Positions 1 to 64,000 of a stretch of DNA of 64,000 bases are shown here, piece after piece. This DNA comes from Verrucomicrobiota bacterium. GTDB taxonomy: Bacteria; Verrucomicrobiota; Verrucomicrobiia; Limisphaerales; Fontisphaeraceae. Below the pieces are notes generated by a model, which ran no database searches, had not been told where the DNA came from, and saw nothing but the letters and a program-made list of their open reading frames with translations. The stretch covers positions 1 through 64,000 of the forward strand of contig JBAXGN010000007.1 of assembly GCA_037139415.1 (NCBI GenBank). The letters run 5' to 3'. Position 1 is the first letter of the stretch, and each line of letters starts with the position of its first letter. A program made the translations under genes and the position numbers.

Positions 1-1793
1 GAAATTGACAGAGCACGGCGAAAAAGGCAACTTTTATTTGCGGATAAGCACTTAGCCCACCAGACCGAGTTTTTCGCATTCCACCTTACCAACGTGCCTA
101 TGCGTGGGAAACGACAAAGGATCGAAAGCAGGTCTGCCAATTCCTCGATGACCTGAAGGAGCACCCGCAAGCAGGAGGTGAGCGAAAAAGCTATTTTCTC
201 GGGCATTTTCTATTCGAGCGGGAACAAACTGAAGGAAACGAATACTTTGTCATTGATGGCCAGCAGCGCTTGACGACAGTGGTTATCTTTTTTCACTGCC
301 TATCCATCGAATTGGCCATTCGTAAGCAGGCAGGCGAAGACTTGCCAATAGCCATAGGTGGGGAGGTAGAATCCGACTCATTACGGCAGACATACGTGAT
401 GGACGCGAACCAACGTCGGAAATTACAGACGGTGGACTACGATGACGATTTGATGAGGTCATTCATTCTGCACGGCACCTCTCACACACAGCCTAAAACC
501 CACTCTGGCTTGCGACTTAAAGAGGCCATGGAGTACATGGCGAAACGGATGCATGAGGAAAAATCCACAGCCGAGTTGATACGCTGGATGGAACTGGTTA
601 ATAGTGCAGTGGTGACAACTTTCGAGGTGCGCAGCAAGGAGCAAGCAACGCAAATATTTGCGTTCCAGAATGATCGTGGCAAGGATTTAACCAACTTGGA
701 AAAACTAAAAGCTTATCTGATGCATGTCGTCTATGTCCACAGCCCATTGACTATCCAGAAAGAGTCTATAAGAGACTTGGAAAGAAAATTTTCGGACATC
801 TACCGGTTGACTGAAGAGATTAATTCGCTTAAGGAAGATCAAGTACTTGCGCACCATCTGATCGCTTTCCTGCCTGGGGGGGAAAACCCGGTGAACGTGC
901 TGAAAAAGGAACTAAAATCAAAGGATGTTGGGCTGAAAAGGGTAGAGTGGATACGCATTTTTTGTACCAACTTGGTCCAATCCTTTCAAAGCGTGACGAA
1001 GATCGAAACCCTTAAGGATGGGGGCACCCACCATGAGCGACTTATTGGTGATGTGCTGTACTTAAATGCGCCTGCTTCTTGGCCGCTGTTGCTGAAGCTG
1101 ATGCATTTCCACGAGCATGAGCTGTCACGACTGATGCCGCTGTTGCGCCTAGTGGAAATCACACTCTTCAAACTTCAGTTTATGAAAGGCAAGTCCACCA
1201 ACAAGCTTCCGAATATCGCCAACCAATATCAGTCAGCAAATCTGGCGGCGCTCGAACAGGAGCTAAAAAACGTATCTCAGCGTGGATTCCAGCACTATTG
1301 GGATTTCAACGGTGAGTTCCGACGCTTTCTCGAAGGCTCCGACCATTACGACAATAAAATAAAATATTTGCTTTGGAAGTATGAGAATAAGCGTCGAGCA
1401 GAGAACCGTGATCCACACCTCTCTTTGCGGCAGTATGAAAATGACGTTCCAGGCCAAAGCCTTGATGCTTCAATTGACCACGTCATGCCGCAAAACCCAG
1501 AGGGACGCGTGCATTCAGAGGCATTTAAAAAGGACTATATTCACAATCTTGGTAATCTCGTTTTGATGACCAAAGGACGCAATTCGAGCCTACGGAACAA
1601 AATGCCAATTGAAAAGGCTGCCGACCTTAGAGCGACAACTTATATTTCTCAGCAAGACGTTGCAAACACGATTCTCGATCAAAAGGCCTGGGGTGAGAAT
1701 GAAATCTCCTCACGGAAGCGGCTGATTGTTGATTTTGCGTTACAATATTGGCAGGTGAGCTCCGAAGCTCCTGCACAGACGACGCAACCATGA
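1..1793 (+). CDS. GmrSD-like DUF262/DUF1524 restriction protein, 5' partial, apparent frameshift
   Basis: The reading frame carries the two DUF262 hallmarks, RIPPYQRAYAWE (about nt 75-110) and FVIDGQQRLTT (about nt 246-278). Near the C terminus it has a DUF1524-type HNH segment, DHVMPQ (about nt 1474-1492) followed by HNLGNLVLM. DUF262 plus DUF1524 is the architecture of GmrSD type IV restriction enzymes, which use NTP to cleave modified DNA such as glucosylated phage DNA. That function is assigned here by family only. Frame 3 is open only from nt 48. The expected N-terminal part (RQLLFADKHLAHQTEFF) lies in frame 1 and runs off the left edge. One extra T in the T-run at nt 70-74 would join the frames as TEFFRIPPYQR. 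So this is either an assembly indel or a broken gene. The stop is TGA at 1791. Base composition looks AT-richer than the genes after 4.7 kb, which suggests transfer. Confidence 0.85.
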
Positions 1794-1891
1794 GCCCCAC
1801 AGGCAAAAAAGAACCCGAAATATGGAATTGAGTTCTTGCAATGTTCCGTGAAGTTCCGACTAAGCCATTCAAATAACAACAATATCAAACT

Positions 1892-2140
1892 ATGAACTAC
1901 TACTGTAAATACTGTGGCTCCAAAGCCTCCAGCATCAATAGCTTAACCGTTAATACCTGTCCACGCCATCCAAGTGAACCCAACAGGGGTAAGCACGTTT
2001 TATATGAGGGCGATGAAAAAGCCAAATATGAGTGCAAATATTGCGGCACCAGCGCGTCCAGTATTTTGAGCCTAACCGTTAACAACTGCTCGCGCCACCC
2101 GCTTGGCGCAAATAAAGGCAAGCACGAGCCAGCAATGTAA
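1892..2140 (+). CDS. Small protein with two tandem zinc-binding modules
   Basis: An 82-residue protein made almost entirely of two copies of a roughly 38-residue module: Y-x-C-K-Y-C-G, then A-S-S-I-x-S-L-T-V-N, then C-x-R-H-P, then N-x-G-K-H. Each copy supplies two CxxC cysteines plus a later Cys and His, consistent with one zinc ion per module. Similar short Cys/His modules occur in small hypothetical proteins of many bacteria, but I know of no assigned function. It lies about 100 bp after the DUF262 gene, and its stop is separated by one base from the ATG of the GIY-YIG gene. A shared transcript and a partner role (DNA or RNA binding) are inferred. Confidence 0.7.
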   Translation: MNYYCKYCGSKASSINSLTVNTCPRHPSEPNRGKHVLYEGDEKAKYECKYCGTSASSILSLTVNNCSRHPLGANKGKHEPAM

Positions 2141-2141
2141 C

Positions 2142-2963
2142 ATGAGTACACCAATCAAACTGACAGACATTTTTCAGATTCCTGAACCGACCCAGTATAA
2201 GCTACATCTTGCCTGCGCCAATCAGGAAGGCACACATCCATTGAACGAATATGTAGCCGACCGGGCGAATTGGATTGCGTGGAACGAGTGGCGGGGCGAC
2301 AAAAATGATTGGACGCGCCGGTATATCTTCTCGTTCATGGAATTTTATCCGATCCGTGACGCTTATCTTTTTGGTGGTGTTTTTGAGGTCAAGGAACGGC
2401 TGCCAGATCGCTACGTCATCTCAGAAATCGAAGCTTATAAAAAGTGGGAAGGGCGGTTAATCTGCCGGTTTTTCCGCTATCAAGGTCTGCGCGGCAGAGC
2501 GTTTTATTTGGAGGGATTACTTGATTCATTTGAAGTGCTCCAGCTCCTTCCGGAAAGATACGATGGAGAGCGGTTTTGTGGGTACGAATCCATCAACCAT
2601 TCATTTTCTACACTGCGTCCCATTCTTTTCCGTGAGAACCAGGATTGGAAAGCAGCCCTGATGGCTGTCAAAGGTGTATATCTGATTATGGATACGACCA
2701 ATGGCAAAACCTATGTGGGTTCCGCCTACGGTGATGCCGGTATTTGGTCAAGGTTATGCGGTTACGTTAGTACAGGGCACGGGTGGAACGATGAGCTTGT
2801 TCGGACGATTAACGAAAAAGGAATTCCCTACGCGCTGGCCAATTTCAAATTTTCCATTCTTGAGGTCTTCGCCTTCAATGCGTCCGACGAAGTCATCCTT
2901 GAGAGAGAAGCTCATTGGAAGAATGTGATGCTTTCACGGCAGTTCGGATATAATAAGAACTAA
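2142..2963 (+). CDS. GIY-YIG nuclease-domain protein
   Basis: 273 residues from ATG 2142; an in-frame upstream extension to 2103 would overlap the zinc-module gene and is less likely. The C-terminal third is a GIY-YIG domain: KGVYLIMDTTNGKTYVGSA (about residues 180-200), an Arg in the following helix (W-S-R-L), then the Glu of the REAHWK segment and a closing GYN motif. The first 170 residues are rich in Trp, Tyr and Arg and match no family I can name. Bacterial proteins with a C-terminal GIY-YIG domain behind an unknown N-terminal domain are often linked to restriction or mobile DNA. Its position right after a GmrSD-like gene supports a DNA-processing or defence role (inference). Confidence 0.75.
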   Translation: MSTPIKLTDIFQIPEPTQYKLHLACANQEGTHPLNEYVADRANWIAWNEWRGDKNDWTRRYIFSFMEFYPIRDAYLFGGVFEVKERLPDRYVISEIEAYKKWEGRLICRFFRYQGLRGRAFYLEGLLDSFEVLQLLPERYDGERFCGYESINHSFSTLRPILFRENQDWKAALMAVKGVYLIMDTTNGKTYVGSAYGDAGIWSRLCGYVSTGHGWNDELVRTINEKGIPYALANFKFSILEVFAFNASDEVILEREAHWKNVMLSRQFGYNKN

Positions 2964-2978
2964 CTCTACGACACGGCC

Positions 2979-3089
2979 ATGAGTAACAGGGCACATGACG
3001 ACAATGAAGAAATCAAATTAGAACCTGGCTCCATAGATGGGTTTATCAAGGCCGCCAGGGAAGTTTTTGTCGTGCCAGTGGGAGAGTGA
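2979..3089 (+). CDS. Possible 36-residue ORF, perhaps the 5' remnant of a lost gene
   Basis: ATG at 2979, 16 bp after the GIY-YIG stop, opens a 36-codon frame starting MSNRAHDDNEEIKLEPGS. It is hydrophilic and reads like a normal protein N terminus, then stops where the repeat mosaic begins. No clear Shine-Dalgarno sequence is seen. It may be the third or fourth cassette gene cut short by repeat-mediated rearrangement, or simply a chance frame. Confidence 0.3.
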   Translation: MSNRAHDDNEEIKLEPGSIDGFIKAAREVFVVPVGE

Positions 3090-3119
3090 AAACAGCAACA
3101 AAATGGGAAGCCGATCATG

Positions 3120-3290
3120 CAGAAAAATGGGAACCCAATTGCTTTTGCAGAAAATTGTCACGGAACGCAACCGGCGTCTGGATGATGGATTTCAGGTCGC
3201 AAATGCATTTCGCGTTTTTCGCATGTTTAGCGGTTTAATTCCCCACCCCGTTCCAAGTCCTGACTCCGACTTCTATTTTTCTGCAAAATT
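3120..3290 (+). repeat. Dispersed block, copy 1 of a local direct pair
   Basis: The segment from 3120 matches 3988 onward at a constant offset of 868 bp through at least 3242. It shares the phrases CAACCGGCGTCTGGATGATG and TCGCATGTTTAGCGGTTTAA. Divergence rises toward the right end, where both copies still contain TTTCTGCAAAATTT. No coding sense is apparent. The two copies bracket the 9-bp array. Confidence 0.85.
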
Positions 3291-3590
3291 TTGAGTTTTC
3301 ATTCCGCATTCCGCATTCCGAAATCCGCATTGAATTGTTTTCCTCCCGGCGGCAACCACCTTGCTGAAATCCCTGCTACGCTCGCCTCCATGAATGACAT
3401 GAGTATTGTCTGCCCGCTGATCACGCGAACTCGCGCGAATCACTCTCATTTCCCCATGCGTCCCATCGGTACCTGCCCGTTTGCGGTCTTTTGCGGATTC
3501 CAACTCCTGACTCCCAGCTTCTATCTTCTGGCTGTAATTTTTTTGTCAGTAAATTATTCTGCGAAAGGTTTCGCCCTTCGGACTTACTCA

Positions 3591-3680
3591 TCCTGTCCAT
3601 CCTGTCCATCCTGTTCATCCTGTCCATCCTGTTCATCCTGTCCATCCTGTTCATCCTGTCCATCCTGTTCATCCTGTCTT
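3591..3680. repeat. 9-bp tandem array TCCTGTYCA, nine full units
   Basis: Nine full units of TCCTGTCCA or TCCTGTTCA run from 3591 to 3671, followed by TCCTGTCTT. After the first unit the C and T forms alternate strictly, giving an 18-bp higher-order period. The unit length keeps frame, so the reverse strand encodes a Met-Asn-Arg-Met-Asp-Arg run, which I regard as an artefact. A short relative ending in the same TCCTGTCTT lies on the opposite strand at 39145-39177. Confidence 0.95.
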
Positions 3681-3987
3681 CATCATTTTACCATGTCCGA
3701 TTTCCCATCCGTGGCATCCGTGCAATCCGTGGTCAAAGAATTGTGTGGAAAAATTCTTTTCATCACAAAAACATCACAGTTTGTGATGAAAAACCTGCGC
3801 ATCACAATTTTTTCACAATTCCGGCTTCGGATTTCGGCCCCTTCGGATTTATCATGGCGTCCTAGTTTTATCCTAGTTTTGGATCGGGATAACCAGTCAG
3901 CCATCCCATTGTTCCCATAGGTCCCATTTGGCAAAAAGATAAGCTGGCATAAAAATGGAAAACCGATTTTGCAGAAAAACAGACCGA

Positions 3988-4190
3988 CAGAAAAATGAGA
4001 ACCCAATTGCTTTTGCAGAAAATTTTTACAAAACGCAACCGGCGTCTGGATGATGGATTTCAGGTCGCAAATACATTTCGCGTTTTTCGCATGTTTAGCG
4101 GTTTAATTCCCTATCCCGTTCTAACTCTTGACTTTGATTTTCTGACAGTGATTTTTATGCCCATCTATGTTTCTGCAAAATTTGGAGTCC
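3988..4190 (+). repeat. Dispersed block, copy 2 of a local direct pair
   Basis: Direct copy of 3120-3290, best conserved over 3988-4110. Substitutions outnumber indels in the core, as expected for a duplicated non-coding unit that has drifted. Just upstream (3929-3957) is a 29-bp stretch shared exactly with the 38.9-kb mosaic. Confidence 0.85.
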
Positions 4191-4374
4191 TGCGGTAATC
4201 CCAAAGCTACACCAATCTCCCCAAAACACACAGCGTCACATCGCTCACATTGGTGAAATTTTGGTGCAGTTTTTCAGAAGGGACTCGCCATATTTTATTT
4301 GTTCAAAGCTGGTTTTTTGATTTGCTTTTGCGCGGGCGCGGTTATCTTTTCCCGCAGCGAGACGAGAAAAAACT

Positions 4375-4680
4375 ATGCTGATGCATTTCCCAGTTGGCGG
4401 ATTAACTGCCGCGTTGCTGGTCATCCTCCAGACGCAGCTTATTGCTGCCGATCAGGACTTGCGGTCGCGCAGGCCCGCTCACGAGGGTGGCGGCGCGGAT
4501 GCAATAAAAGGGAAGGGGTTACGGATTATGCGGGCATCAGCGCTGCCCTGCGGGAGATTCATTTCCACGGTGATGCCATCATCGAACTGGCCCACGAGCG
4601 GGATTTCAAACCCACCCGTCCGTCCCCTGCGGGAGAGTCTGAAGATCAGCCGCGAGTTTGTGCGCAACACCTTATGCGAT
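4375..4680 (+). pseudogene. Chimeric remnant: LamG-protein head joined to TIM-barrel tail
   Basis: The first part (4375 to about 4500) encodes a signal peptide and IAADQDLRSRRPAHEGGGA, which parallels LAADPELLLRWPAHEGTGA at the start of the gene at 9976. From 4524 to about 4672 the DNA is a close copy of 8338-8484, the 3' end of the TIM-barrel gene at 7576 (YAGISAALREIHF, IIELAHERDFKP). The two parts are in different frames, and a 4-bp insertion in the run of CCGTCC near 4616-4622 breaks the tail again. It looks like what is left of a second copy of the downstream operon after its middle was deleted. Confidence 0.8.
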
Positions 4681-4703
4681 GCTTTAACATGCAAAACCAA
4701 GTC

Positions 4704-6011
4704 ATGAACCTAACCATCAACCGAATCATGGTGAGTACACTGGCGGTTATTTCACAGGCTGCCGTCGCTGCCGTACCCCAACAAGCAATGCCCTTCCCCT
4801 ATGAACAACGCGTTGCGACTGTCACCGGCATCAACGACTGTGTCGCTTTCTGGGACTTCGTAAAACGCGAACCGGATGGCGCACATCGCTTCCTTGCCCA
4901 TGTGCCAAAAGGCGCAACCAACGACTACGCTCTCGATGCCGCAAATTACGTCAAGGATCTCTGGGGTGAGGGCGACGAAGCCACTTACGCGGACTTCCCG
5001 CTGCTCGGGCGCGGGCCATTCGGACAGGCCATCCGCATCCGCAAAGAGAAGGCCACCACCTTCCGGCCATATCTATTTGTGCCACGCTCCCGACTTCACG
5101 ATTCGCCGCTCGATATCAAGGGACCTGGCAAGTCTGTGACCGTCGTCGTTTGGGCCATCCGGGAGAGCGGTAATCACGCGCTCGCCGGCATCTGGCATGA
5201 GGGCACCGATTTGAAGCAACAGGAGACCGCAAGCATCCAAAAGGTCGAACGCGGACAACGGCAATACGCACTCTTTGCCGGACTGAACAAGGAAGGCTCC
5301 GCCTGCGGTCACGTCTCCGAAAACGGTGCCAGCTCCTTCCTGAATAAATATGCCCTCCACAAATGCAACTCTGCCGACGTCTCCCCCGTCGTGCCGGCGG
5401 ATTCGCCCGCAGAGATACTCGATACCGCATGGCAGTGCTTTGCCATGACCTTTGATCACGAGCGCCACGAGATCACTGGTTGGCTGAACGGCCATTCAGG
5501 CGAGCGCTGGCTGGAGAACCCGAAGAGCGACAAACTGATCTCCTATGCTTACAACGCCTGGTTGCAGGGGTACCTGCATCGTGAACCCGGCGCGCCGGCA
5601 GGCAAGGACCCGAACTTTCCCAAAGACCAGTTCTACAACCCGCCGGAGGAAACTCCGGTTTTGGTAAAGGTCCTCAGTGAAACTGCGGACCAGCAGGTAG
5701 AATTGCGGGAATACCGTTACACAAAAGTGAAGGTGACACTGCGCAAAGAAACGAATGGCCAGTTTACGATTGCCGCGCGGGATCTTGTGGCCCTGAGCCT
5801 GAATCCCTGGTGGTATCCGCACGGCATTTACATGCCGAAGGACGCAACCAGCGGAGGCCCGTTCACCATTGGGCGCGTCATCCACAGCTCTCGCAGCGTC
5901 GGCTTCACCGGCTGGATCGGCGGTGTCGCCGTGTTTAATCGGGCACTGAACGCAGGTGAACTCAAGCGTTTGTCGGATGTGCGGCAATGGAAACCAATCC
6001 CGCAAAACTGA
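4704..6011 (+). CDS. Secreted LamG-like (concanavalin-fold) protein
   Basis: 435 residues from ATG 4704 (MNLTINRIMVSTLAVISQAA), chosen because it gives a Sec signal peptide with Ala-rich cleavage region. The frame stays open far upstream, but only through the chimeric pseudogene. The C-terminal part holds a typical LamG/laminin-G-like closing motif, GFTGWIGGVAVFNRALNAGEL. The middle includes HEITGWLNGHSGERW, the usual mention of an optional strand in this fold. LamG domains bind carbohydrate or protein. No catalytic residues can be assigned. The stop is 5 bp before the ATG of the next gene, so it probably heads the operon at 4704-13110. Confidence 0.65.
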   Translation: MNLTINRIMVSTLAVISQAAVAAVPQQAMPFPYEQRVATVTGINDCVAFWDFVKREPDGAHRFLAHVPKGATNDYALDAANYVKDLWGEGDEATYADFPLLGRGPFGQAIRIRKEKATTFRPYLFVPRSRLHDSPLDIKGPGKSVTVVVWAIRESGNHALAGIWHEGTDLKQQETASIQKVERGQRQYALFAGLNKEGSACGHVSENGASSFLNKYALHKCNSADVSPVVPADSPAEILDTAWQCFAMTFDHERHEITGWLNGHSGERWLENPKSDKLISYAYNAWLQGYLHREPGAPAGKDPNFPKDQFYNPPEETPVLVKVLSETADQQVELREYRYTKVKVTLRKETNGQFTIAARDLVALSLNPWWYPHGIYMPKDATSGGPFTIGRVIHSSRSVGFTGWIGGVAVFNRALNAGELKRLSDVRQWKPIPQN

Positions 6012-6016
6012 TAACG

Positions 6017-7579
6017 ATGAATCTCGTTTTCAAACACATCCTCGCAGGCATGCTGCTGGCATGGGTGGGTAGTCATTGGGTCGCAGGTGCGGACCCAAAA
6101 GCAGTTGAACGGCGTTGTGAACTGGCGGTCATCGGCGGTGGCAGCGGTGGTTTCGGCGCCGCCCTGGCTGCCGCCCGTGCTGGGGTAGATGTGGTGCTGG
6201 TGGAGCGCGGTGATTGTCTGGGCGGCAACTCCGTGCGTGGCGGGGTGAACGGTTGGGAACCCGGTGCCGGTGGCACCGGGTTTCCGTTTGAATTGTACCG
6301 CCGTCTCAAAGCCCAAACCAATGCCATCGGCATCTATTCCTTTGGCCGACACCTGAGCACCTTTGATCCAAACCGGGAACCATACCGGTTTCCAGGTGGC
6401 GAAAACCTCATTGATCCATCCCGCCACTACCTGGATACCTTGGTGCGGGCGGCGGGCCGCAATCTGTCTGCCGCTCAAGCCAAAACCTTTAGACAAGAAC
6501 GCTTGCATGGCCTGCCTTTCGACCCGGATGCCATGGCCAACACCATGCTCGCCATGCTCCGCGAAACCGGCAAATGCCGGGTTTTGCTCAATACCACTTT
6601 TCTCAGCGCGAAGGCCCAGGATGGAATAATCAAATCCGTGCGTTTATCCAATGGCGACACCCTCGTAGCCGATTATTTTGTGGACGCCACAGGCGACGGC
6701 AATGTCTGCCTGGCGGTCGGCTGCGAATCCATGTCTGGGCAGGAAGCCCGTGATCAGTTCAACGAACCGGATGCACCACCCAACGCTAGTGCGCGCGTCA
6801 ACGGAGTTACCCTCATCTACCGCGTATCCCCAACCAATGTCCCGGCAATTGAATCATTGCCCACCAGCGTCCTCACCAATTGTTGGTGGGCCAAAACCTT
6901 TCCGGTTGCGGTGTTCACGCACTATCCCAATGGGGATCTGAACGTCAACATGCTGCCGACCATGGACGGACTCGAATTCATAAAGCTGGGCTACCGTGAC
7001 GCCATGGAGGAGTGCCGCAAGCGCACGCTGGCCCACTGGTATAACCTGCAAACCCGTTACGCCGAATTCCGTGGCTACCATTTGGTGTGGACCGCCCCGG
7101 CTCTGGGCATCCGTGAATCCCGACGCGTCGTGGGTGAGTATGTCCTGACCGAGCACGATTTATTGGCCGGCATTAGCGGCCAAAAACACCCGGATATTAT
7201 CTGCCTGGCCGACCATGCCATGGACACGCACGGCAGCCATTCCCGCAGCACCGGGGAACTGACCGAACCGTATGGCGTGCCATACCGCTGTATCATCCCC
7301 AAGGGCCAACGCAATCTGCTGATTGCCTGCCGCGCGGCCAGTTTTAGTTCGCTCGCCGCATCGAGCTGCCGGTTGTCGCGCACCATGATGCAACTGGGAC
7401 AAGCCGCAGGAACCGCCGTGGCGGTGGCCAGGGAGCTGAAGGTGGATTTGCCGGACGTGCCTCCGGAACGGCTGCGGACGGCATTACGCCAACAGCACGT
7501 TCAACTGGAGCATCCGATGCCGGATGAACTGCGCAGGTATTTAACCAACGATGATGGATTCCAAGTTTTTTCCCCATGA
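6017..7579 (+). CDS. Exported FAD-dependent oxidoreductase (FAD_oxidored family)
   Basis: 520 residues from ATG 6017, 5 bp after the previous stop; a start at 5987 would add ten residues ahead of the signal peptide. Residues 1-29 form a Sec-type signal with no twin arginine. An ADP-binding Rossmann motif follows (LAVIGGGSGGFGAALAAARAG, with VVLVERGDCLGG). VDATGDGNVCLAVG marks the second FAD segment, and IRESRRVVGEY plus a C-terminal LIACRAASFSSLAASS region are typical of this family. The substrate is unknown; sugars or sugar derivatives are likely from context. Export of a flavoprotein by Sec is unusual because FAD is normally loaded in the cytoplasm. It overlaps the next gene by ATGA. Confidence 0.8.
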   Translation: MNLVFKHILAGMLLAWVGSHWVAGADPKAVERRCELAVIGGGSGGFGAALAAARAGVDVVLVERGDCLGGNSVRGGVNGWEPGAGGTGFPFELYRRLKAQTNAIGIYSFGRHLSTFDPNREPYRFPGGENLIDPSRHYLDTLVRAAGRNLSAAQAKTFRQERLHGLPFDPDAMANTMLAMLRETGKCRVLLNTTFLSAKAQDGIIKSVRLSNGDTLVADYFVDATGDGNVCLAVGCESMSGQEARDQFNEPDAPPNASARVNGVTLIYRVSPTNVPAIESLPTSVLTNCWWAKTFPVAVFTHYPNGDLNVNMLPTMDGLEFIKLGYRDAMEECRKRTLAHWYNLQTRYAEFRGYHLVWTAPALGIRESRRVVGEYVLTEHDLLAGISGQKHPDIICLADHAMDTHGSHSRSTGELTEPYGVPYRCIIPKGQRNLLIACRAASFSSLAASSCRLSRTMMQLGQAAGTAVAVARELKVDLPDVPPERLRTALRQQHVQLEHPMPDELRRYLTNDDGFQVFSP

Positions 7580-8493
7580 AAACCAACCGACGTGAATTTC
7601 TGTGGACTACCGCAACTGCCGCTGTGGCTGGCTTTGGGCTGACTGCCTGCTCCACGCCCGGAAAGCCGGCAGCACGAAAAATTGTCGTGGGGGCGCACCC
7701 GTGGGTGTATGCGGCCACCCAACCGGGCTATGACCTCACGCCCGTGTTGCCGCAAATTTTTACCGATATGAGCTATGCCGACATGGACGGCATCGAACTC
7801 ATGCATACGGCCTTGCGCCCTGATACGGCGGTGGAACACATCGGCGAGTTATCGCGGCAACATAGGCTTCCCGTTATCGGTTCCTCCTTCAGCGGCGCGA
7901 TGTGGGACCGTCAGCAACATGCAGCCGTCATGGCGGACGCTGAACTCGTCATCCCGCGCCTGGCCAAGCTCGGTGGGCGCACACTGGGCATCTCGGTTGG
8001 CCCGATCAAATGGGGGAACAAAGCCCGCAAAACGACGGAACAACTCGACGCCCAAGCGGAGCTGCTCCGCAAAATCATAACCCTCTGCGCCCAGCACGGC
8101 ATCGTGCCCAATCTGCACAACCACACCTACGAGGTCGAAAATGAGTTGCACGATTTGAAGGGCACGCTGACCCGTTTGCCCGGGACAAAGCTGGGCCCGG
8201 ACCTCAACTGGCTGGAGCGTGGCGGAGTGGACCCGGCCACCTTCCTCCGGCAATATGGCTCGCAGATTGTCTTCCTCCATCTGCGCGACCAGAAGAAGGA
8301 CGGACGCTGGTCGGAGGCGCTGGGTGAGGGGGATATGGATTATGCGGGCATCAGCGCTGCCTTGCGGGAGATTCATTTCCGCGGTGATGCCATCATCGAA
8401 CTGGCCCATGAGCGGGATTTTAAACCCACCCGTCCCCTGCGGGAGAGTCTGAAGATCAGCCGCGAGTTTGTGCGAAACACTTTGGGGTACTGA
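7576..8493 (+). CDS. Tat-exported lipoprotein of the sugar isomerase/epimerase TIM-barrel family
   Basis: 305 residues. The N terminus has a twin-arginine motif (NRREFLW), a hydrophobic stretch and a lipobox (GLTAC), so it should be a Tat-exported lipoprotein. The body is an AP-endonuclease-2/xylose-isomerase-like TIM barrel with likely metal or substrate ligands in HNHTYE, GPDLNWLE, HLRDQ and IIELAHERD. Members of this family act as sugar isomerases, epimerases and, in recent work on glycoside breakdown, as eliminases on 3-keto sugars. The exact reaction cannot be read from sequence. The start overlaps the upstream FAD gene stop (ATGA). Its 3' 150 bp is duplicated at 4524-4672. Confidence 0.8.
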   Translation: MKTNRREFLWTTATAAVAGFGLTACSTPGKPAARKIVVGAHPWVYAATQPGYDLTPVLPQIFTDMSYADMDGIELMHTALRPDTAVEHIGELSRQHRLPVIGSSFSGAMWDRQQHAAVMADAELVIPRLAKLGGRTLGISVGPIKWGNKARKTTEQLDAQAELLRKIITLCAQHGIVPNLHNHTYEVENELHDLKGTLTRLPGTKLGPDLNWLERGGVDPATFLRQYGSQIVFLHLRDQKKDGRWSEALGEGDMDYAGISAALREIHFRGDAIIELAHERDFKPTRPLRESLKISREFVRNTLGY

Positions 8494-8542
8494 GCATCTA
8501 TTGAGCATCTATTGAACTGTACGAACCAGTCATCGAATAACT

Positions 8543-9979
8543 ATGAAACGCAGGGACTTTTTGAAACTGGGCAGTGCCACCGCCACTGTGGGGCTCGGCG
8601 GCGCATGGGCACAAGGCACGGATGCGTCAGCAGCGAAACCTGGATGCATTTCCCAACCCGCCCGCGAAATTCCCGTGCTTGCCGAAGCCGACGTGGTCAT
8701 CTGCGGCGGCGGCACGGCTGGCATTTCCTCAGCGTGCTGCGCGGCGCGGCACGGGGCCAAGGTCATCCTATTGGAGCGCTGGCCCAGCGTCGGCGGCATG
8801 GCCACCAACGCGCTCGTCAACATCTGGCATACCAGCGACCGCCAGAAACAGGTCATTCACGGATTCGTGCAGGAGGCGATTGATCGCGGCGGGCGTTTCG
8901 TTCGTCGCATGGCCGACTTCCCCAGACGCCCCGAGACGCACGAATTCGATTCCACCGGCATGCGCGTCGTGTTTCACCGCATGCTCAAGGATGCCGGGGT
9001 GCGCACCTTCTGCAATCTCCCGGCCGTGGAATCTATCCGCGATAGGGATAGGCTCTCCGCCGTGCTGGTGGACACCAAGACCGGGCGCAAAGCCGTGCGT
9101 GCCAAAATCTTCATTGACGCTACGGGCGACGGCGACATTGCCGCCAACGCCGGTGCACCGTTTGACTATGGCCGCACCAGTGATGGCGGAGTGCAGGGCA
9201 TGACCATGATGTACCGCCTGCGCGGGTTGGATAGCGCCACCATCAAGGCTCACTCCAAAGATGCCGAACGGGTTTTCGCCCTGATGAAAAAATTGCGGGA
9301 CGAAGGTAAGTTCCCGCAGTTCCTCGAATCGGCAGCCCGCTCCTATTTGATCAGCCCACGCGATCCCATCGTCTCTTATAACATGTGCCCCGTGGCGGGA
9401 AACCCGTTGGACGAAGAAGAACTGACCCGGCTTTCCCAACAGGCCCGCGAACAGGTCTATCAATACGTGGATCTCTGGCGGGCGGAAATGCCCGGTTTTG
9501 AAAAAGTCGAAGTGGAGCAAATGGGCCACAGCTTGGGTATCCGCGAATCCCGCCGTATTCGCGGCCTCAAGACGTTGAATGCACAGATGGTCGTCAAGGC
9601 GGTCAAACAGGCCGATGCCATCGGACACGGTTTCTGGATGATTGATATTCACGATCCGAAGGGCACGGGCCACACGACGTGGGTGGATCAGAAGGCGGAA
9701 ATGATGCCACCCGTCGGTGATAGTTATCACATTCCACTGGGCATGTGCCTGAATCCGCAGATACTCAACCTCGCCGTGGTTGGTCGGTGCGCCTCCGCCA
9801 CGCATGAAGCTCATGCCTCCGTCCGCTTGCAAAGCCACTGCATGGTCATGGGTCAGGGCATCGGCACCTGCGCCGCGCTCGCGCTCAATGCCGGCGTGGA
9901 CATGGGAAAGTTCGGCGTCCAGAAACTTCAGACTCAATTACGCAAAGACGGCGTCTATCTGGAAAACTTACCATCATGA
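8543..9979 (+). CDS. Tat-exported FAD-dependent oxidoreductase
   Basis: 478 residues. MKRRDFLKLGSATATVGLGG is a clear Tat signal, which suits a cofactor-bearing enzyme. The FAD-binding Rossmann motif is VVICGGGTAGISSACCAARHG, followed by VILLERWPSVGGMATNALV. DATGDGDIAANAGAPFDYG and a GHSLGIRESRRIRG segment match the same FAD_oxidored family as the gene at 6017, so the operon has two diverged paralogues exported by different routes. It ends with an ATGA overlap onto the next gene. Electron acceptor and substrate are unknown. Confidence 0.8.
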   Translation: MKRRDFLKLGSATATVGLGGAWAQGTDASAAKPGCISQPAREIPVLAEADVVICGGGTAGISSACCAARHGAKVILLERWPSVGGMATNALVNIWHTSDRQKQVIHGFVQEAIDRGGRFVRRMADFPRRPETHEFDSTGMRVVFHRMLKDAGVRTFCNLPAVESIRDRDRLSAVLVDTKTGRKAVRAKIFIDATGDGDIAANAGAPFDYGRTSDGGVQGMTMMYRLRGLDSATIKAHSKDAERVFALMKKLRDEGKFPQFLESAARSYLISPRDPIVSYNMCPVAGNPLDEEELTRLSQQAREQVYQYVDLWRAEMPGFEKVEVEQMGHSLGIRESRRIRGLKTLNAQMVVKAVKQADAIGHGFWMIDIHDPKGTGHTTWVDQKAEMMPPVGDSYHIPLGMCLNPQILNLAVVGRCASATHEAHASVRLQSHCMVMGQGIGTCAALALNAGVDMGKFGVQKLQTQLRKDGVYLENLPS

Positions 9980-12900
9980 AACTAACAAGCCCAACAATTT
10001 TCGTAGGCGCACTGGCGATCATCGCCCTCAACACCCTATTACTGGCTGCCGATCCGGAACTACTGCTGCGCTGGCCGGCCCATGAGGGAACCGGCGCGGT
10101 GGTACAAGACACCTCCGGTAATGGCCTAGACGGACGTTCCACCGCTGGCTGGGTTGGCGAGGGCGGCATCAAGGCGCTTTTCTTCGATGGCCAATCCAAA
10201 TCCGTGGTGCGCGTTCAGGTGCCCGCCGGCAAATATTTGGGCGCCGGCGACTGGTCCTTTATGGCCTGGCTGCGTCCCGAAGTGCTCGGCTTTCCCGGCA
10301 AACAGGATCAGCGGCGCATCTTTAATTACGGCAAATATCCGGATGCCTCGGTCAACTTCGATCTCACTGGCCAAGGCGCCTTGAGCTGGTATCTCGTGTA
10401 CAAGGATGCCAACGGCAAGAGCGTGTCGGCCGGTGGCGGTTCGGTGCCCCGCTTCAAGCCCAGGACCTGGCTGCACACGGCCCTGGTGGTGGATCGCCGC
10501 AACGCGCGGGTGACCGTTTACCTGAACGGACGCGAGTCGGGCCAAGGTCCGCTGCCCCAAGGCTGGGCGGCAAATTTCAACCTGGGCAACGAACTCATGA
10601 TCGGTTCGGGCTGGCAGAATTTCCACGGTGCCATGGCCGATGTGGCTGTATGGCGACGCACCCTTGGTGAGGCCGAGATTAAATCGCTATTCCGCACCCA
10701 GAGCCCCGCTTACGGTGTCAAACTGGGCGATGGCATGACCGCCGAGGAAGTCCTGGGCGACCTGGCGGAATTGGGCAACGATGCCATGGCACAGAAGAAA
10801 ACGGCTGAGGCGCGGACTGCGTTTGACAAGCTACTGACCACCCCCGGTGTGCCACCCGGTTGGGCGGCGTGGGCTGAGTTGCGGATCGCCCAGGCTCACC
10901 GGTTGGATCGCAACGATGCGGCCGCCAAGGCGGTTTACCAGCATATCCAGGGCCAGTCGGCGTATCTGGCACACCATCGCCAGGAAGCCGCCGAGCTGCA
11001 GCAGGAAATGGAGCGCACTGCCAAAGGGTTACCCGCCCGCGATGTCATGGCCACGCGCACGGTGCTGCCGGTGATTGACCACTATGCAGCGGAAGTCTGG
11101 ATCGCTCCGGATGGTAACGATGCCTATCGTGGTCAAGCGACCAAACCGGTCGCCACGCTCAACCGGGCGCAGGCGTTGGTGCGCGAACTGCGGCGCACGG
11201 TTACCGGCCCCGTCGCCGTCATCTTCAAGAACGGTGAATACCAGTTACACGAGGGGCTGAAGTTGACCGCTGAGGATTCCGGTGCCCCGACTGCCCCCGT
11301 CGTTTGGAAAGCCGCTGAGAGCGGTAAGGTGGTGCTTTATGGCGGCATGCGGTTGAAAGGATTTGCTCCGGTGGCGGATGCCTCCGTAGTGGCGCGCCTG
11401 GATCCAAAAGCCCGGGGTAATGTCATGGTCTGCGACCTCAAGCAGCTTGGCCTTACGGATTATGGCAGGCTGGCCGTGCGCGGCTACAGCCAACCGCCAT
11501 CTCCGCCCACCGTCGAGCTATTCGTCAACGGCGAACCGCAGACTCTCGCCCGCTGGCCCAACGACGGTTTTGTGGATGCCGGCAAACTCATCGAGCCCGG
11601 CAATAAAACCAATGGCACCCCATCCGTGTTTGAATATCTGGATGACCGCCATGCCCGGTGGACCAATGCCGAAGATGCCTGGCTGTTTGGCTATTGGCGT
11701 TATCTCTGGGCGGATGCCACGCTCAAAATCGGCAAGCTCGATACCGCCAGCAAGCGTATCACCTCCGCCCAGCCCTATTGGATGAGCCATAACGGCATGG
11801 ACACCAAGCAGGGCATCAAGTATTACGCATTTAATTTGCTGGAAGAGTTGGACCGTCCCGGCGAATGGTATTTGGACCGCAGCCAAGGCCTGCTTTACCT
11901 CTGGCCCACTGGCGATCCGTCTCGCCAGACCATTGAGTTGGGCGTCCTGTCCTCGCCCTTTATGACGCTCACCAAAACCGCGCATGTGCGGTTTGAAGGC
12001 CTCGTCTGCGATCTCGGGCGCTTTGATGGCATCCAGATTTCCGGCGGTGAAAATGTGCAGTTGGTCGGTTGCGTGGTGCGGCGCATGGCCGGGAGTGGCA
12101 TAACGATTTCCGGTGGCACCCGGCACACGCTGCTGGGTTGCGACATCCATCATCTCGGTCGCGCCGCCACCACGTTGAAAGGCGGCAACCGGGCCACGTT
12201 GGAGCGGGCGGACTTCCTCATTGAGAATTGTCACCTGCACCATTTCGGCCGCATTGACCGCACCTACACCCCGGCCATCCAGGCCGAAGGCGTCGGCATG
12301 CGTTTTGCGCATAACCTCATGCACGATTGCCCCAGTTCGGCCATCCGCGTGGACGGCAACGACGTGCTCATGGAATACAATGACGTCCATAGCGTCCTGC
12401 GCGAATCCGACGATCAGGGCGGCATGGAAACCTTCGGCAACCCTTCCTTTCGCGGCCTGGTCTTCCGCTATAACCGTTTTGAAAACGTCGGCAACGGTTC
12501 CACCATGGTCAATGGTCAATCCGCCATCCGCTTTGATGACGTGATCAGCGGCATGCTGGTCTATGGCAACCTGTTTATCCGCTCAGCGAACGGCCATTTT
12601 GGTGCCCTCCAGATCAACGGCGGCCGGGATGACATCATGGATAACAACCTGTTCGTGGACTGCAAACTGGGCATCAGCGGTCGCTATTGGAAGAACCATA
12701 AGCACTGGACGGCGTCCGAGCAGGGAGTCACGCGCGATGTGTTCCGCACGCCCCTCTATCTCCAGCGTTACCCGGAAATTGCGAACATGTTCGATGGCAA
12801 CGGCCGCAACTTCGCCTGGCGGATGGCCTTGATTGACTGCGGCACACCGATTGTCCAAAAGGCGTTCTTCGACATCCTTGCCCTGCGCAGTTGGACTTCC

Positions 12901-13110
12901 AAAGATCCGGGCATCGCCGAACTCGCCAAGCGCCAATGGAATCTTGCCGCCGATAGCGAACTCGTGTTGCGCCTCGGACTCCGCCCGATCCCCCTGGCCG
13001 AAATCGGGCTTTACGCGGATCGCACCCGTGCCAGTTGGCCGGTAATCACCACGCCGGTTGAAGTGCCCGATTGGCGCGAAGCGGTAAAACCGCGTCCCTG
13101 GCCGGAATAA
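9976..13110 (+). CDS. Secreted LamG plus right-handed beta-helix protein
   Basis: 1044 residues with a Sec signal (about residues 1-25). Residues 30-240 form a LamG domain (SFMAWLRPE, AMADVAVWRRTLGEAEI). Residues about 250-350 are helical and TPR-like (AEEVLGDLAELGNDAMAQKK). From about 370 (EVWIAPDGNDAYRG) to the C terminus is a parallel beta-helix of the kind found in polysaccharide lyases and hydrolases, with repeated short turns such as GIQISGGENVQLVGC and SGITISGGTRHTLLGC. The family often acts on or binds polysaccharide. No catalytic residues are assigned. It is the last gene of the ATGA-coupled operon and probably provides the oligosaccharide substrate for the upstream enzymes (inference). 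Confidence 0.8.
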   Translation: MKLTSPTIFVGALAIIALNTLLLAADPELLLRWPAHEGTGAVVQDTSGNGLDGRSTAGWVGEGGIKALFFDGQSKSVVRVQVPAGKYLGAGDWSFMAWLRPEVLGFPGKQDQRRIFNYGKYPDASVNFDLTGQGALSWYLVYKDANGKSVSAGGGSVPRFKPRTWLHTALVVDRRNARVTVYLNGRESGQGPLPQGWAANFNLGNELMIGSGWQNFHGAMADVAVWRRTLGEAEIKSLFRTQSPAYGVKLGDGMTAEEVLGDLAELGNDAMAQKKTAEARTAFDKLLTTPGVPPGWAAWAELRIAQAHRLDRNDAAAKAVYQHIQGQSAYLAHHRQEAAELQQEMERTAKGLPARDVMATRTVLPVIDHYAAEVWIAPDGNDAYRGQATKPVATLNRAQALVRELRRTVTGPVAVIFKNGEYQLHEGLKLTAEDSGAPTAPVVWKAAESGKVVLYGGMRLKGFAPVADASVVARLDPKARGNVMVCDLKQLGLTDYGRLAVRGYSQPPSPPTVELFVNGEPQTLARWPNDGFVDAGKLIEPGNKTNGTPSVFEYLDDRHARWTNAEDAWLFGYWRYLWADATLKIGKLDTASKRITSAQPYWMSHNGMDTKQGIKYYAFNLLEELDRPGEWYLDRSQGLLYLWPTGDPSRQTIELGVLSSPFMTLTKTAHVRFEGLVCDLGRFDGIQISGGENVQLVGCVVRRMAGSGITISGGTRHTLLGCDIHHLGRAATTLKGGNRATLERADFLIENCHLHHFGRIDRTYTPAIQAEGVGMRFAHNLMHDCPSSAIRVDGNDVLMEYNDVHSVLRESDDQGGMETFGNPSFRGLVFRYNRFENVGNGSTMVNGQSAIRFDDVISGMLVYGNLFIRSANGHFGALQINGGRDDIMDNNLFVDCKLGISGRYWKNHKHWTASEQGVTRDVFRTPLYLQRYPEIANMFDGNGRNFAWRMALIDCGTPIVQKAFFDILALRSWTSKDPGIAELAKRQWNLAADSELVLRLGLRPIPLAEIGLYADRTRASWPVITTPVEVPDWREAVKPRPWPE

Positions 13111-13371
13111 GCCAATCAAGATATCCTGTATATTTTAAAAACTGTTCCAGGAAAATAACGGATGATTTTCCAGTTGCAGAATGACGGTGTTTCACCCAAT
13201 ACTAGGGCGAATGGTTACGGTGACAGAGCCGCGCACATACAGCGTGTGCGTGTGCTTACAGCCGTAAAGTAATGTGATTAAACTTTAGTTAAAGACAAAT
13301 GCTGTGCTAATGCAGAGTCGAGGGGTAAAGTCTTCGCTCTTGGCATGTGTGAATACGAATTGAAACCTGAT
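13111..13371. other. Intergenic region with weak hairpins
   Basis: No gene is seen. A 7-bp stem (GGAAAAT at 13150-13156, ATTTTCC at 13165-13171) lies 40 bp after the operon stop. It has no T-run, so it is only a weak terminator candidate. A second short inverted pair (CGCACA 13232-13237, TGTGCG 13245-13250) has no clear role. Confidence 0.35.
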
Positions 13372-13701
13372 ATGGCAACCATACCCGTACAATTTTCCAA
13401 TGTCACCGCCGTGGCCAAAGCCAATGTTTATTTCGATGGCAAGGTCGTCAGCCACACCATCCTGTTTCCGGACCAAACCAAGAAGACTCTTGGCCTGATT
13501 TATCCAGGCAAATACCACTTTGGCACGGACAAGGCCGAGCGCATGGAAATTGTGGCGGGCGCGGGTCAAGTGAAACTTGATGGCCAACCAGGCGTCAACG
13601 AGTATTCCGGCGGCACCGCGTTTGAAGTGCCGGCTAAATCAGGCTTCGATATTGAGGTGAAGACCGGTATCTGTGAGTATATTTGTTCCTTCCTCAATTA
13701 A
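13372..13701 (+). CDS. ppnP: Pyrimidine/purine nucleoside phosphorylase PpnP (DUF1255, YaiE-like)
   Basis: 109 residues from ATG 13372 (MATIPVQFSNV), the usual N terminus of this family; ATG 13345 would add nine residues. Family signatures are NVYFDGKVVSHTILFPD, KTLGLIYPGKYHFGT, ERMEIVAGAG and the closing CEYICSFL, matching the small cupin-like PpnP proteins. These phosphorylate-cleave many purine and pyrimidine nucleosides to free base and ribose-1-phosphate in the cytoplasm. It stands alone between the exported operon and a convergent gene. Confidence 0.85.
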   Translation: MATIPVQFSNVTAVAKANVYFDGKVVSHTILFPDQTKKTLGLIYPGKYHFGTDKAERMEIVAGAGQVKLDGQPGVNEYSGGTAFEVPAKSGFDIEVKTGICEYICSFLN

Positions 13702-13753
13702 GGAAGGTTCGGTTGCGTATTCGGGCTATGCACGAGGTTTTGATTCCGCGAGC

Positions 13754-14803
13754 TTAAGGTGTCACCAGCTCGACTTTGATGTGGTTGAGGTTCGTGGTGC
13801 CCAACTGCATCAGGCTGGCGTTGGGGTAGATGTCGAATTGCACGGTGGAGTTCTTCATGCCCATGCGGCCCCTCTGGCGGCCCAGTTCCTGCAATGATAA
13901 CGTGTCGAGGGCGACGGCGTCCCGGCTGAAGCGCAGTTGGTTCAGGACGGTGGAGTAATGCAGCAGGCTCTGGTTTTCGCCCAGGTACTGGCAGAGTAGC
14001 GCGTCGGTGATATGCAGCACCACCCGATCATACAATGCTTCAATGCCAAATATTTCCGGTACCGGATCAGCCAATAATGTGCGTTCTTGTTCAAAACGGA
14101 TGGTGTTATCCATGCTGCCCATGGCCAGGCTGAACAGGTGTCCGGTCACGCCTGCTTCGTAGTGGTTCACCAGCGGGGCGATGCTGATGATCTTGGTTAA
14201 CTCATGGGTGACCAATTTGGTCATGAATGATTTACGCCCCACCGGCTCGGGCTTGCCGAATTCGAGGTCACCCCACACCGGTTTGCCGGTCACCGCATTT
14301 TCGTAAAACACCTTTTCGTCATAGCCGCTTTCCAACGCGCCGGCAGCGCGCACCCCGAGCGTTTCGGCCAGGGTGACAAAACCGGCGCGCCGGAGGTCTT
14401 CACCACGTTTGTCCCAAATCACGATTTGAGCGGGCTTGAGCCCGGCAGAGATCAGGCTGCGGACGACAGCGGAAACCACGGCGGGGCGCGTGCCGCTCGT
14501 CGGGCCAGGGGCGGTATAGACCTTGATCCCAACCACGTCTTGAGTGGTAAAAAGGCTGCGCCAAGCCACTGCTGGCGTTGCCAGCCCGGTTAACTTGGTA
14601 ATGCCGCGCGCGACCATGGCATCCACCACGGCAGGTTGCGGGTTAAATGTCTGCGTTGCGCGTTGGTCCTGGACGACCACCACGCGCGCAAGCGCATTCG
14701 ATCCTTCAGCCGCAGTTATTTTGGCCGGACGTGCCTCGGGAGTGGTTCCGGCGTTCGCCGAAAACCAAGCCATCCAGACTATGACCAACCGGGCCAAGGA
14801 CAT
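13754..14803 (-). CDS. Secreted DUF362-like protein
   Basis: About 350 residues from ATG 14803; a GTG at 14827 would add eight residues. A signal peptide covers roughly the first 20 residues. The segment VVGIKVYTAPGPTSGTRPAVVSAV followed by SAGLKPAQIVIWDKRGEDLRRAG is characteristic of DUF362 proteins, whose biochemical role is not established; some carry iron-sulfur clusters, but no Cys cluster is seen here. It is transcribed divergently from the TPR lipoprotein, with fewer than 60 bp between the starts, so the promoters must overlap. Confidence 0.65.
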   Translation of the reverse strand: MSLARLVIVWMAWFSANAGTTPEARPAKITAAEGSNALARVVVVQDQRATQTFNPQPAVVDAMVARGITKLTGLATPAVAWRSLFTTQDVVGIKVYTAPGPTSGTRPAVVSAVVRSLISAGLKPAQIVIWDKRGEDLRRAGFVTLAETLGVRAAGALESGYDEKVFYENAVTGKPVWGDLEFGKPEPVGRKSFMTKLVTHELTKIISIAPLVNHYEAGVTGHLFSLAMGSMDNTIRFEQERTLLADPVPEIFGIEALYDRVVLHITDALLCQYLGENQSLLHYSTVLNQLRFSRDAVALDTLSLQELGRQRGRMGMKNSTVQFDIYPNASLMQLGTTNLNHIKVELVTP

Positions 14804-14857
14804 TATTTGTTGTGCGTTTCTTGACACTTCAGGGCGCGGATGTTACCACCAACACCG

Positions 14858-16519
14858 ATGCTGACCACAAAAAAACGGGTCGGAAAGCCGGAATTGTTAT
14901 TCCTGCTTTTGGCCATGCTGTTGGGCCTCGGTGGATGCACTCCGCCAGGGCCGCGCGCGCTGCTGGATGGAGAACAGTTGATTCAATCCGAAAAATACGG
15001 CGAGGCGATTGAACAATTGCGCAAAGCCACCGCCTTGATGCCCAACCATGCGCAGGCATGGAACCACCTTGGGCTGGCCTACCACAAGGCGAACCTGCCA
15101 CGCGAGGCAGGTGAATCGTACCGCAAAGCACTGGCGGTGACCGGTGGGAACCTTGCGCCCGCCCGCTACAATCTGGGCTGTTTGTTGCTTGAACAGAATC
15201 GTGCCGCCGATGCGGCCAACGAGTTCACCACCTATACGTTGTTGCAACCCAAGTCCACGGATGGTTGGTTGATGCTGGGCACGGCCCATTGTCGTGCCCG
15301 GCGCGGGGATGAAGCCGAAAAGGCGTTCAAGCAGGCGGCATTGCTGAACCCGAAACTGGCTGCCGCCTGGAATGGCATGGGCATGGCGACCATGTTCCAA
15401 CGCAACAAAGTCCGGGAGGCGAATAATTATTTCACCACCGCCCTCCAGATACAGCCGGATTACCGGCCCGCGCTGCTTAACCTTGCGGTTGTGCAGCATG
15501 TTTATCTCAGCAATCGCGTGGCGGCGCTGCCCTATTATCAGCGTTACCTTGCGGCCAGTGGCCCGCGTCCTTATGATTATGATGTCGTTGCCGGCGTCAT
15601 TCGGCAAATCGAACATGAAATGGCCCCGCCGCCGCCCAAGCCGCTGGTGACCAACAGCCCACCCCCCACCATATCTGTGGGCAAGCCAACGCCGACCAAT
15701 TCCATCCCGGTCACGACCGTTTCAACGAATCGCCCTTCCGCGCTTCCAGTCCGTGAAGTTGCCAAGACCAATGCGGTGGTGCTATTTTCTCCTCCCCCTC
15801 CCGTGGTCGTTCGCCCGACAGCGAATGTGGACCTCCAGCCAATGCCACCTGCCAAGCCGCCTGAGCCGGTGGTTCGCGTTGTTACTCCGCCGTCCTCGCC
15901 AGTTAAACCTGAAGCAGCCAAGCCCTCCGTGACTGATCTGGTTGACGTGCCCGCCAAAAACAATACTGCCGCCATGGTCGAGCCAGCGCGGATGGAAACA
16001 CCCGGTGTAAAGCGCTATACGTATCAGCGTCCCACTAAACCGGTGGCGGGGGATCGAAAATCAGCGCTAACGTTCTTTTCTGCTGGCATCAAGGCGCACC
16101 GGGACAAGCGCTGGACCGAGGCGCTCCAGGGCTATGAGGCAGCCATTCGGGCTGATCCCGTTTTGTATGAGGCGCACTATAATGCCGGTTTGGTGGCGAT
16201 CGAATTGAGTGATTTACCCCGCGCTTTTCTCGCGTTTGAAACCGCGCTGGCGCTTAATGCAGACGCGGCGGAGGCGCGAGCCAGCCTCGCTTCAGCGTTG
16301 CAACAAGGTGGATTTTTTGCGGATGCCGCCGAGGAGCTGGAGCGCGCACTTCAGGCTAACCTGCTGGATACGCGCGCCCGCTTGCAAGTGGCTAATTTAT
16401 ACGCCCAGCATTTGGGGCGACCCGCCAAGGCGCGGGAGCATTACTTGGAACTTCTGAAGCAGGAACCACAGCATCCTCAAAGTCCGGCTATCCGCCATTG
16501 GTTGATGCAAAATCAATAG
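14858..16519 (+). CDS. TPR lipoprotein with a proline-rich linker
   Basis: 553 residues from ATG 14858 (MLTTKKRVGKPELLF); ATG 14840 is an alternative. A lipoprotein signal ends in LGLGGC. Residues about 30-240 contain five or six TPR units (for example HAQAWNHLGLAYHKANLPREA). A long Pro/Val/Thr-rich linker follows (about 260-390), and three or four TPR units sit at the C terminus (LYEAHYNAGLVAIELSDLPRA). It probably acts as an envelope scaffold for protein assembly. No enzyme domain is visible. The CvpA-like gene starts 70 bp downstream on the same strand. Confidence 0.8.
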   Translation: MLTTKKRVGKPELLFLLLAMLLGLGGCTPPGPRALLDGEQLIQSEKYGEAIEQLRKATALMPNHAQAWNHLGLAYHKANLPREAGESYRKALAVTGGNLAPARYNLGCLLLEQNRAADAANEFTTYTLLQPKSTDGWLMLGTAHCRARRGDEAEKAFKQAALLNPKLAAAWNGMGMATMFQRNKVREANNYFTTALQIQPDYRPALLNLAVVQHVYLSNRVAALPYYQRYLAASGPRPYDYDVVAGVIRQIEHEMAPPPPKPLVTNSPPPTISVGKPTPTNSIPVTTVSTNRPSALPVREVAKTNAVVLFSPPPPVVVRPTANVDLQPMPPAKPPEPVVRVVTPPSSPVKPEAAKPSVTDLVDVPAKNNTAAMVEPARMETPGVKRYTYQRPTKPVAGDRKSALTFFSAGIKAHRDKRWTEALQGYEAAIRADPVLYEAHYNAGLVAIELSDLPRAFLAFETALALNADAAEARASLASALQQGGFFADAAEELERALQANLLDTRARLQVANLYAQHLGRPAKAREHYLELLKQEPQHPQSPAIRHWLMQNQ

Positions 16520-16588
16520 CCAGATCGGCTTGCGGATTCGCGTTTCTCGGGTACCTTTAGCCATGGTTATTAAGTACGGTGAAACGGT

Positions 16589-17233
16589 ATGAATTTGGAC
16601 GAAATCTCGGGTAATTGGTTTGATGTGGTCGTCGTGCTGGTCATGTTGGCGGGACTGTGGCGTGGCTATAAGCGCGGATTGTCTGAGGAGATGCTTGGCA
16701 TTTTGCCTTGGCTGGCTGGCGTGATGATGGGTGGTAAATACTATGGAGTTATGGCAGATTTATTGGCTCCTGCCACGCGTCAGCGTGCCGTCTATAACAG
16801 CATTCTTGGGTATCTCATCATCCTGATTCTCATTTTACTGGGGTTTGCCTTGATTAAAAAGGTGGTGGGACAAAAGCCGGTAAGTAGTGAATTGTTCGGA
16901 CGCTCGGAGCATCTTTTGGGAATGCTGTCCGGCCTGACGCGATACTTGTGCATCGTGGTGGCGGTGCTGGCAATTTTGAATGCGATTGTGTATTCACCCC
17001 AAGAGATTGCCGCCCAGCGGGTGGATGAGAATGCTCCGTCGGGAAGTCCGGCTTTGCCTGGCTTTGCGGTCGTGCATTACCAAATCATGCAGGAATCCGC
17101 AATCGTCCTGTTTATGCAACAACACTTGAGCACCTTGTTGATCACTCCGGTAACTACCGCCGAGGCGCCCAAGCGTGACAATCTGCGCAAACGAGTTGAA
17201 AAAGAACTCAATCGGGTGATTGAGAATAAATAA
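16589..17233 (+). CDS. CvpA-family membrane protein
   Basis: 214 residues with about four transmembrane stretches (WFDVVVVLVMLAGLW, LGILPWLAGVMMGG, ILGYLIILILILLGFALI, YLCIVVAVLAILNAIV). The first helix followed by RGYKRGLSEEM is the CvpA/colicin-V-production signature. The charged tail (RKRVEKELNRVIENK) is predicted cytoplasmic. CvpA proteins affect envelope stress and purine-linked phenotypes; the precise role is unclear. It converges on smc. Confidence 0.75.
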   Translation: MNLDEISGNWFDVVVVLVMLAGLWRGYKRGLSEEMLGILPWLAGVMMGGKYYGVMADLLAPATRQRAVYNSILGYLIILILILLGFALIKKVVGQKPVSSELFGRSEHLLGMLSGLTRYLCIVVAVLAILNAIVYSPQEIAAQRVDENAPSGSPALPGFAVVHYQIMQESAIVLFMQQHLSTLLITPVTTAEAPKRDNLRKRVEKELNRVIENK

Positions 17234-17271
17234 AACCGGTGTAAGGCCGACATCGGATTCTGTACCGCCCA

Positions 17272-17287
17272 CCCCGATTGGTCGGGG
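17272..17287. terminator. Hairpin between convergent cvpA-like and smc genes
   Basis: CCCCGA, loop TTGG, TCGGGG forms a perfect 6-bp GC-rich stem in the 88-bp gap between two convergent stops. There is no T-run on either side, so use as a bidirectional terminator is plausible but unproven. Confidence 0.35.
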
Positions 17288-17321
17288 GGAGCTTTCTGTG
17301 ATCAGCCGAGATGATGCCGTC

Positions 17322-20300
17322 TTACTTCACCATCACCACTTCCATGGTCTCTTGCTTGGGTTTTACCGTGTCTTCATTGGTCACCGCTGGGACTGACACC
17401 GGTTTTTCCAACGGTTCGCTCTTGGGATCGGTGGTCTGATCACTGGCCTTGTGGAACTTGACGCTGACGATCTTGCTGACGCCCTGCTCCTGCATCGTGA
17501 CCCCGTACAGCACATCCGCCATGCCGATGGTGCGTTTGTTGTGGGTGATGATGATGAATTGCGACAGGGTCAGGAACCGCTGCAACACCCGGATGAAACG
17601 ATTGATGTTGGATTCGTCCAGCGGCGCGTCCAACTCGTCCAGCACGCAGAAGGGGCTCGGCTTCACCTGGTAGATCGAGAATAGCAGCGCCACCGCGGTC
17701 ATGGTTTGCTCACCGCCAGAGAGAAGTGAAATGCTTTGCAGTTGCTTGCCAGGCGGGCGCGCCACAATGTCAATGCCGCTTTCCAACACATCGTTCTCGT
17801 CCACCAGAATGAGATCCGCCTTGCCGCCATTGAACACCTCGACGAACAGATTGCGGAAATTTTCGCGAATCTTGTTGAAGGTTTCCACGAACATTTCCTT
17901 GGTCTGGGTGTTGATGCGGTTGATCACATCCGCCAGTTGCTCTTTGGCTTTCACCAAGTCCTCATGCTGGGTGCTGAGGAATTTGTAGCGCTGCTCGGTT
18001 TCCTCGTACTCCTCGATGGCGACCAGGTTGACGGGGCCCATCTCATCCAGCCGCTGTTGGAGGGACGTCACTTGCTCGGCCACCGCATTCCAATCGGTGC
18101 CCGCACCAGAGGCTGACATCTGTTCTGGAGTCAAGGTTTCCACTTTGGCCGGGCCTTCATCCGCATAGGTGATGGTGATGCATTCGCTTTGGATGCTGTC
18201 GAGGGCTATCTGGTATTTCTGCTGGATGCGTTCGCGCAGATTCTGCACGGCCATTTCTTTCTGGGCCAGTTCCACGTCAATGGTGCTGCGATGCTGCTGC
18301 ACATCCGCAAGCCGTTTACGTTCCCCGCGCAAATCTTCCTCCCGGCGCATGACATCCGTTTCCCGTTCGCTCTTTTGCGCCATTAACTGGGCCGCTTGGG
18401 CGTTGACCACTTCCCGCTCATGCTGCAGGCGGTCAATTTGGCGGCGCGAATCCTCATTTTCCGCATCGGCCTGCGCCTTGCGGTTGACGAATTCGCCCAT
18501 TTCGGACTGCCGTTGTCCTGACAATTGCTTCATTTCCCGGATCCGCTGCTCCAACGGCCCGCGCTGTCTGCCCAGCGACGCGCACAACTGTTCCTCGGCG
18601 GCCAACGCTACTTTGGATTCCATGACTGCCGCCGTGGCTGCGTCACGCTGTTGCCGCAACGTCTCCAAACCGTTGTTCAATTCCGCCACCTGCGCTTGCA
18701 GCGACTGCTCGCGCTCTTCCATCGTCTGTAATTGCGTCGCCAGATTGGTGCGCTTCTGCATACCTTCCTGCTCCTGCGCGGCCAGGCTCTGAATCTCGTA
18801 CATCACCGTCTCGACCTTTTGGTTGAGCACGCGATGCGAATTATGCAGGGCATTGATTTCGCCCTGATGGGTGGCCACGGATACCTCTTGTGCGCGCAGT
18901 TCGGTTTGCGCCTGCTGCAGACCCGCCTGCAGCGCGGTTTGCTCCGCCTGGAGGGCACCCTTGCTTCGGCTTGTCTCGTTGCTCTGCTCCTGCAGGAGCG
19001 CCAGGCTGCTCTTCAATTCGGCAATCTGGTTTTTGCGGCCTAGGATTGAGGATGGTCCTTTGCCCGCACCGTTGGTGTAGCCACCAGTGAAAACACCGTG
19101 GCGGCTCAATAATTCGCCGGTGGCGGTGACGAAATCAAACCGGCCATGGCAATCACGCCAGGCCTGGGTGGCCGTTGCCAAATCCGGCACGATGCGCGTC
19201 TGTCCCAGAAGTCCTTGCAACAGCGGTTTGACGATGTCATCCGCCTCGATGACACTGATGGCGGCGCGGCCCGGCTGGTCCCCCGCCAATGCCTCGGCAT
19301 CCATTGTCCCGATGGCGGTGTGCAACGCGAGTGCCGCGATGCTGGCCTTGCCGCGCTTGTTGTTGCGCAGGTCGTCCAGAATCTGGTGTGCGGACTCCGG
19401 GTGCTCGGTCAACACCAGTTGCAGATGGTGGCCCAAGGCGGATTCCACGGCGACCACATGTTCATTGGGCACGCGCACGTGATCCACCAGCGAGCCCAGT
19501 ACAGCGGCAGATTGCTTCAAGGCCGCCTGCGCGCCGGCCCCAAAGCCTTCGTGCGAATCTTCCAATTGTTCCAATACATGGAGTTTGGAGCGTTGTTCCG
19601 CCTGCTGGCGCAGCACGCTATCCAAATCCTGTACGATCAAAATCATTTCCTGCTGGATTTCTTTGAGCCGTTGCAGACGTTCCTCCACGGTGCCACGCTG
19701 GGTGAGGACATTTTGCCGTTCCTGTTCCATGTTGGCGGCAAATTGTGCCAACCGCTGTTCCAGCCGCACCCGCTCCTCTTCCAGTTGGATTTTTTCGGCG
19801 GAAAGCTTTTCCAATCGCACGGTGTTACCCTGTTTTTGCAGGTCCAGTGCGTTGAGTTCGTTGCGTACACGCGAAAGCTGTTGGGCGGCACTGAAGGCAT
19901 CGGTCTGCGCCTGGCGCAGCGATTCCAGTCGCTCACGCAATTCACTCTCGACATCGGTCAATGCGGCGCGCCGCTCTTCAACGGCGTTGCGGTACTGATC
20001 CACCGCCACTTCCGAAAGAGCCAACCGCTCGCTCACCGCCGTCAGTTCCTGTTCTGCGGCCAGCGTTCGTTCCTCCGCCTGGGCAATGTCACCCATCGCC
20101 TTGGAGTTTTGCGATTCCAATTCGCGCAGCCGTTCCTGATTGAACTGGATCCGGCTTTCATGCCGTTCGGATTGCCCTTTGAGTTCAAGTCCCTTCTGCT
20201 GGGCCTGGCTGATTTCGTGTTCGAGTTCGGATAATCGTTCGCGCAACTGGGTCAGTTCGGACTCCCGCCGCAGTAATCCTTCCGAACAAACCTCGATTTC

Positions 20301-21077
20301 CACGCGCAATTTCTCCGCCGTTTCCCGGCGCTCGCGAATCTCCGTCTGCAATACATCAAACTGGTGGCGTGCCAGTTGGGTGTCCAGATGCTGCAATTCC
20401 ATCATCAACTGTTTATATCGGCGCGCCTTGCCCGCCTGACGTTGCAGGGAGCCAATCTGGCGTTTGACTTCCTTGATGAGGTCTTCGACCCGCAACAGGT
20501 TCTGATCGGTGGCTTCCAGCTTGCGCAAGCACTCCTTCTTCTGCGACTTGAACTTGGTGATGCCGGCGGCCTCTTCAAACACCAACCGCCGATCTTCCGG
20601 CTTGCTGGACAATATCTGGGTGATATTGCCTTGGGCCATGATGCTGTAACTCGCCCGGCCCATCCCGGTGCCCATGAAAAGCTGTTGAATGTCCTTAAGC
20701 CGGCAGAGGGTGCGGTTAATGAAATATTCGCTGCTTCCATCGCGGAATACCCGGCGGGTGACCGTGACCTCATTATAGGCCACTTCAATTCCGGCAGCCT
20801 TCAAATGCGCTTCTTCGCAACCGCCGATGGTAAGCGACACCTCAGCCATACCCAACGGTTTGCGACCGTCCGTGCCGTTAAAAATAACGTCGGCCATCTC
20901 ACCGCCACGCAAGGCTTTGGCTGATTGCTCGCCTAATACCCAACGGATTGAGTCCGACACATTGGACTTGCCACACCCATTGGGGCCGACAATCGCGGTC
21001 ACTCCGGGCTGGAAGTTCATCGTGGTCTTGTCCGCAAAGGACTTGAACCCCAATACTGTCAAATTCTTCAGGTACAT
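17322..21077 (-). CDS. smc: Chromosome segregation protein SMC
   Basis: 1251 residues from ATG 21077 (MYLKNLTVLGFKSFADKT); an in-frame ATG at 21095 adds six residues. Walker A is GPNGCGKSNVSDSIRWVLGE (residues about 32-51). Two long heptad coiled coils flank a hinge (about residues 520-660). The C-terminal ATPase half has LSGGEQTMTAVALLFSIY and the Walker B FCVLDELDAPLDE. The length is normal for bacterial SMC, which loads on DNA with ScpAB to compact and resolve chromosomes; neither partner gene is in the window. The last 45 residues are a low-complexity Pro/Thr/Lys tail. Confidence 0.97.
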   Translation of the reverse strand: MYLKNLTVLGFKSFADKTTMNFQPGVTAIVGPNGCGKSNVSDSIRWVLGEQSAKALRGGEMADVIFNGTDGRKPLGMAEVSLTIGGCEEAHLKAAGIEVAYNEVTVTRRVFRDGSSEYFINRTLCRLKDIQQLFMGTGMGRASYSIMAQGNITQILSSKPEDRRLVFEEAAGITKFKSQKKECLRKLEATDQNLLRVEDLIKEVKRQIGSLQRQAGKARRYKQLMMELQHLDTQLARHQFDVLQTEIRERRETAEKLRVEIEVCSEGLLRRESELTQLRERLSELEHEISQAQQKGLELKGQSERHESRIQFNQERLRELESQNSKAMGDIAQAEERTLAAEQELTAVSERLALSEVAVDQYRNAVEERRAALTDVESELRERLESLRQAQTDAFSAAQQLSRVRNELNALDLQKQGNTVRLEKLSAEKIQLEEERVRLEQRLAQFAANMEQERQNVLTQRGTVEERLQRLKEIQQEMILIVQDLDSVLRQQAEQRSKLHVLEQLEDSHEGFGAGAQAALKQSAAVLGSLVDHVRVPNEHVVAVESALGHHLQLVLTEHPESAHQILDDLRNNKRGKASIAALALHTAIGTMDAEALAGDQPGRAAISVIEADDIVKPLLQGLLGQTRIVPDLATATQAWRDCHGRFDFVTATGELLSRHGVFTGGYTNGAGKGPSSILGRKNQIAELKSSLALLQEQSNETSRSKGALQAEQTALQAGLQQAQTELRAQEVSVATHQGEINALHNSHRVLNQKVETVMYEIQSLAAQEQEGMQKRTNLATQLQTMEEREQSLQAQVAELNNGLETLRQQRDAATAAVMESKVALAAEEQLCASLGRQRGPLEQRIREMKQLSGQRQSEMGEFVNRKAQADAENEDSRRQIDRLQHEREVVNAQAAQLMAQKSERETDVMRREEDLRGERKRLADVQQHRSTIDVELAQKEMAVQNLRERIQQKYQIALDSIQSECITITYADEGPAKVETLTPEQMSASGAGTDWNAVAEQVTSLQQRLDEMGPVNLVAIEEYEETEQRYKFLSTQHEDLVKAKEQLADVINRINTQTKEMFVETFNKIRENFRNLFVEVFNGGKADLILVDENDVLESGIDIVARPPGKQLQSISLLSGGEQTMTAVALLFSIYQVKPSPFCVLDELDAPLDESNINRFIRVLQRFLTLSQFIIITHNKRTIGMADVLYGVTMQEQGVSKIVSVKFHKASDQTTDPKSEPLEKPVSVPAVTNEDTVKPKQETMEVVMVK

Positions 21078-21124
21078 GTTACGTGCAGAAAACATAACCG
21101 AAGAACTGTATGCCGTAAAGTGAA

Positions 21125-21144
21125 AACCACAACATTTTGTGGTT
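21125..21144. promoter_or_regulatory. Perfect inverted repeat in the smc leader
   Basis: AACCACAA, spacer CATT, TTGTGGTT lies about 48-67 bp upstream of the smc start. An 8-bp perfect dyad with a 4-bp spacer could be an operator or an mRNA hairpin. No clear promoter boxes were identified next to it. Confidence 0.35.
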
Positions 21145-21149
21145 AGTTA

Positions 21150-21508
21150 TTCACAATCATACTACTAATTGGGTATAACTTCTGATTGACACTGGTAATT
21201 TGAATAGTCTAAACGGAACAAATTACCCTCCCAATCATGCTACTCAGAAGCTCCTTTTTCGAGCGGGGATTAACTGAATCTGAATGGTCTATGGAAAATG
21301 GAAGGTTCTATTAAAAATACGTAAAATCCATCAATACCCGCAAAGCAGGTGCCGACTCCGGTTCCTCAAGAGGTCATCCAGCGTTGTTCCCTGCTTGAAA
21401 GTCAGCGAATAGCAGAGAACGCATGGGCGGGATACCCGTCGGGCGGTTCACGCCTTCGTTACCACGTCTTCCCGTGCTTTGATCTGCAGCGGGCCAACTT
21501 GGTTCTGT
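21150..21508. other. Intergenic region, no gene seen
   Basis: About 360 bp between smc and the oppA-like gene. Composition changes from AT-rich near smc to GC-rich toward 21.5 kb. Small frames here have no recognisable sequence. I see no RNA gene or long repeat. Confidence 0.5.
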
Positions 21509-23314
21509 TCAGGGCCGGGCCAGCGGACGGGTGTTCCAAATGGCCGCGATCGGGTGCTCGTCAATGACGTTGAAGTAAATGCCCTGGATGCGCTGGGGGT
21601 CGAAGAAGGTGATGCCCTTGTAGAAGTAGAGCGGGATGATGGGCGGTTCGGTCTCCACCAGCAGGGTTTCGGCCTGCCGCATCAGGGCGGCGCGGCGCTC
21701 GCGATTGACTTCCAGGTTGGCCTGGTGAACCAGTTCATCGTAGCGCGCATTCTTCCAGCCCGTGCGGTTATTGCCGTTCTGGCTGAGGAAACAATCCAGG
21801 AAGGTGTTCACGTCGTTGTAATCGCCCACCCAGCTTGCCCGGCAAAGGTCGTAGTTGAGTTTGTCCTGTTCCGCCAGGTACACCTTGAACTCCGTCTGCC
21901 GGATTTCCACCAGCACGCCGAGTTCGCGCCGCCACATTTCCTTCAGTTCGATGGCGATTTGCTCGTGCTGGCGCGAGGTGTTGATGAGATACGTGAGCGT
22001 CGGCAACCCTTTGCCGCCCGGGTATCCGGCGGCCGCCAGCAACTGCCGGGCGCGGGCGGGATCAAACCCCAAGCCGGTGGGCGGGGTGTAATTGCGCGTG
22101 CTGGTGGGCGTGAATGACGTGGCAATGGTTTCGCCGCCGCGCGTGATCTTATCCACGATGGTGCGCTTATCCACCGCCAGCGCCAAGGCTTGCCGGACGC
22201 GCACATCTTTGAGCGGACCCTGCGTGACGTTCATCCGCACAAAGTAACTTCCGAGGTAATCAAAGGCGTGGTAATACGGTTTTGGGCGCAAGGCATCGAG
22301 CAGCTCGGAGGGGATCAAGCCTTTATCCCAGATAATATCCGCCTGGCCGGAGATGAACAGGTTCAGCGCAGTGGTCGGGGATTCCACCGGCAGGATGTCC
22401 ACCGTCTCGCTGCGGGTGTTGGCGGCATCCCAGTAGCGCGGATTCTTGCGCAGGCGGATGCGGTCGTGAATGCGCCAGTACTCCAACAGATAGGGGCCGC
22501 TCACGGGGACGGGCGGGCGCATCAGCCATTGGTCGCCATACTTCTCGATGGCTTGACGCGGCACGACGGCCAGCGGACGGTAAGCGCAGAGGTCCAGAAA
22601 GAAGGCGGCCGGGCAGGTCAATTCGACGCGCACGGTGCGCGCATCCACGGCCTGAATGCCCAGGCGGCTGGCGTCTTTGATTTTACCGGAAATGATTTCT
22701 TCCGCATTCTTCACCTGATACAGCGAGCTGGAATAACCGGCGCCGTTGACCGGATCGGCCAGTCGCCGCCAGGAATAGACGACATCCGCAGCGGTGATCG
22801 GCTCGCCGGTGGACCACACGAGGTTCGAGCGCAGATGAAACGTATAGGTGCGGCCATCCGGGGTGATCTCCCAGCGCTCGGCTAATCCGGGAATCGGATC
22901 GCCGGTCTTGGGATCGTAACGGGTCAGGCCATCGAACAGCGCGCCAATCACCCGGCCATCGGGTTGCGCAGTGAACAGAGCGGGATCGAGCGATTCCGGC
23001 TCCGCGCCGTTCAGGATGATCAGGTCCGCTCGAGGAGCACGGGAACCGCAAGCGGTGAGCAGGAGGACGGCCAGGACTGCGAGTAAGGCAATAGACTTGG
23101 TAGCCGCCGAGGTAAGGAGGCGGACCAGCTTGGAATAAATCTGAAGCCCGAAATCCGAAGTCCGAAAGAAGCCCGAAAATCGAAAGCCGAAACCGAACCC
23201 GGTTGGAGATTTCAACGCCTTACTTCCAATTCCCGACTCCTGTCCCGCGCCACCCTTTCGGCATTCGGCATTCGGATTTCTTTCGGTATTCGGCATTCGG
23301 TATTCGGATTTCAT
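21509..23314 (-). CDS. Peptide ABC transporter substrate-binding lipoprotein (OppA-like, SBP_bac_5)
   Basis: Up to 601 residues. The mature part starts after the lipobox LLLTACGS (about residues 83-90). It shows SBP_bac_5 features throughout: NGAEPESLDPALFTAQPDGR, LAERWEITPDGRTYTFHLR, DVRVRQALALAVDKRTIVD and WVGDYNDVNTFLDCF. It should bind oligopeptides for import, but no permease or ATPase genes lie nearby. The first 55-60 residues (MKSEYRMPNTERNPNAEC...) are translated from 7-bp tandem repeats at 23147-23309, and I see no ATG between them and the signal peptide. A TTG near 23216 is the only start-like codon I noticed. The true start is therefore uncertain. Confidence 0.85.
   Translation of the reverse strand: MKSEYRMPNTERNPNAECRKGGAGQESGIGSKALKSPTGFGFGFRFSGFFRTSDFGLQIYSKLVRLLTSAATKSIALLAVLAVLLLTACGSRAPRADLIILNGAEPESLDPALFTAQPDGRVIGALFDGLTRYDPKTGDPIPGLAERWEITPDGRTYTFHLRSNLVWSTGEPITAADVVYSWRRLADPVNGAGYSSSLYQVKNAEEIISGKIKDASRLGIQAVDARTVRVELTCPAAFFLDLCAYRPLAVVPRQAIEKYGDQWLMRPPVPVSGPYLLEYWRIHDRIRLRKNPRYWDAANTRSETVDILPVESPTTALNLFISGQADIIWDKGLIPSELLDALRPKPYYHAFDYLGSYFVRMNVTQGPLKDVRVRQALALAVDKRTIVDKITRGGETIATSFTPTSTRNYTPPTGLGFDPARARQLLAAAGYPGGKGLPTLTYLINTSRQHEQIAIELKEMWRRELGVLVEIRQTEFKVYLAEQDKLNYDLCRASWVGDYNDVNTFLDCFLSQNGNNRTGWKNARYDELVHQANLEVNRERRAALMRQAETLLVETEPPIIPLYFYKGITFFDPQRIQGIYFNVIDEHPIAAIWNTRPLARP
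23147..23309. repeat. Heptamer clusters at the 5' end of the oppA-like gene
   Basis: On the plus strand, TTCGGCA, TTCGGCA, TTCGGAT (23257-23277) and TTCGGTA, TTCGGCA, TTCGGTA, TTCGGAT (23282-23309) are contiguous 7-bp units. A second cluster, CCCGAAA, TCCGAAG, TCCGAAA, covers 23147-23167. The two clusters have related, oppositely oriented units (TTCGG and CCGAA). Confidence 0.85.
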
Positions 23315-23329
23315 GTCCCGCCCGCGGCG

Positions 23330-25678
23330 TTACTCCTTCACGCGGAAACCCATTGCCTTCACCACTTCGCCGCCGGGCAGGGTGTATGGCGTGTTGCCGA
23401 AGTTCACCGTGACGACCGTCCCGTTGGCGAAGGCGGTCTGTTGCACGGCGCGGTCTTGGGTGAGGAACCGGTGATCCGTCATCTCCTGGTAGCCAATCTT
23501 GCGGATGGTGGGGCAGGTGTTTTGATAACTCTGCACGAACCGCGCTCGGTTCTGTTCGTAGTACCGTTTGTCGAACATGAACATGGGCGGCACGCCGTAG
23601 AGGATGTTGAACAAATCACGCTTATCCCACAGCGCGGGCAGTTTGTTGTTGTAATCGCCCCAGTACCAGTACGAGACGACGCAGTCGTGATACACCAGCT
23701 CCCAAAGCGGCAGGCGATAGTCATGCCCGAGCTGGAACTTGGCCACGTTGGGGGGCACATTGGTCCAGATGACCTGCATCTTGCGGCCCGAATCCGGCAC
23801 GCGGTACGGCCCGAGGCTCATCATGCCCTCAAAGAAATGGAGATACGGCACCGACGCATCATGGCCCGTTTCGCAACCGGTCACCAGCTTGCTGTCCTCC
23901 GAGACATACCGCAGCAGCGCCATCTTGGCCTGTTTGCTTTCGGTGCGGGTCATGGGATGGTCCGGGTGGTAGCATTCATGCCACGGGGCGGCGGTGGTGG
24001 TGTCAATGAAGCGCCCGTGGTACGGATGCGTGGCCAGTTCCGCCGGCATGCGCTCGCGCGCGTACGGCAGCGCCTGCTTGTCGCAGATCACGCCGCAGGA
24101 AATCATGGTGCCATCCCTGGCCTCCACGCCCCAGCCGGGGATCCAGCGGCCATTGCGGTCCAGGATGATGTCCTTCGGCCAGGCGTTGGTGGTCCAATCG
24201 CTGTGAATATATCGCAGCCGCGGGAAATTGGTGGCGGCCATCACATCCTGGTATATGTCGTAGCGGCTGGTCAGCACATCCAGCGCGTTCAACGCCTTCA
24301 GATTCTCCGCCGATTGCCGGTTGCTCCAGAGTATGCGGTCCATCCCGGCCGCCTTCATGTCGCGGACGATGGACAGGGAATCCTTGTCCCAGCACCAGAC
24401 ATTCACCGCGCCAATCAACTGATCCACGTTGGGATTAAACTGCCGCTTTTCCGCCAGCGTCTTGAGCAGCCCGGTCTGCTTCGCATGAGCGCGGTAGCGC
24501 TTGGCCATGGCCACATGCCCGCCTTGGTCAAAGAAAACGTAGCGCAACTTGCGCGTGTAACCGAACTGTTGCCGCTGCGGATCCCATTGCGGCACGATGG
24601 CGAGCCGGCCCTCCACCCGTTCGATGCGGATCGTCACATCATCCTGCGATTCCAGGATGGCCATCTGCCCGCGCACGCCATCGGTCACGCCGTAGAATCC
24701 CATGCAGATGCCGTGCCCGCCGTAGGCGATCAGGCTCATCGGCTGGATGGTGGGATCATCCACCGGATAAGAAATCCCCTCATTCATGGGCACCACCAGG
24801 TAATCCCCCGGCTGACCGGCGAAGGGATGCGGGAAACGCAACGTGCTGGTCATCTCCCCTTGTGCCGCCAGTTCCACCGTCAATTCCGGGCGCGCTCCAT
24901 TCAACTGCATCGTGGCGCTGATATCGAGTCCCGTGCCGCCATGATACAGACTGCACAGCAACCGCCCGTCTTTCACGGCCGCCGTCTTCAGGATGCAATC
25001 GGTGGCAAACGGTCGCTGCGTCCAGGTCCGGCCCGCCTTGCGGTCGAGCACGCTGAGCGTTGCATTCGTGGTGTTGAACGAAACCTCCAGGGCCGCGTTG
25101 CGCAGCGTCAATTCTCCCGGCAGGTTCGCCGGACGCAACGCCAGCAGGTTGCCTTTGCCCGTCACCGCATAATCGTCCACCTGCAATTCCACTTTCCCAT
25201 GGCCGATCAGGCGCGGCTGCATCCGCGCGACATTGGCGGGGATGACGATCCGGGTTTTCACTAACTGCCACTCGGGTGTTTTGGCGGCGCGGCGTTCCCC
25301 GGCGGACCACGCGACATTCTTGCCCGCCGCATCCCACATGGCGGCGCACAGCCTGGCCTCACCCTCGCTGGTCATCCGCACCCAGCATTCCAGATCAATG
25401 AGGTCGCCGGGCTTGACGGCCCCGTTGAACGTCGGTTCCAGGCTCCAATCCTCCAAGCCGGTGTGCTGCAGCCGCAGCGCGGATTGTCCGCTGTGGAAGT
25501 TCTTGGAATCCAGTTGCACGGAGATGCCGCCGGAAGTGCGCGACCAAGCCCGCCAACCGTTCATTCCAGACTCAAACCCGCCATTGACGACCATCTGCGC
25601 CTGCGTGCCAGCCGTCTGAAGGAATAATGCCAGGACAGCCGAGTGCCAAAGTGTGCCAATTTTCATAACATGATTCAT
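23330..25678 (-). CDS. Secreted glycoside hydrolase related to GH101/GH129
   Basis: 782 residues from ATG 25678 (MNHVMKIGTLWHSAV), which gives a good signal peptide; the frame is open to 25879, but that stretch is not protein-like. Residues about 28-165 resemble a carbohydrate-binding beta-sandwich (VVNGGFESGMNGWRAWSR). The middle is a beta-sandwich supersandwich, and a TIM-barrel region follows. Within it FIDTTTA and CETGHD are placed where GH101-type enzymes have the Asp nucleophile and Glu acid/base (inference). Related enzymes remove alpha-linked GalNAc units from mucin-like glycans. The specificity here is open. It lies 16 bp upstream of the oppA-like gene on the same strand. Confidence 0.6.
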   Translation of the reverse strand: MNHVMKIGTLWHSAVLALFLQTAGTQAQMVVNGGFESGMNGWRAWSRTSGGISVQLDSKNFHSGQSALRLQHTGLEDWSLEPTFNGAVKPGDLIDLECWVRMTSEGEARLCAAMWDAAGKNVAWSAGERRAAKTPEWQLVKTRIVIPANVARMQPRLIGHGKVELQVDDYAVTGKGNLLALRPANLPGELTLRNAALEVSFNTTNATLSVLDRKAGRTWTQRPFATDCILKTAAVKDGRLLCSLYHGGTGLDISATMQLNGARPELTVELAAQGEMTSTLRFPHPFAGQPGDYLVVPMNEGISYPVDDPTIQPMSLIAYGGHGICMGFYGVTDGVRGQMAILESQDDVTIRIERVEGRLAIVPQWDPQRQQFGYTRKLRYVFFDQGGHVAMAKRYRAHAKQTGLLKTLAEKRQFNPNVDQLIGAVNVWCWDKDSLSIVRDMKAAGMDRILWSNRQSAENLKALNALDVLTSRYDIYQDVMAATNFPRLRYIHSDWTTNAWPKDIILDRNGRWIPGWGVEARDGTMISCGVICDKQALPYARERMPAELATHPYHGRFIDTTTAAPWHECYHPDHPMTRTESKQAKMALLRYVSEDSKLVTGCETGHDASVPYLHFFEGMMSLGPYRVPDSGRKMQVIWTNVPPNVAKFQLGHDYRLPLWELVYHDCVVSYWYWGDYNNKLPALWDKRDLFNILYGVPPMFMFDKRYYEQNRARFVQSYQNTCPTIRKIGYQEMTDHRFLTQDRAVQQTAFANGTVVTVNFGNTPYTLPGGEVVKAMGFRVKE

Positions 25679-26004
25679 TGTGTAACCGGCCCCCATTAAA
25701 TCACCCGGCAGCCTTTGGGAAAGATAAATGTGGCAAACTTGCAATGCCAACATTCGGTTCCAATAGCTTCTTCCTCGCAACCCCAGGCTCCGTTGCCGAA
25801 ATCCTTGCAGGATTTCCTGAACCGGTTTCGGACAATCCAGTATGGATTGTGTCACCGGAGGCCAAGGTTGAATCGGCAAGGGAAATAGGGGCCGATTCTA
25901 CCTTGGTTACGCCGACTACCGTGATCGGGCAACCCCGAAGGCGGTTGCGGCAATGAATGCGGCGGGACTGGAGACCGCTCCCCGGTATTGGCTAAAGCGC
26001 TTGG
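25679..26004. other. Intergenic region, no gene seen
   Basis: The DNA upstream of the glycoside hydrolase gene is open in its frame to 25879 but reads as non-protein-like sequence (Trp/Pro/Arg-rich, no conserved motif). It probably holds that gene's promoter, but I cannot point to clear boxes. Confidence 0.4.
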
Positions 26005-26421
26005 TTAGCGCAAACGCTTATCCTCATCTATCCTTGGCTCCACCACAGTGCCGTCCATCAACACGATCACGTGGAGAGTTGGCGGAACTCCACTGAATTC
26101 GTCCATCTGCACGAAATGAATAACATAATACCAGTGCAGACTATCGCCGGCATCCACCAACGTGATGCTCCCGCGCTTCCAACCCTTCGTATCTGAGATG
26201 AGCTTCCGAAACTTGGCTGTCGCTAACTGATCTGCCCTGCGGGGCGCTAAAGGCGGTGAGTCGGCGTCCGCTTTCCAGATAGGCGTTTTGAGCACACGTT
26301 CGCCAGTCACCTCGAAACCAAACCTTTTGCCGAGCGCATAGCTGTGCATCGTGCTCGAAGTGAACACATCCGCGTAAAGCACGGCTGTGAACATCAGGAT
26401 GGTAATGATGAAAGTACGCAT
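26005..26421 (-). CDS. Small secreted protein of unknown function
   Basis: 138 residues. A signal peptide (MRTFIITILMFTAVLYADV) is followed by a compact alternating beta-type sequence with WKRGSITLVDAG, HWYYVIHFVQ and LHVIVLMDGTVVEPR. I do not recognise the family beyond a general likeness to small envelope proteins with a W-x-x-G-S-I / W-Y-Y-V-I-x-F pattern. No neighbour suggests a job; the nearest same-strand sequence upstream is an orphan signal peptide. Confidence 0.6.
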   Translation of the reverse strand: MRTFIITILMFTAVLYADVFTSSTMHSYALGKRFGFEVTGERVLKTPIWKADADSPPLAPRRADQLATAKFRKLISDTKGWKRGSITLVDAGDSLHWYYVIHFVQMDEFSGVPPTLHVIVLMDGTVVEPRIDEDKRLR

Positions 26422-26433
26422 AGATCGCTAATA

Positions 26434-26658
26434 TTACTCTTGAACGAACCTATCGTTCGTGGTTTCCGGTAGCCAGTTGATTATCGTGCTGTCGACCATC
26501 CCCAAAAAGGCCCCGCTGGTCAATTGCAAAACGGCATTGCGCAGAGGTGTGATGAATTGATTCGGGCTTTCTTTCTGGCACCTCTTCAAGGTGCAGTTGG
26601 GTTTATTGGGCGCGGTACCGGAGGTCATGCCCCGTTCCCCTCATGACGCTCCGGCTAG
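26434..26658. other. Unassigned segment between the small secreted gene and an orphan signal peptide
   Basis: Short frames exist on both strands, but none looks like a protein. An 8-bp inverted repeat (TCATCCCG at 26666-26673, CGGGATGA at 26676-26683) sits at its right end, where the orphan signal-peptide frame stops. This may mark the edge of an inserted repeat element. Confidence 0.35.
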
Positions 26659-26778
26659 TTATCTGTCATCCCGTGCGGGATGATGGGTAATCGTGGCTGC
26701 TTGTCCAGCCGCCACGGCCGTTACACCGGCAAGAACCACCAAGATCGTAATAAGTCGTTGCATAGAATTATCTTTCAT
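26659..26778 (-). pseudogene. Orphan signal peptide, 39 residues
   Basis: The frame MKDNSMQRLITILVVLAGVT with AVAAGQAA is an excellent Sec signal peptide, but it ends after only about 14 more residues (THHPARDDR, stop). The last residues are encoded by the TCATCCCG/CGGGATGA inverted repeat. The simplest reading is a secreted-protein gene whose body was lost or displaced when the element at about 26434-26683 arrived. Confidence 0.55.
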
Positions 26779-27296
26779 GAGGAATGATCCGATTGAAGAC
26801 GAGGATAGTGGCTGCCCGCCAAAAGGTGGAAATGGGATGCACCAAAGTCGGAACCACGGCAGCCTGAACTACCTTTGCATCGGACCATTCCGCCCGACCA
26901 TCCCCGCGCCAACTGAATTGACGCGGGGAGGCTACCGAACATAGTTCTGGCTTTCCTTCCTATAACCCGCGCAAGGGAAAAATGCAAAAAGCCTTCGTGG
27001 AAAGTGTCGGTTGCTGCAATCCGTGAAAAAGCACGTAGTTTTCAGGGGTGAACCCTGATCCTCGCCTAAGCCCGAGCGCCTCCAAAGATACCCAAGCCAA
27101 TTGGGATCCGGCAAATTCCGTGCCAATCTACAAATTGTATGGAACCGTGATTTGCGAAGAGATCGGCTTAGGCGAGGTATTTTCGCACTTTATTTTTCTT
27201 AGGCGTGGATTTTGGGGTGAATGCTAACGCTTGACAAAAATGGCAGATACGCTTGTTTCTGTAACGACAGAAATAAAAGAAATACCATCTTCATTT
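26779..27296. other. Intergenic region containing a distant inverted-repeat pair
   Basis: No convincing gene. The 13-bp inverted repeats at 27060-27072 and 27165-27177 are the only clear structure. Confidence 0.5.
27060..27177. repeat. 13-bp perfect inverted repeats 92 bp apart
   Basis: CCTCGCCTAAGCC (27060-27072) and GGCTTAGGCGAGG (27165-27177) are exact reverse complements and enclose 92 bp with no gene. The size would fit a very small non-autonomous transposon (MITE-like). No target duplication was recognised. Confidence 0.6.
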
Positions 27297-28226
27297 ATGC
27301 GAATCGTTGTCACTGGCGCGTTTGGTTATTCGGGTAAGTATATTACGCAACGGCTGCTCCAAGCCGGGCATGAAGTGTTGACCCTGACTAATTCGCTTAC
27401 CCGTCCCAATCCGTTTGGCGCGGCGGTGCGGGCGATGCCGTTTAATTTTGATCAGCCCGCGTTGCTGCGAGAATCTTTGGCCGGCGCAGATGCCCTGATC
27501 AATACCTACTGGGTCCGGTTTGATCACGCCTTGTTCCGGCACGACACTGCGGTTGCCAATACCCGCACGCTCTTTCAATCGGCGAAGGCCGCCGGCATCA
27601 AAAGGATTGTGCATGTCAGCATCACCAATCCGGATATCCGGTCCCCGCTGCCGTATTTTCGCGGCAAGGCAGAGCTGGAAACGGCGCTGCAAGATATCGG
27701 TTGCTCGTACTCCATTTTGCGGCCCACGGTGCTTTTTGGTAAGGAAGACGTGTTGATCAACAATATCGCGTGGGGGATAAGGCATCTGCCGGTGTTTGGA
27801 GTGTTTGGAGACGGCCAATACCGATTGCAGCCAATCTATGTGGACGATCTGGCAGCCTTGGCGGTGGATCAGGTTCAGCAATCGCAAAATGCGGTGATTG
27901 ATGCCATCGGGCCGGAGACGTTTACTTACCGTGGGTTGGTGGAGCACATTGCAGAGACGCTTAGCCTGAAGCGCAAAATCATCCGGGTATCTCCCGCCGT
28001 GGGCTATTGGTCATGTACCTGCCTGGGCTGGGTAATGCGGGATATTGTCATCACGCGTGAGGAAATCCAGGGGCTGATGGAAGGACGATTATGCGTTCAA
28101 TCGCCGCCGGTCGGCACCACCAAGCTGAGCGCGTGGATCAAGCAACATCGGGATACCCTTGGGCTGCATTACACGAGTGAGATGCAACGGCGCACGCATC
28201 GGGGCGAGAGATACGGCAGTAATTAG
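27297..28226 (+). CDS. NAD(P)-binding NmrA-like / sugar epimerase-like protein
   Basis: 309 residues from ATG 27297 (MRIVVTGAFGYSGKYI); an upstream ATG at 27240 and TTG at 27231 would add 19-22 residues before the Rossmann motif. The GxxGYSG nucleotide-binding loop, IKRIVHVSITNP in place of the usual Ser/Tyr region, and GDGQYRLQPIYVDDLA match atypical short-chain dehydrogenases of the NmrA/NDUFA9 type. The catalytic Tyr-x3-Lys is seen only loosely (PYFRGKAELE), so it may be a redox sensor or an epimerase-like enzyme. It is cytoplasmic. Confidence 0.7.
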   Translation: MRIVVTGAFGYSGKYITQRLLQAGHEVLTLTNSLTRPNPFGAAVRAMPFNFDQPALLRESLAGADALINTYWVRFDHALFRHDTAVANTRTLFQSAKAAGIKRIVHVSITNPDIRSPLPYFRGKAELETALQDIGCSYSILRPTVLFGKEDVLINNIAWGIRHLPVFGVFGDGQYRLQPIYVDDLAALAVDQVQQSQNAVIDAIGPETFTYRGLVEHIAETLSLKRKIIRVSPAVGYWSCTCLGWVMRDIVITREEIQGLMEGRLCVQSPPVGTTKLSAWIKQHRDTLGLHYTSEMQRRTHRGERYGSN

Positions 28227-28342
28227 AGTTTTGCCTGGTTTGAGTTCATCGCGTGTGAGATGTCTGAATTTACTTTTTCTACACAATTCTCCTTGCTGTT
28301 TTGACGGGGCTACATTGAAATGACGCAGAGCTTAACCGCCCT

Positions 28343-28444
28343 ATGAAACTATTTATCATACTGATGGTCATCACTGCGCTGACGGCTGGCGCGGCGGTGG
28401 CTCAAACCGTCAACTTCGACCATGTCAAGTTAATCAAATTATGA
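28343..28444 (+). pseudogene. Orphan signal peptide coupled by ATGA to the next gene
   Basis: ATG 28343 starts MKLFIILMVITALTAGAAVA, a clear signal peptide. It continues QTVNFDHVKLIKL and stops. The stop overlaps the ATG of the ADP-ribosylglycohydrolase gene (ATGA at 28441-28444). The post-signal residues QTVNFD resemble the first residues of some secreted carbohydrate-active proteins, but this is too short to assign. It is probably what remains of an operon partner deleted in its middle, or a translated leader. Confidence 0.5.
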
Positions 28445-29625
28445 ACAAACACATGCAGTTAGTTGCCCTCGTCTTTGCGCTGGCCCTCCCGACTACCGCG
28501 TCTGCCGAAGATGTCTCTCGGGATGGCTTGCTTGACCGCATTTACGGCGGTTGGACCGGTATGTTGATCGGCGGCATTGAAGGGCTGCCGCACGAATGGA
28601 AATACAAGGAGCAACCGCGTGATACGCTGCCGGAATTCACCTTCCTGAAGAATGGGGCGCGGACCGATGATGATAATGATTTTGAGTGGACGCACTTGTG
28701 GTTTATGGCCAAAGAGGGCGAGATTAAGTTGCCCTATTCCCGGATCGTGGAGATTTGGAAGGCGAACATGAACTCCGGCATCTGGGTCGCGAACAAGAAG
28801 GCGCGTGAACTGATGGATCAGGGAGTCGTGCCGCCCGCCACCGGCACGGTGGCCCGCAACCCGCACGCCTGGTATAATCTTTCCGGCCAGTTCTGTGTGG
28901 AGTCGTATGGCCTGATTGCCCCCGGTATGCCGCAGACGGCGGCGGACATCGGCCTTCACTATGCCCGTATTGCGGTCTCCGAGGAGCCGCTCCAGGCTGC
29001 GCAATATTGGACGAGCCTTATCAGCCTGCGCGCGTTTCACCAAGGTACGGTCGAGGAGGCGATGCAACTCGCCCTTGCGGCGGTGGACCCCAAGAGTTGC
29101 ATGGCGGAAGTCGTGGCGGATGCGTGTAATGTGTTTCACGCCAATGCCGACGACTGGAAAGCCGCCCGGCGCGTGTTGGATGACAAGTGGCGCAAGCAAC
29201 GCAAGTGGAACGATAACTCCACGCCCGTCAACGGCGCGATGACCTGCCTGGCCTTGCTCTATGGCAAGGACGACTTCTATCGTACGCTGCAATACGCGAT
29301 GGCAATGGGGCATGACGCCGATTGCAATGCCGCCACCGCCGGCACGGTCGTGGGAGTGCGGCTTGGGCTCAAGCACATTGCCGCGCTGCCGCAGTTCAAG
29401 ATGCCCGACCGTTACGTGAACAAGACGCGCCCGCAGTTACCAGCCGAGTGCAAGGTCAGCGAGCAGGCCGATACCCTCTTGCGCATCGCTGAACGCATCA
29501 TCCTGGCCAACGGCGGCGAACGCATCACGCTCGGTGGTCAGCCTGGCTATCGCGTGAAAACTCAATCGCCGCGAATGCTCGAGCCCTTACCCGAAAAGCC
29601 GCATGGGCCAGATAATAAACCATGA
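28441..29625 (+). CDS. Secreted ADP-ribosylglycohydrolase-family protein
   Basis: 394 residues with a signal peptide (about 1-22). ADP-ribosylglycohydrolase features are LLDRIYGGWTGMLIGGIEGL near the N terminus, the acidic ARTDDDNDFEW (metal ligands) and MGHDADCNAATAGTVVG near residue 285, the canonical second metal site. The family removes ADP-ribose from proteins or nucleic acids, but divergent secreted members in Verrucomicrobiota and Planctomycetota are found in carbohydrate operons, so the substrate may differ. The start is coupled to the orphan leader. Confidence 0.8.
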   Translation: MNKHMQLVALVFALALPTTASAEDVSRDGLLDRIYGGWTGMLIGGIEGLPHEWKYKEQPRDTLPEFTFLKNGARTDDDNDFEWTHLWFMAKEGEIKLPYSRIVEIWKANMNSGIWVANKKARELMDQGVVPPATGTVARNPHAWYNLSGQFCVESYGLIAPGMPQTAADIGLHYARIAVSEEPLQAAQYWTSLISLRAFHQGTVEEAMQLALAAVDPKSCMAEVVADACNVFHANADDWKAARRVLDDKWRKQRKWNDNSTPVNGAMTCLALLYGKDDFYRTLQYAMAMGHDADCNAATAGTVVGVRLGLKHIAALPQFKMPDRYVNKTRPQLPAECKVSEQADTLLRIAERIILANGGERITLGGQPGYRVKTQSPRMLEPLPEKPHGPDNKP

Positions 29626-29650
29626 ACCCAAAGGCCGCCATTGGGCTTAC

Positions 29651-29660
29651 AAGGAGGAGG
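29651..29660 (+). promoter_or_regulatory. Strong Shine-Dalgarno sequence of the Sua5/TsaC gene
   Basis: AAGGAGGAGG is an almost full complement of the 16S tail and one of the few textbook ribosome-binding sites in the window. Its spacing of 10 bases favours ATG 29668 over ATG 29662. Confidence 0.7.
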
Positions 29661-29667
29661 CATGCAG

Positions 29668-30693
29668 ATGGCTAACACAGCGCGAGTTTTGGCTACCAGT
29701 TCTGCCGTCCTGTTTGAGCAGGCGGTGGCGCAGGCAGCGGCGGCGCTGTCAAAAGGCGAGGTGGTGGCGCTGCCCACGGAGACCGTTTATGGCCTGGCAG
29801 CCAATGCCCTGAACGCGGCGGCGGTGCAAACGATTTTTCAAATCAAAGGCCGCCCGGCCCATAATCCCATCATCGTGCATGTGGCTGATCTGGAGATGGC
29901 GCGGCAATGCGTGGCGCGGTGGCCGGCAGTGGCGTCCCGGCTGGCGGCGGCGTTTTGGCCGGGCCCGTTGACGCTGGTGCTGAACCGATCGGCAGCCATA
30001 CCGGATCTGGTGACAGCGGGAGGCCCCACCGTGGGCGTCCGTTGGCCGGCGCATCCGTTCATTCAGGCGGTGATCCGGCGCTGTGGTTTTCCCCTGGCGG
30101 CCCCCAGCGCCAACACGTCCAACCAGATTTCACCCACCAGTGCGGCGCATGTGGTCAAGGATTTGGGCAATCGAATTGCGCTGGTGGTGGATGGGGGACA
30201 ATGCCAGGTTGGTATTGAATCCACCGTGCTGGATATCTCCACCGCACCCGCGCGGATACTGCGCCCCGGCATGATTCACGAGGAGTCCTTGCGAGCGGTC
30301 TTGGGGCCTGGCGGACTGGTCACCGAGTCGGCGGGCGAGTTGGCCAGCCAGGCGTTGCGCAGTCCCGGGCAGTTACCCAAGCATTATTCGCCCAAAGCGC
30401 GTTTGTGGCTGCGCGAATGGGAGACGGAGAAGAGTCTGGGCGAACAACTCAAGGCTGCTGGCCTGTCGGCAAGCCGTGCCTGGATTATTGCCCATACGCG
30501 GATTCCCTCCAGCGAGACCTTCCAGGGAGTGAGTGTGATCCCGCACGATCCAGTCGCCTTTGCCCGCGCTATTTACGCCGAACTGCATCGGTGCGACGCG
30601 GAAAATCCCGAAGTGATTGTGGTGGAGCAACCGCCCGGTACTCCGCCGTGGCGAGCGATTATGGATCGGCTGACGCGGGCGTCCGCAAAGTAA
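29668..30693 (+). CDS. L-threonylcarbamoyladenylate synthase (Sua5/TsaC, two-domain)
   Basis: 341 residues. The N-terminal YrdC domain has PTETVYGLAANA, IKGRPAHNPIIVHV and APSANTSNQISPTSA. The C-terminal Sua5 domain begins after the linker SPGQLPKHYSPKA (about residue 240), so it is the long Sua5 type. It makes threonylcarbamoyl-AMP from Thr, bicarbonate and ATP for the tRNA t6A37 modification, in the cytoplasm. It converges on the HzsA-related gene, and the two coding regions overlap by 35 bp at their 3' ends. Confidence 0.93.
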   Translation: MANTARVLATSSAVLFEQAVAQAAAALSKGEVVALPTETVYGLAANALNAAAVQTIFQIKGRPAHNPIIVHVADLEMARQCVARWPAVASRLAAAFWPGPLTLVLNRSAAIPDLVTAGGPTVGVRWPAHPFIQAVIRRCGFPLAAPSANTSNQISPTSAAHVVKDLGNRIALVVDGGQCQVGIESTVLDISTAPARILRPGMIHEESLRAVLGPGGLVTESAGELASQALRSPGQLPKHYSPKARLWLREWETEKSLGEQLKAAGLSASRAWIIAHTRIPSSETFQGVSVIPHDPVAFARAIYAELHRCDAENPEVIVVEQPPGTPPWRAIMDRLTRASAK

Positions 30694-33226
30694 GCACCAG
30701 TTTTTCGGTTTTGGGTCTGGCGGATATCAACGTCTCGAACGGCATCCCGGGCGGAAGGCCCCAGCGCGGCTTGACGAGTTCGCCGCGCGCCTGTTTCTCC
30801 GGTTCCGTATAGGCACCGTAGAAGTTGCTGTTGCAATCCAGCCACAGCGTGATGCGCCGCAAATCATCGGAGGTCAGTTTCACGTCATAATGGCCTTTGG
30901 CCAATAGCTGATACAATTTGGACACTCGGGCGCCGTCCTGCCCGGGCAGTGAGTATTGCCGTTCGCCGATGGCGGTGCCGTTCCCGCCACTCATGCCCCA
31001 CGCAAATTTTTTCAAGGAATGATAGGCGACCGACCAGCCATATTTGCCAAACCGGTCGCCGTGCAATGAAGGCGACTTCGGTTCGCGATCATGACAGGCG
31101 ACGCATTGGGCATCCAGCACCGGCTGAACCAAACGAGGAAAGGTGATGGGATACGCATCCGCCAATTCACGTTTCAGGGTGGAAGGCGGTCGGCGCAACG
31201 CCATGGGCAGCGTCCCAGCGGCTTGGTTGACGCGGGCTTGCGGGGAGACGTGACACCCGGCGCACATCAACGTTTCACCCGGATGCACATAGGTGTCACT
31301 ACGCATGGTTTGCACCGTCAGCCCTTGTTCATCCAATAATTGAAAGTAAACCGGTGTGCCCGCCGGCAGCGTGAAGCAAACGCTGCCATCCGCTTCCACC
31401 GGAGCGGTCCCGAGCACGCCCCGCGCCAGGGATTGGGCGAACCCGATGTTGGGGTCGTCCATATAGGGATTATCCTTGGGAAAGATATTCACCACCCGAA
31501 CGGCTTTGATTTGCGTTCCGGACGGCCAGGGAGCGCGGTGATCATACACGTTCACGATGGCCACCGTGCCGGTGGTGGGTTGCGGGTTATCGTTTTGCTC
31601 TGCTTTCGCCTGTTGGGTGGCCACTGGAATGACCGGCGGCCGTGGGCGGGCACGCAGCGGGATGGGGTCCAAGCAGGCGATATTCGGGTTGCGATATAGC
31701 AGTTCACGATTGCCAAAGGCATCCAGCAGATACAGGCCGTAGTTGGTTTGGCCGGCGTCATAGACACACAAATAGTAATTCTCACTCAAGGGCCAGGGCG
31801 TGCCATAGACTTCAGCGGCGGGCTTATGATTTCCTTTGCCATGGGCCACGCCGGGCGCGGATTCCGATTCCGGGAAAGGAACTGCCGGGGTGATCCGCTT
31901 CAGTTGGGCGGTGGAACGATCATCCGGTTGCTGAACATCAATCATCACCAGGGACCCATACGCCTGCCCATGATGCGGGGCCGCCACGGCGATGTATTTA
32001 TGCGAGCCGGGAATGGCGCGGATGGACATTTCCATCCACGGCCGCGACTCGCGGCGATCCGGGTAATTGCCGTGCGGACTGCGCGGGTCGCGGCCATCGG
32101 GGAAGCAGGTCCAGAGATGGTGGGCGGCATCCGAATCCCGGTCCACATAATCCCAGCGCGTGTAAATGATCATGCCGTGGTTATCCACGCTGGGCTGCCA
32201 CTCCTGGGTTTCATGCCAGCTTAATTGGATGATGTCGCGGCCATCAGGCATCATCGCGTGCAACGTGGCGGTGGGCAGGGGACGCATCCCGCAACGCACC
32301 TGGCCGCCGGCGCGTTCGGAAATAAAGGCAATCCGGCCATTCGGCAGATAACACGGATCATACTCGTTCCACATGCCATCGGTCAGTTGCGTCAATCCCG
32401 AGCCATCCACGTTCGCGCGGAAAATGTGGTAGGTGCTTTCCGGGCGGAAATAATGGTGTGCCGCCACTTTGTCTTTGACCAGGTCCGCTTTGCGGCAGTA
32501 CTGCCCGTCCCAGGAAGCGTTGTCCGGCACCTGGAACTCCGCTTCGGTGAACGCGAACAGGATGGATTTGCCGTCATAATCCAAATCCAAGCCAATGAAG
32601 CCACCTTGGTTTTCCAACAAGCGTCCCTTGAGCCGGCCATTGGCGACCGGCGCGCGCGCCAGCAAACTCTCGACGTTCGGATGTTCGCCGAAGGGTTGGC
32701 GGAGCACATACACCCCGCCTGCTTTTTCCGCGTTAAAGCCCAAGTATTGATCCACCATGTGACGATGGCCCCGGACTTGTTTGTTGTGTGCAAGGAACAC
32801 AATGGAGTCGAAGTTCAGCAGCGGGTTTTTGAAGGCGATCTGGCGTCGGATGGCGGCGATCTCCGCAAAGCCCGTCCGCAACTCGGCTTCTGCCGGGTGC
32901 GCTTGATTCCGCAGCGAGTCCACCTTGGGTTGCAGAGCGATCAGGGAGGATGTTTCGTTACGAAGATCCGGCACGGCGGGCATGGCACTGAGATCATTGA
33001 GCAACGCGCGGGTGCGGCGCCAGATGACATCCACTGGCGTCGCATCGCTCTTGAAAATCATGGCCTCGCGGTGGTGTGACTCCGCCTCGATCCGGGTGAC
33101 GCTCCACGTTGAACGCCCTTGAATCTCCCGTTGTAGTTCCGAATACTCCGCCTCGGACGCGATAGGAGCCGCGCTGAGTTGTGCGACCCAGAGCAGCGGT
33201 ATCAAACAATAGGTCCAGTGTTTCAT
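30659..33226 (-). CDS. HzsA-related secreted protein with two CxxCH haem motifs
   Basis: 855 residues with a signal peptide (MKHWTYCLIPLLWVAQLSAA). Residues about 150-480 contain beta-propeller-type segments (GSGLTQLTDGMWNEYDPCYL, PNGRIAFISERAG) like the N-terminal and middle domains of hydrazine synthase subunit alpha. CAGCH at about residue 655 and CVACH at about 708 are c-type haem sites. Proteins of this HzsA-related family occur in many Verrucomicrobiota and Planctomycetota that do not do anammox. No HzsB/C partner is nearby, so hydrazine synthesis should not be inferred. It is predicted periplasmic. Confidence 0.75.
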   Translation of the reverse strand: MKHWTYCLIPLLWVAQLSAAPIASEAEYSELQREIQGRSTWSVTRIEAESHHREAMIFKSDATPVDVIWRRTRALLNDLSAMPAVPDLRNETSSLIALQPKVDSLRNQAHPAEAELRTGFAEIAAIRRQIAFKNPLLNFDSIVFLAHNKQVRGHRHMVDQYLGFNAEKAGGVYVLRQPFGEHPNVESLLARAPVANGRLKGRLLENQGGFIGLDLDYDGKSILFAFTEAEFQVPDNASWDGQYCRKADLVKDKVAAHHYFRPESTYHIFRANVDGSGLTQLTDGMWNEYDPCYLPNGRIAFISERAGGQVRCGMRPLPTATLHAMMPDGRDIIQLSWHETQEWQPSVDNHGMIIYTRWDYVDRDSDAAHHLWTCFPDGRDPRSPHGNYPDRRESRPWMEMSIRAIPGSHKYIAVAAPHHGQAYGSLVMIDVQQPDDRSTAQLKRITPAVPFPESESAPGVAHGKGNHKPAAEVYGTPWPLSENYYLCVYDAGQTNYGLYLLDAFGNRELLYRNPNIACLDPIPLRARPRPPVIPVATQQAKAEQNDNPQPTTGTVAIVNVYDHRAPWPSGTQIKAVRVVNIFPKDNPYMDDPNIGFAQSLARGVLGTAPVEADGSVCFTLPAGTPVYFQLLDEQGLTVQTMRSDTYVHPGETLMCAGCHVSPQARVNQAAGTLPMALRRPPSTLKRELADAYPITFPRLVQPVLDAQCVACHDREPKSPSLHGDRFGKYGWSVAYHSLKKFAWGMSGGNGTAIGERQYSLPGQDGARVSKLYQLLAKGHYDVKLTSDDLRRITLWLDCNSNFYGAYTEPEKQARGELVKPRWGLPPGMPFETLISARPKTEKLVLTLRTPASADP

Positions 33227-33389
33227 AGGACTCGTTTCACCGTATCACTATGCGACCGGGGTGCAAGCGCGAAAAAAATGCGTAAAAAAACAGGTGCGTC
33301 CGTAATAAGCTGCTGTTTCAAGCTACGGCAAAGTAGGCGGCCAATCTTGATAGACTCATTTTACGATGTTCAAAACTTCAGTCCCTTCC

Positions 33390-36300
33390 TTACTTCTGAA
33401 GGTCAGTCAGGGTTTTGATTTTGGAGAGAATTTTGTTCAGCTCCTGTTCGCGATTGATCCACCAGTCGGTGGACCAAACGCGGTGGATGGTCCAGCCGCG
33501 TTGTTTGAGCAAGCGCTGCCGCCAGAGGTCACGCGCGCGCGGCGTCCAATCGGGATGATAGGTTTTACCGTCGCATTCGATGCCCAGCAGGTAGCCACGG
33601 TCCGGCTCCGGGTGCAGCACGGCGAGGTCAATGCGGAAGCCGCTTTCGCCGATCTGCGGGACCACCCGCAGGCCGCGCGCCTCCAAAGCTTCCCGCACTT
33701 CCTGCTCAAACAGCGAGGGGGCAGACGCAGGGTCGGGGCCGCCCGGCGCGGCGCTCGTCAGTTTTACTAGGTTTTCCAGCACCGCTTCCTGCGTGGCCGC
33801 GTCGTTGCCCGAGACGGCCTTGGCGTAGTGCAAATAGGCGTGCAAGTAGTCGCGTCCGGTCAGCGTGCCACTGCCGGTCGCCGCGCCCTTGGCCATGCGT
33901 TCGGAAATCTCGGCCAAGGGCATGGAGGTAATGATGACGTCCGCCAGTTTGGCGCGGGTGATGGCCACGTTGAGGCGCCGCTCGCCGCCCGGAAGGTTGA
34001 TGGGGCCAAAGAAGCGGCGGAATTGCCCGGCGGCATCGCGGCCGAAGGTGGTGGAGAAAATCATGACATCCCGCTCGTCGCCCTGGACGGATTCGAGGTT
34101 CTTGACGAAGAAGCCGACGTCTTGATCGCCTTCGGCACGGTTGCGTTCCGCCAAATATTTGACCTCGAACGCGGGGTCCTTGGCAGCCTCGTCCATCAGC
34201 AGGTCTTCGATGAGATCGCGTTGGCGCTCATTGAAGGTCACGATGCCAATGGTGGGCGGGACACTGTCCACCATCCAAAATTGGCGCAAGACACCAATGA
34301 CTTTCTGGGCTTCGATGCGGTTGCAGTTTTTCTCGTAGATGCCGTTGACTTCCTTCAGGACAAGCGGCGGGCTGCCTTGGACGACCGTGCGGCAGGCAGG
34401 CGGCACCTGGAGTTGACCACCGTAAAAGGCGTGGTTGGAAAATTGGATAAGCTGGGGATAGGCTGAGCGGTAATGGACGCTGAGCAGGCATTCGTGGAGC
34501 AGCGGCTTGGAGGCTTCGAGCAAATCCGTAACCGCCATGGCCTGTTCAGCGTTGGCCACCTCGATTTGGCGTTGCAGATCGGGCTGTGCCTCAGCGGCGA
34601 CGGCAGCTTCCTCAAGGTCCAGGTCCTCTGTGCCGAAGGAAAAGGAGGATTGGAAAAAGGCGGTGGGCGGCAATTGTTTCTCGTCGCCGGCCACGACGAG
34701 CCGCTTAGCACGAAAGATGGCCGGCACGGCCTGCTCGACGGGGCATTGGGAGGCCTCATCAAAGATCACGACGTCAAAAAAACCGTTCTGGAGCGGAAAA
34801 ATCTGGCTGGCGGTGTTCGGATTGGTCAGCCAGCAGGGACGGAAATCAAACAGCCCCGCCGGTTCGCCCAGCTCGACAACCTGACGCAGGCGCTTGCTGT
34901 TGGGGCCGCGGCTTACGAGCACGCCGCCAAAGTCCGCCTTGCGCCGTTGAAGTTGCAGCGCCTTCCAATGTTGCTTGATGTGCTCCACTTCGAGTGTCCG
35001 CTTGCGCGCGAGCGATTCGCCGAGTTGCCGGCGGGTTTCATCATATTGCGGCACGGTCATTTCCTTGAGCGCGGGCCAGCGTGCCTGGCACTCTTCGATC
35101 CACGCGTACCAGGCGGAAAGCCGGGTGACGTGCCACCAGCGCTCCGCGTAATCCCCGACCGGCGGATGCGATGGTTCCTCCTGTTCCAGCACGGCGAGAA
35201 CATCCCGTCCCAAGCCCTGCCAGCGTCCACGTTGCAAATCCAGCTTCTGCAGCGACTCGAGCGACTCGAACCCGGCGGTCATCGTTTCCACATCGTTGCC
35301 GATGGTAACCCCGCGCAACTGCTGTTGGCGCAAGGTATCGAGGTATTCTCCGCGCAGCCATTCCTGAAACGGCTCCAGCGCCGTAAAGACACCCGCCGCG
35401 ACTACCGCGCGTTTGCGGGCGATTTCCAGTTGATTCAGCGCCTTGCGAATCGCAATGCTGTCTTTGCGCTGAAAACCTTTGAGGACCGGGTCCAACGCCG
35501 GTTCGGCGGTCAAGGCGGTTTTCAGGCTGCGGGCGAAGTCCACGCTCTTGGCCTGCGTCTCCAGCCAGAAGACCAGGTCGCCGAAAACCATTTGCAACTC
35601 CTCCGCCGTGAAGCGGCGGTTCAGTTTGAACGCCTTTTTCAGCTTAAAGTGATGCAGGTGGTAAACGGGCGAGAACCAGCGCCACCATGCGCGCTCCATC
35701 GTCAGCAGTCCGGCGATGATTCCGGCCCATTCCAAGGCGAGCGTCAGCCCCGCCTGTTGGTAGCGCTGCGTCCAATTCGGGTTTCCAGCATTTTCGGCCA
35801 GAGCCCGATTGGCCTCGATGAAGGTGTGCAAGGCTTCCGCCATCGCCGTCATTTCCGCCTCGCCTTGCCCACCAACTTTTTCCAGCCATTGCGCGGAGGA
35901 CGCAATGCGGTCCATCTGCATCCCCTCTTCAATTTGCCGCGCCCATGCTGGCATGGCTTTGACAAATTCGGCGGGCGGCATGTGCAACTCCACCCCCAGC
36001 CCCGCTGCGGCGGTGAAGGCCGCGTGCGATTGGTGGGCGACTCGCAGCGCGGAGAGCGATTGCTGCACCCGCTCGCGAAAAATGGGGTCCAGCAGGAAAT
36101 CCTGCGTGCGATGGACCCAGGGATTTTGTTTGGGGCGCGCTGACTGCCATAGTTGGGCGACGGCGGAAATCTCGGTTTGCAGGCTGCGCAATTCCTCGCT
36201 GGTGCGCCCCTTGAACAGGGTCTTCAAGGCATTGCTGGGCTGCCGCAGTTTATTGACGCGGAACAGCCGCGAAACCTCCGAGAGTAAGTCGCGGTACGGA

Positions 36301-37628
36301 ATGCCGCATGGGCCGGTGACGCAGACCGCCGCGCTGTAATCGTTGAGCTGTTTTTCCAAACGGTCAATGTCGGTGGCCAGTTGCGTGCGTTGCGCGATGG
36401 TGGTGGGTGGTTGCTCCGGGGCGCGCAGTGCGGCGACCTGTTCCTTGACGGCGAGAATGGTTTGCGCACGGTTGGCTTCACTATCGTGTACGACGCAAAA
36501 GAGGTCGCTCATCCCCTGGGCGGTGAGCCGCGCCGCCACCACGTCAATTGCGGCGCGCTTCTGGCAGATGACGAGCACGCGTTGACCATGCGCGAGCGCG
36601 TCCGCCACGATATTAACGATGGTCTGCGATTTGCCGGTGCCTGGCGGGCCATGCACCAGCAGGCCGGGACCATGCCGCGCCTGCCACACAGCACGTTCTT
36701 GCGCCGGGTCCGTGTCGGTAATCAGGAAACGGTCGGTCTCCGCAGGCAGGACGGAAGGTGGCAGTTGCGCCCGCCCTTTGCCGGTGAGGTAATCGCTCAA
36801 TAACTCACTCGTTTGCTGAGTGCGCAGCAAGGAATCCAGATCATACGTAAGCGCTTGTTTTTCCCACTGGATCAAACCGATGATCCCGGCGTTGATCACT
36901 CCGGGGGCGGTCTCTTTCGCCAATGTCGCACGGGCGGGCACAGGCACGGGTGGACCGGTCAGGGAAACCGTGGGTGGCGGGCGGAGTCCCGCGTACAGCG
37001 TGGTTACCACCTTTTCGAGTTCTTCCAAGGTGGTTTCGTCGAACACATCCAAGCGTGGGTCCTCGGGATTAAACTCCAGGTTATCGGTGATCCAGATATC
37101 CAGCGCCTTATTATATTTGGCGCCGCCCGCCTCTTCGTCGCGCGCGATGACGATGCGCCCCTGGGTTTGGCAGGGTACCTCGATCCGAATAGGCCAGAGG
37201 AACACGGGTGCCAGCACGCTCTGATACTCGCCCATGGCATCCTTGACCCGCGCATGAAACAGCGGATACGCCAGCCACAAACTCCGCACGCCGGTTTCCC
37301 GCCGGAAGGCCTCTGCTGTGCGTGCCAGCCCGGCGGAGAGGCGACGGTACATTTCCCGCTGCGGATTCGCTTGGCCAGGGGCGGGTTCTGTGAGATCAAG
37401 GTCGAAGCTGACTTTGCCATGCTCACTGCGCAGCAGCTTGACCAGCAAATCCCTGGGGATGGCGGGCGAAGCGAGGGCCAAATCCATGAGATCCATCCGC
37501 TTGAAGCCGGTGGTGGGAAACGCCTGCAACAGCCCGCTACGCCGCGTGGTCTGGTGCAAACGGTTCAAATACGTTTGCAGCACGGCGGCAGGGCTGGAGT
37601 TTTTTTTGCTATCCTGGGCGCTTGCCAT
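33390..37628 (-). CDS. Giant SF1 helicase-nuclease (DUF4011-like N terminus, DUF559/MTES_1575-type C terminus)
   Basis: 1412 residues from ATG 37628. The N-terminal 300 residues are of the DUF4011 kind (LWLAYPLFHARV, APVFLWPIRIEV). Walker A is GPPGTGKSQTIVNIVADAL (about residue 326). The DExx box is VVIFDEASQCPVEQAVPAIF (about residue 955), followed by VVAGDEKQLPPTAFF. Later SF1 motifs include VQGDERDVMIFSTTFG and RRLNVAITRAK. The last 100 residues are an endonuclease domain (GESGFRIDLAV, LGIECDGKTYHP, LLKQRGWTIHRVWSTDWW) of the DUF559/Vsr-like fold. Single-gene helicase-nucleases of this kind are thought to act in defence or repair; that role is inferred. It is divergent from the thiD remnant at 37736. 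Confidence 0.85.
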   Translation of the reverse strand: MASAQDSKKNSSPAAVLQTYLNRLHQTTRRSGLLQAFPTTGFKRMDLMDLALASPAIPRDLLVKLLRSEHGKVSFDLDLTEPAPGQANPQREMYRRLSAGLARTAEAFRRETGVRSLWLAYPLFHARVKDAMGEYQSVLAPVFLWPIRIEVPCQTQGRIVIARDEEAGGAKYNKALDIWITDNLEFNPEDPRLDVFDETTLEELEKVVTTLYAGLRPPPTVSLTGPPVPVPARATLAKETAPGVINAGIIGLIQWEKQALTYDLDSLLRTQQTSELLSDYLTGKGRAQLPPSVLPAETDRFLITDTDPAQERAVWQARHGPGLLVHGPPGTGKSQTIVNIVADALAHGQRVLVICQKRAAIDVVAARLTAQGMSDLFCVVHDSEANRAQTILAVKEQVAALRAPEQPPTTIAQRTQLATDIDRLEKQLNDYSAAVCVTGPCGIPYRDLLSEVSRLFRVNKLRQPSNALKTLFKGRTSEELRSLQTEISAVAQLWQSARPKQNPWVHRTQDFLLDPIFRERVQQSLSALRVAHQSHAAFTAAAGLGVELHMPPAEFVKAMPAWARQIEEGMQMDRIASSAQWLEKVGGQGEAEMTAMAEALHTFIEANRALAENAGNPNWTQRYQQAGLTLALEWAGIIAGLLTMERAWWRWFSPVYHLHHFKLKKAFKLNRRFTAEELQMVFGDLVFWLETQAKSVDFARSLKTALTAEPALDPVLKGFQRKDSIAIRKALNQLEIARKRAVVAAGVFTALEPFQEWLRGEYLDTLRQQQLRGVTIGNDVETMTAGFESLESLQKLDLQRGRWQGLGRDVLAVLEQEEPSHPPVGDYAERWWHVTRLSAWYAWIEECQARWPALKEMTVPQYDETRRQLGESLARKRTLEVEHIKQHWKALQLQRRKADFGGVLVSRGPNSKRLRQVVELGEPAGLFDFRPCWLTNPNTASQIFPLQNGFFDVVIFDEASQCPVEQAVPAIFRAKRLVVAGDEKQLPPTAFFQSSFSFGTEDLDLEEAAVAAEAQPDLQRQIEVANAEQAMAVTDLLEASKPLLHECLLSVHYRSAYPQLIQFSNHAFYGGQLQVPPACRTVVQGSPPLVLKEVNGIYEKNCNRIEAQKVIGVLRQFWMVDSVPPTIGIVTFNERQRDLIEDLLMDEAAKDPAFEVKYLAERNRAEGDQDVGFFVKNLESVQGDERDVMIFSTTFGRDAAGQFRRFFGPINLPGGERRLNVAITRAKLADVIITSMPLAEISERMAKGAATGSGTLTGRDYLHAYLHYAKAVSGNDAATQEAVLENLVKLTSAAPGGPDPASAPSLFEQEVREALEARGLRVVPQIGESGFRIDLAVLHPEPDRGYLLGIECDGKTYHPDWTPRARDLWRQRLLKQRGWTIHRVWSTDWWINREQELNKILSKIKTLTDLQK

Positions 37629-37699
37629 GGATGGAATAAACAAAAAAACGGGCGGTAACACAATCAGAAACGACGGAAACCGTTCCGGCATATTTCGCG

Positions 37700-37779
37700 C
37701 TGTATTTCTTTGGGCAACGCCGGTAGTCTTCGCCCATGCAGAAACACGCGAAAACACCGATTGCCTTGACCATCGCCGG
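37700..37779 (+). repeat. 80-bp direct repeat, copy 1 (carries a thiD 5' fragment)
   Basis: Matches 41549-41628 at 78 of 80 positions (differences at 37727 and in the aaaaCacc/aaaaTacc segment). It contains the thiD start region and about 20 bp of its leader. Confidence 0.95.
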
Positions 37780-37786
37780 GGCGTGA
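37736..37786 (+). pseudogene. thiD 5' fragment (16 codons)
   Basis: ATG 37736 opens MQKHAKTPIALTIAGA and then a stop. The intact thiD at 41585 begins MQKHAKIPIALTIAGSDSGG. The fragment is a duplicate left by the event that made the 80-bp repeats. Confidence 0.85.
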
Positions 37787-37802
37787 CGAATGGTGGGCGA
37801 CC

Positions 37803-38192
37803 TCACATGAGTTTGAGTTCTTTTTCGATGTAGGCGAGGGTTTCAGGGCGGATACCGGCTTCGCCGCGGTGCGGCGGCAAGGATGGGCTGGCGTCCGGAT
37901 GAGAGGCTTTGGCCAGGTACTTGGTCCAGAGTTCAAAGTATTTGAGGAGCATGGTGGGTGAGGGGGAAGGCTGGAGGATGAATTCCAAGAGGCGGAGTTT
38001 GAGGTGGTCGAGGAACAGGGTGTTAAAGTCCCCGGGCAGCGGTTTGGCACGCAGGAGGTTGAGAGCGGATTCGGCGCGCTCACGGAGGGTGACCAGTTTG
38101 GTGATGCTGGAGTGCGCGGTGCTGGCAGCGGTCCGGCGGAGAACGCGGATGATGCGGCGGACGTGGCGGCGGATGGTGGTGCGGAGCAGCAT
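37803..38192 (-). CDS. Unknown 129-residue protein beside repeat mosaic
   Basis: A basic N terminus (MLLRTTIRRHVRRIIRVLRR) is followed by helical sequence (LREAESALNLLR-like) and LLEFILQPSPSPTMLLKYFELWTKYLA. I do not recognise a catalytic family. Its base composition and position between the thiD fragment and repeat clusters suggest it travels with the repeat-rich segment, perhaps as a remnant of a phage- or transposon-related gene. It ends 17 bp from the thiD fragment stop. Confidence 0.45.
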   Translation of the reverse strand: MLLRTTIRRHVRRIIRVLRRTAASTAHSSITKLVTLRERAESALNLLRAKPLPGDFNTLFLDHLKLRLLEFILQPSPSPTMLLKYFELWTKYLAKASHPDASPSLPPHRGEAGIRPETLAYIEKELKLM

Positions 38193-38595
38193 TGAAGTAA
38201 AAAGTAAAAAGTAAAAAGTAAAAAGTAAAAAGGCTAAAGGCAGAAGTGATCAGTGATCAGGGGAATCGCAAATTTTAGATTTCATATTTCAGAGGATAGG
38301 ACTTATGGGACAAATGGGAGTGATGGGAGCGATGAGCCCGGCAAAAGGCCAAGTATTGCAAATTGGAAATTGTAAAATGCAAATTGGGGAACACAAAAAA
38401 TCGCCAATCGTTGATCGCCGATAGCCAAGGGAATTTGAACCGCCAAACACGCCAACCACGCGAAAAGGGAAAAGACCGGGAAATAATTCAGCGCCGACTG
38501 ACGTGCGGCGGCTACGCGGGTTGAAGGCCGCACCAGGGGTTGAGGCTGGCGCGGCTGGGGAATTGTGATGTTTCTGTGATGAAAACATTTTTTTA
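38193..38595. repeat. Mosaic of short tandem repeats with period 7 or 9
   Basis: Contiguous units: GTAAAAA x5 (38197-38231); AGTGATC x2 (38245-38258); ATTTTAG, ATTTCAT, ATTTCAG (38272-38292); nonamers ATGGGACAA, ATGGGAGTG, ATGGGAGCG (38305-38331); heptamers TGCAAAT, TGGAAAT, TGTAAAA, TGCAAAT (38357-38384); ATCGCCA, ATCGTTG, ATCGCCG, ATAGCCA (38400-38427); nonamers CGCCAAACA, CGCCAACCA, CGCGAAAAG (38441-38467). From 38565 TGTGATG units recur about every 11 bp. No gene is seen. Confidence 0.9.
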
Positions 38596-38745
38596 TCACA
38601 AAATGTTATAAAATTGTGATGAAGTGAATTTTTCAGGGTTTCCAGTCCTGCACTTCAGTTTGGATGATTCCTGGGCGATGCGGGCATAGGACCAGCCTTG
38701 CGCACGGAGTTCGATGAACCGTTGTTGGGTTTCGTTGGTTTCCAT
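38596..38745 (-). pseudogene. Truncated helix-turn-helix N-terminal fragment
   Basis: 49 residues from ATG 38745: METNETQQRFIELRAQGW then SYARIAQE, the first two helices of a helix-turn-helix of the kind seen in terminase-small-subunit-like or regulatory proteins. After ARIAQE the sequence becomes unrelated (SSKLKCRTGNP...) and stops in the TTGTGATG repeats, so the recognition helix is missing. Probably a broken copy of a repeat-associated gene. Confidence 0.5.
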
Positions 38746-38899
38746 AGTTATGTCTTTCGTTATGTCGTTCTCAGTTTGTGTTGGCACGCGACGCACGGCG
38801 TCTGCGGACCGGAAACGCCCGGCCCGTGATGGCCAACGGGAGCGACGTTAACAGGGAAACGGAAAAGGTGGTTTCCTCCCAGAGGAGAATAATTCAAAT

Positions 38900-39335
38900 G
38901 CGGATTGCGGATTGCGGAATGAAGCGGATTTTGCAGAAAACGGGAAGCCGAACATGGCAAAAAGATAAGCTGGCATAAAAATGAAGACCAGAAAATAGGA
39001 GCTTGGAGTCAGGAGCCAATGCCAGAGATCAGTTATCAGTAAGCAGTTATCAGTCTCGCAAAAAATGAAGACAAAGAAGTTAGGAGACTGGAGTCAGGAC
39101 TTGGACCTCAAACCGCGAAACATGGGGAAAAACGCGAAAGCTGGAAGACAGGATGAACGGGATGGACAGGATTGAACAAGTCCGAAGCGCGAAAACCGAA
39201 ATCCGAAAGAACTTTTGCAGAAATATTTCCGGACAGAAAAATATAATTGAAGAAGATAGGAGCTTGGAGTCAGGAGCCAATGCCAGAGATCAGTTGTCAG
39301 TAAGCAGTTATCGGTCTCAGGGTCCCGTTGAGATT
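38900..39335. repeat. Second repeat mosaic with a duplicated 60-bp block
   Basis: GCGGATT, GCGGATT, GCGGAAT at 38900-38920. A 29-bp exact match to 3929-3957 lies at 38955-38983. The block at about 38997-39057 (AGGAGCTTGGAGTCAGGAGC, then CAGTTAT, CAGTAAG, CAGTTAT heptamers at 39030-39050) is repeated directly at about 39259-39318. The opposite-strand relative of the 9-bp array is at 39145-39177. Small frames here are repeat artefacts. Confidence 0.9.
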
Positions 39336-39576
39336 CCCGAGGTTGACTTGGACAGCACTGGATGTGGGTGGCCATTGGGTTGGGATGTTCGGATGAATAT
39401 AGGTGAGGACGCACCTGCCAATGATTTGCAAGGTCGTGAACTCCAAGTCCACCTTTCGCGAAGCGAACGCCCCACTGTGGGGTATCAGACTCGTGGCGGG
39501 CTTGGGAAGCCAACCTGACTTTCACGCACCTTTCTCGGCGCTATCTGCGCCACGCAAATAGTTGGCATTCTGCCTG
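39336..39576. other. Intergenic region, no gene seen
   Basis: About 240 bp after the repeat mosaic. Short frames on both strands are not protein-like. No terminator or promoter was identified with confidence. Confidence 0.4.
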
Positions 39577-40200
39577 CTATTGGTTGCCGACTGGTTTGAG
39601 AGTGTTGGTGTTTGTCAATAAATCTACAATTGGTTTACCCGAAACTGTAAAGAAAACAAATCCAGGGGAATCGTTTGTATCACGTTCAGTTAAACGGTCA
39701 TGCATACCATGCCAGATTTGGTAGGGGGGCGAATAGTAAAGCCAATAGTGGTGTTGTCGTACCGGCCCCTTGGCACCTTCCGACCAAGGCTCTCGGACAA
39801 CATGGATGCCTAGTCCGTTCGCATCATACTCTTGCCTTAGCGCTGTGATGACTGATGAAGAATCGTCATGAGCTATGAGCACATATGCAGTCCACTTTTT
39901 GTCGTGAAGGACCAAATGCCGCTGCTCCACGATGTAGAAATCAAGGCTCGTTACCAAGCCCTTTTCCTTATACCCGTATTTCGCAATGCCAAGTTTGGTA
40001 CCCAGGGCAGCTTGGCCGATTTCCACCTCCGACCAACCCAAGAAATTTATGCAATGGTTCATACTGTTGGTCCAAGACTTCGAGCGGATTTCAGCCTCGG
40101 AGTATTCTAGGTAACGCGTTGAAACGCAATTTGCGTGCCCTCCCTTTTGGCTATAGCAGCCGCAAAGCGTGGTCGCGACTATCAAAGTGAACCATGTCAT
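39577..40200 (-). CDS. Small lipoprotein of unknown function
   Basis: About 207 residues from ATG 40200 (MTWFTLIVATTLCGCYSQ), giving a short lipoprotein signal; ATG 40254 is an alternative that overlaps the HEAT gene stop by 17 bp. The mature part has two or three conserved-looking blocks (SWTNSMNHCINFLGWSE, VLIAHDDSSSVITAL, GFVFFTVSGKPIVDLL). I do not recognise the family. It probably forms a two-gene unit with the HEAT-repeat gene upstream. AT-richer than flanking housekeeping genes. Confidence 0.5.
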   Translation of the reverse strand: MTWFTLIVATTLCGCYSQKGGHANCVSTRYLEYSEAEIRSKSWTNSMNHCINFLGWSEVEIGQAALGTKLGIAKYGYKEKGLVTSLDFYIVEQRHLVLHDKKWTAYVLIAHDDSSSVITALRQEYDANGLGIHVVREPWSEGAKGPVRQHHYWLYYSPPYQIWHGMHDRLTERDTNDSPGFVFFTVSGKPIVDLLTNTNTLKPVGNQ

Positions 40201-40237
40201 TTCAGTCTCAAACGGCCATTGCATCATATACTGGTTT

Positions 40238-41152
40238 TCAGTTGGTCTTGTCATTCTTGTCTTCGGACTTAATTGCCTGAATGGCCGAGGCGGCCAAACG
40301 ACGAACAGTTGCATCTGCGTCTTCCAAAGCCTCAGTAACGGCTGGGAGTGCAGGACGCGCGCTGCTACCGTAAGCACGCAAAGCAGCGACTGCCCTTCGC
40401 CGACAAAGTGCATTGGTTTCACCCAGCCTCTGAATCAATGCCGGCACGGCGCGTTCAGGGACCCTTGCAATATCACCCAAAGCTGACACCGCCGATTGCC
40501 GAACTCCAGGGTCCAAGTCGCCAAGCGCCGAAATTAATGCCCATACGGCCTTGCAGGCATCAGCATCAGTCCCCAATGGCATCGTTGACTTGAGCGTAAA
40601 GTTGGTAGACTCGAACCCTTTACCGAGGGCTCGTGCAGCACATGTTCGAACGAAGGCGTCTTGGTTAGTCAGCGTATTGAGCAATACCGGCAAGGCTTTG
40701 CCACTGATTCCGGCAAGTGCCATGCATGCGCCGGAAGCCGAGTCCTTGTTTGTCGCAAGGACTGCCAAGTCTGGAATGGCACATTCCGCTTGGGTACCTA
40801 ACACCCAAAATGCGTCGGCAGCTATCGAATGCCGGATTGATGCTTTGCGGAACCGGACGGGAAAGAAGTTTTGATTTTGTAAAAGACTTAGCAGGAAAAC
40901 CCTGAGCCCCGAATCTTTGCAACACATGTTCTCAAGAAGAAAGGGCACTGCATTGGTTCCCATTGCGCCGACGGCTTTGGCCGCATGGCCTACGGCGATC
41001 GAACTCCCTACGTAGTCAAAATCCCCAAGCCAATCGTTGATCGACCTCCCCTCGTATCGAGGAACGGCGCGGTATCGTATAAAACCAAAGGCACAACCAA
41101 TACATAGGCCAAGGAGGACGCAGAAACCAATAATATGGGCAAACTTCTTCAT
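40238..41152 (-). CDS. Membrane-anchored HEAT-repeat protein
   Basis: 304 residues from ATG 41152 (MKKFAHIIGFCVLLGLCIGC), a signal or lipoprotein-like N terminus. Residues about 40-300 are HEAT/armadillo-type helical pairs, including NQDAFVRTCAARALG, DLDPGVRQSAVSALGDIARV and DADATVRRLAASAIQ. Such repeats make protein-protein binding solenoids. In Verrucomicrobiota they are common in secreted proteins. Its stop overlaps the region of the downstream lipoprotein start. Confidence 0.75.
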   Translation of the reverse strand: MKKFAHIIGFCVLLGLCIGCAFGFIRYRAVPRYEGRSINDWLGDFDYVGSSIAVGHAAKAVGAMGTNAVPFLLENMCCKDSGLRVFLLSLLQNQNFFPVRFRKASIRHSIAADAFWVLGTQAECAIPDLAVLATNKDSASGACMALAGISGKALPVLLNTLTNQDAFVRTCAARALGKGFESTNFTLKSTMPLGTDADACKAVWALISALGDLDPGVRQSAVSALGDIARVPERAVPALIQRLGETNALCRRRAVAALRAYGSSARPALPAVTEALEDADATVRRLAASAIQAIKSEDKNDKTN

Positions 41153-41548
41153 TAGGTCTTCTACAAACACAGGAATTTGTGCCAGTATTCGGGGGCAGAC
41201 CATAGGTTTTCCTGTTTTGCACTATACCTCCTTTTGAATTCATCCCTACAAATTATGCCACGCTGCGGCATCCAAGTAAAAACCCTGCCACGATCCACGC
41301 AGCTAAGGCCATGGCAAATGGCCTCTGGAAACTGGCCTCTTAATTGGCTCAACATGGCGACAGGAAATCGGATTCAACGTTTAATGTCGAGCGGAGAATG
41401 AACAATACGATGGGCCCCTTTAACTACGACTTGTACACATGATAGATGGTAGGGGCTTGCGCCATCACGATTGACTTCCACGGCCTGACCGGCGCACCGC
41501 AACTTCCCCAACACTGCGTCGGCGCACCCTGGGCTCGGTCTTTTCGTA
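41153..41548. other. Intergenic region upstream of thiD
   Basis: No convincing gene; a 74-codon frame on the plus strand (about 41177-41401) has no recognisable motif. No thi-box consensus of a TPP riboswitch was seen. Confidence 0.45.
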
Positions 41549-41628
41549 CTGTATTTCTTTGGGCAACGCCGGTAGTGTTCGCCCATGCAGAAACACGCGA
41601 AAATACCGATTGCCTTGACCATCGCCGG
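41549..41628 (+). repeat. 80-bp direct repeat, copy 2 (carries the thiD start)
   Basis: Direct copy of 37700-37779, 3849 bp away, 78/80 identical. It spans the end of the thiD leader and its first 15 codons. The pair brackets the repeat-rich 3.8-kb segment. Confidence 0.95.
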
Positions 41629-42382
41629 ATCGGATAGCGGCGGGGGGGCGGGAATTCAGACGGACTTGAAAACATTTGCCGCGCTGGGAGTGCATGGCAC
41701 TAGCGCGATCACCTGTTTGACCGCCCAGAATCCGAAAGGAGTGCGCGGCATTCAGTCGGCGACACCAATGATGGTACGCCAACAGATGGAAGCGGTGTTG
41801 GCGGAGTTGCGTCCTGCTGCCGTGAAGACCGGAATGCTGTTTTCCCAGCCCATCATCCGTGAGGTGGTCGCCATGTTCCGCCAGGAGACCAAACTCCCAT
41901 TGGTGGTGGATCCCGTGATGGTGGCGACCAGTGGCGCGAAACTGCTCAAGCCCCAAGCCATGCGGGCCTTGACGGATGCGTTGATCCCCCTTGCTGCATT
42001 GGTAACGCCAAACCTGGATGAAGCCGCCCTGTTAATCGCCCAACCTTTAACCTCAGTGGAGGATCTGCGCAAAGCGGCCCGACTGATTCATGCGCGCTGG
42101 GGATGTGCGGCCTTGGTCAAAGGTGGTCATCTGCGGGACGGGTGCCAGGCGGCGGACATTTTTTTTGACGGCGACACAGAACTGTTGTTGACCGCGCCGT
42201 ATATTCGCGGTGTCAGCACGCATGGCACCGGTTGCACCTATTCGGCGGCTATCACCGGTTATCTGGCCCTTGGGTGCGAACTACCGGTGGCCGTGCAGTT
42301 GGCCAAGGAATATATCACCCAAGCCATCGCCCAAAGCCTGCAGGCGGGACGGCATACGGTGCTGAATAACTTCTGGCGGTGA
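41585..42382 (+). CDS. thiD: Hydroxymethylpyrimidine/phosphomethylpyrimidine kinase
   Basis: 265 residues, normal length. The ribokinase-like HMP-P kinase motifs are GSDSGGGAGIQTDLKTFAA, LTAQNPKGVRGIQ, VDPVMVATSGAKLL, LVKGGHLRDG and the phosphate-binding THGTGCTYSAAI near the C terminus. It phosphorylates HMP twice to supply thiamine synthesis. Cytoplasmic. It converges on glnD 29 bp downstream. The 5' 44 bp is duplicated at 37736. Confidence 0.95.
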   Translation: MQKHAKIPIALTIAGSDSGGGAGIQTDLKTFAALGVHGTSAITCLTAQNPKGVRGIQSATPMMVRQQMEAVLAELRPAAVKTGMLFSQPIIREVVAMFRQETKLPLVVDPVMVATSGAKLLKPQAMRALTDALIPLAALVTPNLDEAALLIAQPLTSVEDLRKAARLIHARWGCAALVKGGHLRDGCQAADIFFDGDTELLLTAPYIRGVSTHGTGCTYSAAITGYLALGCELPVAVQLAKEYITQAIAQSLQAGRHTVLNNFWR

Positions 42383-42411
42383 CAACGGGTGGTTCATCCC
42401 AGCCCGAGTGG

Positions 42412-45177
42412 TTATTGTCGCAACCCCTCGATGGCTTCCTCCAGGCAGGCATGGATGAATTTCTGTTGGTCGGCAGATACGATTTTTCCAACGATTTTGG
42501 AAGAAATATAGAAGCTGTCAATGGCCGCACCTTTTTCCGTGACAATTTTAGCCACGTCAATATCGAGCTTCAGTTTGGCGAGGGTTTCGCAAATGGCGTA
42601 CAATAAACCAAGCTGATCCTCGGTTTCAATTTCGATCACCGTGCGGTTTTCCGAGGTGTCGTTATCAAAGAAAATTCGGGTGGTCAGGCGGTCGCCCTCG
42701 AGTGATTGGTAGAGCGGGGAGCCGTGTTTTTGCTTGCGAATCAAGGCCTGCAAATCCACTTCTTTTCCGGACAGGATTTTGCGCATGAGTTGCTCGCAAC
42801 GTTCGCGCGATTCGCGTCCCACCACCGCGCCGCTATGACCATCCACCACGTGAAAGGTATCGAGGGCCACCCGGTCACCCCGGGTAAAAATCTGGGCGCT
42901 GAGAATGTTCAGCCCGCAGGCGCTGAACGCGCCGGCCAGCCGGCTGAAAAGCCCCGGTCGATCCCAGGTGCATACCTTGGCGACCGAACAGGCGCGATCT
43001 GGCTCGTTGCGCCAGACCACCACCGGAGTCAGCGCACTATCCGGTGCCACCGCCAGCACCTGGCGCAACATGAACTTGTGAGCCATTTCCAGGTCTTCGA
43101 GGATTTCCCGCGCGGAATGGATAATGTAATAGCGGGGCGGCAGTTCGGTGAAGTGGGCCTGGAGTTCCTCGTTGGTAACCGGCTTGGGCATGATGCGGGC
43201 CACTTCAAGCTTGAGCAACTCGCGCTGTTTTTCCTCGGAACGCTGCACGCCGGTATCGCCGCGCAAGAGGTTGGCGGCGCGCCGAAACAGGGTTTGCAAC
43301 AGGGTATCCTTGAAATCGTTCCAAAGCTGGCGGCTGGTGCCGAGGGAGTCGGCAAACGTATGCAGGGTCAGCAGTTTGGCATTTTCCTCGGTCTGAACCA
43401 GCGCGGCGAAGTCGCGAATGACCTTGGGATCGTCCAGATCGCGGCGCTGGGAAATCTGCGCCATGGCCAGGTGGTTTTGGATGACCAGGCACAATGAATT
43501 CGTCAACGGGTTGCTTAATTCAAACCGCTGGGCCACGCGGCGCGCCAAGTTGGCACCTTCGATCTCATGGCTTCCGCTCTCGCCAGCCTTGCCAGCGTCG
43601 TGCAGCAATAGGGCCAGATATAGCAGGTATGGTTTCTCCAGGCTTTGCAGCGTCTCGGAGTACTGGCTGTAGGGTTCTTCTTTGCCATCCCAAACGCGGT
43701 CCAGCACGTCCAGGCAAATCAGGGTATGCTCGTCGGCAGCGTACTGATGAAAGAATTCATGTTGCACCAAGTTGGTCAGCAGTCCGAATTCCGGCAGGTA
43801 CCTTCCCAGCACTCCCGTCTCGTGCATCCACCGTACAATGGGAGCCACGTTGCCACGCTGATTCAAAATTTCCAGAAACGTTTCCCGGGCATGCTGGTCT
43901 TTCAGTAGATCGCGGTCCACCAGTGCGACCTTGCGCCGGATTAATTGCACCAAATCGGGATGTAATTCCAGCCCGCGTTGCTGTGCGTACAGGAACACGC
44001 GCAACAGACGTCGTGGTGAGTCGTCGAATACACGGTTGGACACCGGTTCCACCTTGCCCTCCACAAACTTAAAGCCATCCACCGGCTCAACGGCAGGTTT
44101 GCGCCGTAAAATACGGTTTAGCATGGGCAAAAACTGGCGTCTGGGCGGCAGGATGGCCAGGCGCTGTTCCACCAAGCGGGTGATCAGGTAAATGTTGCGT
44201 GCGTGCGTGTAATAATCCCGCATGAACGCCTCCACACGTTTGCGCGGCGAGCGATCCCGATACCCTAATTGCAGCGCCACGGACGGCTGCAAGTTCCGTT
44301 GCAAGTTATCTTGCGGGCGCGGCGATATATAGTGCAGCTCATTGCGCGTTCGTAGCAGAAATTCGTAAGCCAGTTCGAGCTGCTCTCGTTCGGCGGAGGT
44401 GATCCATTCGTGTTTTTCCAACTCTTCCGTGGTCCGGGTCTGGTATTTAAAAAAGGTCATCCACAGCAGGTTCTGATAATCCCGCAGACCGCCGCAACCG
44501 TTCTTAATATTGGGCTCCTGCATGACGGCGGAATCCCCATATTTGGAGTGCCGCGAGTTTTGATCCTCCAACCGCGCAGCGATGTACTCCTCCGCGAAGC
44601 CTTTGACGCATTTTTCCAGCAACAAGAGTTGAAACCGTTGAAAAAGCTCTTCGTTCCCGTAGATCAACCGCGCCTCGATCAGGGAGGTTTTGGATTTCAT
44701 GTCGGTATTGGCCACCTGCACACAATCCGATAGATTACGCACCGAATGCCCCACTTTCAGCCCGATGTCATACAGCAACCCCTCGCTGAGCAGGGTCAAG
44801 CCGGGATGCGACGCAATCGAGGCGAGCGAACCGCCATCGTGTAAAAACATGACGTCCACATCGCTGTGCGGACTCAATTCAGCCCGGCCATAACCGCCGA
44901 TGGCGACCAGGGCCAGAGTAGGTGGCGTGCGCCCGGCGGGAGAACGGCTTGCCAGCACGGATTCCATGAGGCAGCGGAACAAGGTATCCAGCACCATGGA
45001 GCGAGCTTGGCACACCTCGCGTCCGCCAGCACCCGCCCGATGCCGTTCCTGGGCCAGTTGGGCTTCATGCTTTAGAAAGTTTCGGTACCGGGGCAACTCC
45101 TGGGCCGGGGCACGCCCGTCCGGCAGCGTCAGCTTTTCGCGGGCGCGCTCCTCAATTTGTTCCAGCCATGTTGGCAT
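42412..45177 (-). CDS. glnD: Bifunctional PII uridylyltransferase/uridylyl-removing enzyme GlnD
   Basis: 921 residues from ATG 45177 (MPTWLEQIEERAREKL); the frame is open farther upstream but not protein-like. The nucleotidyltransferase domain has GGYGRAELSPHSDVDVMF (about residue 98) and the adjacent linker. The HD hydrolase domain has LLLHDAGKAG (about residue 525) and NPLTNSLCLVIQNH. Two ACT domains lie at about 720-795 (AKVCTWDRPGLFSRLAGAF) and 840-915 (EIETEDQLGLLYAICETL). It uridylylates PII proteins in nitrogen limitation and reverses this with glutamine. No glnB is in the window. Confidence 0.95.
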   Translation of the reverse strand: MPTWLEQIEERAREKLTLPDGRAPAQELPRYRNFLKHEAQLAQERHRAGAGGREVCQARSMVLDTLFRCLMESVLASRSPAGRTPPTLALVAIGGYGRAELSPHSDVDVMFLHDGGSLASIASHPGLTLLSEGLLYDIGLKVGHSVRNLSDCVQVANTDMKSKTSLIEARLIYGNEELFQRFQLLLLEKCVKGFAEEYIAARLEDQNSRHSKYGDSAVMQEPNIKNGCGGLRDYQNLLWMTFFKYQTRTTEELEKHEWITSAEREQLELAYEFLLRTRNELHYISPRPQDNLQRNLQPSVALQLGYRDRSPRKRVEAFMRDYYTHARNIYLITRLVEQRLAILPPRRQFLPMLNRILRRKPAVEPVDGFKFVEGKVEPVSNRVFDDSPRRLLRVFLYAQQRGLELHPDLVQLIRRKVALVDRDLLKDQHARETFLEILNQRGNVAPIVRWMHETGVLGRYLPEFGLLTNLVQHEFFHQYAADEHTLICLDVLDRVWDGKEEPYSQYSETLQSLEKPYLLYLALLLHDAGKAGESGSHEIEGANLARRVAQRFELSNPLTNSLCLVIQNHLAMAQISQRRDLDDPKVIRDFAALVQTEENAKLLTLHTFADSLGTSRQLWNDFKDTLLQTLFRRAANLLRGDTGVQRSEEKQRELLKLEVARIMPKPVTNEELQAHFTELPPRYYIIHSAREILEDLEMAHKFMLRQVLAVAPDSALTPVVVWRNEPDRACSVAKVCTWDRPGLFSRLAGAFSACGLNILSAQIFTRGDRVALDTFHVVDGHSGAVVGRESRERCEQLMRKILSGKEVDLQALIRKQKHGSPLYQSLEGDRLTTRIFFDNDTSENRTVIEIETEDQLGLLYAICETLAKLKLDIDVAKIVTEKGAAIDSFYISSKIVGKIVSADQQKFIHACLEEAIEGLRQ

Positions 45178-45392
45178 CGCGCACAGTGTGTCGCAAGGAC
45201 GAGTGAAACGCAAGCACCAGAGAAAGAAATGGGGTGCTTTTGTCAGCAAACTGCCAGATTCCGATGTTTGAGCGGCTTGACACGGCAGCGTCGCTGAATA
45301 CGATGGTGCCTTGAAGATCGAGCAACCAGGAAACTCCGCGGACGGAAGCCAGCCATGAAAACCGGCTTCTGCCAACTGTCTGGCGGTAAGTT

Positions 45393-47720
45393 ATGAGCGC
45401 TGAACCGCCCGCCACGAATTGCTGTTCGATTTCGACGCAACGTGGACAACCTGCCGCACCCGGCTTGAAGCTGGGCCACTTTGCCTTGCTGCTTGGGCTG
45501 CTGTTTGTGATCAGTTTCCCGGAAATCCTGTCACTCAGCCGCACGTTGATCTATCGCGATTTCGGCATCTTCGGGTATCCGTTGGCTCAATTTGCACGCG
45601 AACAATGGTGGCAGGGAGAGGTGCCCCTCTGGAATCCGTATAACAACTGCGGGATCCCGTTTCTGGCGCAATGGAACACGATGGCGCTGTATCCGCTGTC
45701 CGTATTTTACCTGGTCCTGCCGATCAAATGGGCGCTCGGGGTGTTTTGCCTGCTGCATCTGTACGCTGGTGGGCTGGGGGTGTTCTGTCTGGCACGGCGT
45801 TGGACGGATAGCAGTCTGGGCGCGGCGATGGCTGGGATCGCCTTCACGTTTAGCGGACTCGCCTTCAACTGTTTGCTCTGGCCCAATAACGCTGCTGCAC
45901 TGGGCTGGATGCCATGGATTGTGCTCCTGCTGGAAAATGCGATAAGCAAGGGAGGTCGTTGGATTTTGTTCGCTGCCGTGGGGGGGGGCTGCCAGGTTCT
46001 GGCGGGAGCGCCGGAAGTGATCCTGCAAACCTGGGTCCTGGTGATGCTGAGTTTTGGGTTTCGGCCCGCCGCTGCGGAAGTCACCGCGCCCACTGTGTGG
46101 CGGCGGCTGTGGCGGGTGAGTGCGGTCGGCTTGCTCATTGCGGGTTTGACGGCGGCCCAAATGTTGCCATTCCTCGACCTGCTCGCCCAATCGCATCGTA
46201 CCGGCGATTATGGTCTCGGCGTCTGGGCCATGCCGTGGTGGGGTTGGGGAAATTTCTTAGTTCCGTTGCTCCACTGTTATTCCTGGAAATCCGGCGTATT
46301 TTACCAGCCGGATCAATATTGGATATCGTCGTATTACGTCGGGGCAGCGATTGCAATGCTGGCTGGTGTGGCCGTAGTGTTTGTCCGCCATCAAAAAGTC
46401 CGTGTGCTGGCTGGAATTTGCGCCGTCGTCCTGGTCCTCGCCTTGGGCAACGATGGATGGCTTTATACACTGGCCACAAAAATCATTCCGGGTGCCGGAC
46501 TGGTGCGTTATCCGGTCAAGTTCACCATTCTGACCACGCTACTGCTGCCGTTGCTGGCCGCGTTCGCCATTCGGTTTTTCGAGACGACCACTCTGGCCGC
46601 TCCGAAAAAGGTCCGGCGCATCCTGTTCGGGACCACGCTGGCCGGACTGGCACTGATGGCTGGCTGGCTCGGGATCATGCGCCTCAGCCCGTTGCCATTC
46701 GATGACTGGCCAGCCACGGTGAATAACGCTTTTCAGCGCGCGGCGTGGTGGGGAGTCTTGATGCTTCTGACGCATTTTGCCCTGGCTGCGCGAGAAACAA
46801 TCAAGCGTGTTCTGCTTGGTCTGCTGGTCCTGCTCGCGCTCTGGCTGGACCTTGTGACGCATGCTCCGCAGCTCGTCCTGACTGCCAATCCTGCCGTATT
46901 GCAAAGCGATTTGCCCCGCAAACCCGGTGATCCGAGCCCGAAACTGGGTGAATCGCGTCTGATGCTCAGCCGCTCCGCCAAGCAATTCTTTTATACCGCC
47001 ATGATTTCTGATCCCGGCAACGACTTTCTGGGCAAGCGCATCGCGGGCTTTGCCGATGCCAACCTGCTGGATCACTTGCCCAAGGTGGATGGTTTCTATT
47101 CCTTGTATCCACGTGCCCATTACGACCTAATCATTGCCCTCTACGCCCGAACGAACGAACCGCCTGAGGCGCTGGTGGATTTTCTCGGTGCGACACATGT
47201 CTCAGCGTCGAACGATGTGTTCGGGTGGACCCAACGCGGTACGAATCTTTCCTGGATCAGCATTGGCCGACAGCCGGAATACCTGGCGGGAGAGGCAATT
47301 AAAAGGCGGATTGCCGGGGAAACCTTCGATTTCACCAGGCAAGTGGTGTTGCCCATCGAGGCTGGACCAGGAGCGCCAATCTCCGATGCTGCGCGCGCCC
47401 AGGCTACCCTTCGCCAATGCACGCCGCAGGAATTGCGCATCACGACCACCAGTGATGCCCCCGCGTGGCTGGTTGTGGCGCAGACGTTTACACCGGCGTG
47501 GCACTGTTATGTTAACGGAACGCCCGTAAAAATATGGCCGGCCAACCACGCTTTCCAGTCGGTACAAGTGCCGGCGGGGAAATCCGAGGTGCGGCTGGTT
47601 TATGAAGACCACGCGTTCCGCTGGGGCGTCGGCATCAGCCTGGGGACGATCATCCTGATGGTATTATGGTTTCTCCCAACTGTAGCGAGTGTTCGGCCCA
47701 CGCGGCTTCCGCCAAGCTGA
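45393..47720 (+). CDS. YfhO-like polytopic membrane protein
   Basis: 775 residues with about ten or more transmembrane segments (HFALLLGLLFVISFPEI, ALGVFCLLHLYAGGLGVFCL, VLAGICAVVLVLALG). A DFG-containing loop (LIYRDFGIFGYPLAQF) and PLWNPYNNCGIPFLAQWNT are typical of YfhO/GT-C-type membrane proteins. The C-terminal 250 residues are predicted extracytoplasmic. YfhO proteins are implicated in glycosylating cell-wall polymers. It is divergent from glnD, with about 215 bp between the starts. Confidence 0.75.
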   Translation: MSAEPPATNCCSISTQRGQPAAPGLKLGHFALLLGLLFVISFPEILSLSRTLIYRDFGIFGYPLAQFAREQWWQGEVPLWNPYNNCGIPFLAQWNTMALYPLSVFYLVLPIKWALGVFCLLHLYAGGLGVFCLARRWTDSSLGAAMAGIAFTFSGLAFNCLLWPNNAAALGWMPWIVLLLENAISKGGRWILFAAVGGGCQVLAGAPEVILQTWVLVMLSFGFRPAAAEVTAPTVWRRLWRVSAVGLLIAGLTAAQMLPFLDLLAQSHRTGDYGLGVWAMPWWGWGNFLVPLLHCYSWKSGVFYQPDQYWISSYYVGAAIAMLAGVAVVFVRHQKVRVLAGICAVVLVLALGNDGWLYTLATKIIPGAGLVRYPVKFTILTTLLLPLLAAFAIRFFETTTLAAPKKVRRILFGTTLAGLALMAGWLGIMRLSPLPFDDWPATVNNAFQRAAWWGVLMLLTHFALAARETIKRVLLGLLVLLALWLDLVTHAPQLVLTANPAVLQSDLPRKPGDPSPKLGESRLMLSRSAKQFFYTAMISDPGNDFLGKRIAGFADANLLDHLPKVDGFYSLYPRAHYDLIIALYARTNEPPEALVDFLGATHVSASNDVFGWTQRGTNLSWISIGRQPEYLAGEAIKRRIAGETFDFTRQVVLPIEAGPGAPISDAARAQATLRQCTPQELRITTTSDAPAWLVVAQTFTPAWHCYVNGTPVKIWPANHAFQSVQVPAGKSEVRLVYEDHAFRWGVGISLGTIILMVLWFLPTVASVRPTRLPPS

Positions 47721-47757
47721 TTCCAAATCGCCATCAAGATGAGGCTAATTGGAATGA

Positions 47758-50700
47758 TCAGGGTTGCACGGTGCGGTACCAGGCACTTCCCGAAGGTGGG
47801 TTGGTATCCACCAAGGTGATGACGCCATGACTGGGCACAGTGTTCGTCTGGAGGGTTATCCACGCCTGTAAATCGGTGGTACACTGGAAGAGGACGGTAC
47901 GTCCCGGAATACCCGCGAAGGTCACCGTGACCACTCCATTGGATAGGACTGGAGTGGTCACTTCGTTGGCAAAGGCCGCAGTATTCGTCAATACGGTCAC
48001 GTACACTAGCGCGCCTGCGATGCCGCCCCGGCCATCTGATATCGTGTAACTGAAGCGATCCCCACCGGAATAATTGGAGACCGGAGTGTAATAGACCATT
48101 CCTCCCGCCAACGAAACGCCCCCACCGTTCGTGCTGACCGGACTCACTGAGGTCAGGGTCAAAATATCTCCATCCGCATCGGAATCGTTGGCGAGGAGCT
48201 TGTACGCGGGGATAGAAAGGGTCTGGTTACGGCTAACCGTGACCGAATCGTTCGAGGCAACCGGCAGCCGATTGACAGTTAGCATGGCGACCGCACTGGT
48301 TGCACAGCCCGCCGCGTTCGATGCCACCATCGCATACCCGCCGGACTGCGCGAATGTGACATTCGACAATACCAGTGACGTGCCGGTCTGGTCGGGCAGA
48401 GGTTGGTTGGTCTGGAAGAACCATTGGCAGGCGGCTATGCCGCAGACATTGCTGGCGTTGGCGGTCAACAAGGCATTACTCCCTTCGTTTACGAGGAGGT
48501 TTAACGGTGATTGCACAATCACCGGGGGCGGATTGGAGACGGTCAGTTGGATCACGGCGCTGGTCGCCAGCCCGTAGCGATTGGACGCGATAACATAATA
48601 GGAACCAGCATCCGCACAAAATGCGGCGCTTAGGAATAACGATGCATTGGTTTGGGAGTTCAATCGGTTCTGATTAAAGAACCATTGGTACGCCATCGGA
48701 TCGCTGCCGCTAACGGTTGGTGCCAGTATAAGTGGGGTTCCAGCCGTCACGGATCGGTTGCTAGAGGGAATCGTGAGATACGGCGCGCCTTGCACGGTCA
48801 GCACCCCGCTACTCCCTAACTGCGAGGTGTCCCAGAACAAAGCCGGTTCGAGCGGGGGAAGGTTGGTTGCCGTAAACGTGCCGAAATACTCACCAGCTTC
48901 AAAGAGTCGGATGCTGTCACCCGCCTGCAACGGTTCACCGACATTGGTCACGGTCAACGTGCCACCATAAGTCACTGTACTCATGCCCGCCACACCGTCA
49001 TTGGCCAACGCGCCACCAGTACGGCGAACCTTGATCATGCTGGCACCTTGGAGACTCAGCGTATTGTAAACGAATAGCGGTCCGACATTTGTGCCCGAGT
49101 CAAATCGGCCATCGCTCTGGATGGCAACCGGAGCATAGATAAATCCCATGCCACCCAGCGCTCCGGCCATAACCGTAACGCCGCTGGCTTGCAATGATCC
49201 ATTTACCAGCAGCATGCCGTTGCTGACGGTCACGCCATCCACGTTATTATTGCCACCCATGGTGAATTGACCAGAACCGGTCTTTACGACTGCCAGGCTG
49301 GATGCATTGTGGCGGGTGATGGGGCCATTGAAAGCGCTGTCGGTGTTGCGCGCGCCAATTTCAACGGTTTGCGCGACGCCGTTATAACCGCGAACACTTG
49401 AGGCAGCGTCGCCGCGCAATTCACCGAGGCAATACCAACCGGGCGAATCGAAACCAATGCGATTGGTCCCGGCATCCCAAACCGCGAGTGCACTGGAAGA
49501 TTCCGGAAATACCAGGCGCAGGTCGCCGCTCAGGAGACTTATGGTGCCGGCAAATTCGTGATTATCCCCTTGCAGCCAGGCCTGCACTACGCTGCCCACG
49601 CGCAAAGTACCGCTGCCGGATACGTTGCCGTCCCAGAAATTGACTCCTGAATCGTTGGTAATCGCGGCCACGGCATTCTCTGGCACCATCAGATCGTTGG
49701 TCAGATGCAGCCCGCCAGCGACTTGCAGGATGCCCCCTTGCAAGATCACGGGGCCGCTGCCCACCGCACCTGCATCGTTTGCAATCAGCGTGCCGCTTTG
49801 CAGCCGGGTGCCGCCGTTATAGTCGTGGGCACCATTCAAAAGCAGAACCCCCGTGCCGCTTTTGCTCAGCCAGGTGCTGCCGCTTAGTCTGCCTGGACCG
49901 CTGAATATGTAGGGGAGTGTAGAGTTGCTGACGGTAATGCCCGCTGGTGCCACGTTGGTGGCCAGGTTGACCCCTGAAAGGGTGGCCGAATCGTCAAACC
50001 AAACTGCATCGCCGGGGTTATTTGTTTGTTGGTAGGCGGTGGGCAGACCGGAACCGCTGTCCAGCCAGTTGGCGGTTCCAATATCCCAATTATTATTAAT
50101 CCGTCCCGCCCATTTGGGTACGCTGGCGTTGGTTACGACCAAGAGGATGGTATGGGTATTGGTGTCATGATCCAAGCCCGCAGCGAGCACGCGAGCTGGC
50201 AGCGCACCCAGTTTGAAGCCAGCTAAACCGGCACCGGTGAGGACACCGTAACGTATCAATGGATAACGCCCCGGACGCAATCCGCCGCTAAGAACGTGAA
50301 TGGTATTGGTGCCCTGCACTGAGAGTGTCCCGGTAATCTGCATGGCGGGTTGGTTGGTATCGCCGAGGAAATTAAACTCTAATGCGGTAGCGGCGGCGAC
50401 ATTGGTACCCAGCACTAAATTGGTAGCGGTGAAGGAGATGCCAGGCACAACCGCAGACAATCCAAAAACGGCCCCGTGATTGACCAGGATACCGCTAGTC
50501 GCTTTGGTGGTTGGTGCCACCAGCAGGCGCCCGCCATTTACCACCGTCGTGCCGCGATAGGTATTGACGGCGGGTAATATCAGCGTGCCCAAACCGGTCT
50601 TGGTCAAACCACCGGTTCCGGCTGCCAATAACGGTTGAGCTATGGTAATATCATAGCCGGCACTGTCAATGATGGCCCCACCGTCCCGCACGTAGGCAGC

Positions 50701-53700
50701 CGTGAGCCCTTGCATGAAGGTGGCAGTGGAGACTCTGGCACGCAACATGCCACCGTTAAAATACATCAGCCCTTGTTGGCCGAAGCCAGTGGCAGACTGT
50801 TGAATCTGGTTGACCACCAGCACGCCGCCATCCAGGTTGACGGTTCCAACGCTATAATAACCACCAACATAATTAAGATCAACCCATGGCAAGGTTGCCA
50901 GGGCGGTGTCGCGCACTGAAAACGTGGCCGCCGGACTAAAAAAATCACCCAGCAATTTCAGACCGCCGGTTGCGGAATACGCTGCATTATTTCGTAACTC
51001 CACGGCGGCCCAACCATCAGTGCCCACCGTGTCACCGTTCGGGGCGCTGCTGCTGACGCTGGTACCATCGAATGCCAACTTACCGCTATTTACCCCAAAT
51101 CCTGTCCCGGCAGCGAAGTTCACCGGAGCTTTAATTACCAAGGTGCCACTCCGATCAATTCCACTGCTGCGCAAACGCAACTGGCCAGTGCTTGCAATTG
51201 TCAGTGGTCCATTCCAGTTAGCTGTGCCTACCGGCACATCCAGATTTTCACTCGTCGAATTAAGGAACAAGGCGTTGCTCGTGGAAAATCCGTCCAGCAT
51301 GGTCAAGGAGCCGCCCCAGACATTGATAGTGCTGGCCCCCAGATTGCCACTATTGGCGACCTGCAACACACCAGCCAATAATGCCACCCCACCGCTGAAG
51401 GTTGAAGGCGTTGTCCCGTTCAACGACAACGTGCCGGAGCCAGCCTTTACCAGTCCCACGGATGACATCCCATCATGGATGGCACCACTGTAGAGGGTGC
51501 TGGAACCATACGTGCCATTGGTGAGGAAACAGGGCAGGGCAGCGCTATTGGAGATCATGCCGGAGCCCGATAGCAATTCAAACATCGCATTGCGCCCGTT
51601 AAGGTCCAGGGTGCCGTTGAGGTTGGTCACGCCGCAATTAAGGTTGGTGTCAATGAGCATGAAATGGTTTGCGGCTCCGGCCAGACGCACTGTGGCAGCA
51701 AGACTTACGCCAGCGATGCCAGAAACAGAGTGAGTGACAGGGTCCGATTTATCCAGCACGGTGATACCCTGAATTACGTTGAACCAGAGATTGGTGTTAT
51801 CTTTGCCGGTGCTGCCACTCAGGTAGAGTGTGCCTGAGCCGGTTTTGCTCACGGTGGAAGTTGGATTGCCGTTAAAGGAGCCTTGTAAAGTCAAATTGCC
51901 GGATGGTAAATCAATGGTGCCGCCAGTAGCATTGGTGAATGCGCGTGCGGTGGTAGCGGCGGCACCGGTATAGCGCAACGTTCCACCGCTGAACGTAATA
52001 GTGCCACTCAAGCCGATGCCGCTGGCGACGCTGTCCGCCAAGGTATCCACGCTTAAAATACCGTTTGAGATGACTGTGCCACCAGTATAGTTATTGGTGT
52101 AACTTAGCACCAGGGTGCCACCGCCGGATTTGATGAAAGCTCCGGTGCCGCGGATGATGCCAGCATACGTCGAGGTGGCATCGTTGGCAATTTCAAAACC
52201 ACCGTTACCTTGCAAGTAGGCATGGCGATTGGAATTTACATCGAAGGTGCCTCCCATTGCCAGTGTGCCGCCATTGAACCACAGGTTGGTGCGCGCGCTG
52301 CCTGGCACTACTCCTAGTTGAGCGTCTTGCTGAATCAGCACCCGTCCACCGTTGAAAACGTTGGTACCACTGTAGGTGTTGTTGCCGAACAAAGACAAGG
52401 TTCCGGCCCCGTTTTTAACCACCATGGAAGTACCGATTAAAGAGTTTGTTACAAGCAAATTAGCCAGCGGATCCACAACGTTAAACAGGTAGTTACCACT
52501 TCCCAAAGTTCCCAGAAAATGGCCATCCAACCGGATTTGATTGGTGCCAAAGGTTTGTAGCGTTCCACCAGCCAAACTGATGGCATTGCCGTCGCCGCCC
52601 AAACTGGCTTCGGATGCAAAGGCGACCGCCCCATTGCTGACCACGATACCGCCTTTGAGGCTGTTCGTTCCCGCCAGCGTAAGCGTGCCCGTCCCCATTT
52701 TTACCAGCTTGAGGTCGCCCCCGCCGAATGTGTTGCCAATCAGCGTACCGGCAAAGTAGTTGGATCCGTTACTCTCACCGAGCGTTAAGGTGCTGAGGGA
52801 ACCAGTAAGTCCATTGGTGACCATTCCGAAGCCGTTGAGAATGTCAAAGCCTTCGTTAAATCCGGCCAGATCAAAGATGCCGTTGGTGTTGAGAAAAACC
52901 ATATTACTCGTGGCAATCTGGTCAGCCTGGGCGCCAAGGCACAAGGTGCCGTTGTTAATGACGTTACTGAACGTGCCATACCCGCCGCTCAGGGCGCGCA
53001 CGTTAGCCACGTTGGGCTTGGCCAGCACTAGTGTGCCATTCTGGACCGTGGCGAATGTGTAGGCGTTATCGGTGCTACCCGTCAAAATCGTGGTGCCTGG
53101 TCCGGTTAACACCAAGTTGGGGCGGGCGGTGGCACTGCCATAGATATTGGTATTCAAGGTGTACGTCCCGCTGCGGTTGATGACGAGGGCGGTGTTGGAA
53201 ATCGTGACGGAGATTGCTGCTGGTCCCAAAGTGCCATCGGTACCACCCGTACCGATTTGAAGGGTGCCGCCATTCAGCGTGGTCAGACCGCTATTCGTGT
53301 TATTGCCAGTCAGTGCCAGGGTGCCATTTCCGGTCTTGGTCAAAGCCAGCATACCACTCGAATTTTGAATGATGCCGGCAAAAAGATTGGTGACGCTCAC
53401 CGTCGTGAGCGTCAGGATATTGGTACCAGTGCCAATGGTGGTATCCACAATGCCGGTGCCGGAAAGGTTATTAAGGGTGGCATTGTAACCACCCAGATCC
53501 AGCGTTCCATTTACTGTGACACCACCTTGGGTTGGGTCACTTGGAATGGCATTGGTCGCCGCCACGCGCAAGGTGCCAGATTGAATAATGGTTGTCCCGG
53601 TATAATCATTACTGGTGGTGGCCAGGATCAGCGTGCCGGGACCAGATTTGGTCAGGATGGTGCTTCCGGTTAGCTTTCCGGGGCCGGTGAAAACATAATC

Positions 53701-56700
53701 TACGTTGGTGTTATTGATGGTCACTTGGGCCGGGGAAACATTGGTGGTTAAAATAACGTTGGTTGTGCCGGTGAGTGAATCGTCAAACAGCACGGCTTCA
53801 CCCGGTTGCCATAGTTCGGGATAAACGGTGGAAACGCCATTCGTTTTCCAATTGGCGGTGCCAGCGATATCCCAGTTGCCATTCGGATTGCCGTTCCATT
53901 TTAGGTAATCATCTTGGGTTGGCACTTTGGTGATGAGCAGATCAATGGACTGGTTCGTCACGTTATCAACCAGGGTGGCGTTGTAACCGCGTGGCATTCT
54001 GCCGAGTGCATACGTCCCATTGCCTGCGCGCAGACCATATTGGATCAGGGGGAATTGCCCGGTGGAAAGGTTGCCGGCATCCACATTGATCCACAAGGTG
54101 CCCAGATTGGTCAGCGCATTGGTGATGACCAAGGGCGCAACGGGGCGATTCCCAAAGGTGCCCAAAGCGAACTCATTGGTGGCGTTCCCCGCCGTTCGCA
54201 GGCTTAAATTGGAAATAGTGATGCTGTCAGAAGCAGTGAGCGATTGAAATATAAATGTTCCACCAGGACTCACAAAATAGCTACCCCGGCTGGCCGACCA
54301 TCGGGTAACGGCCAGCCGACCGCCGGTGGCTGAAAAATCACCAATGCAGAGATTGGTCCCGGCAAGGAACAGGGTGCCGCTGGCTACCGAAATTTTTACG
54401 GAGCGCGCCACATCGCGGACGGTTCCTGAAAATACGGAAATATTGGTGCCGCCGACAAAGGTCAGTTGTGAATCCGTGGTCGTGGTTTGGTTGCTATTGG
54501 CAATAATACATAAGCCATTGGAGCCTGGCGCCAGAGCCAATCCGGGTACCGTCAGCGAATAGCCATTCATGTCGAGCACCCCGGCGCTTCCGGTCCCCTG
54601 ACCAAAAATGAGTGCATTCGTCTTGGTGAAAACCTGGTTCGCATTCAAACGCAAAGTCCCGTCACATATCTGCACCAGTCCGGTAGTATTTATGGTTGAA
54701 TACAGCGCCCACACACTGGCATCCATTTTCTTCAATGAAGTGTTGGCTATGTTAACGGTCCCGCGCAACTCACCATATTTTGCGCCGCGCAAAAACAAGT
54801 TACTGCAGGCGCCATTGATTTGCCCGTTGATGGTCAATTGCGAACTTTCAGCATACAACTGGCAGATATCATTTCCAGAAAGGTTGATCGTGCCGCCCCA
54901 AGTGTTGGTGCTGGTCCTGCCATACAGGCTGGATCGGTAACCGACACCGTTTTGGTTGGTGGAACTCAAGTAAAGGGCCACGCCCGACGGAATGGAGATA
55001 TAATTGTCTAGTTGAATACTAGTTCCAATCATGCTTGCGTCGTTGGTGTTGAACTCCAAGCGGACACTGCCGGAACTGCCGAAGGCATTGTTGGTACGCC
55101 CAATGATGGCTCCCATCCGATTGGTTACCGCATTCAGAGCATTGGAACTGCATAATGCCACCGCAGCGGTCCCGCTATCACCAATCCCTTTGGTGAACGA
55201 GGCGACCATGATTCGACCATTGATGAGGTTGGTGCTCGAACCGTTGGCAACGAAGGTCAGATGCCTGGAACTGTTAGTGATATCTCCGTTCAGATACAGC
55301 ATTGAGGCGGCATCAACCCAGATGGTGGCATTTGAACCCAGCAGGATATTGGCCGCGTTGGTAATCGTGGAAGCGTTGCCGATATGCAACGCGCCGCCAT
55401 TGACTCCGGTGCCGGAAAGCGTCAAAGGTTCCAATGACAACCACCGGTTTAGTGCGTAGTACAATTCACCGCCATTGGTGACGATGGTGCCGCTGTTGGT
55501 CAATCCCAAGGCGTTGGTATGCCCAACTTGCAATACCCCGCCGCTTACGGTAATCACCCCATCATACGCGGCGTTACTGGCATTCAGCACCAGCGTGCCG
55601 GGACCGTTTTTGGTCAGGTTGCAATTACTACCCAGGGTCTGTAATAGACCGTTGAGGTGCAGTATGGAGTTGGAATCAGCCTGAATTGTTGCGCTGGCGG
55701 CCAAGGTTAAAGCGCCTAGATTGGTCACCACGGCGCTGTCCGCCACGCGCAACACGCCGCCGCCCACGGTCAACGGTTCGGCCAGCAACAGACGGTTGGA
55801 GGCCAGACAAAGTTCACCGGAATTGGTGACGATGGTGCCGCCAATGGCATTACCCAAGGCATTGCTGTGGCCCACCTGCAAACTACCGCCAGTCACCGAG
55901 ATATTGCCGTTATAGGCACTGTTGTCAGCAGTCAGAACCAGGGTGCCACTGGTTACAGCCAGGTTCACTCTTCGCGCGGAATCCCGGATGGTGCCAGCAT
56001 ACACGGCGTTGTTGGTGCCGCCCGCATATGTCAGGATACTATCCAGAGTAGGACTGCCATTGGTGATGTAACAAGCGCCCGTAGTACCCGGGGCAAGTTC
56101 CAGATCGGACACGGTCTGGGCAAAACCGTTCAGGTCCAGAATGCCGACAGTGGCGTTGCTGTACCCCAACATGACCGCATTGCCAGTCATCAGCGCCTGA
56201 TTGGTGCCCAACCGCAACGTTCCCTCGCCGATTTGCACCATCCCCATTGTGTGGTTGTTCGTGAAAAGCGTCCAAGTGCCTGGGTCCACTTTCTTGAGGG
56301 GGGTAACGTTAATGTTAATCGGCCCCCACAGTTCACCACTGCCGTTGCCGCGCACGAACAAAGTACCGCAGGATCCGCTCACGGCACTGTTGAGCACCAA
56401 ACCCCCGGAGGCGTTGCCGTAGAGTTGGCACCCCCCATCACCGGAAAGGGTAATGGGGCCATTCCAGATATTGTTGCCGTTGGTGGAAAATAGACTGCTG
56501 CGCAAACTGCCGCTGGAACTTAAGGCCAGGGAGACTGTGCTGGGAATGGTTACGGTATTTTCCAATTGAATACGTGTACCGGTATAGCTGGCATCATTGC
56601 TTGAACAGTTCGCATAGACGGCACTGGTGTTGCCCAACGCGTAATTATGGCGCACTACGAGTCCCCCAAGGGAGTTGGTTACCCGGCTCAGGGAATTGGA

Positions 56701-57744
56701 GGCGGCCAGAATAACCGTCGCACCCGCCGTGTTATCCCCAGGTCCTTTGGTCAGTGATTGAGCGTTGATTTTGCCATTGAATGTACTCGTGAAAGCGCCC
56801 GCCTGTTGCAGGGTGAGTTGATAGCTGGGACCAGTCAGATCACCGTTCTGTTGCAGCCAGGAGCCGGAATCCATTTTGATGGCGGTATCACCCGAGAGCG
56901 TAATCGCCCCTTGATTGGTGACGCCCGAGTTGCTGCCAATGCGCAAGGCCCCGCCATTGATGCCGGAGCCGGATAAAACCAGCGGTTCAACCATCACCAT
57001 GCCATTGGTGGCATAATATAATTCGGCTCCGTTTGAGACTGTGGTATTGCCTGCGGCTGTTCCCAACGCATTACTGTGCCCGATTTGCAATTGTCCTTGC
57101 GCCACGGTCATGGTTCCTGCATACGTCGCATTATTGGCATTTAACACTAATAAGCCCGATCCGGTTTTCTTCAAGCTACGTGCCCCGCCATTTTCAGTTA
57201 CCCAGTTATTGATAAAGATATTGGCTCCCGCAGCCACGCCGATGTCTCCGCTGCCAGCCAGCACATTTGTCATGTCATAGACACCGTTCAAGACTTTGGT
57301 TGTCAAGGTCAGGGTGCGACCACTGACAGCATTGGTCAGCAAGACCCCATCGATGCCATATAAACTCAAATTCCCACCTGCGCCGGTGGAGGCATTGCCG
57401 ATGGTGCGGTCCACAGTGGAACCGGGGGCCAGGAAAATCTGTCCCACATTTTGGTTGCTAAAGCTGAAGCGTATCCCAACGAGGTTGGAAAATCCACCGG
57501 CTCCAAAGAGGGCGGTGTCTCCTGCCAAGGGCACCCCGCCATTGTTGTTGGTCCAGTTGCCGCCGAAGACCCAGAGATTACTCATCTGGTTCGCACTGCC
57601 GCTCCAACCATAAATTGTGCCCGTACTTCGGCAGGGTATCAGCGCCCACATCAAAAGGAATACCAGACACATGGCGGTGGCACGCCAATACGACCGGTAA
57701 GGTCCAGGATGCGCCTTTATTATCGTGTACAAACTTTTATTCAT
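47758..57744 (-). CDS. Giant secreted autotransporter-associated beta-strand repeat protein
   Basis: 3328 residues. A signal peptide covers about residues 25-45 (AMCLVFLLMWALIPCRS). Residues about 50-2960 are dozens of passenger-associated strand repeats of the form LVLNASN-x-Y-x-G-x-x-x-V-x-x-G-x-L-Q-V-G-H, predicting a very long beta-helix. Two Ig-like domains (about 2985-3140) and a cadherin-like repeat (VASNDSVTVSRNQTLSIPAY, about 3158-3250) follow. No autotransporter beta-barrel is present. The last 50 residues (RTVLFQCTTDLQAWITLQTN to WYRTVQP) share a C-terminal signature with the gene upstream. Probably a surface adhesin or polymer-binding protein. Confidence 0.85.
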   Translation of the reverse strand: MNKSLYTIIKAHPGPYRSYWRATAMCLVFLLMWALIPCRSTGTIYGWSGSANQMSNLWVFGGNWTNNNGGVPLAGDTALFGAGGFSNLVGIRFSFSNQNVGQIFLAPGSTVDRTIGNASTGAGGNLSLYGIDGVLLTNAVSGRTLTLTTKVLNGVYDMTNVLAGSGDIGVAAGANIFINNWVTENGGARSLKKTGSGLLVLNANNATYAGTMTVAQGQLQIGHSNALGTAAGNTTVSNGAELYYATNGMVMVEPLVLSGSGINGGALRIGSNSGVTNQGAITLSGDTAIKMDSGSWLQQNGDLTGPSYQLTLQQAGAFTSTFNGKINAQSLTKGPGDNTAGATVILAASNSLSRVTNSLGGLVVRHNYALGNTSAVYANCSSNDASYTGTRIQLENTVTIPSTVSLALSSSGSLRSSLFSTNGNNIWNGPITLSGDGGCQLYGNASGGLVLNSAVSGSCGTLFVRGNGSGELWGPININVTPLKKVDPGTWTLFTNNHTMGMVQIGEGTLRLGTNQALMTGNAVMLGYSNATVGILDLNGFAQTVSDLELAPGTTGACYITNGSPTLDSILTYAGGTNNAVYAGTIRDSARRVNLAVTSGTLVLTADNSAYNGNISVTGGSLQVGHSNALGNAIGGTIVTNSGELCLASNRLLLAEPLTVGGGVLRVADSAVVTNLGALTLAASATIQADSNSILHLNGLLQTLGSNCNLTKNGPGTLVLNASNAAYDGVITVSGGVLQVGHTNALGLTNSGTIVTNGGELYYALNRWLSLEPLTLSGTGVNGGALHIGNASTITNAANILLGSNATIWVDAASMLYLNGDITNSSRHLTFVANGSSTNLINGRIMVASFTKGIGDSGTAAVALCSSNALNAVTNRMGAIIGRTNNAFGSSGSVRLEFNTNDASMIGTSIQLDNYISIPSGVALYLSSTNQNGVGYRSSLYGRTSTNTWGGTINLSGNDICQLYAESSQLTINGQINGACSNLFLRGAKYGELRGTVNIANTSLKKMDASVWALYSTINTTGLVQICDGTLRLNANQVFTKTNALIFGQGTGSAGVLDMNGYSLTVPGLALAPGSNGLCIIANSNQTTTTDSQLTFVGGTNISVFSGTVRDVARSVKISVASGTLFLAGTNLCIGDFSATGGRLAVTRWSASRGSYFVSPGGTFIFQSLTASDSITISNLSLRTAGNATNEFALGTFGNRPVAPLVITNALTNLGTLWINVDAGNLSTGQFPLIQYGLRAGNGTYALGRMPRGYNATLVDNVTNQSIDLLITKVPTQDDYLKWNGNPNGNWDIAGTANWKTNGVSTVYPELWQPGEAVLFDDSLTGTTNVILTTNVSPAQVTINNTNVDYVFTGPGKLTGSTILTKSGPGTLILATTSNDYTGTTIIQSGTLRVAATNAIPSDPTQGGVTVNGTLDLGGYNATLNNLSGTGIVDTTIGTGTNILTLTTVSVTNLFAGIIQNSSGMLALTKTGNGTLALTGNNTNSGLTTLNGGTLQIGTGGTDGTLGPAAISVTISNTALVINRSGTYTLNTNIYGSATARPNLVLTGPGTTILTGSTDNAYTFATVQNGTLVLAKPNVANVRALSGGYGTFSNVINNGTLCLGAQADQIATSNMVFLNTNGIFDLAGFNEGFDILNGFGMVTNGLTGSLSTLTLGESNGSNYFAGTLIGNTFGGGDLKLVKMGTGTLTLAGTNSLKGGIVVSNGAVAFASEASLGGDGNAISLAGGTLQTFGTNQIRLDGHFLGTLGSGNYLFNVVDPLANLLVTNSLIGTSMVVKNGAGTLSLFGNNTYSGTNVFNGGRVLIQQDAQLGVVPGSARTNLWFNGGTLAMGGTFDVNSNRHAYLQGNGGFEIANDATSTYAGIIRGTGAFIKSGGGTLVLSYTNNYTGGTVISNGILSVDTLADSVASGIGLSGTITFSGGTLRYTGAAATTARAFTNATGGTIDLPSGNLTLQGSFNGNPTSTVSKTGSGTLYLSGSTGKDNTNLWFNVIQGITVLDKSDPVTHSVSGIAGVSLAATVRLAGAANHFMLIDTNLNCGVTNLNGTLDLNGRNAMFELLSGSGMISNSAALPCFLTNGTYGSSTLYSGAIHDGMSSVGLVKAGSGTLSLNGTTPSTFSGGVALLAGVLQVANSGNLGASTINVWGGSLTMLDGFSTSNALFLNSTSENLDVPVGTANWNGPLTIASTGQLRLRSSGIDRSGTLVIKAPVNFAAGTGFGVNSGKLAFDGTSVSSSAPNGDTVGTDGWAAVELRNNAAYSATGGLKLLGDFFSPAATFSVRDTALATLPWVDLNYVGGYYSVGTVNLDGGVLVVNQIQQSATGFGQQGLMYFNGGMLRARVSTATFMQGLTAAYVRDGGAIIDSAGYDITIAQPLLAAGTGGLTKTGLGTLILPAVNTYRGTTVVNGGRLLVAPTTKATSGILVNHGAVFGLSAVVPGISFTATNLVLGTNVAAATALEFNFLGDTNQPAMQITGTLSVQGTNTIHVLSGGLRPGRYPLIRYGVLTGAGLAGFKLGALPARVLAAGLDHDTNTHTILLVVTNASVPKWAGRINNNWDIGTANWLDSGSGLPTAYQQTNNPGDAVWFDDSATLSGVNLATNVAPAGITVSNSTLPYIFSGPGRLSGSTWLSKSGTGVLLLNGAHDYNGGTRLQSGTLIANDAGAVGSGPVILQGGILQVAGGLHLTNDLMVPENAVAAITNDSGVNFWDGNVSGSGTLRVGSVVQAWLQGDNHEFAGTISLLSGDLRLVFPESSSALAVWDAGTNRIGFDSPGWYCLGELRGDAASSVRGYNGVAQTVEIGARNTDSAFNGPITRHNASSLAVVKTGSGQFTMGGNNNVDGVTVSNGMLLVNGSLQASGVTVMAGALGGMGFIYAPVAIQSDGRFDSGTNVGPLFVYNTLSLQGASMIKVRRTGGALANDGVAGMSTVTYGGTLTVTNVGEPLQAGDSIRLFEAGEYFGTFTATNLPPLEPALFWDTSQLGSSGVLTVQGAPYLTIPSSNRSVTAGTPLILAPTVSGSDPMAYQWFFNQNRLNSQTNASLFLSAAFCADAGSYYVIASNRYGLATSAVIQLTVSNPPPVIVQSPLNLLVNEGSNALLTANASNVCGIAACQWFFQTNQPLPDQTGTSLVLSNVTFAQSGGYAMVASNAAGCATSAVAMLTVNRLPVASNDSVTVSRNQTLSIPAYKLLANDSDADGDILTLTSVSPVSTNGGGVSLAGGMVYYTPVSNYSGGDRFSYTISDGRGGIAGALVYVTVLTNTAAFANEVTTPVLSNGVVTVTFAGIPGRTVLFQCTTDLQAWITLQTNTVPSHGVITLVDTNPPSGSAWYRTVQP

Positions 57745-57768
57745 TTCGTTACATGTATCGTGATCGGA

Positions 57769-60700
57769 TTATTCAGCCCGAATGCGATAGAACCGCTTGG
57801 CTCCCACCGCGTTGGTGTCGGTCAGTAATTGTGTCGAGCCATCGCCCGTGGCTGGGTGGATCACCGACCAATGGTCATCTGTCAAAGTATCCTTGTATTC
57901 CAAGGTGTAGGTTCGTCCCAGCTCCGTCTCAATCTTCATGTGAAAGAGGTGGTTGGTGGGAGCGGGACTTTGCATTTGCACTTGGATGGGACCAAACCCA
58001 ACCTGATCCAACCATCCCGCGTTGGCACCGGCAACCGTGCCATCCAAGTTAGTATAACTCCACCGGAGGGTTTGCGAGCCGGACGGGATCAGGAAGTTTC
58101 GTTTGAACCAATTCACTTCACCAGAAATGGATTCTTGCGCCACGCCGGAATATGCAAATGTGAAAATGCCCTGGTTGGTGGCGGACGAAACCTTCCACCA
58201 GAAGGTCACCAACCCCGGTCCTGTCACGGTGGTTTCCAAGATAGAGGCTTGTTGTGCCAGAGTTGCGCCACTTCTGGCGGCTTCGTTCGCATCATGGGCA
58301 ATATTGGTCACTAGAAACCACGGTGTTTGCCCACTGTTATTCCATGTCAGATTAGTATTGTTCAAAGCCACGCCAAAGGTGGAAATTCGTAATTGAGCCA
58401 CGCTGCTTGTAGCTTGCCCGACGCTGTTACTGGCAACGATAAAATATCCGCCACTGTCCGATAGTTGCAAATTCGACAGGCACAGTGTGTTGCTCGTAGA
58501 GCCAGTTAACAGGGTGGCTGGGGCGCGATACCATCGGTAGCTTAACGGTTCCGCGCCGATAATGGTTGTGGTTAAGGTCACCAGTACGCCAGCATTGGTG
58601 AACAAACCTTGTGGGTCGGCGGTGATGATTGGATATGAAAGCACGGTCAGCGTCGCTACCGCGCTGGTGACTGTTCCCGCTACATTGGTCACAACGACCG
58701 TGTAATTACCGGCGTCACTCAATTGACAATTGGAAATGGACCATTGAGAATTGGTCGCGCCACTGATGATTGACCACTGGTTACTGGTCACGGATTTGTA
58801 CCATTGATACCAGGGTGCCGGATTGCCGGTCGCCGACACATTAAAGTTTACCGTCGTTCCCATCAGGTTAGTCTGGCTCAGCGGTTGGATGGTAATTACG
58901 GGTGGACGTGCCGTGACCGATGTCAATTGCCAATACGGCATTGACAATGTAGTAGGCATGTCCGGGCTTGGAATGTTGTTTGGGTTGGAAACCGCCTGGG
59001 TGTAGATGGTGGACAATCCATACAGGGTGCCAATCGGCAGCGTTCCCGCATTAAGCTTCTGCTGGAACGATTCCCACGTGGGACTGCCATCCCCGGCGGC
59101 GGAATCCCATACGCGCACCTGCATTGGGCAGCTACCGAGGGAATCCGTGCGATAGGCGTTTGTAGAGCCAGTGCCAGGAGAGAATTGCCCACCACCAAAG
59201 TTGTTAAAACCAATAATTCCCTTACTTGTCTCCGCCAACAATGCATTCCCGGAAATGCCGGAGTTACCGCTGTTCGAGCCGGTCCAATTCCAAGCGCGCA
59301 CGTCATTCAGGTTGGTTTGGAGTGGTACGCGACCCACCCCGTAGTAGATCGAGATGCGCAAGGAGCCAAAAGGCACGGTGGTGCTTTTGAGTGACGACGT
59401 TTGTCCCGATCCAACCGGCGTGTTGGTGGGATGAAAAATACGGTTGGTAGCGATATTTTGAAAAGAAAAGTACCCCGGGGCCGAACTCGGCGGCAGGATG
59501 CGAAGTGCCAATAAGGCCACACTGCTGGTGGTTTGGCTAAAGGAGTTGGCGGCGACGGCGTAGTAATTCCCTTCCTGTGCCGCTTGAACATTAGTAAGCG
59601 TCAACGTCGTGTTAGTCTGTCCGGAGAGTAGTGTGCCATTCCCATACCATTGGTAGGTCAATGGGGCTGGATTGGTGGCCGCCACGGTGAAACTGGCATT
59701 TTGTCCCGCATAGACCGATTGGCTGATCGGCGGCAGGGTGAAGAACGGCGGAACCATGACAGCTAGTGAGGCGACCATACTGGTAACGGAAGCCACGTTA
59801 TTGGTAATCACTACCGAGTAATTGCCGGCGTTGGTCATCTGCACATTGGGCAGGATCAAGGCGGCGTTTGTTTGGTTTGGCAGCGCTGTACCTTCGTACC
59901 ACCATTGATACCACAGCGCAGGTGAGCCGTTTGCAATCACACTAAAACTAACGATGGTGCCAACAAAATTGGTTTGGTTTTGTGGTTGAGTCACGATTAC
60001 TGGTGCCGACCAAACGGATAGTGTTGCCACAGCGCTGGTTATTGTTCCCGCCGCATTGGTTACCACGACCGAATAGTTACCGGCGTCACTTAATTGACAA
60101 CTGGCAACGGACAACTGACAATTGGTCGCGCCACCGATCACTGACCACGGATTACTGTCCACAGATTTATACCATTGATACCATGGCACCGGCGAACCGT
60201 TTGCGCCGACATTAAAACTGGCGGTGGTACCCGCGAGATTGGTTGCACTCTGGGGTTCAGCCGTAATGGTTGGTGCTGCCCAAACCGCCAGTGTTGCTAC
60301 CGCGCTTGTGATACTGCCATACGCATTGCTTACCACCACATAGTAATTTCCGCCCTGCGATAAACTTGCGTTGGTAAAGATATATCCCGAGCTTTGCGCG
60401 CCGGCCTCGAGATTGCCATCATGATACCATTGGTAATGTAATGGGGCCGTACCACGAGCGCTTACTGTAAAAGCTGTGGCCTGACCAACCAACACTGTTT
60501 GGTTCACGGGTTGGAGAATAATCACGGGCGGCTGAGCCGTCACCGTCGTCAATTGCCAATACGGCATAGTCAATGCCGCTGGCGCATCAGGTATTGGAGT
60601 TTTGTTCGGATTCGAGGCCGTCTGGGTAAAGATCGGAGAAAGTCCATAGAGCGTGCCGATCGGTAAAGTCCCCGCTGTCAGTTTCTGTTGGAATGATTCC

Positions 60701-63700
60701 CACGTCGGACTGCCATCGCCGGCCCCGGAATCCCATACGCGGACCTGCGCGCTATAATTGGTGGCTGCGTCGGTGCGATAGGCGGTCACGTTGTTATTTC
60801 CAGCGCTAAACTGCCCGCCAAACAAAGCGGCAAACCCAATAATTCCTTTGTCTGTTTCCGCCAGCAACGCATTTCCAGAAATACCCGACTCGCCATTGTT
60901 GGCGCCATCCCAATTCCAGGCGCGCACATCATTTAGATTGGTTTGCAGTGGCCCGCCATTCGTGCCGTAATAGAGCGATAATCGCAGGGTGCCAAAGGAC
61001 ACCGTGTTGCTGTTCAGAGTGGAAAGTTGTCCTGCTCCCACCACCGAGTTAGTGGGATGGAAGATGCAATTATTCGTGCCATTGTAGAAATATAAATATC
61101 CAGGGGTGGCACTCGGCGGCAGGAGGCGGAGCGCTAATAACGCCTCACTGCTGACGGCTTGGCCATAAAGATTGGTGGCGATCGCGTAGTAAATGCCTTC
61201 TTGCGCCGCTTGAACGTTGGCCAGCGTCAAGGTGGTATTCGTCTGCCCGGACAGCATCATACCCTTGCCATACCATTGATATGTCAACGGCGCTGAACTG
61301 GTGGCGGCCACAGTGAAATTGACATTTTGCCCCGCATACACGGATTGACTGACCGGTGACAGGGTGATGACCGGTGGAATCAAAACCGTCAAACTCGCCA
61401 CCAAGCTGGTCACGGAACCCGCCGCATTCGTCACCACCACCGTGTAGGGGCCTGCTTGATTGGTTTGTACGTGATCGAGAGTTAAGACCGGCGAGTTGGC
61501 GTTTGGGAGGTTCGTGCCAGATAATTGCCATTGGTAAGTCGCCGGCGTCATGGTGGAGGCAGTCACTGAAAATGTGACCGTTTGGCCGACAATCGCCTGG
61601 CGACTGGCCGGTTGTTGAATGATGGTTGGCGGATATGCCACCCCGTTGATTTCGAGCCCCCAACTTGTCAACGTGCTATCCAAACCCGAGTCAGCGTCGG
61701 CAATGAACAGAGTCCAAGTCCCATTCGGGTCACTTCCATTAAAGGCACTCAAAGAGGCAATGCGCGGTGAGGTATTGGTCACCGATTCTGGATCGGCTGT
61801 CCGTCCATCAGGCGCCCAACTTCCAGTCAGCGCTTCGCTCAGGGGAGTATTGTGATTACCAAAAAGTGTTTGCCGATACACATGAATGTCCCCATTGGCG
61901 GCGGTATCATCCAACGTCACATCCAGTCCCGGATCCCCATAGCCCCAGTAACGCACTCCGTCGCGTCCCACCCGGTTTAAGAGCATCGCCAGATTGGTGC
62001 CGTGCGAGAGGTAGCAGTATAGATCACCATTCCACGATCCAGAAACCTTTAAGCGGACCGCCACGTTGGTTACCAGTCCCACCGCACTGCCAAACTCAAT
62101 GGCGCTGGCCAGGCCGGATCGGTCCATGCTGGGCACCAGGCTGTTGACCATCCGATTTGTGCTCAAGATCAGCGGTTTGCCGGAGCGGCACAGGTTGACC
62201 ACGAATACTTGTGCCACTGCGCTTACTTGATTATACCCATCCGAAACCGTCAGTGTTACATTTGTTTGCGGGGTGTCCACTACGGTGCCGGGCGGGGGGG
62301 ATTGGGTTACCGTGACATTGGTGCAATTATCGGAGTAGAGAATCTGACTGGTGAACGAGGGTAAAGTGGCCAGACAAGCACCGTTGGCATTTACTGCCAA
62401 GTTGGTCGGATACGCGAGAATGACCGGGGCGAGGTTGTCAATTACGACCACGAGCTGGGTGGCTGAAGCGGTGTGCGTGGCATTGTCTGTAATTGTCCAG
62501 ACAACGACATTGGTTCCCGTTGGGAACGCGACCGGCGCATTATTCGTCAGACTGGCTACTCCGGCGGATGCGCTTGCCAGGGGTGTTCCCAGATTTACAT
62601 TGGTGGTGGTGCAGGAACCAGCATTCACATTAATGGTGACATTGGTGGGTGCGGTAATCGTGGGCGGCTCGAAAACGGTCAAGAATGCCACCGTACTGGT
62701 GATGGTGCCAAAGGCATTGGATACGATCACAGAATAGGGTCCGGATTGGTTGATCTGCGCTTGGAGCAGTTCAAAGGAGGATGCCTGAGCACCCGCCAGA
62801 TTGGTTCCATACCGACGCCATTGATAGAACAACGGGGTGGCCCCGGACGCAACCACGCTGAATTGCACGGTTGCCCCTGTCGGAGCGGATTGGCTTTGTG
62901 GTTGGGTGACAATGGCGGGCGGCACATCTACTCCCAATGTGGCTACCACGCTGGTGATCGCGCCCAACCCATTGGTTACGATCACGGAATACCCGCCAGC
63001 TTGTGTGGTGGATACATTGGTTAACGATAAGGCGGCAGCAACAGCGCCAGTCAGATTTGTGCCGTTGAAGCACCATTGATACTGCAATGGCGCAGTGCCA
63101 TTGGCCAATACGGTCCAAGTCACTGTTGAGCTGGATAATACCTGTTGGCTGAGCGGTTGTTGCGTGATGGACGGGGGAGACAATACGGTAAGTAACGCAG
63201 CGTCACTGGTGACTACGCCGGCGGCGTTGGAGACTAGCACGGCATAGCTGCCCGCTTGGTTCGCCTGAACATTATAGAGCGACAGAGTATTCCCCGCCGC
63301 ATCGGGTACGGTGGTGCCATTGAATACCCATTGATACCATAACGGGTAAGTGCCTGACGCCACTACCGCCAAGGTGCAGTTCGACCCGGCTATAATGGTA
63401 TGATTGGAAGGGGACGTGACGATGGCGGGTGGAGTGACTATGGTAAGCGATGCCACGGTGCTTGTGACCGTGCCAAGATTATCCGCCACCGCGACCGAAT
63501 AGCCGCCCGCCTGTGCCGGTTGAACGGCGGATAGCAATAGCAAGTTATTGGTGGCGTTACTCAGGGCGTTGCCGTTGTAAAACCACTGATACGCTAGCAA
63601 TCCGCCGCTGGAAGCCGTGACGGAGAAGACAACGATGGAGCCCACGCCCACGGTTTGAGGAGCCGGATTGGTCAAAATCGCCGGACCAAGCAGCAGAGTG

Positions 63701-64000
63701 TTGGACGCTCCTGGTGTGCCTAAAGCCGTGAAACTGATGATATTTGAACCATTCACGACAAAACGCCCTTCCCCGAGGCCAAGTGGTTGCTGCCTGATAT
63801 CCACCATGTCTATGATAGTGAAATTCGTGTTATACAAAATCAGCAATTCACCCATGCCATCCAGCGAAAACGAGGTGTGATTCGCGCCTTTTTCGGTTTG
63901 CGTATCTGCGATGAAGCGAGCATATCCGGCAGCGTCAAGGAAGGCGAGCGCAGCAATTTTATGCTTGGCCGCGCCTAATATCGAAGGGTCATCGGTCAAG
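57769..64000 (-). CDS. Giant secreted multi-Ig-like protein with HYR and P/Homo B domains, 5' partial
   Basis: At least 2076 residues, running off the right edge; the TTG near 63999 is probably internal. In order: a lamin-tail-like N-terminal piece (GFVV/NGSNIISFTALGTPGAS), several Ig-like domains, an HYR-type domain (about 453-606; TAPTNVTINVNAGSC), a P/Homo B proprotein-convertase-type domain (about 610-786; GSWNGDLYCYLSHGTN, NGTWTLFIADADSG), more Ig-like domains and two copies of a roughly 190-residue unknown domain, then a jelly-roll domain and a C-terminal YTLEYKDTLTDDHWSVIHPA ... FYRIRAE signature. It ends 25 bp before the other giant gene and probably shares its transcript. Confidence 0.85.
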   Translation of the reverse strand, partial: LTDDPSILGAAKHKIAALAFLDAAGYARFIADTQTEKGANHTSFSLDGMGELLILYNTNFTIIDMVDIRQQPLGLGEGRFVVNGSNIISFTALGTPGASNTLLLGPAILTNPAPQTVGVGSIVVFSVTASSGGLLAYQWFYNGNALSNATNNLLLLSAVQPAQAGGYSVAVADNLGTVTSTVASLTIVTPPAIVTSPSNHTIIAGSNCTLAVVASGTYPLWYQWVFNGTTVPDAAGNTLSLYNVQANQAGSYAVLVSNAAGVVTSDAALLTVLSPPSITQQPLSQQVLSSSTVTWTVLANGTAPLQYQWCFNGTNLTGAVAAALSLTNVSTTQAGGYSVIVTNGLGAITSVVATLGVDVPPAIVTQPQSQSAPTGATVQFSVVASGATPLFYQWRRYGTNLAGAQASSFELLQAQINQSGPYSVIVSNAFGTITSTVAFLTVFEPPTITAPTNVTINVNAGSCTTTNVNLGTPLASASAGVASLTNNAPVAFPTGTNVVVWTITDNATHTASATQLVVVIDNLAPVILAYPTNLAVNANGACLATLPSFTSQILYSDNCTNVTVTQSPPPGTVVDTPQTNVTLTVSDGYNQVSAVAQVFVVNLCRSGKPLILSTNRMVNSLVPSMDRSGLASAIEFGSAVGLVTNVAVRLKVSGSWNGDLYCYLSHGTNLAMLLNRVGRDGVRYWGYGDPGLDVTLDDTAANGDIHVYRQTLFGNHNTPLSEALTGSWAPDGRTADPESVTNTSPRIASLSAFNGSDPNGTWTLFIADADSGLDSTLTSWGLEINGVAYPPTIIQQPASRQAIVGQTVTFSVTASTMTPATYQWQLSGTNLPNANSPVLTLDHVQTNQAGPYTVVVTNAAGSVTSLVASLTVLIPPVITLSPVSQSVYAGQNVNFTVAATSSAPLTYQWYGKGMMLSGQTNTTLTLANVQAAQEGIYYAIATNLYGQAVSSEALLALRLLPPSATPGYLYFYNGTNNCIFHPTNSVVGAGQLSTLNSNTVSFGTLRLSLYYGTNGGPLQTNLNDVRAWNWDGANNGESGISGNALLAETDKGIIGFAALFGGQFSAGNNNVTAYRTDAATNYSAQVRVWDSGAGDGSPTWESFQQKLTAGTLPIGTLYGLSPIFTQTASNPNKTPIPDAPAALTMPYWQLTTVTAQPPVIILQPVNQTVLVGQATAFTVSARGTAPLHYQWYHDGNLEAGAQSSGYIFTNASLSQGGNYYVVVSNAYGSITSAVATLAVWAAPTITAEPQSATNLAGTTASFNVGANGSPVPWYQWYKSVDSNPWSVIGGATNCQLSVASCQLSDAGNYSVVVTNAAGTITSAVATLSVWSAPVIVTQPQNQTNFVGTIVSFSVIANGSPALWYQWWYEGTALPNQTNAALILPNVQMTNAGNYSVVITNNVASVTSMVASLAVMVPPFFTLPPISQSVYAGQNASFTVAATNPAPLTYQWYGNGTLLSGQTNTTLTLTNVQAAQEGNYYAVAANSFSQTTSSVALLALRILPPSSAPGYFSFQNIATNRIFHPTNTPVGSGQTSSLKSTTVPFGSLRISIYYGVGRVPLQTNLNDVRAWNWTGSNSGNSGISGNALLAETSKGIIGFNNFGGGQFSPGTGSTNAYRTDSLGSCPMQVRVWDSAAGDGSPTWESFQQKLNAGTLPIGTLYGLSTIYTQAVSNPNNIPSPDMPTTLSMPYWQLTSVTARPPVITIQPLSQTNLMGTTVNFNVSATGNPAPWYQWYKSVTSNQWSIISGATNSQWSISNCQLSDAGNYTVVVTNVAGTVTSAVATLTVLSYPIITADPQGLFTNAGVLVTLTTTIIGAEPLSYRWYRAPATLLTGSTSNTLCLSNLQLSDSGGYFIVASNSVGQATSSVAQLRISTFGVALNNTNLTWNNSGQTPWFLVTNIAHDANEAARSGATLAQQASILETTVTGPGLVTFWWKVSSATNQGIFTFAYSGVAQESISGEVNWFKRNFLIPSGSQTLRWSYTNLDGTVAGANAGWLDQVGFGPIQVQMQSPAPTNHLFHMKIETELGRTYTLEYKDTLTDDHWSVIHPATGDGSTQLLTDTNAVGAKRFYRIRAE
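58880..61385 (-). repeat. Internal 543-codon tandem duplication
   Basis: The region at about 60510-61380 matches about 58880-59750 at a constant shift of 1629 bp (543 codons). Shared landmarks are VYAGQN, PLTYQWYG, NTTLTL-NVQAAQEG, LQTNLNDVRAWNW, ISGNALLAET, GDGSPTWESFQQKL and MPYWQLT. Between the two copies lie three more Ig-like domains. The duplicated piece consists of one Ig-like domain and one domain of about 190 residues that I cannot assign. Confidence 0.9.

Follow-up and report, generated by a model that had tools for sequence, protein, structure and literature searches.

A possible glycan-processing operon of five exported proteins, with two PF12831 flavoenzymes around a TIM-barrel protein, in a Verrucomicrobiota bacterium

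Five open reading frames with export signals are located on the plus strand at positions 4704–13110 of the window, i.e., the whole 64,000-nt stretch of DNA that was analyzed. The host genome (G000) is 7.9 Mb in size and 98% complete. The genes are termed g1 to g5:

4704..6011, plus strand: g1, predicted exported protein with a weak C-terminal LamG/concanavalin-like signature, for which the only match is a sub-threshold one to LamG
5987..7579, plus strand: g2 (FADa), predicted exported PF12831 FAD oxidoreductase
7576..8493, plus strand: g3 (TIM), predicted Tat lipoprotein, PF01261 xylose-isomerase-like TIM barrel with an AtOGE-like HxH/D/H/E active site
8543..9979, plus strand: g4 (FADb), predicted Tat-exported PF12831 FAD oxidoreductase of a subfamily other than that of g2
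9976..13110, plus strand: g5, predicted exported protein with a LamG domain and a GH141-like right-handed beta-helix, Asp pair D813/D854

An earlier note on this DNA had described an operon for five exported proteins, and the ORFs are confirmed. Export signals were assigned by direct inspection of the sequence and read as Sec, Sec, Tat plus lipobox, Tat and Sec, in gene order. The g1 and g2 products have the Sec signals MNLTINRIMVSTLAVISQAAVAA and MNLVFKHILAGMLLAWVGSHWVAGA, respectively, and g5 has a Sec signal read from the residues ...NTLLLAADPE. The g3 product has the Tat motif RREFL followed by the lipobox LTAC, and g4 has the Tat motif RRDFLK followed by AWA. Three junctions had been described as overlapping or 5 bp apart, which is borne out for three of the four. 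There is a 25 bp overlap between g1 and g2, which becomes a gap of 5 bp if g2 starts at Met11 (position 6017), and a 4 bp overlap at both g2/g3 and g4/g5. The gap between g3 and g4 is 49 bp. A simple consensus scan for promoters and terminators gave counts equal to those of shuffled sequences.

Pfam searches show that g2 (E 2e-79, 268 bits) and g4 (E 2e-99, 334 bits; cut-off 27) match PF12831 over the full length of the model. The g3 product matches PF01261 (E 6e-16). Matches to Laminin_G_3 (2.5e-18) and Beta_helix (3e-12) are found in g5, in agreement with the beta-helix protein earlier placed at the end of the operon. The match of g5 to GH141_M is below threshold (20.4 bits vs. a cut-off of 27).

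Two remnants of genes of this operon, not described in the earlier note, are present immediately 5' of g1:

4444..4498, plus strand: 55-bp remnant similar to the end of the signal peptide and the start of LamG in g5
4512..4673, plus strand: remnant, a second copy of the g3 3' end, 94% identical to 8326–8483, with a 4-bp insertion frameshift

The second remnant corresponds to the last 160 bp of g3. Comparison of the first with g5 gives a DNA score of 40 (shuffled maximum 25) and a protein score of 74 (shuffled maximum 43). Positions 4444–4673 thus comprise a g5-like start followed by a g3 end, a decayed scar of a second copy directly upstream of g1. Because remnants of both g3 and g5 lie 5' of g1, the locus has been duplicated and partly deleted, and it is to be read as rearranged. 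Further upstream are a 9-bp tandem array (CCATCCTGT/TCATCCTGT) at positions 3588–3677 and a 153-bp intergenic repeat, whose two copies (3120–3272 and 3988–4140, 91% identical) flank the array.

A scan of 84,980 species for g3 gave, in the best 80 loci, relatives at 45–75% identity from Verrucomicrobia, Planctomycetes, Acidobacteria, Armatimonadetes, Bacteroidota and other groups. An alignment of 45 orthologs from several phyla shows that E74, H181, N182, H183, D209, R237, D238 and E275 are invariant and that H235 is conserved in at least 90%. Many of these orthologs also have a twin arginine at the N-terminus. PDB matches of the g3 profile include 8tct, Art22, 8bvk (AtOGE), 8tcs and 8tcd; the HNH motif of g3 is shared by 8tct, 8tcs and 8tcd, all three of which rank among the best matches. 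In AtOGE (8bvk) the Mn site consists of His132, Asp163, His189 and, weakly, Glu233, and the catalytic residue is His134 (PMC10628242). The profile alignment places H181 of g3 on His132, H183 on His134, D209 on Asp163 and H235 on His189. The alignment stops short of Glu233 of AtOGE; E275, located where the final barrel strand ends, is paired with it by strand order. Where g3 has H181, Glu is found in Art22, an isomerase of known structure, and in two paralogs encoded by the host genome.

The AF2 model of g3 has a pLDDT of 92.8 and a pTM of 0.86, and the fold matches listed for it are xylose-isomerase-like TIM barrels. D-allulose/D-tagatose epimerases and Art22 are at the top, with TM about 0.7. 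The best curated-family match is IolE, myo-inosose-2 dehydratase (29.5 bits vs. a cut-off of 290). Since the fold search puts epimerases first, the choice of an eliminase over an epimerase is based on the active-site residues and on the company of other genes. From these residues g3 is probably a keto-sugar-cleaving enzyme that has an eliminase-type active site and not the glutamate of the epimerases. The signature is also present in a large PF01261 branch of the order, and it is therefore characteristic of a class of mechanism and not of a substrate. The g3 gene is the best-supported part of the operon, and its exported, widely spread family is a good candidate for an uncharacterized keto-sugar lyase.

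The 80 loci of the g3 family were divided by hand, from record titles, into 39 from Bacteroidota and 41 others, and neighbors on the same strand were counted within the stretch retrieved for each locus. GFO/MocA genes are the most frequent neighbors (33 of 39 in Bacteroidota, 10 of the 41 others). GMC genes come second in Bacteroidota (24/39), where PF12831 genes are found at 16/39 loci; the other loci have sulfatase genes in seven cases and PF12831 in three. The Bacteroidota loci display a conserved gene order, TIM-GFO-GMC-Gluconate_2-dh3-SDR-ROK-SIS-PF12831-PTE, with a GntR/UTRA regulator gene on the opposite strand behind most of the operons. The TIM-GFO-(GMC-Gluconate_2-dh3)-...-PTE arrangement is seen at L132, L133, L138, L141, L143, L147, L150, L157, L168 and L171. 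This operon is more strongly conserved than the one in the window and resembles a pathway for keto-sugar catabolism. Its combination of GMC, Gluconate_2-dh3, GFO and TIM barrel matches the published logic of oxidation, elimination, hydration and reduction. No description of the Bacteroidota operon with PF12831 and PTE was found in the literature.

The three PF12831-linked loci outside Bacteroidota (L095, L096 and L098) have one common cluster with sulfatases. In the verrucomicrobial L095 the order on one strand is TIM, GH29 (a fucosidase gene), sulfatase, PF12831, one ORF, and a GH141-like beta-helix gene; L096 and L098 have TIM, sulfatases and PF12831. A phylogenetic tree shows that PF12831 proteins linked to g3-type TIM barrels elsewhere belong to subfamilies other than those of g2 and g4. 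A relative of the L095/L096/L098 subfamily is also encoded in the genome of the window (L218, G000:C142:4858–6213), where neither a TIM nor a sulfatase nor a GH141-like gene was detected next to it.

The earlier note had g3 flanked by a paralogous FAD pair. Both proteins are indeed PF12831 members, but they are only about 23% identical and belong to separate subfamilies in the tree, which rules out a recent duplication as the origin of the pair. About 20 full-length PF12831 copies are present in this genome. Matches in the flavoenzyme profile search are confined to the FAD domain, the best being flavocytochrome c fumarate reductase. The AF2 model has a pLDDT of 75, with query-normalized TM values of at most 0.40 among the PDB matches listed, and is thus uninformative as to the substrate. 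None of the profile and fold matches is a solved structure that covers g2 or g4 beyond the FAD fold, and a literature search on the function of PF12831 found no functional study.

Within its own order g4 has only one close relative (62% identity, genome G197), whereas orthologs elsewhere in the phylum are 54–78% identical, the 78% one being in another class. In genome G507, also of another class, the orthologs of g4 (77%) and g1 (71%) are part of one exported, tightly spaced set, P720-GFO-g4-g1, in which g1 directly follows g4. P720 denotes an exported family of 720–750 aa that has no Pfam match (L231:957–3122, L060:2981–5233 and L230:6456–8501). The g4 ortholog of G197 has a 4-bp overlap with a GH141-like gene and P720 upstream; the genes that follow it encode a second PF12831 FAD protein, GH38, ROK, URO-D, SIS and an MFS-type sugar transporter. 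Eleven g4 neighborhoods were compared; GH38 is near g4 in five and P720 beside it in three. The recurrent GH38/ROK/SIS company gives the g4 subfamily a context of glycan degradation. The phylum-wide closest orthologs of g2 are in G410, G507 and G304, which also have g4 orthologs on other contigs. No TIM, g1 or g5 gene is near the g2 orthologs of G410, G507, G304, G004 and G174, and no neighbor recurs among the neighborhoods of g2 orthologs.

A GMC oxidoreductase and a Tat-exported Gluconate_2-dh3 protein are encoded elsewhere in the host genome, on contig C41 (L240, 4647–7956). The adjoining gene encodes a membrane protein that contains the motif CASCH and may be a cytochrome. The GMC/Gluconate_2-dh3 pair could be an alternative oxidizer for g3.

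Activities in GH141 are alpha-L-fucosidase, xylanase and endo-fucanase. The g5 family is present in 106 of the 293 genomes of the order. In a profile alignment that also includes 9rx2, D813 and D854 of g5 fall on the two catalytic aspartates of BT_1002 (5mqp). These are D523/D564 in the published numbering, which is offset by 5 from chain positions D528/D569 (PMC12786026). The family includes the Wf141 endo-fucanases (PMC12786026). The g5 protein looks like an active GH141-type glycosidase, as judged from the conserved aspartates, and is called GH141-like and not a member because its GH141_M match is below the Pfam cut-off. Orthologs of g1 are found in only 10 of 293 genomes, with about 70% identity over several families of the order (L193–L199), and none of the other operon genes is near these relatives. 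This patchy distribution suggests horizontal transfer.

Conservation was searched in 293 genomes of the order and in the best 80 g3 loci from 84,980 species. The full five-gene set is absent from both, and conserved linkage of the whole set is thereby rejected. Recurrence in relatives had been named beforehand as a check on the operon, and it largely fails, with orthologs scattered over genomes and contigs of the 293. Nowhere in these genomes is g3 united with g2 or g4 at one locus; orthologs of g2, g3 and g4 sit in different genomes of the order, and those of g1, g4 and g5 are on three separate contigs in G197. The neighborhoods of g5-like and g1-like genes retrieved from relatives have no PF12831 gene or g3-type TIM gene, and a general linkage of g5 to FAD enzymes was rejected on the g5-like ones. 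The genome of the window has two PF01261-PF12831 pairs within 5 kb, both in this operon, vs. 1.4 expected, and 17 PF01261-GFO pairs, a positive control, vs. 4.5 expected, where the expected numbers are rough and assume uniform gene placement. A genome-wide association of PF01261 with PF12831 was rejected, as nothing beyond chance is seen.

The arrangement of the genes is consistent with a single transcription unit, which would produce glycan-processing proteins of the cell envelope or periplasm and may have been assembled within the lineage from parts of separate histories. In the proposed mechanism, g5 would bind and hydrolyze a polysaccharide or oligosaccharide by means of its LamG and GH141-like beta-helix domains, and the weakly LamG-like g1 may aid in glycan binding. 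The g3 protein would act as a metal-dependent, probably Mn2+-dependent, keto-sugar beta-eliminase or hydratase that takes a proton from beside the ketone of the sugar, with expulsion of the aglycone or the neighboring sugar. One of the PF12831 enzymes, more likely g4 than g2, may supply or remove the ketone outside the cytoplasm and pass electrons to some acceptor; the FAD-enzyme substrate and the coupling to g3 are guesses. The assignments of g3 and g5 are made because their catalytic residues are conserved. The keto-group role of PF12831 is proposed because the genes are close together, because weak partial linkage is seen at other loci and because members of the g4 subfamily are accompanied by sugar genes. 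The earlier reading of the locus as one for sugar degradation stands as regards the eliminase-type site of g3, the GH141-like Asp pair of g5 and the sugar-gene company of g3 and g4, but not as regards linkage of the set.

We tentatively regard the locus, with somewhat less than even confidence, as one glycan-processing operon that combines a g5 glycosidase, a g3 eliminase or hydratase and a PF12831 ketone step. The co-occurrence of g4 orthologs with the closest phylum-wide g2 orthologs in three genomes argues for it; that the full set is seen at no other locus and that g2 has no recurrent partner argue against it, as do the different subfamilies of TIM-linked PF12831 elsewhere and the C41 GMC pair that could oxidize instead. 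Quite possible, though on balance doubtful, is an opportunistic cassette in which exported glycan genes were joined by recombination and horizontal transfer, have no common pathway, and include FAD enzymes that do not feed g3. The missing linkage of the set in relatives is in keeping with such a cassette, as are the two remnants of a rearranged copy upstream of g1, the PF01261-PF12831 result for the genome and the unequal affinities of the parts, e.g., 78% identity of g4 to another class and no more than 62% within its order. The cassette agrees less well with the tight junctions and the export signals on all five products. Moreover, chance is a poor explanation for partial linkages that recur in other phyla and classes (L095, L231, L060 and the Bacteroidota operon).

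It is unlikely that g3, as an eliminase or hydratase, depends on another oxidizer, for instance the C41 GMC/Gluconate_2-dh3 pair or GFO/MocA, while the PF12831 enzymes catalyze something else, e.g., C=C reduction or oxidation on aglycones or lipids. This operon has no GMC or GFO gene, and two PF12831 genes flank g3. The presence of the GMC pair in the genome, the leading place of GFO (33/39 Bacteroidota, 10/41 others) and the 24/39 of GMC among g3-family neighbors, and the fumarate-reductase-like flavoproteins matched by PF12831 are all points for it; PF12831 also occurs alongside GMC in the Bacteroidota operons and is thus not the sole oxidizer there. For g3, the epimerase and Art22 folds at TM about 0.7 and IolE as best curated match would suggest a standard epimerase/isomerase for ketoses or sugar acids, or an inosose-dehydratase-like PF01261 enzyme, without glycoside cleavage. 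This is highly improbable, given that the first metal ligand of g3 is the His of HxH as in AtOGE, where Art22 has Glu, and that many orthologs have an N-terminal Tat motif and are linked to GMC or GFO genes. Returning to the glycan-processing operon, its most far-reaching form is rather unlikely: PF12831 would be a third class of extracytoplasmic sugar oxidizer next to GMC and GFO/MocA, and the keto group that it makes would let an exported OGE-like TIM eliminase cut surface glycans in a flavin-only, NAD-free manner. A further point against the operon reading is that the profile and fold matches give no structural sign of sugar binding by the FAD enzymes. If PF12831 enzymes do oxidize sugars outside the cell, this would provide a function for a large set of so far unassigned enzymes in major polysaccharide degraders.

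Cleavage of glycans by oxidation and elimination has been recognized only recently, with oxidizers of the GFO and GMC types. Nasseri et al. reportedly described a broad-specificity pathway of 3-keto glycan breakdown in Nature in 2024 (doi 10.1038/s41586-024-07574-y, as cited in PMC12291463), and the structures 8tcd, 8tcs and 8tct are presumably from that pathway. Systems of this kind oxidize with NAD-dependent GFO-type enzymes; PF12831 flavoenzymes flank the TIM barrel here. With regard to g5, the parallel beta-helix, the insertion-domain signature and both catalytic Asp residues resemble GH141 (BT1002, 5mqp); g5 differs in its extra N-terminal LamG and in a GH141_M match below the cut-off, and 9rx2 ('Parallel beta-helix repeat protein') is a closer solved relative than BT1002. 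The two flavoenzymes match the full PF12831 FAD_oxidored model as two separate subfamilies. Another close parallel involves GlycDH, which we take to be GMC-type, and AtOGE. In that operon of Agrobacterium tumefaciens, oxidation by a flavoenzyme is followed by beta-elimination of the 3-keto-O-glycoside in a TIM barrel (PMC10628242). Shared features are the PF01261-type TIM fold with the HxH-D-H-E metal/catalytic set in g3, the flavoenzyme and TIM-barrel neighbors, and the GFO partner in many g3-family loci. The similarity of AtOGE to g3 is weak and at the level of profiles, GlycDH, the oxidizer that serves AtOGE, is described as a flavoenzyme oxidoreductase (PMC10628242) and is not PF12831, g3 is a predicted Tat lipoprotein, and the operon here has no GFO or second hydratase. 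In view of this published order of flavoenzyme oxidation and then TIM elimination (PMC10628242), the term 'undescribed route' in the earlier note is too strong; the use of PF12831 enzymes as oxidizer would be the new element, and nothing else in the route. The five genes are best read as a lineage-specific mosaic of glycan-degrading parts, which probably carries out a modified form of the known oxidation-elimination route with PF12831 as the putative oxidizer.
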